Source of the DNA: Rhizorhapis sp. SPR117
GTDB lineage: Bacteria > Pseudomonadota > Alphaproteobacteria > Sphingomonadales > Sphingomonadaceae
Assembly: GCF_021742065.1 (NCBI RefSeq)
Contig: NZ_JAKKIE010000082.1
Coordinates: forward strand, 1 to 11,922
Direction of reading: 5' to 3'
Length of the DNA: 11,922 nucleotides
Both the position numbers and the translations under genes were made by a program. The notes below the pieces were generated by a model. That model was given only the letters and a program-made list of their open reading frames with translations, did no database searches and was not told the origin of the DNA. Position 1 is the first letter of the stretch, and each line of letters starts with the position of its first letter. Positions 1 through 11,922 of the stretch are shown here, piece by piece.

Positions 1-71
1 TTACTGCCTACCGTGGGCGTCCATCGCCGACCTTACTGCAAAGTTGCGAGCGGCGCAGACTGTCCAGATAA
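1..71. other. Unrecognised sequence beyond the ardC breakpoint
   Basis: ArdC homology stops at about position 72, and the sequence to its left does not resemble the expected ArdC C-terminus in any minus-strand frame. I read all three frames: they give a short tail ending at 33-35 or unrelated residues. The sequence has a short AAAGTTGC-containing stretch at about 40-48 that recalls insertion-sequence ends, but I cannot find a complete terminal repeat. It is therefore either the edge of an insertion or rearrangement, or a deletion joint. No gene is called here. Confidence 0.45.
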
Positions 72-782
72 GGCGACGAGCTCTTCGAACGCATAGGCCT
101 TGTCGCCGAAGCGCTTGCCGAAGGTGCGGGCCAGCCGGTCGGAGTGGCCCGACCAATGGACGGTCTCGTGACATCTCGTCGACGCGTACAGATCCATGCT
201 GCGGAACGCGGTGCGGCTTGGCATCTGGATATGGTCGAAGGTCGGCGTGAAATAGGCCTGGTTGCCGCCATGGCGGACGTCGGCGGGTATCGCGTCGAAG
301 AAGGCGTCGATCGCCGCTTGCCGCGTGGAGGGTTTCACCGGCGTCTCCGGCTCTTCGGGCGCGTAGAAATAGGCCGGGAGCGCATCGATCTGGTCGGCAT
401 TGAAGACGACGTAGTGGCGAAGGAAGCGGATGTTCTTCTCGACCTCCTTGCCGGTTTCGGGATGCTCCTCGGTCTTCTTGAACGAGGAATAATAGACCGA
501 GATCGCGCCGGTCTCGCCGCGCCGGACATTGGCGCCGAGCGCCTCGGCCTGGCGATAGGTCATCCAGAAGCGCGAGCGGTAGCCCATCGCATCGCCGAGC
601 GCCCAGAGATAGAGCGTGTTGATGCCGGTGTAAGGCGTCCCGCAGTGCCGGAGCGGGCGTCCGCCGGCGCCGCTGCACCGCCAGGGTCTCGACCAGGGCG
701 GAACGCCTTCCTCGAGCTTGCGGATGATGAAATCCGTGATTTCCGCGGCGACGTCGCGGCTGGACCGACGTGAAGCTGACAT
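33..782 (-). CDS. ardC: ArdC-like antirestriction protein, C-terminally truncated
   Basis: ArdC-family proteins are carried by plasmids and conjugative elements. They pair an N-terminal ssDNA-binding domain (DUF1738) with a C-terminal zincin-like metallopeptidase domain and protect incoming DNA from restriction. Here residues 1 to about 130 have the N-terminal features (DVAAEITDFIIRKLEEG, PWSRPW, YTGINTLYLW), and residues 205-209 are the metallopeptidase HETVH, followed by WSGHSDRL. The start is ATG at 782, chosen over an upstream in-frame ATG at 848 because GGAG sits 8 bases before it and homology begins there. After EELVA (residues 233-237), where relatives continue for roughly 50 residues, the frame runs into 12 unrelated residues and stops. 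At 249 aa it is short for the family (about 300) and lacks the region after the EEL motif, where a third zinc ligand would be expected, so it may be inactive. It lies 84 bases downstream of the parB-like gene on the same strand, probably in one operon. Confidence 0.8.
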   Translation of the reverse strand: MSASRRSSRDVAAEITDFIIRKLEEGVPPWSRPWRCSGAGGRPLRHCGTPYTGINTLYLWALGDAMGYRSRFWMTYRQAEALGANVRRGETGAISVYYSSFKKTEEHPETGKEVEKNIRFLRHYVVFNADQIDALPAYFYAPEEPETPVKPSTRQAAIDAFFDAIPADVRHGGNQAYFTPTFDHIQMPSRTAFRSMDLYASTRCHETVHWSGHSDRLARTFGKRFGDKAYAFEELVALSGQSAPLATLQ

Positions 783-812
783 GGTGGGAACTCCGCTGCG
801 GGGGAAAGGGAA

Positions 813-842
813 ACCGCCGACGCGTGTTTGCGCGCCGGCGGT
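813..842 (-). terminator. Stem-loop between parB-like gene and ardC
   Basis: ACCGCCG (813-819) pairs with CGGCGGT (836-842), and CGCG (821-824) pairs with CGCG (831-834). The result is an 11-bp stem with one A/C mismatch and a 6-base loop. Read on the minus strand it is followed by TTTCCCTTT, a poor U-tract. It could be a leaky terminator or an mRNA-processing structure lowering ardC expression relative to the upstream gene. The pairing is seen; the function is inferred. Confidence 0.4.
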
Positions 843-866
843 CAGCACTCCAGGAGGTGAGAGGCG

Positions 867-2936
867 TCAGGCCGCGAGCGCGTCCTGATCGTCCAGCTGA
901 GGTTCGCCATCGGCGTCGTTCACCGCGACCGTCTCCTGATCGCCGTCCTGGTCTTCGGGCTCGTCGTCGACATCGAGATCGTCGGCGGGCGCAGAATCGA
1001 GGAACTTCATCGCGTTCGGGACCCAGGCGAGCGCCGCGTCGCGAACCTCCGGCTCGACGATCGCCTCCCCGGCGAAGAGCTTGGCGCACGATTCCGAGAT
1101 TTCGGACTTCTTCATCGTTGCGTGACGCGCCGTGAGCGCCGCACCGCCGACATCGGCGAGCAAGGTCAGGATCGAACCCTTGCTGACCCGGTCGAAGAAG
1201 TTCTCCGAGGTCGGCCGCCACCAGCTTGCGACATCGATTTCCATGATGGTCGCAAGCCGGTTGTGCAGCGGGGACTGCTCGGCGCGGGAATTCGGCGCTT
1301 CGAGCGACATCGCGACGATATAGGCGAGCCAGGCGGCCTTGGCGTCGTCGTCGAGACCGCGGAAGGCCTCGAACCGGTCGACCTGCGACTGGTACTCGGT
1401 CCAGCCGGCATCGAGCCCGTCATGGGCTTCGGCGAGATAGCTACGGGCGCGGGTCGCAGGCTGCTCGCCGGTGACCGGGTCCTGGGGCGAGCGAGCGCGA
1501 ATGGTCGAGCCATAGGCGCTTTCGGCGGTCATGCGATCGTCGATCATGACGAAGAGCGCATAGTCGAGCGCGAGCGCCGGGTGGCTGAGGAGCGTCGCTG
1601 CCAGGACGTCGCGCCGCTGCATCGCGAGTTCGTCGTAGAGCCGGGCGCTGAGCGGCTTGCCGCCCGGTGCCACCGCTTCCGGTCGGGAAGCCGGGGTTGC
1701 GGATTCCCTGCCGGCACCGCTCGGCCGGCTGCGCGAGCCTTTGTCCGCGGTGTCGCCCGTCTCGTCCTCGGTGCCGCCGATCCGGATCGGCTCCTCGCTG
1801 TAATATTCGGCGTCGAGCACCATTTCGCCCTTGGGCGTCAGCTTGAGGAAGGCGCCGACCAGCGGCCGCAGTTCGTCCGGCAGGACCGGCGCGACGTTGC
1901 GGATCGCATGCTCCTCGGCGCTGAGCGCGTCATATTCCTGGTCCAGCGCCTTATAGGCGTCCTCGCCGATGGCTTCATCGTCCATCGCCACGGAAATCGC
2001 CTGCTGACGTTCCGCGATCGCCTCGAGCCGGGCTTGCTGTTCCTCGGTCAGGTCCGCGGCGGGCAGGATGACGCGATAGAGGCCGGCGGCGGCGCTGTGG
2101 GTATAGTTGGACGCGATCGGACGGATCCAGCCGAGGCCGAGTTCCTCACCGACGCGCTTGGCTTCCGCCTCCATGATGTCCGCGGCGAGCCGCTGCGCGA
2201 TCTCGGGATTGACCCACTTGTCGCCGCTGTCGCTGAAGAGGTCGCGATCGACTTTGCCGCCGGCGTCCGCGTAGCGGTCCTCGCCGACCAGGATGGCGAC
2301 GGGATCCGTCGAGTTCATGGTTTCGTTGGCGATGACACGGCGGATGGTGTCGGCGTTGGAATAGCTGGTGCCGTAGCTGTTCCAGACGAGCAGCTGCTTC
2401 TCCTGGTTTTCGGTCGACGCATAGGCCTTGGCGACGTCGAGCGTGATCGTGCCTTCGCTCAGCGCCTCGAAAATCGGTTCGGCGAGCGTCGCAAGGCGCA
2501 GGCGGCCCTCGACGAAGCGGCGGGTGAGGCCGAAGCGCTTGGCGACGCCGTCGATGTCGCCCGTCAGCCCGATGAAATACTGGAACGCCCGGCATTCCTC
2601 GGCCGGCGTCATCTTGAGCTGGTGGAAGTTGGCGGCCGTCGACGTCTCGGACAGGGTCGCCTCGTCGCCGACCAGGACCTTCACGGGAACGTCATAGGTC
2701 TCGGGGTCTATCACGCCGCGCTCGGCGAGCAGGCGCAGGCCGCGCAGGCGGCGACCGCCGTCGAACACCTCGAAGGTGCCGCGCGGTTTCCGGACGGGCG
2801 TGACGAGCAGGTTCTGCAGGACGCCGCGCGCTTCGAGGTCGGCCGCCATCTGCGGGATTTCGAGCAGTTCGTCGGGTCGCTTGCGGACGTTGATGGGCGA
2901 AAGCGTGAGCTTGGCGAGCTTAACGGATGCGGTCAT
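867..2936 (-). CDS. Large ParB-like DNA-binding protein
   Basis: A 689-aa member of the ParB/Spo0J N-terminal-domain superfamily. Residues 5-110 form the ParB domain: LSPINVRKRP, then DGGRRLRGL (59-67, equivalent to the GERRxR nucleotide-binding box), then TAANFHQLKMTPAEE (100-114, equivalent to the ENxxR box). A helix-turn-helix follows at about 127-150 (GDIDGVAKRFGLTRRFVEGR). The rest has no clear match: a mixed helical region, a low-complexity Ser/Pro/Gly/Glu linker near residues 385-425, a helical C-terminal domain and a strongly acidic tail (last ~40 residues). Canonical ParB is about 300 aa, so this is an extended, element-borne form that probably acts in segregation, copy control or regulation. 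No parA is adjacent in this window. The start is ATG at 2936. An upstream in-frame ATG at 2951 overlaps the GGAG ribosome-binding site (2945-2949 area) and is less likely. It is divergent from the PLD-like gene and upstream of ardC. Confidence 0.8.
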   Translation of the reverse strand: MTASVKLAKLTLSPINVRKRPDELLEIPQMAADLEARGVLQNLLVTPVRKPRGTFEVFDGGRRLRGLRLLAERGVIDPETYDVPVKVLVGDEATLSETSTAANFHQLKMTPAEECRAFQYFIGLTGDIDGVAKRFGLTRRFVEGRLRLATLAEPIFEALSEGTITLDVAKAYASTENQEKQLLVWNSYGTSYSNADTIRRVIANETMNSTDPVAILVGEDRYADAGGKVDRDLFSDSGDKWVNPEIAQRLAADIMEAEAKRVGEELGLGWIRPIASNYTHSAAAGLYRVILPAADLTEEQQARLEAIAERQQAISVAMDDEAIGEDAYKALDQEYDALSAEEHAIRNVAPVLPDELRPLVGAFLKLTPKGEMVLDAEYYSEEPIRIGGTEDETGDTADKGSRSRPSGAGRESATPASRPEAVAPGGKPLSARLYDELAMQRRDVLAATLLSHPALALDYALFVMIDDRMTAESAYGSTIRARSPQDPVTGEQPATRARSYLAEAHDGLDAGWTEYQSQVDRFEAFRGLDDDAKAAWLAYIVAMSLEAPNSRAEQSPLHNRLATIMEIDVASWWRPTSENFFDRVSKGSILTLLADVGGAALTARHATMKKSEISESCAKLFAGEAIVEPEVRDAALAWVPNAMKFLDSAPADDLDVDDEPEDQDGDQETVAVNDADGEPQLDDQDALAA

Positions 2937-3121
2937 GGGAAGGAGCTCCATCTGGCGTCCGGATCATCCCGGACACCAGCTCCGTCCCCCCTTCCCTTTC
3001 CCCGATTGGCTTGCGGCGAACTTGCGGGCGGCTGAGCCGCCGAGCGATCGCCTTTCGGGCAGGCTCGATTTTTACTGTCGGTGAACCGGGGAGCGATTAG
3101 GCTTGAACCAAGGGGGTGCGT
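2937..3121. other. Divergent intergenic region
   Basis: About 185 bases separate the minus-strand parB-like gene from the plus-strand PLD-like gene, so both promoters should lie here. Besides the dyad at 2952-2979 there is a perfect GGCGGC-TGA-GCCGCC hairpin at 3027-3041 and a C-rich tract at 2985-3000. A weak plus-strand promoter match is TTTACT (3071-3076), an 18-base spacer and GATTAG (3095-3100). The -10 match is poor and I do not call it separately. AGGGGG at 3111-3116 is the ribosome-binding site that decides the downstream GTG start. Confidence 0.4.
2952..2979 (-). promoter_or_regulatory. Dyad in the leader of the parB-like gene
   Basis: CTGG-c-GTCCGG, a 6-base centre ATCATC, then CCGGAC-a-CCAG. 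This is a 10-bp inverted repeat with one mismatch, ending only 3 bases from the ribosome-binding site of the ParB-like gene. As RNA it would form a hairpin abutting the Shine-Dalgarno sequence. As DNA it could be an operator or parS-like site bound by the protein itself. The symmetry is directly visible; the role is inferred. Confidence 0.4.
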
Positions 3122-5473
3122 GTGAATCCGCTTGATCTGATCTCGGCAGCGCCATGGAAGCGCGCTGCCTTCACGACCTATGCGCTTTCGCTGTCGTTCT
3201 TCGAGGCGGTGCTTCTCGACGCGCTGCTTCGCGGGGGTGGTCGCAATGCCCTCATCCTGGCCGATCCGGAAGGCGTGCGCGCCGGCCTGAGCGAGGAAGG
3301 CGCGCGCAGGGTCGGCCGCGACTATGAGATCGAAGCGGTGGCCTGTGCAAATCACGGGGTGTTCCACGCAAAAGTGGGCGCGCTGTTCAGCGACGACGAT
3401 GCCCATCTGCTTGTCGGATCGGGCAACCTGACTTTCGCTGGCTGGGGCGGCAATCTCGAGCTGGTCGAGCATCTGCATCCAAGCTTCGCGGCGGACGCCT
3501 TCGACGATGCGGCGGCGTTTTTCGAACAGCTCGCCGCGTCGGCTCAGATCATCACGACGGCAGGGCCCGCCTGCGAGACGATCGCCGGTTCCCTGCGACG
3601 ATCGGCCCAGGGAGAGCCTCGGGCGGGCAATATCCATCTGCTGCACAGCCTCGATGCGCCGATCGCGGAACAGTTGGCGCTCTATGCCGACGATCTTGGC
3701 GGCGTGACCCGCCTCACGGCGGTCTCGCCCTATTACGATCTACGCGCCGACGGGCTGGGTGCGCTCGCGACGCTGCTGGGAATCGAAAAAGCGCATCTCC
3801 ATGCCCATCCCGCAGGAACGGTCCGCGGTCTGGGTTCGAATGCCTGGCCCTTCGAGGGCGGACCCAAGTGGCAGCCGGTCGATGTCGCTGATGCGTTCGG
3901 CCATGATGACAGACGGCTCCATGCCAAGTCGATCGAACTGATTTGCCGCAAAGGACGCCTCCTTCTCAGCGGCAGCGCCAACGTGACGCATGCCGGTCTG
4001 TTCGGGCGAAACGTCGAGGCCGGGGTGCTCCGGGTCCAGCGGGGCAGCAAGAGCTACTGGGTCACGGCCGCGGGAACGGCCCCTGCCCGCCTCCCGGCGG
4101 ACGCGCTGGACGAGAACGAGACGAGCGACTCCGCGGTCGGAATCCTGAGCGCCTCGCTGGAAGGAGAACGGATAGCGGGCCGCGCGCTGACACCAAGGCT
4201 TGGCGGGAACGCAAGCGCCGTGCTGCGAACCCCCAGGGTATCCCATGCGCTGGGTCCGGTAGTGGTCTCTGGCGACGGCGATTTCCAGCTCGACGCGCCG
4301 GGCATCGAATTCGAAAGCTGGGAAAACGGTCGTCTGATCCTCGGACTTGAGCAAGGCGGCAGGCGCTGGGAAGGCTTCGTGTCGATTGCGGCGGCGCTCG
4401 AGCTGATCCGGCGCACAGGTTCGATCGCAACCCGGCTCATGGCGATGCTCGCCGGCACCGAAACACCGACCGACGTCGCCGCCATCCTGGCGTGGTTTCG
4501 CGAGGATCCGAGTCGCATGCCAGCGTCCCTCGGTATCGGCGGTGGCGGTAGTGGCGGCCGGCCAGACGGGACCGAAGGCATGGTGACGCTCGCCGACCTC
4601 AATGCGGCTGCCCTCGGCGCCAATTTGCTGTCCGGCGCGGCCGGAGAGGGAACATCGTCCGCGTGGCGGCACACCATGGCCCTGATCCGTGCCGTGTTCA
4701 GACAGTCGCGCGGTCCCTGGGGGGCCGGCGGCGAAACCGACGATGACGACGACGACGATGAAAAGGACCGCGAGAAACGAGCGAGGTCTGAAGAAGCGGC
4801 GAACTATCGGTCGCTCCAGATCTTCGACGAACTGCTGACGACCATGCTGGCGTCTGAGACCGCGGGTCGTAACGCGCTCATGGCGCTGTCGCTGTCGCAT
4901 TTCCTGGCCGACCGGATCAGACCGGCACCGGCCAAGGTGCAACTCTGGCTCGACAAGGTGTTACCGCAGATCGCCGCGCTTGACGGCCCCGAAAGCGACC
5001 TCGCTGCCGCTTCCATCCTCCTTCATCATGCCGCCGACCGGCGGGACGACAATGCCATTCGGGCGCGACGCTATTTCCTGCGTCGCGGCATCGATCCGGC
5101 CACCGTTGCCGTCTCTCCAGATGTGATCCCGGCTTTCATGGCGTTGCTCGGCCAAGGCATCGACCTCGACGGTTTTCTCGGCGAAGTGCTGACGGCAAGG
5201 ACCATGGGCGAGCAGATCGACGCCTATCTTGCCGCCGGCGATGGGCATGGTCCCGATGTCGGATTTGATAGCCTTCGCTCTTCGCCGCACTGGCCCAGTC
5301 TTGACCGGGCGCTGCGCGATCCCGCCTCGTTCGCCAAGCTGATGATACTGGAGACCTTCCGAGCGTCGTGCCCGCGTTGCCATATGCGGCTGCCCCTTGC
5401 GGCCGGGGAAGATCTGCGGCTGCGGGGATTGGCGAGCTGCTGCGGCCGAATCCTGCTCAATCGGGATTGCTGA
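3122..5473 (+). CDS. PLD-superfamily (HKD-type) protein, putative defence nuclease
   Basis: A 783-aa protein with two phospholipase-D half-sites. The first is H82-A-K84 followed by GSGN (99-102) and LTFAGW. The second is H267-A-K269 followed by GSAN (284-287) and VTHAGLFGRN. Two such half-sites normally form one active site that cleaves phosphodiester bonds. Nucleases of this superfamily include BfiI, and DrmC of the DISARM defence system is also a PLD-type protein. Neither half-site has the Asp five residues after the Lys seen in canonical HxKx4D. Residues ~310-530 are beta-rich then helical and unrecognised. A run of seven Asp (540-546) leads into a charged helical segment, then an alpha-helical region. 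The last ~35 residues hold CPRC (750-753) and CC (773-774), a zinc-ribbon-like end. There is no signal peptide or membrane segment, so it is probably cytoplasmic. GTG at 3122 is preferred because AGGGGG lies 5 bases upstream; GTG at 3116 is an alternative. Five bases separate its stop from the next start, implying one operon. PLD fold: confident. Defence role: inference from context. Confidence 0.7.
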   Translation: MNPLDLISAAPWKRAAFTTYALSLSFFEAVLLDALLRGGGRNALILADPEGVRAGLSEEGARRVGRDYEIEAVACANHGVFHAKVGALFSDDDAHLLVGSGNLTFAGWGGNLELVEHLHPSFAADAFDDAAAFFEQLAASAQIITTAGPACETIAGSLRRSAQGEPRAGNIHLLHSLDAPIAEQLALYADDLGGVTRLTAVSPYYDLRADGLGALATLLGIEKAHLHAHPAGTVRGLGSNAWPFEGGPKWQPVDVADAFGHDDRRLHAKSIELICRKGRLLLSGSANVTHAGLFGRNVEAGVLRVQRGSKSYWVTAAGTAPARLPADALDENETSDSAVGILSASLEGERIAGRALTPRLGGNASAVLRTPRVSHALGPVVVSGDGDFQLDAPGIEFESWENGRLILGLEQGGRRWEGFVSIAAALELIRRTGSIATRLMAMLAGTETPTDVAAILAWFREDPSRMPASLGIGGGGSGGRPDGTEGMVTLADLNAAALGANLLSGAAGEGTSSAWRHTMALIRAVFRQSRGPWGAGGETDDDDDDDEKDREKRARSEEAANYRSLQIFDELLTTMLASETAGRNALMALSLSHFLADRIRPAPAKVQLWLDKVLPQIAALDGPESDLAAASILLHHAADRRDDNAIRARRYFLRRGIDPATVAVSPDVIPAFMALLGQGIDLDGFLGEVLTARTMGEQIDAYLAAGDGHGPDVGFDSLRSSPHWPSLDRALRDPASFAKLMILETFRASCPRCHMRLPLAAGEDLRLRGLASCCGRILLNRDC

Positions 5474-5478
5474 ACGTG

Positions 5479-6972
5479 ATGGATCTGAATGATCTCCTCG
5501 ATGTCGCCCGCACCGCCGGCGAGCCCCGGCCGGTCGACAGAAGCAAGGTCGGCATGGGCGGCGTGGATCCGCTCGGTCTGCGCCAGATCAATTTCGGCCT
5601 GATGGACCGGGTGCTCCCTGACCTTAACAACGTGGCAAGCCACATCCGGCCCTATACGCTGATGGCCTGGGCCTGGCGGCGCGTCCGCCATATCCTGGAG
5701 CGCGGAAGGCGACAGAGCGCACAGCCCGAGGAAATGCGCGATTTCGTCGACCGCATCGAAGCGATCTACGCCTGGTCGCAGTTCCTGATCGATCCGAAAG
5801 CCGACATACCTGGAGCACAGGCCATGCGCCCGATGCTGGATGCCTTGCGCTATCGCTTTGGCGGCGAGGAATGGGAAGCCCGGCGGAACATGCGACGCTA
5901 TTCCACCGGCTTCATATCGCCGCTGAACTACGGCCCAAGCCTGCGCACGATGGGCTGGTTGATCCCGGTCGAGGGCGCCGCTGGCATATTCCAGCCCGAT
6001 CCTGCCCTCGAGCCGGTGCTCGCCGCTTTCGAAAAGCGCTTCGAGGGTGAGCTGGACCACGAGGCGTTCAATCGCTTCGGAAGCGTCAGCGTGAAGCGGG
6101 CGGACGCCGAGCGCTGGGGTAAACTCTGGACGATGGACAAGCCTCGCGCGGCCGAAGCGAAGGCCATGTTCGTCAGGCTCGGCGGCGAACGCGCGGCGCC
6201 CGCCCGCCAGAAAGGCGTCGCTCTGATTCAGGCTGCCTTTGCGGATCTCGCGGACGAGGAGGCGACCTACGAGGATATCAGAATGCGCATGGCCGATCGG
6301 GCCGACGCATGGAGCAGTGCGAACGACCGCCCGATCGCGGCGGACGAATGGAGAGCGGTCCAGATCCGGCAGCTGTTCCGGCTCGCGCTCGAAGGCCTGT
6401 TCTATTGGACGATCGGCGCGCTTCTGCCTGGTCCTCGTTCCACAGGGCAGCTCGCACAGGCCTTCATCGATGCCCTCGACGAAGCGTCATTGGCGGAGAG
6501 CGCTGGAGACTGGATTCTCGCGTCGACGGATACCGCGAATCCTGTCGAGCATCTTCGCTCCCTGCAGAAAGTCCTGCGCGACCAGGAACAGCTTCCGGCG
6601 GCCATTGTCGCGGCCCTTGCTCTCTGCCTCCGGGAAGCGCCGAACCAGGGTCATCCCTTCGAGAACCCCGATCGATTGCCCCTCAGCCGGGCCAAGAGGG
6701 AGGCGGAAAGCTGGCGTGAGCTCTCCCCGGCCGGTTTCGTCGGGCGCGTGCTCGAGATCTGGATCATGGCGCAGCATGCCTATTGGTCGGTGGGACGGGG
6801 CCTGGCCGACGCTCGCAATCGGGGCAAGACGATCCTCCGTTTGCGGATTGTCATGGACGAGGGCGGATGGACGCTAACGCCGGGCACGACGCGCCAGGGC
6901 AATCCTCCAGAGCCGACCCCGGACCGGCTCGAAACGGCGACGAATCTGCTCGTCGAATGCGGGCGCCTCTAG
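5479..6972 (+). CDS. Uncharacterised helical protein, partner of the PLD-like protein
   Basis: A 497-aa protein with no catalytic motif that I recognise. The clearest block is residues 31-66, PLGLRQINFGLMDRVLP, then LNNVASHIRPYTLMAWAW. This arrangement (a Pro-Gly-Leu-type lead, 'LPxLNNV', then an aromatic 'RxYxxMAWAW' helix) recalls N-termini of uncharacterised proteins such as DUF6361 found beside PLD-like proteins and helicases in defence-type loci. That resemblance is from memory and unverified. The remainder is mostly amphipathic helix; a moderately hydrophobic stretch near residues 297-312 (LFRLALEGLFYWTIGALL) looks like a buried helix rather than a membrane anchor. ATG at 5479 (or GTG 5476) follows the previous stop by 5 bases with only a weak GGGA upstream, which favours translational coupling and a stable stoichiometry with the PLD-like protein. 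The frame is open upstream into the preceding gene, but that part is out-of-frame overlap. It could be a scaffold, target sensor or specificity subunit; none is shown. Confidence 0.65.
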   Translation: MDLNDLLDVARTAGEPRPVDRSKVGMGGVDPLGLRQINFGLMDRVLPDLNNVASHIRPYTLMAWAWRRVRHILERGRRQSAQPEEMRDFVDRIEAIYAWSQFLIDPKADIPGAQAMRPMLDALRYRFGGEEWEARRNMRRYSTGFISPLNYGPSLRTMGWLIPVEGAAGIFQPDPALEPVLAAFEKRFEGELDHEAFNRFGSVSVKRADAERWGKLWTMDKPRAAEAKAMFVRLGGERAAPARQKGVALIQAAFADLADEEATYEDIRMRMADRADAWSSANDRPIAADEWRAVQIRQLFRLALEGLFYWTIGALLPGPRSTGQLAQAFIDALDEASLAESAGDWILASTDTANPVEHLRSLQKVLRDQEQLPAAIVAALALCLREAPNQGHPFENPDRLPLSRAKREAESWRELSPAGFVGRVLEIWIMAQHAYWSVGRGLADARNRGKTILRLRIVMDEGGWTLTPGTTRQGNPPEPTPDRLETATNLLVECGRL

Positions 6973-6989
6973 CGACACGCGAGTGTCGC
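6972..6989 (+). repeat. Perfect hairpin at the stop codon of the operon
   Basis: GCGACAC (6972-6978), tetraloop GCGA (a GNRA loop), GTGTCGC (6983-6989). The stem starts on the last base of the TAG stop codon. No U-tract follows, so it is not an intrinsic terminator by itself. It may stabilise the 3' end or block RNases. A second imperfect stem, CGACCCGA (7034-7041) with TCGAGTCG (7049-7056), lies further on before the terminator. Confidence 0.45.
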
Positions 6990-7083
6990 ATCCGTGCAAG
7001 GAAATGCAGGCGCGTTACGATACGATCTTGCTGCGACCCGAGGGGCCTTCGAGTCGAAAGTTTCGGCGGCCTCCCACTCATAA

Positions 7084-7117
7084 AGCCTGCCTGGTCCTGC
7101 CGGGCAGGCTCTTTTTT
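7084..7117 (+). terminator. Rho-independent terminator of the PLD-like operon
   Basis: AGCCTGCC (7084-7091) pairs with GGCAGGCT (7103-7110). Inside, a G·U wobble and GG/CC extend the helix around a TCCTG loop, and C plus six T residues follow (7112-7117). The GC-rich stem with an immediate U-tract is a textbook intrinsic terminator. It ends transcription of the two upstream genes and separates them from htpG. Confidence 0.8.
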
Positions 7118-7192
7118 CGCCTGCCGATCATTGTTCGTCCAAGTCCACATGCCGGAGCGGCGCGTGATCGAGGAATGTCTTCACCGCGTCTG

Positions 7193-7221
7193 CTTGAAAG
7201 CATTTGGCGGTCTCGCCATCT
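7193..7221 (+). promoter_or_regulatory. Heat-shock (RpoH, sigma-32) promoter of htpG
   Basis: CTTGAAA at 7193-7199, a 14-base spacer, then CGCCATCT at 7214-7221. This matches the RpoH consensus (CTTGAAA, N13-14, CCCCATNT) at every -35 position and all but one -10 position. Transcription would start near 7228, giving a leader of roughly 33 bases before the htpG ATG. The motif fits the identity of the gene, since htpG is a classical RpoH target. Confidence 0.8.
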
Positions 7222-7260
7222 GATCGGCGATCGAAACCCAGGAGATTGTGGAAAGAAGCC

Positions 7261-9141
7261 ATGACGACGACGTTGGATGCTGCGCCTGAAACCCGTTCCT
7301 TCGAAACGGACGTTGCCAAGCTGCTGCACCTCATGGTGCACTCGGTCTATTCGGACAAAGATGTGTTCCTGCGCGAACTCATCTCGAACGCCGCCGATGC
7401 CTGCGAGAAGCTTCGCTATGAAATGCTGAGCCATCCCGAATTGGGCTCGGGCGAACTCCCGCGGATCACAGTGACACTCGACCCCGACCAGCGGCGGCTC
7501 ATCGTCGAGGACAATGGCATCGGCATGAACGAGGCCGAGATGATCGAGGCGCTCGGCACGATTGCGCGATCGGGGACCAAAGCCTTCATGGAACGCGTCG
7601 CTTCGGCGAAAGACGCTGAAGGCGCGCAGCTGATTGGGCAGTTCGGCGTCGGTTTCTATTCGGCGTTCATGGTCGCCGACAAAGTCGACGTGTTCTCGCG
7701 AAGGGCCGGTGGGGATACCGCGGCGCATTGGTCGTCGGACGGTCTTGGGACCTACAGCGTCGAGATTGCCGAGCTTGCGGATGCCCCCACGCATGGCACC
7801 CGGGTCGTGCTGGAGCTCAAGGAAGACGCGGCCCAATATGCGCAGCGCTTCAACTCCGAAGGGATCATCAAGGCGCAGTCGGGCCACGTCCCCGTGCCGA
7901 TCTTCCTGCTGGAGAAGCCCGATGCTGAGCCGGTCCAGATAGGCGACGGCGCCGCCCTTTGGACGAAGCCAAAGTCCGAAATTAGCGAAGAGGATTACAC
8001 CGACTTCTACCGCAGCGTGGCCGGGCAGTTCGACAAGCCTGCGCTTACGCTGCACTATCGGGCCGAGGGTCTGCACGAATATTCCGTCCTCGCCTTCATT
8101 CCGGAGATGAAGCCTTTCGACCTGTTCGACCCGGAACGTCACGGGCGGATGAAGCTCTATGTCAAACGGGTCTTCATCACCGACGAAGCCGAAATCCTGC
8201 CTCGTTACCTCCGGTTCGTGCGCGGTCTCGTCGACTCCAGCGACATTCCCCTGAACGTGTCGCGGGAGATGATCCAGGAGAGCCCCGTGCTGGCCGCGAT
8301 CCAGAAGGGCGTGGCGAACCGGCTGCTGTCGGAGCTCGAGAAGCTCTCGACGAATGACGCCGATGCTTACCAGCAATTCTGGATGAATTTCGGGGCGGTG
8401 CTGAAGGAGGGGCTGTACGAGGACTATGGCCGGCGCGAAACGCTGCTGGGTCTGGCGCGCTTCAAGACGACGACCTCCGGCACCGAGTGGCGTTCGCTGA
8501 AGGACTATGTCGCGGCGATCAAGGAAAACCAGACGGCGATCTACTATGCGACCGGACCCGATCTCGATCGTCTGGCGTCCTCGCCTCAGCTCGAGGGCTT
8601 CCGGGCTCGCGGGATAGAGGTGCTGCTGCTGACGGATCAGGTGGACAGTTTCTGGGTGACCGCGGGACTGGACTTCGAAGGGAAGCCCTTCAAGTCCGTG
8701 ACGCAGGGCTCGGCCGATCTCGGGCTCATACCTTTGACCGAAGGCGATGCGCCGGCCGCCTCCACGTCCGATGAGGTTTCCGGCTTCATCGAGTTCGTGA
8801 AGGAGGTGCTCAAGGACGAGGTGTCGGACGTGCGGGCCTCCGAGCGACTCACCGAAAGCGCGGCATGCCTGGTTGCGCCCGAACACGGAATGGACAGACA
8901 GCTCGAGAAGCTGCTGGCAGCCTCTGGGCGTGGCGGGACGGCGGCACGGCCCGTGTTGGAGATCAACCCTCGTCACGATCTTGTGCAGAAGCTTGCCGGC
9001 CTTGCTGCAGATGCGGACCTGCGCGAGGACTCGGCTCGGCTGCTTCTCGACGAGGCGCGGATTGCCGATGGTGAGCTTCCGGCCGATCCGCGCGGTTTCG
9101 CCGCCCGATTGGGAAGGATCTGGACGAAGGCGCTCGCATAG
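7261..9141 (+). CDS. htpG: Molecular chaperone HtpG (bacterial Hsp90)
   Basis: A 626-aa cytoplasmic ATP-dependent chaperone, full length against about 624 in E. coli. The N-terminal GHKL ATPase domain shows FLRELISNAADACEKLRY (36-53, catalytic Glu39), DNGIGM (84-89), GTIARSGTKAF (99-109) and IGQFGVGFYSAF (125-136). The middle domain has YVKRVFITDEAE and the near-invariant YLRFVRGLVDSSDIPLNVS, followed by a C-terminal dimerisation domain. HtpG homodimers refold and remodel client proteins. ATG at 7261 is chosen because GGAAAG lies 5 bases upstream and homology begins soon after; the open frame extending to 7204 overlaps the promoter. It has its own RpoH promoter and a terminator before it, so it is a separate transcription unit from the PLD-like pair. 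On a mobile element it is likely an accessory copy, either stress-tolerance cargo or a helper for neighbouring proteins. No damage is seen. Confidence 0.95.
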   Translation: MTTTLDAAPETRSFETDVAKLLHLMVHSVYSDKDVFLRELISNAADACEKLRYEMLSHPELGSGELPRITVTLDPDQRRLIVEDNGIGMNEAEMIEALGTIARSGTKAFMERVASAKDAEGAQLIGQFGVGFYSAFMVADKVDVFSRRAGGDTAAHWSSDGLGTYSVEIAELADAPTHGTRVVLELKEDAAQYAQRFNSEGIIKAQSGHVPVPIFLLEKPDAEPVQIGDGAALWTKPKSEISEEDYTDFYRSVAGQFDKPALTLHYRAEGLHEYSVLAFIPEMKPFDLFDPERHGRMKLYVKRVFITDEAEILPRYLRFVRGLVDSSDIPLNVSREMIQESPVLAAIQKGVANRLLSELEKLSTNDADAYQQFWMNFGAVLKEGLYEDYGRRETLLGLARFKTTTSGTEWRSLKDYVAAIKENQTAIYYATGPDLDRLASSPQLEGFRARGIEVLLLTDQVDSFWVTAGLDFEGKPFKSVTQGSADLGLIPLTEGDAPAASTSDEVSGFIEFVKEVLKDEVSDVRASERLTESAACLVAPEHGMDRQLEKLLAASGRGGTAARPVLEINPRHDLVQKLAGLAADADLREDSARLLLDEARIADGELPADPRGFAARLGRIWTKALA

Positions 9142-9153
9142 CGCCTGCCCGGA

Positions 9154-9188
9154 GGTCTGGGTGCGGTCCCCGGGGCGGCGCTCAGACC
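9154..9188. terminator. Stem-loop between convergent htpG and ykgJ-like genes
   Basis: GGTCTGGGTGC (9154-9164) pairs with GCGCTCAGACC (9178-9188) over 11 positions, two of them G·U wobbles on the plus-strand transcript; the loop contains CCCCGGGG. It lies 13 bases past the htpG stop and overlaps the stop codon of the convergent gene. There is no U-tract on either side, so it may help transcription end or act as a barrier between converging polymerases rather than being a canonical terminator. Confidence 0.35.
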
Positions 9189-9943
9189 GTGCTAACGCCG
9201 GGATCAAACGCTGCCTCGTAGAGGGCGCGTCTCACCGGCTCGTCGAGATAGCCGTCCTGTTCGACCCGGAGCGCGGAGGGAAAGACGTCGCCGCCGGCGA
9301 GCCACGCCGATTCCGCATCCGGATGCGAAACCGCATCGGCAAGCGCGGTCGCAAGATCGAACCTGTCGGTGCAATAACCGGCGTTGAGGAGCGCTCCCTG
9401 AAGCGCGATTTCATAGGCTGCGCGCAGGGCGACCGATGCGAGCGCAGAGGGGATGACGGCTTCGTCCGGAAGGCTGCAGGCGAGCCGGCACTGGTCCGCG
9501 TCGAGCGACATGGTGGTGCGGCAGACGATCGGACGGCTGGGATGCGCCGTGCAGAGACCATCGGCGAGGACCGCGCAGGGCGCCAGACTCTCCAGGAGCG
9601 GTTTATCCCAGCCCTCACGGCGCCGCCTGGCCAATGCCGGAATGCCATCCGTCACGCCGGTGGGCAGATTTCGCGCGAGGAAGAGGATTTCCGGCGCTGT
9701 CGCCGAGACGCGGGTGTGGCAACACCAGGCACAGCGCGGACCGCATGCCGCTTCGGTCCAAACCTGCTCGGGCGTTCGCCGCTCGATCGCGTCATAGAGA
9801 TAGCCGAAGAGCGGATCGAGGGTGCGGGCGGAGCGGGCCTCGTCGATGAATCCCCTTAGTGCGCGCATCTCCCGAACGATCTCGCTATCGGGGCGAATGT
9901 AAGGCTGTACCTCGCCGCGAGACGAGGAATCCACGTCCGTCAC
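9182..9943 (-). CDS. YkgJ-family cysteine-cluster protein
   Basis: A 253-aa protein carrying the signature of the YkgJ/UPF0153 zinc- or iron-chelating cysteine cluster: CGPRCAWCC at residues 67-75 (Cys67, 71, 74, 75), then PC at 122-123, LC at 130-131 and the typical 'RPxxCR' at 137-142, with another Cys at 152. These residues probably bind a metal or an Fe-S cluster; the biochemical role of the family is not established. The N-terminal ~60 residues and the C-terminal ~100 are helical and not recognised. The start is GTG at 9943 because AGGAAG lies 8 bases upstream and a nearby ATG (9948) is out of frame and hits a stop at once. It is convergent with htpG (40 bases between stops) and on the same strand as the helicase gene, 138 bases downstream of it. 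It may be backbone or cargo. Confidence 0.75.
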   Translation of the reverse strand: MTDVDSSSRGEVQPYIRPDSEIVREMRALRGFIDEARSARTLDPLFGYLYDAIERRTPEQVWTEAACGPRCAWCCHTRVSATAPEILFLARNLPTGVTDGIPALARRRREGWDKPLLESLAPCAVLADGLCTAHPSRPIVCRTTMSLDADQCRLACSLPDEAVIPSALASVALRAAYEIALQGALLNAGYCTDRFDLATALADAVSHPDAESAWLAGGDVFPSALRVEQDGYLDEPVRRALYEAAFDPGVSTV

Positions 9944-9973
9944 GGCATGATCTTCCTGTTACACTATCGTTAT

Positions 9974-10010
9974 TTGCCCGCAACGAGCCTGATAGGTTAT
10001 TTTCGGGCAA
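9974..10010 (-). promoter_or_regulatory. Inverted repeat upstream of the ykgJ-like gene
   Basis: TTGCCCG (9974-9980) and CGGGCAA (10004-10010) are perfect 7-base inverted arms with centres 30 bases apart, about three helical turns. The segment between is AT-rich for this window and lies 31-67 bases before the GTG start, where a promoter is expected. It is a candidate operator for a dimeric regulator; nothing else supports it. Confidence 0.3.
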
Positions 10011-10039
10011 TCCGCCACATCGCGCCGTCCATTTCTTGT

Positions 10040-10059
10040 GATTTTACACGAGTTTACAA
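10040..10059. repeat. Tandem 10-base direct repeat with TTTACA core
   Basis: GATTTTACAC and GAGTTTACAA are adjacent and match at 8 of 10 positions, placing two TTTACA cores exactly one helical turn apart. They lie in the AT-rich gap between the helicase and the ykgJ-like gene. They could be a same-face regulator site or part of the promoter; with only two copies it could be chance. Confidence 0.3.
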
Positions 10060-10081
10060 CTGCGAGCCCCCCGCTCCATCG

Positions 10082-11922
10082 CTAGGCGAGAAGCTGACCG
10101 AGGACGGCTTCCGCGGTCGCCATCGGCACGAACATGCGCGTGCGATACTGGATCACCTCGGTGAAGCAGCCGATCGACTTGAGCCAGGGCAAGCGGTCGT
10201 GCGGGCAACCCACGAGTTCGATCCGCTGGGAGCCGTTGACGACCGAGCGCTTGATGGTGAGCGGGAACGGATGTGAGACGTCGACGCTGCGCCCGGACGT
10301 GACCGCCTTGGCGACGGCGTCCGCCGGCAGCGCCTCGGAACGATCGATGCCGAGCTTGGTGAACAGCTGAGGCACGTGATCGTCGAACACGAGACGGCCG
10401 AGCCAGGAGTGCCCTTCGCCATCGACGATGCGGTTCACCGCCATATGATCGCTCGGCAGCGCCGACCAGATCGGCAGAAGCAGGCCCGTCGCGAGCCGGA
10501 TCGTCTCGCTGTCGACGGTCTGCCGGGCGGCCTCCACCTCGTCCGACCAGGTTGCCGTGAAGGCGTCGCGCGTCACCTCCTCCCAGGAGGATTCGTAGAG
10601 ATCGTCCTCGCGCATATATTCGTTGCGCGTGGGCCGCATCATCTCGACGCGGGGGATCGGCGTGCCCTCCTTTTCCTCCATGAGCGAACGCGCCCGTGTC
10701 CTGAGCGCAACCTTGCCCGACTTGCGGTTGATCATGAAGCCGGCACTGGCATCGCCGTCGGCGATCCGCAGGATGCGCTCGAGCGAGACCGGGTTGCGGC
10801 GTCGCGCGATCTCGATGGTGAGCAGATGCGAGGTTGCGCCCGTGCGGGGATCGGTCCGCAGCACCACGTCGTCGATCAGCGTGGCCTTGTCGACGAGGAT
10901 CGTCTCGACGCCGACATCGAGGCGGCCGGCTTCGCGCGCGGCCGAGACGCGGGTTTCGATCAGCGACAGGAATTCGTCGAAGATATTGTTCTGCAGCGCG
11001 ATCGGCAGGGCGAGGATGCGATTCAGCCAGCGCTGGATGGGCGGCATCTCGTCCTTGAGGACGCCATCCTTGTCGCAGAGCTCCAGGCCGGTGCGATGCT
11101 GGAAATCGTCAAGCGTGGTGCTCGAGAGCTTGCCGGCCGCGAGCAGGTCGAACCAGGAGAGGAGCGCGGCGCAGGCATATTCGCTTTCGAGATTGTCGGC
11201 CGGGTCGAAGAGCCCCTGCCCGCCCGTCTGCCGCTGGCCGCGCGTCAGCGCCCCGAGGCTGTCGAGGCGCCGCGCGATCGTGCTGGTGAAGCGCAGCTCG
11301 CCCTTGCAGTCGGTGGTCACCGGCCGGAACAGCGGCGTTGTCGCCTGATGGGTTCGGTGGGTTCGGCCGAGCCCCTGGATCGCGCGATCGGCGCGCCAAC
11401 CGGGTTCGAGGAGCAGGTGGACGCGCTGTTCCTGGTTCATGACGTCGAGCGAGGCATGATAGCTGCGGCCCGTACCGCCGGCGTCGGAGAAGACCAGCAT
11501 CCGCTTTTTGCCGGCCATGAAGGCCGCGGCCTCCGCCTGGCTGGTCCGCGCCGAGCGGCTTTCGAGCTTCTGGCGCCCGTCGCTTGCGGTGATGAGCCGC
11601 TTGGTGCGACCGGTGACCTCGGCGACATTGTCATGGCCGAAATGCTCGAGCAGCGCATCGAGCGCCGACATGATCGGGGGCATGGCGCAGAGCGTCTCGA
11701 TCAGCGCGTCGCGTGCGGCCTGGGCCTCGGGATTGTAGACCGGGTGCCCGTCGTCATTCACCATCGGAAGTGAGCGCGGCGTGCCGGTATCATCCTTGAA
11801 GACGCGCATCTGCCGGGTCGGGAAGGCACGCTCGAGGTAATCGATGATGTATTCTTTGCAGTCGCAGTTTATGTCGAGCGTGGTGGCGGGAGGCGCAGGT
11901 TTCCTTCGGTTTTCCATGATTT
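10082..11922 (-). CDS. Strawberry-notch-type helicase, C-terminal part (runs off the window)
   Basis: At least 613 codons of a large superfamily-2 helicase related to Drosophila strawberry notch; bacterial and phage/plasmid forms are often 1,400 aa or more, sometimes fused to a methyltransferase. The helicase C domain shows VFSDAGGTGRSYHA (142-155, numbering from the Met at 11917), then EPGWRADRAIQGLGRTHRTHQ split as EPGW (171-174) and QGLGRTHRTHQ (181-191), the motif VI region. FTSTIARRLDSLGALTRGQRQTGG follows, again typical. The last ~350 residues are the family's C-terminal extension. The Met at 11917 is probably internal: the five bases upstream contain no stop, no ribosome-binding site is available, and the ATPase (Walker A/B) half is missing. 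So the gene is partial at the window edge, not necessarily truncated in nature. ATP-driven DNA remodelling in element maintenance or transfer is inferred. It is on the same strand as the parB-like and ardC genes, separated from them by the cargo block. Confidence 0.8.
   Translation of the reverse strand, partial: IMENRRKPAPPATTLDINCDCKEYIIDYLERAFPTRQMRVFKDDTGTPRSLPMVNDDGHPVYNPEAQAARDALIETLCAMPPIMSALDALLEHFGHDNVAEVTGRTKRLITASDGRQKLESRSARTSQAEAAAFMAGKKRMLVFSDAGGTGRSYHASLDVMNQEQRVHLLLEPGWRADRAIQGLGRTHRTHQATTPLFRPVTTDCKGELRFTSTIARRLDSLGALTRGQRQTGGQGLFDPADNLESEYACAALLSWFDLLAAGKLSSTTLDDFQHRTGLELCDKDGVLKDEMPPIQRWLNRILALPIALQNNIFDEFLSLIETRVSAAREAGRLDVGVETILVDKATLIDDVVLRTDPRTGATSHLLTIEIARRRNPVSLERILRIADGDASAGFMINRKSGKVALRTRARSLMEEKEGTPIPRVEMMRPTRNEYMREDDLYESSWEEVTRDAFTATWSDEVEAARQTVDSETIRLATGLLLPIWSALPSDHMAVNRIVDGEGHSWLGRLVFDDHVPQLFTKLGIDRSEALPADAVAKAVTSGRSVDVSHPFPLTIKRSVVNGSQRIELVGCPHDRLPWLKSIGCFTEVIQYRTRMFVPMATAEAVLGQLLA

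Follow-up and report, generated by a model that had tools for sequence, protein, structure and literature searches.

A conserved gene pair encoding a PLD-superfamily nuclease-like protein and a distant ZacA-like partner, a probable Azaca-type defence module without a helicase

Azaca, composed of ZacA (DUF6361), the PLD protein ZacB and the helicase ZacC, is listed among anti-phage systems in reviews, and a 2026 review gives its mechanism as unknown (PMC12926258). The stretch of DNA analysed here (the window; 11,922 nucleotides, Rhizorhapis sp. SPR117, contig NZ_JAKKIE010000082.1) carries two adjacent genes, ORF1 and ORF2 (Table 1), which an earlier note made from the letters of the DNA had taken to match none of the PLD-containing systems well known to it. 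This claim is not supported, as the nuclease half of ORF1 is, judged from profile comparisons, homologous to ZacB, and ORF2 can be linked on similar grounds to ZacA/DUF6361 through an intermediate family in which the gene order is swapped. We consider it probable that the two genes together make up an Azaca-type defence module that lacks the helicase.

Table 1. Positions of the gene pair and surrounding features in the window
Feature	Position	Strand	Description
ArdC	33-848	-	left of pair
ParB-family backbone gene	867..2936	-	left flank of cargo site; start at 2951 possible
Pair cassette extent	3001..7001		inferred from empty site and ends of US6-1 pLA4 match
ORF1, 783 aa	3122..5473	+	GTG start to TGA; double PLD half-site nuclease-like protein
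ORF2, 497 aa	5479..6972	+	ATG start; distant ZacA/DUF6361-like partner
Terminator-like hairpin	7084..7110	+	12-bp stem then CTTTTTT; 3' of ORF2, 5' of HtpG
HtpG (Hsp90)	7204..9141	+	NF003555, 696 bits
CxxCxxCC-type gene	9182-9943		between pair and strawberry-notch gene
Strawberry-notch C-terminal helicase backbone gene (C-terminal part)	10082..11917	-	right flank of cargo site

The two genes are separated by 5 bases, as the earlier note had it, and a second in-frame GTG lies upstream of ORF1 at 3116. The plasmid genes that flank them are read on the other strand; the described setting, within a mobile-element backbone that includes an antirestriction gene, was borne out, with ArdC, ParB (scanned against families as 867-2933) and the strawberry-notch gene all on the minus strand. 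The terminator ascribed to the pair is likewise present, as a hairpin with the longest stem among the eight terminator-like sites in the window, a number which shows no excess over the 7.1 expected by chance. A plasmid of Sphingobium sp. TKS represents the empty site, with window position 3000 joining 10081 across about 10 bases, and the match to US6-1 pLA4 stops at 7001 and picks up again at 10087; from these two comparisons the cassette would extend as given in Table 1. The earlier note omitted the HtpG and CxxCxxCC-type genes beside the pair. HtpG as a third component of the system was ruled out, since US6-1 has the same pair with no HtpG beside it and blastp found none next to the pair in the fetched stretches of loci L001-L034; both genes are separate cargo, outside the system.

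The N-terminal part of ORF1 (about residues 13-315) is a nuclease region with two half-sites, the first consisting of HAK (H82, K84) and GSGN (S100, G101, N102) and the second of HAK (H267, K269) and GSAN (S285, N287). Each conforms to the H-x-K ... N ... E pattern of PLD-superfamily nucleases, and the catalytic-type sets H82/K84/N102/E113 and H267/K269/N287/E299 are invariant in all 99 aligned sequences, as are S100, G101 and S285. In its C-terminal half ORF1 is acidic at about residues 538-549 and has a Cys motif (C750, C753, C774) near the end. ORF1 matched PLDc_2 at 2.4e-5, under the Pfam cut-off, and the ZacB model at 7.3e-15 (hmmscan against PADLOC-DB 2.0.0, 2023). That the pair holds no helicase, methyltransferase or Cas protein was upheld, neither ORF1 nor ORF2 matching such families in Pfam, PADLOC, NCBIfam or PHROGs.

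ORF2 is characterized by a conserved N-terminal motif, DPLGL...LP.LNN....RP....W, and has no direct family match in the same four collections save for a sub-threshold one to HWE_HK; a histidine kinase of this type was dropped as a candidate, the match (E 0.0083) being under the Pfam cut-off. One NCBI label on its relatives, 'Septum formation inhibitor-activating ATPase', is misleading, and this assignment was dropped as no ATPase family scored above cut-off. An RGKT sequence near residue 448 was rejected as a P-loop because the first glycine is missing, and matches to an AP-3 subunit and to POU in PDB profile searches were taken as chance. No relatives of ORF2 were found in phage records and viral contigs. 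As PADLOC-DB 2.0.0 has no model for ORF2 and matches ORF1 only partly, annotation with it would probably overlook the system.

In profile-profile comparison the ORF1 family matched ZacB at 99.1% (E 1.3e-18, 272 columns) as against 0.1% for reversed ZacB, the match being limited to the nuclease half with the C-terminal half outside. Two comparison loci, L068 and L069, are full Azaca systems according to PADLOC, in which ZacA is a DUF6361 protein; the ORF1-family HMM detected ZacB of L069 at 1.4e-6 and did not detect that of L068 at E<=0.1. For ORF2, no direct match to ZacA or PF19888 was found at E<=1 in Pfam and PADLOC, and the direct profile comparison with ZacA was weak (25.6%, E 7.4e-4; 5.2% with only three DUF6361 sequences; a fourth DUF6361 match, in G559, is interrupted by internal stops and lies outside the fetched set). 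The connection runs through the swapped-order family, which ORF2 matches along its length at 97.9% (E 4.8e-13), rising to 99.0% (E 2.8e-18) with more members, and which itself matches ZacA at 90.2% (E 1.5e-6). Taken jointly, the two families matched ZacA at 91.0% (E 1.1e-6) over the N-terminal 110 columns, with 0.1-0.5% for the reversed ZacA control. In locus L062 the ORF2-like gene is in two pieces, the first of which matches ZacA at 5.7e-8 and DUF6361 at 1.2e-4, under cut-off, and the second of which gives no match. When the sequence fetched for the 50 loci was searched with a ZacC profile built from 12 sequences, ZacC was absent, and the only matches, in L011, L015 and L037, were to generic helicase motifs; at least 3.3 kb downstream was available for this search in 39 of 45 paired loci checked, and as much on both sides in 34 of 45.

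The pair is a conserved unit. Of the 50 loci, 46 have relatives of ORF1 and ORF2 side by side, and a contig end truncates three of the remaining four. The two proteins co-vary (rho 0.89), and both genes are under purifying selection (dN/dS 0.08-0.15, five comparisons per gene). The PLD gene precedes its partner, as in the window, in 39 of the paired loci and follows it in seven. Long ORF1 matches occur in 5 of 684 genomes from two orders and ORF2 is present in all five, two of these being centre genomes where the pair was already known. Within the Sphingomonadales 17 genomes have a PLD match, of which three are long. Five of the weak ones among these 17 (G234, G263, G336, G348, G404) were fetched, together with two from a separate search (G002, G003, which additionally carry a window-type pair), and an ORF2-like gene lies upstream of the PLD gene in all seven, separated from it by a 100-aa frame in L063; outside the fetched set are eight weak matches with frames of about 410-443 aa (G409, G194, G332, G309, G140, G362, G372, G343) and a 56-residue fragment in G360. 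In place of singletons in housekeeping loci, which would have spoken against the proposal of the earlier note, the opposite was seen, the relatives being paired and in defence-rich surroundings.

Amongst large neighbour proteins, 18 of 28 match defence models at E<=1e-30, compared with none of 30 control proteins, which are smaller on average (about 700 vs 970 aa) and not size-matched. The neighbours include genes of Zorya I, Mokosh, type I RM, Gabija and PDC-M26, although several of the matches are to generic helicase models. Known defence genes adjoin the pair in 8 of 12 scanned loci, and the other four neighbourhoods (L016, L024, L026, L030) lack a strong PADLOC match. YhaN-like, Zorya, Mokosh and DruE-like neighbours were dropped as fixed components, as they differ between loci. 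The same variation makes it improbable that the pair is an accessory of such larger neighbours (a DruE-like/DrmD-like/DrmMI cluster, the YhaN-like ATPase or Zorya) and not stand-alone: a YhaN-like ATPase gene does overlap the start of the PLD frame in L026 and L027, three large genes common to L011 and L015 come after the pair, and TmtA-like and UvrD-like genes are immediately upstream in L058, but the pair stays constant while the third partner changes, and in US6-1 pLA4 it stands alone amid backbone genes.

The tight two-gene operon, strict pairing, a nuclease-like protein and some plasmid copies next to parB would also suit a toxin-antitoxin-like or plasmid-maintenance module, in which ORF1 is a toxin nuclease restrained by ORF2, loss kills plasmid-free cells and any effect on phages is secondary. 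We regard this as unlikely, given that several copies are on contigs of 0.4-3.5 Mb, that both proteins are large, that known defence genes adjoin the pair in most of the loci scanned and that ZacB is part of a system which reviews list as anti-phage. PLD-fold enzymes can act on phospholipids, and PADLOC models match ORF1 in part and ORF2 not at all, so that a non-defence enzyme pair, for example in plasmid-borne lipid metabolism or DNA repair, was also considered; it is very improbable in view of the relationship of ORF1 to ZacB, the rarity of long ORF1 matches, the strength of the defence neighbourhood against the control, and a residue spacing that agrees with the nuclease BfiI, albeit at a score that is not significant.

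If the pair does act in defence as an Azaca-type module, ORF1 would be a ZacB-like PLD-superfamily nuclease that cuts DNA, its two half-sites forming one metal-independent active site within one chain, with chemistry running through a covalent phosphohistidine. ORF2 probably binds ORF1, and the resulting complex, which may act against phages or plasmids, would be gated by ORF2 sensing when to cut or on which DNA. The nuclease with sensor or scaffold of the earlier note stands as far as a nuclease-like protein and a non-nuclease partner forming one unit, likely for defence, the sensor role being one we infer. With no ZacC helicase, recognition and cleavage would have to proceed without an ATP-driven motor of their own, or with a borrowed one. 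More tentatively, the pair may be an immune nuclease that suffices by itself and needs no motor, either the core of Azaca before gain of the helicase or a remnant after reduction. It would then recognise infection or foreign DNA with no ATP-driven translocation, in two gene-order lineages found across Alphaproteobacteria with copies in Acidobacteriota. Such a natural helicase-free version would show which part of Azaca senses and cuts, and offers a simpler complex for biochemistry.

Amongst other described systems, the PADLOC candidate PDC-M27, whose B model matches PLD proteins and whose C model matches helicases, shares with the pair a partial match of the ORF1 PLD part to PDC-M27B (1.8e-11), whereas the pair is without a PDC-M27C-type helicase. 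DISARM DrmC shows weak PLD-motif similarity to ORF1 (8.3e-8 in PADLOC; 6.1e-8 in NCBIfam, at 32.5 bits against a cut-off of 133 bits); however, the DrmA/DrmB/DrmD/methylase set is absent from the seven window proteins in Pfam, PADLOC and NCBIfam, and ORF2 matches no DrmB model. Mokosh is marked by a helicase of the MkoA type that bears a PLD domain or, in type II, by a single gene; MkoA, MkoB and MkoC are unmatched by ORF1 and ORF2 at E<=1, Mokosh models matching neighbours only, in L021 and L061. The PLD-type restriction endonuclease BfiI (PDB 2c1l) aligns its H105/K107, N125 and E136, which we take to be the catalytic residues, with the second half-site of ORF1 (E 1.8); in BfiI each subunit of the dimer contributes a single half-site, and the enzyme has its own DNA-recognition domain, whereas ORF1 carries two half-sites in a single chain. 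Compared with Azaca, what is new is the missing helicase gene, none having been found in the fetched stretches of the 50 loci, and the reversed order of the window-type pair, B then A instead of zacA-zacB-zacC; ORF1 is also longer than ZacB with a different C-terminal half, and ORF2 longer than ZacA and similar in its N-terminal part only. What the pair shares with Azaca is a homologous PLD nuclease region and the adjacency of a ZacB-like gene to a partner that is linked to ZacA through the intermediate family, to which the swapped-order lineage alone adds the order A then B.

The earlier note had placed a PLD gene and the gene of a helical partner between backbone genes of opposite orientation, and this arrangement was confirmed: ORF1 (783 aa, PLD) and ORF2 (its 497-aa partner) are encoded on the forward strand and the backbone genes that flank them on the reverse.

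Features of the window, with their strand and setting
Feature	Position	Strand	Setting
ArdC	33-848	-	plasmid backbone
ParB	867-2936	-	plasmid backbone
ORF1	3122-5473	+	between ParB and strawberry-notch
ORF2	5479-6972	+	between ParB and strawberry-notch
HtpG (full gene; HtpG/Hsp90 as plasmid cargo)	7204-9141	+	between ParB and strawberry-notch
CxxCxxCC-type gene	9182-9943	-	between ParB and strawberry-notch
strawberry-notch C-terminal helicase	10082-11917	-	plasmid backbone

The parB/strawberry-notch junction of sphingomonad plasmids (window 2997-10119; loci L041-L048) is a cargo site. Among the eight plasmids in which the surroundings of parB were compared, five (CAP-1, S. xenophagum p2, S. paucimobilis, S. 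morindae and Sphingobium sp. TKS) have parB adjoining strawberry-notch with no annotated gene between them, and at the empty site of TKS sequences like those at window 3000 and window 10081 join across ~10 bases. The two genes are separated by two short frames in the S. yanoikuyae plasmid and by a NERD protein gene in S. xenophagum p1, whilst S. cloacae has other genes after parB, an exonuclease/YhaN pair among them, in a stretch without a strawberry-notch gene. The Sphingopyxis sp. 113P3 plasmid is 97.5% identical to the window from base 51 to its end, and Novosphingobium pentaromativorans US6-1 pLA4 keeps the pair and lacks window 7002-10086, including HtpG; this and the cargo-site comparisons show the pair and HtpG to be separate cassettes. 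Of the pair loci inspected, the window and 113P3 alone have HtpG next to the pair, and the other htpG genes among the plasmid-collection matches listed lie on 0.9-Mb Sphingobium replicons (~77%). In 113P3 (L035 25034-32970) a tyrosine recombinase triplet separates two parts of the strawberry-notch gene, a single 4.1-kb gene in S. paucimobilis (L045), and the final 74 bases of the window (11849-11922) have an inverted copy (97%) beyond the triplet, at L035 30426-30499.

Relatives of ORF2 were drawn from GTDB contigs (34 loci), plasmids and genome searches. PLD and partner genes are adjacent and on the same strand in 46 of 50 loci, the window counted, these loci being partly non-independent (L002, L003 and L014/L017 are closely related, L025 is the same place as L073, and the window, L001, L035 and L036 are 95-98% alike in the pair region). 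Three of the four unpaired loci (L014, L018, L034) are on contigs that start within or just ahead of ORF2, and the fourth, L033, has no PLD gene and just a broken remnant of ORF2. In the genome searches, where at most five first-look candidates were scored per genome, so that rare copies could escape and counts are lower bounds, a long PLD match was found in at least 3 of 396 Sphingomonadales and 2 of 288 Hyphomicrobiales genomes; all five carry ORF2, two of them (G001 and G005) being centre genomes picked for carrying the pair. One further Sphingomonadales genome has a 50-residue ORF2 remnant and one additional Hyphomicrobiales genome an ORF2 fragment. The co-occurrence across genomes that the earlier note had left to be checked is upheld. 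Pairwise distances of ORF1 and ORF2 are correlated (rho 0.887 over 45 pairs, which includes the effect of shared host descent; maximum 0.42 in 1000 label shuffles), and comparison with five relatives gives a dN/dS of 0.114-0.150 in ORF1 and 0.084-0.116 in ORF2.

Protein relatives numbered 584 for ORF2 and 424 for ORF1, each among ~8000 scored candidates. Judged by the titles of their records, the 34 GTDB-contig loci are alphaproteobacterial save L018, a 9.6-kb MAG contig, and L031, both Acidobacteriota; searches of phage records and of viral contigs gave no ORF2 relative. ORF2-like remnants without PLD in L072 (G125:C1:3202468-3202617), L033 and L056 (G593:C242) suggest that the system has been lost repeatedly.

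Whether the pair lies in defence islands, also raised previously, was examined with PADLOC on 28 of the larger neighbour proteins within 10 kb at 12 of the 34 GTDB-contig loci (the PLD protein of L025, scanned as a 29th, is left out). Matches at E<=1e-30 were found for 18/28, spread over eight of the 12 loci, generic helicase models accounting for some of them. The four Zorya I genes lie immediately upstream of the pair in L020; the neighbours include Mokosh in L021, type I RM in L032 and GajA with a UvrD-type helicase in L009; L011 has PDC-M26 upstream and DruE-like, DrmD/DpdE-like and DrmMI genes downstream; and L012, L022 and L023 have one strong match each. None of the larger proteins scanned in L016, L024, L026 and L030 matched at this threshold, and ordinary metabolic or transport genes also lie near the pair in L023 and L030. 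As a control, ten 20-kb stretches were taken from other parts of nine pair-carrying genomes (seven of them also among those scanned), and of the three largest proteins of every stretch 0/30 matched at this threshold. This contrast is strong, yet short of a formal enrichment test because size and, in part, visual judgement guided the choice of neighbours, which are larger than the controls (mean ~970 aa vs 700 aa).

The same three large genes follow the pair in L011 (11799-21473) and L015 (11755-21506), namely a DruE-like helicase, a DrmD/DpdE-like helicase and a DrmMI-like methylase (PADLOC scan of L011 only), a mixed cluster with no clean match to any single named system. In a distant branch (L026 4192-7635, L027 2-1147) a YhaN-like AAA_27 ATPase gene (Pfam scan of L026 only) overlaps the longest PLD frame by 16 bases, which suggests a larger operon there.

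BfiI is a PLD-type restriction enzyme whose reaction is metal-free and proceeds via a phosphohistidine. In ORF1, H82, K84, N102 and E113 of the first half-site and H267, K269, N287 and E299 of the second are invariant in 99/99 sequences; the first has the spacing (20 and 11) seen in BfiI for the aligned residues H, N and E, which are catalytic there and with which the second half-site aligns, at an insignificant score. Two half-sites on one chain would form a single active site. Conserved cysteines (C750 in 99/99, C774 in 96/99, C753 in 79/99) are compatible with a small metal site. Inspection of the ORF2 sequence for enzyme motifs found none, and its position and relation to ZacA make a recognition or gating subunit likely. 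The NCBI label of its relatives (P0003, P0006, P0008 and others), 'septum formation inhibitor-activating ATPase', is likely a misannotation; no ATPase family scored above cut-off.

A PLD domain is common to Azaca and Mokosh (PMC10952713), ZacC is counted among helicases (PMC12278908) and the mechanism of Azaca is given as unknown (PMC12926258). The top PADLOC match of ORF1 is ZacB (7.3e-15), and in profile-profile comparison the nuclease half of its family matches ZacB (12 sequences) at 99.1% (E 1.3e-18, 272 columns; reversed-ZacB control 0.1%). Seven weak ORF1 relatives were fetched, and in 7/7 an ORF2-like gene lies upstream, the reverse of the window order. The PLD family of these swapped-order pairs matches that of ORF1 at 99.9% (E 1.3e-35, 421 columns), and in a tree of the PLD region (33 sequences) its members fall between the window-type and ZacB groups, each with a support of 100, without forming a single group. 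Both kinds of pair occur together in G002 (L002, L058) and G003 (L004, L057); in L058 (10409-16368) the genes immediately upstream of the swapped-order pair, on its strand, encode a TmtA-like protein and a UvrD-like helicase.

The swapped-order partner family (767 proteins) matches the ORF2 family at 97.9-99.0% over 448-465 columns, and its N-terminal motif resembles DUF6361. Whilst ORF2 alone reaches only 25.6% (E 7.4e-4) against ZacA (14 sequences), the swapped-order family reaches 90.2% (E 1.5e-6) and the two families combined 91.0% (E 1.1e-6, N-terminal 110 columns; reversed-ZacA control 0.1-0.5%). The profile check proposed for both proteins gave a direct match for ORF1 and, for ORF2, a link through the swapped-order family. 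The partner gene of L062, split in two frames, appears to bridge the ORF2 family and ZacA, its first piece matching ZacA (5.7e-8), the swapped-order family (1.2e-71), the ORF2 family (2.4e-5) and, below cut-off, DUF6361 (1.2e-4).

A PF19888 search matched in 4/150 genomes, and in 3/3 loci fetched the order is a DUF6361 gene, another gene and a helicase gene. Two are full Azaca in PADLOC (ZacA 5.7e-134 and 1.3e-77; ZacB 7.5e-171 and 1.5e-105; ZacC 0 and 2.2e-251), and the third matches ZacA (5.2e-89), the sole protein scanned. Among 11 more DUF6361 plasmid loci an annotated helicase gene lies two or three genes downstream in ten, the eleventh (L082) having a large gene called hypothetical at that position, and an annotated PLD gene lies between in 8/11. 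Searched with a ZacC profile (12 sequences), the stretches fetched around the 50 pair loci contained no ZacC; they reach at least 3.3 kb downstream in 39 of the 45 paired loci checked, and at least that far on both sides in 34 of the 45. Generic helicase matches (~1e-9) occurred in L011, L015 and L037 only. Among the literature matches listed, mostly papers outside subscription, no title or abstract opening tells of a helicase-less Azaca, and an earlier description elsewhere is possible; none of those papers mentions DUF6361. A YprA-helicase preprint (PMC12458937) and, likewise, a BREX survey (PMC12839542) bring up PLD nucleases in passages that do not name the pair.

Of the defence reading in the earlier note, a conserved pair with a probable role in defence stands, given its pairing and neighbours, but likeness to no known PLD system does not, given the match to ZacB. 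Either Azaca gained a helicase or the lineages of the pair lost it, and the change could have run in either direction. We read the pair as a new Azaca-type variant with two genes and no helicase, probably a defence system, whose mechanism we infer. Azaca has the ZacC helicase in its operon, whereas the pair loci are without it in the stretches fetched, and the likeness lies in the nuclease half of ORF1, homologous to ZacB, and in ORF2, tied to ZacA through the swapped-order family.
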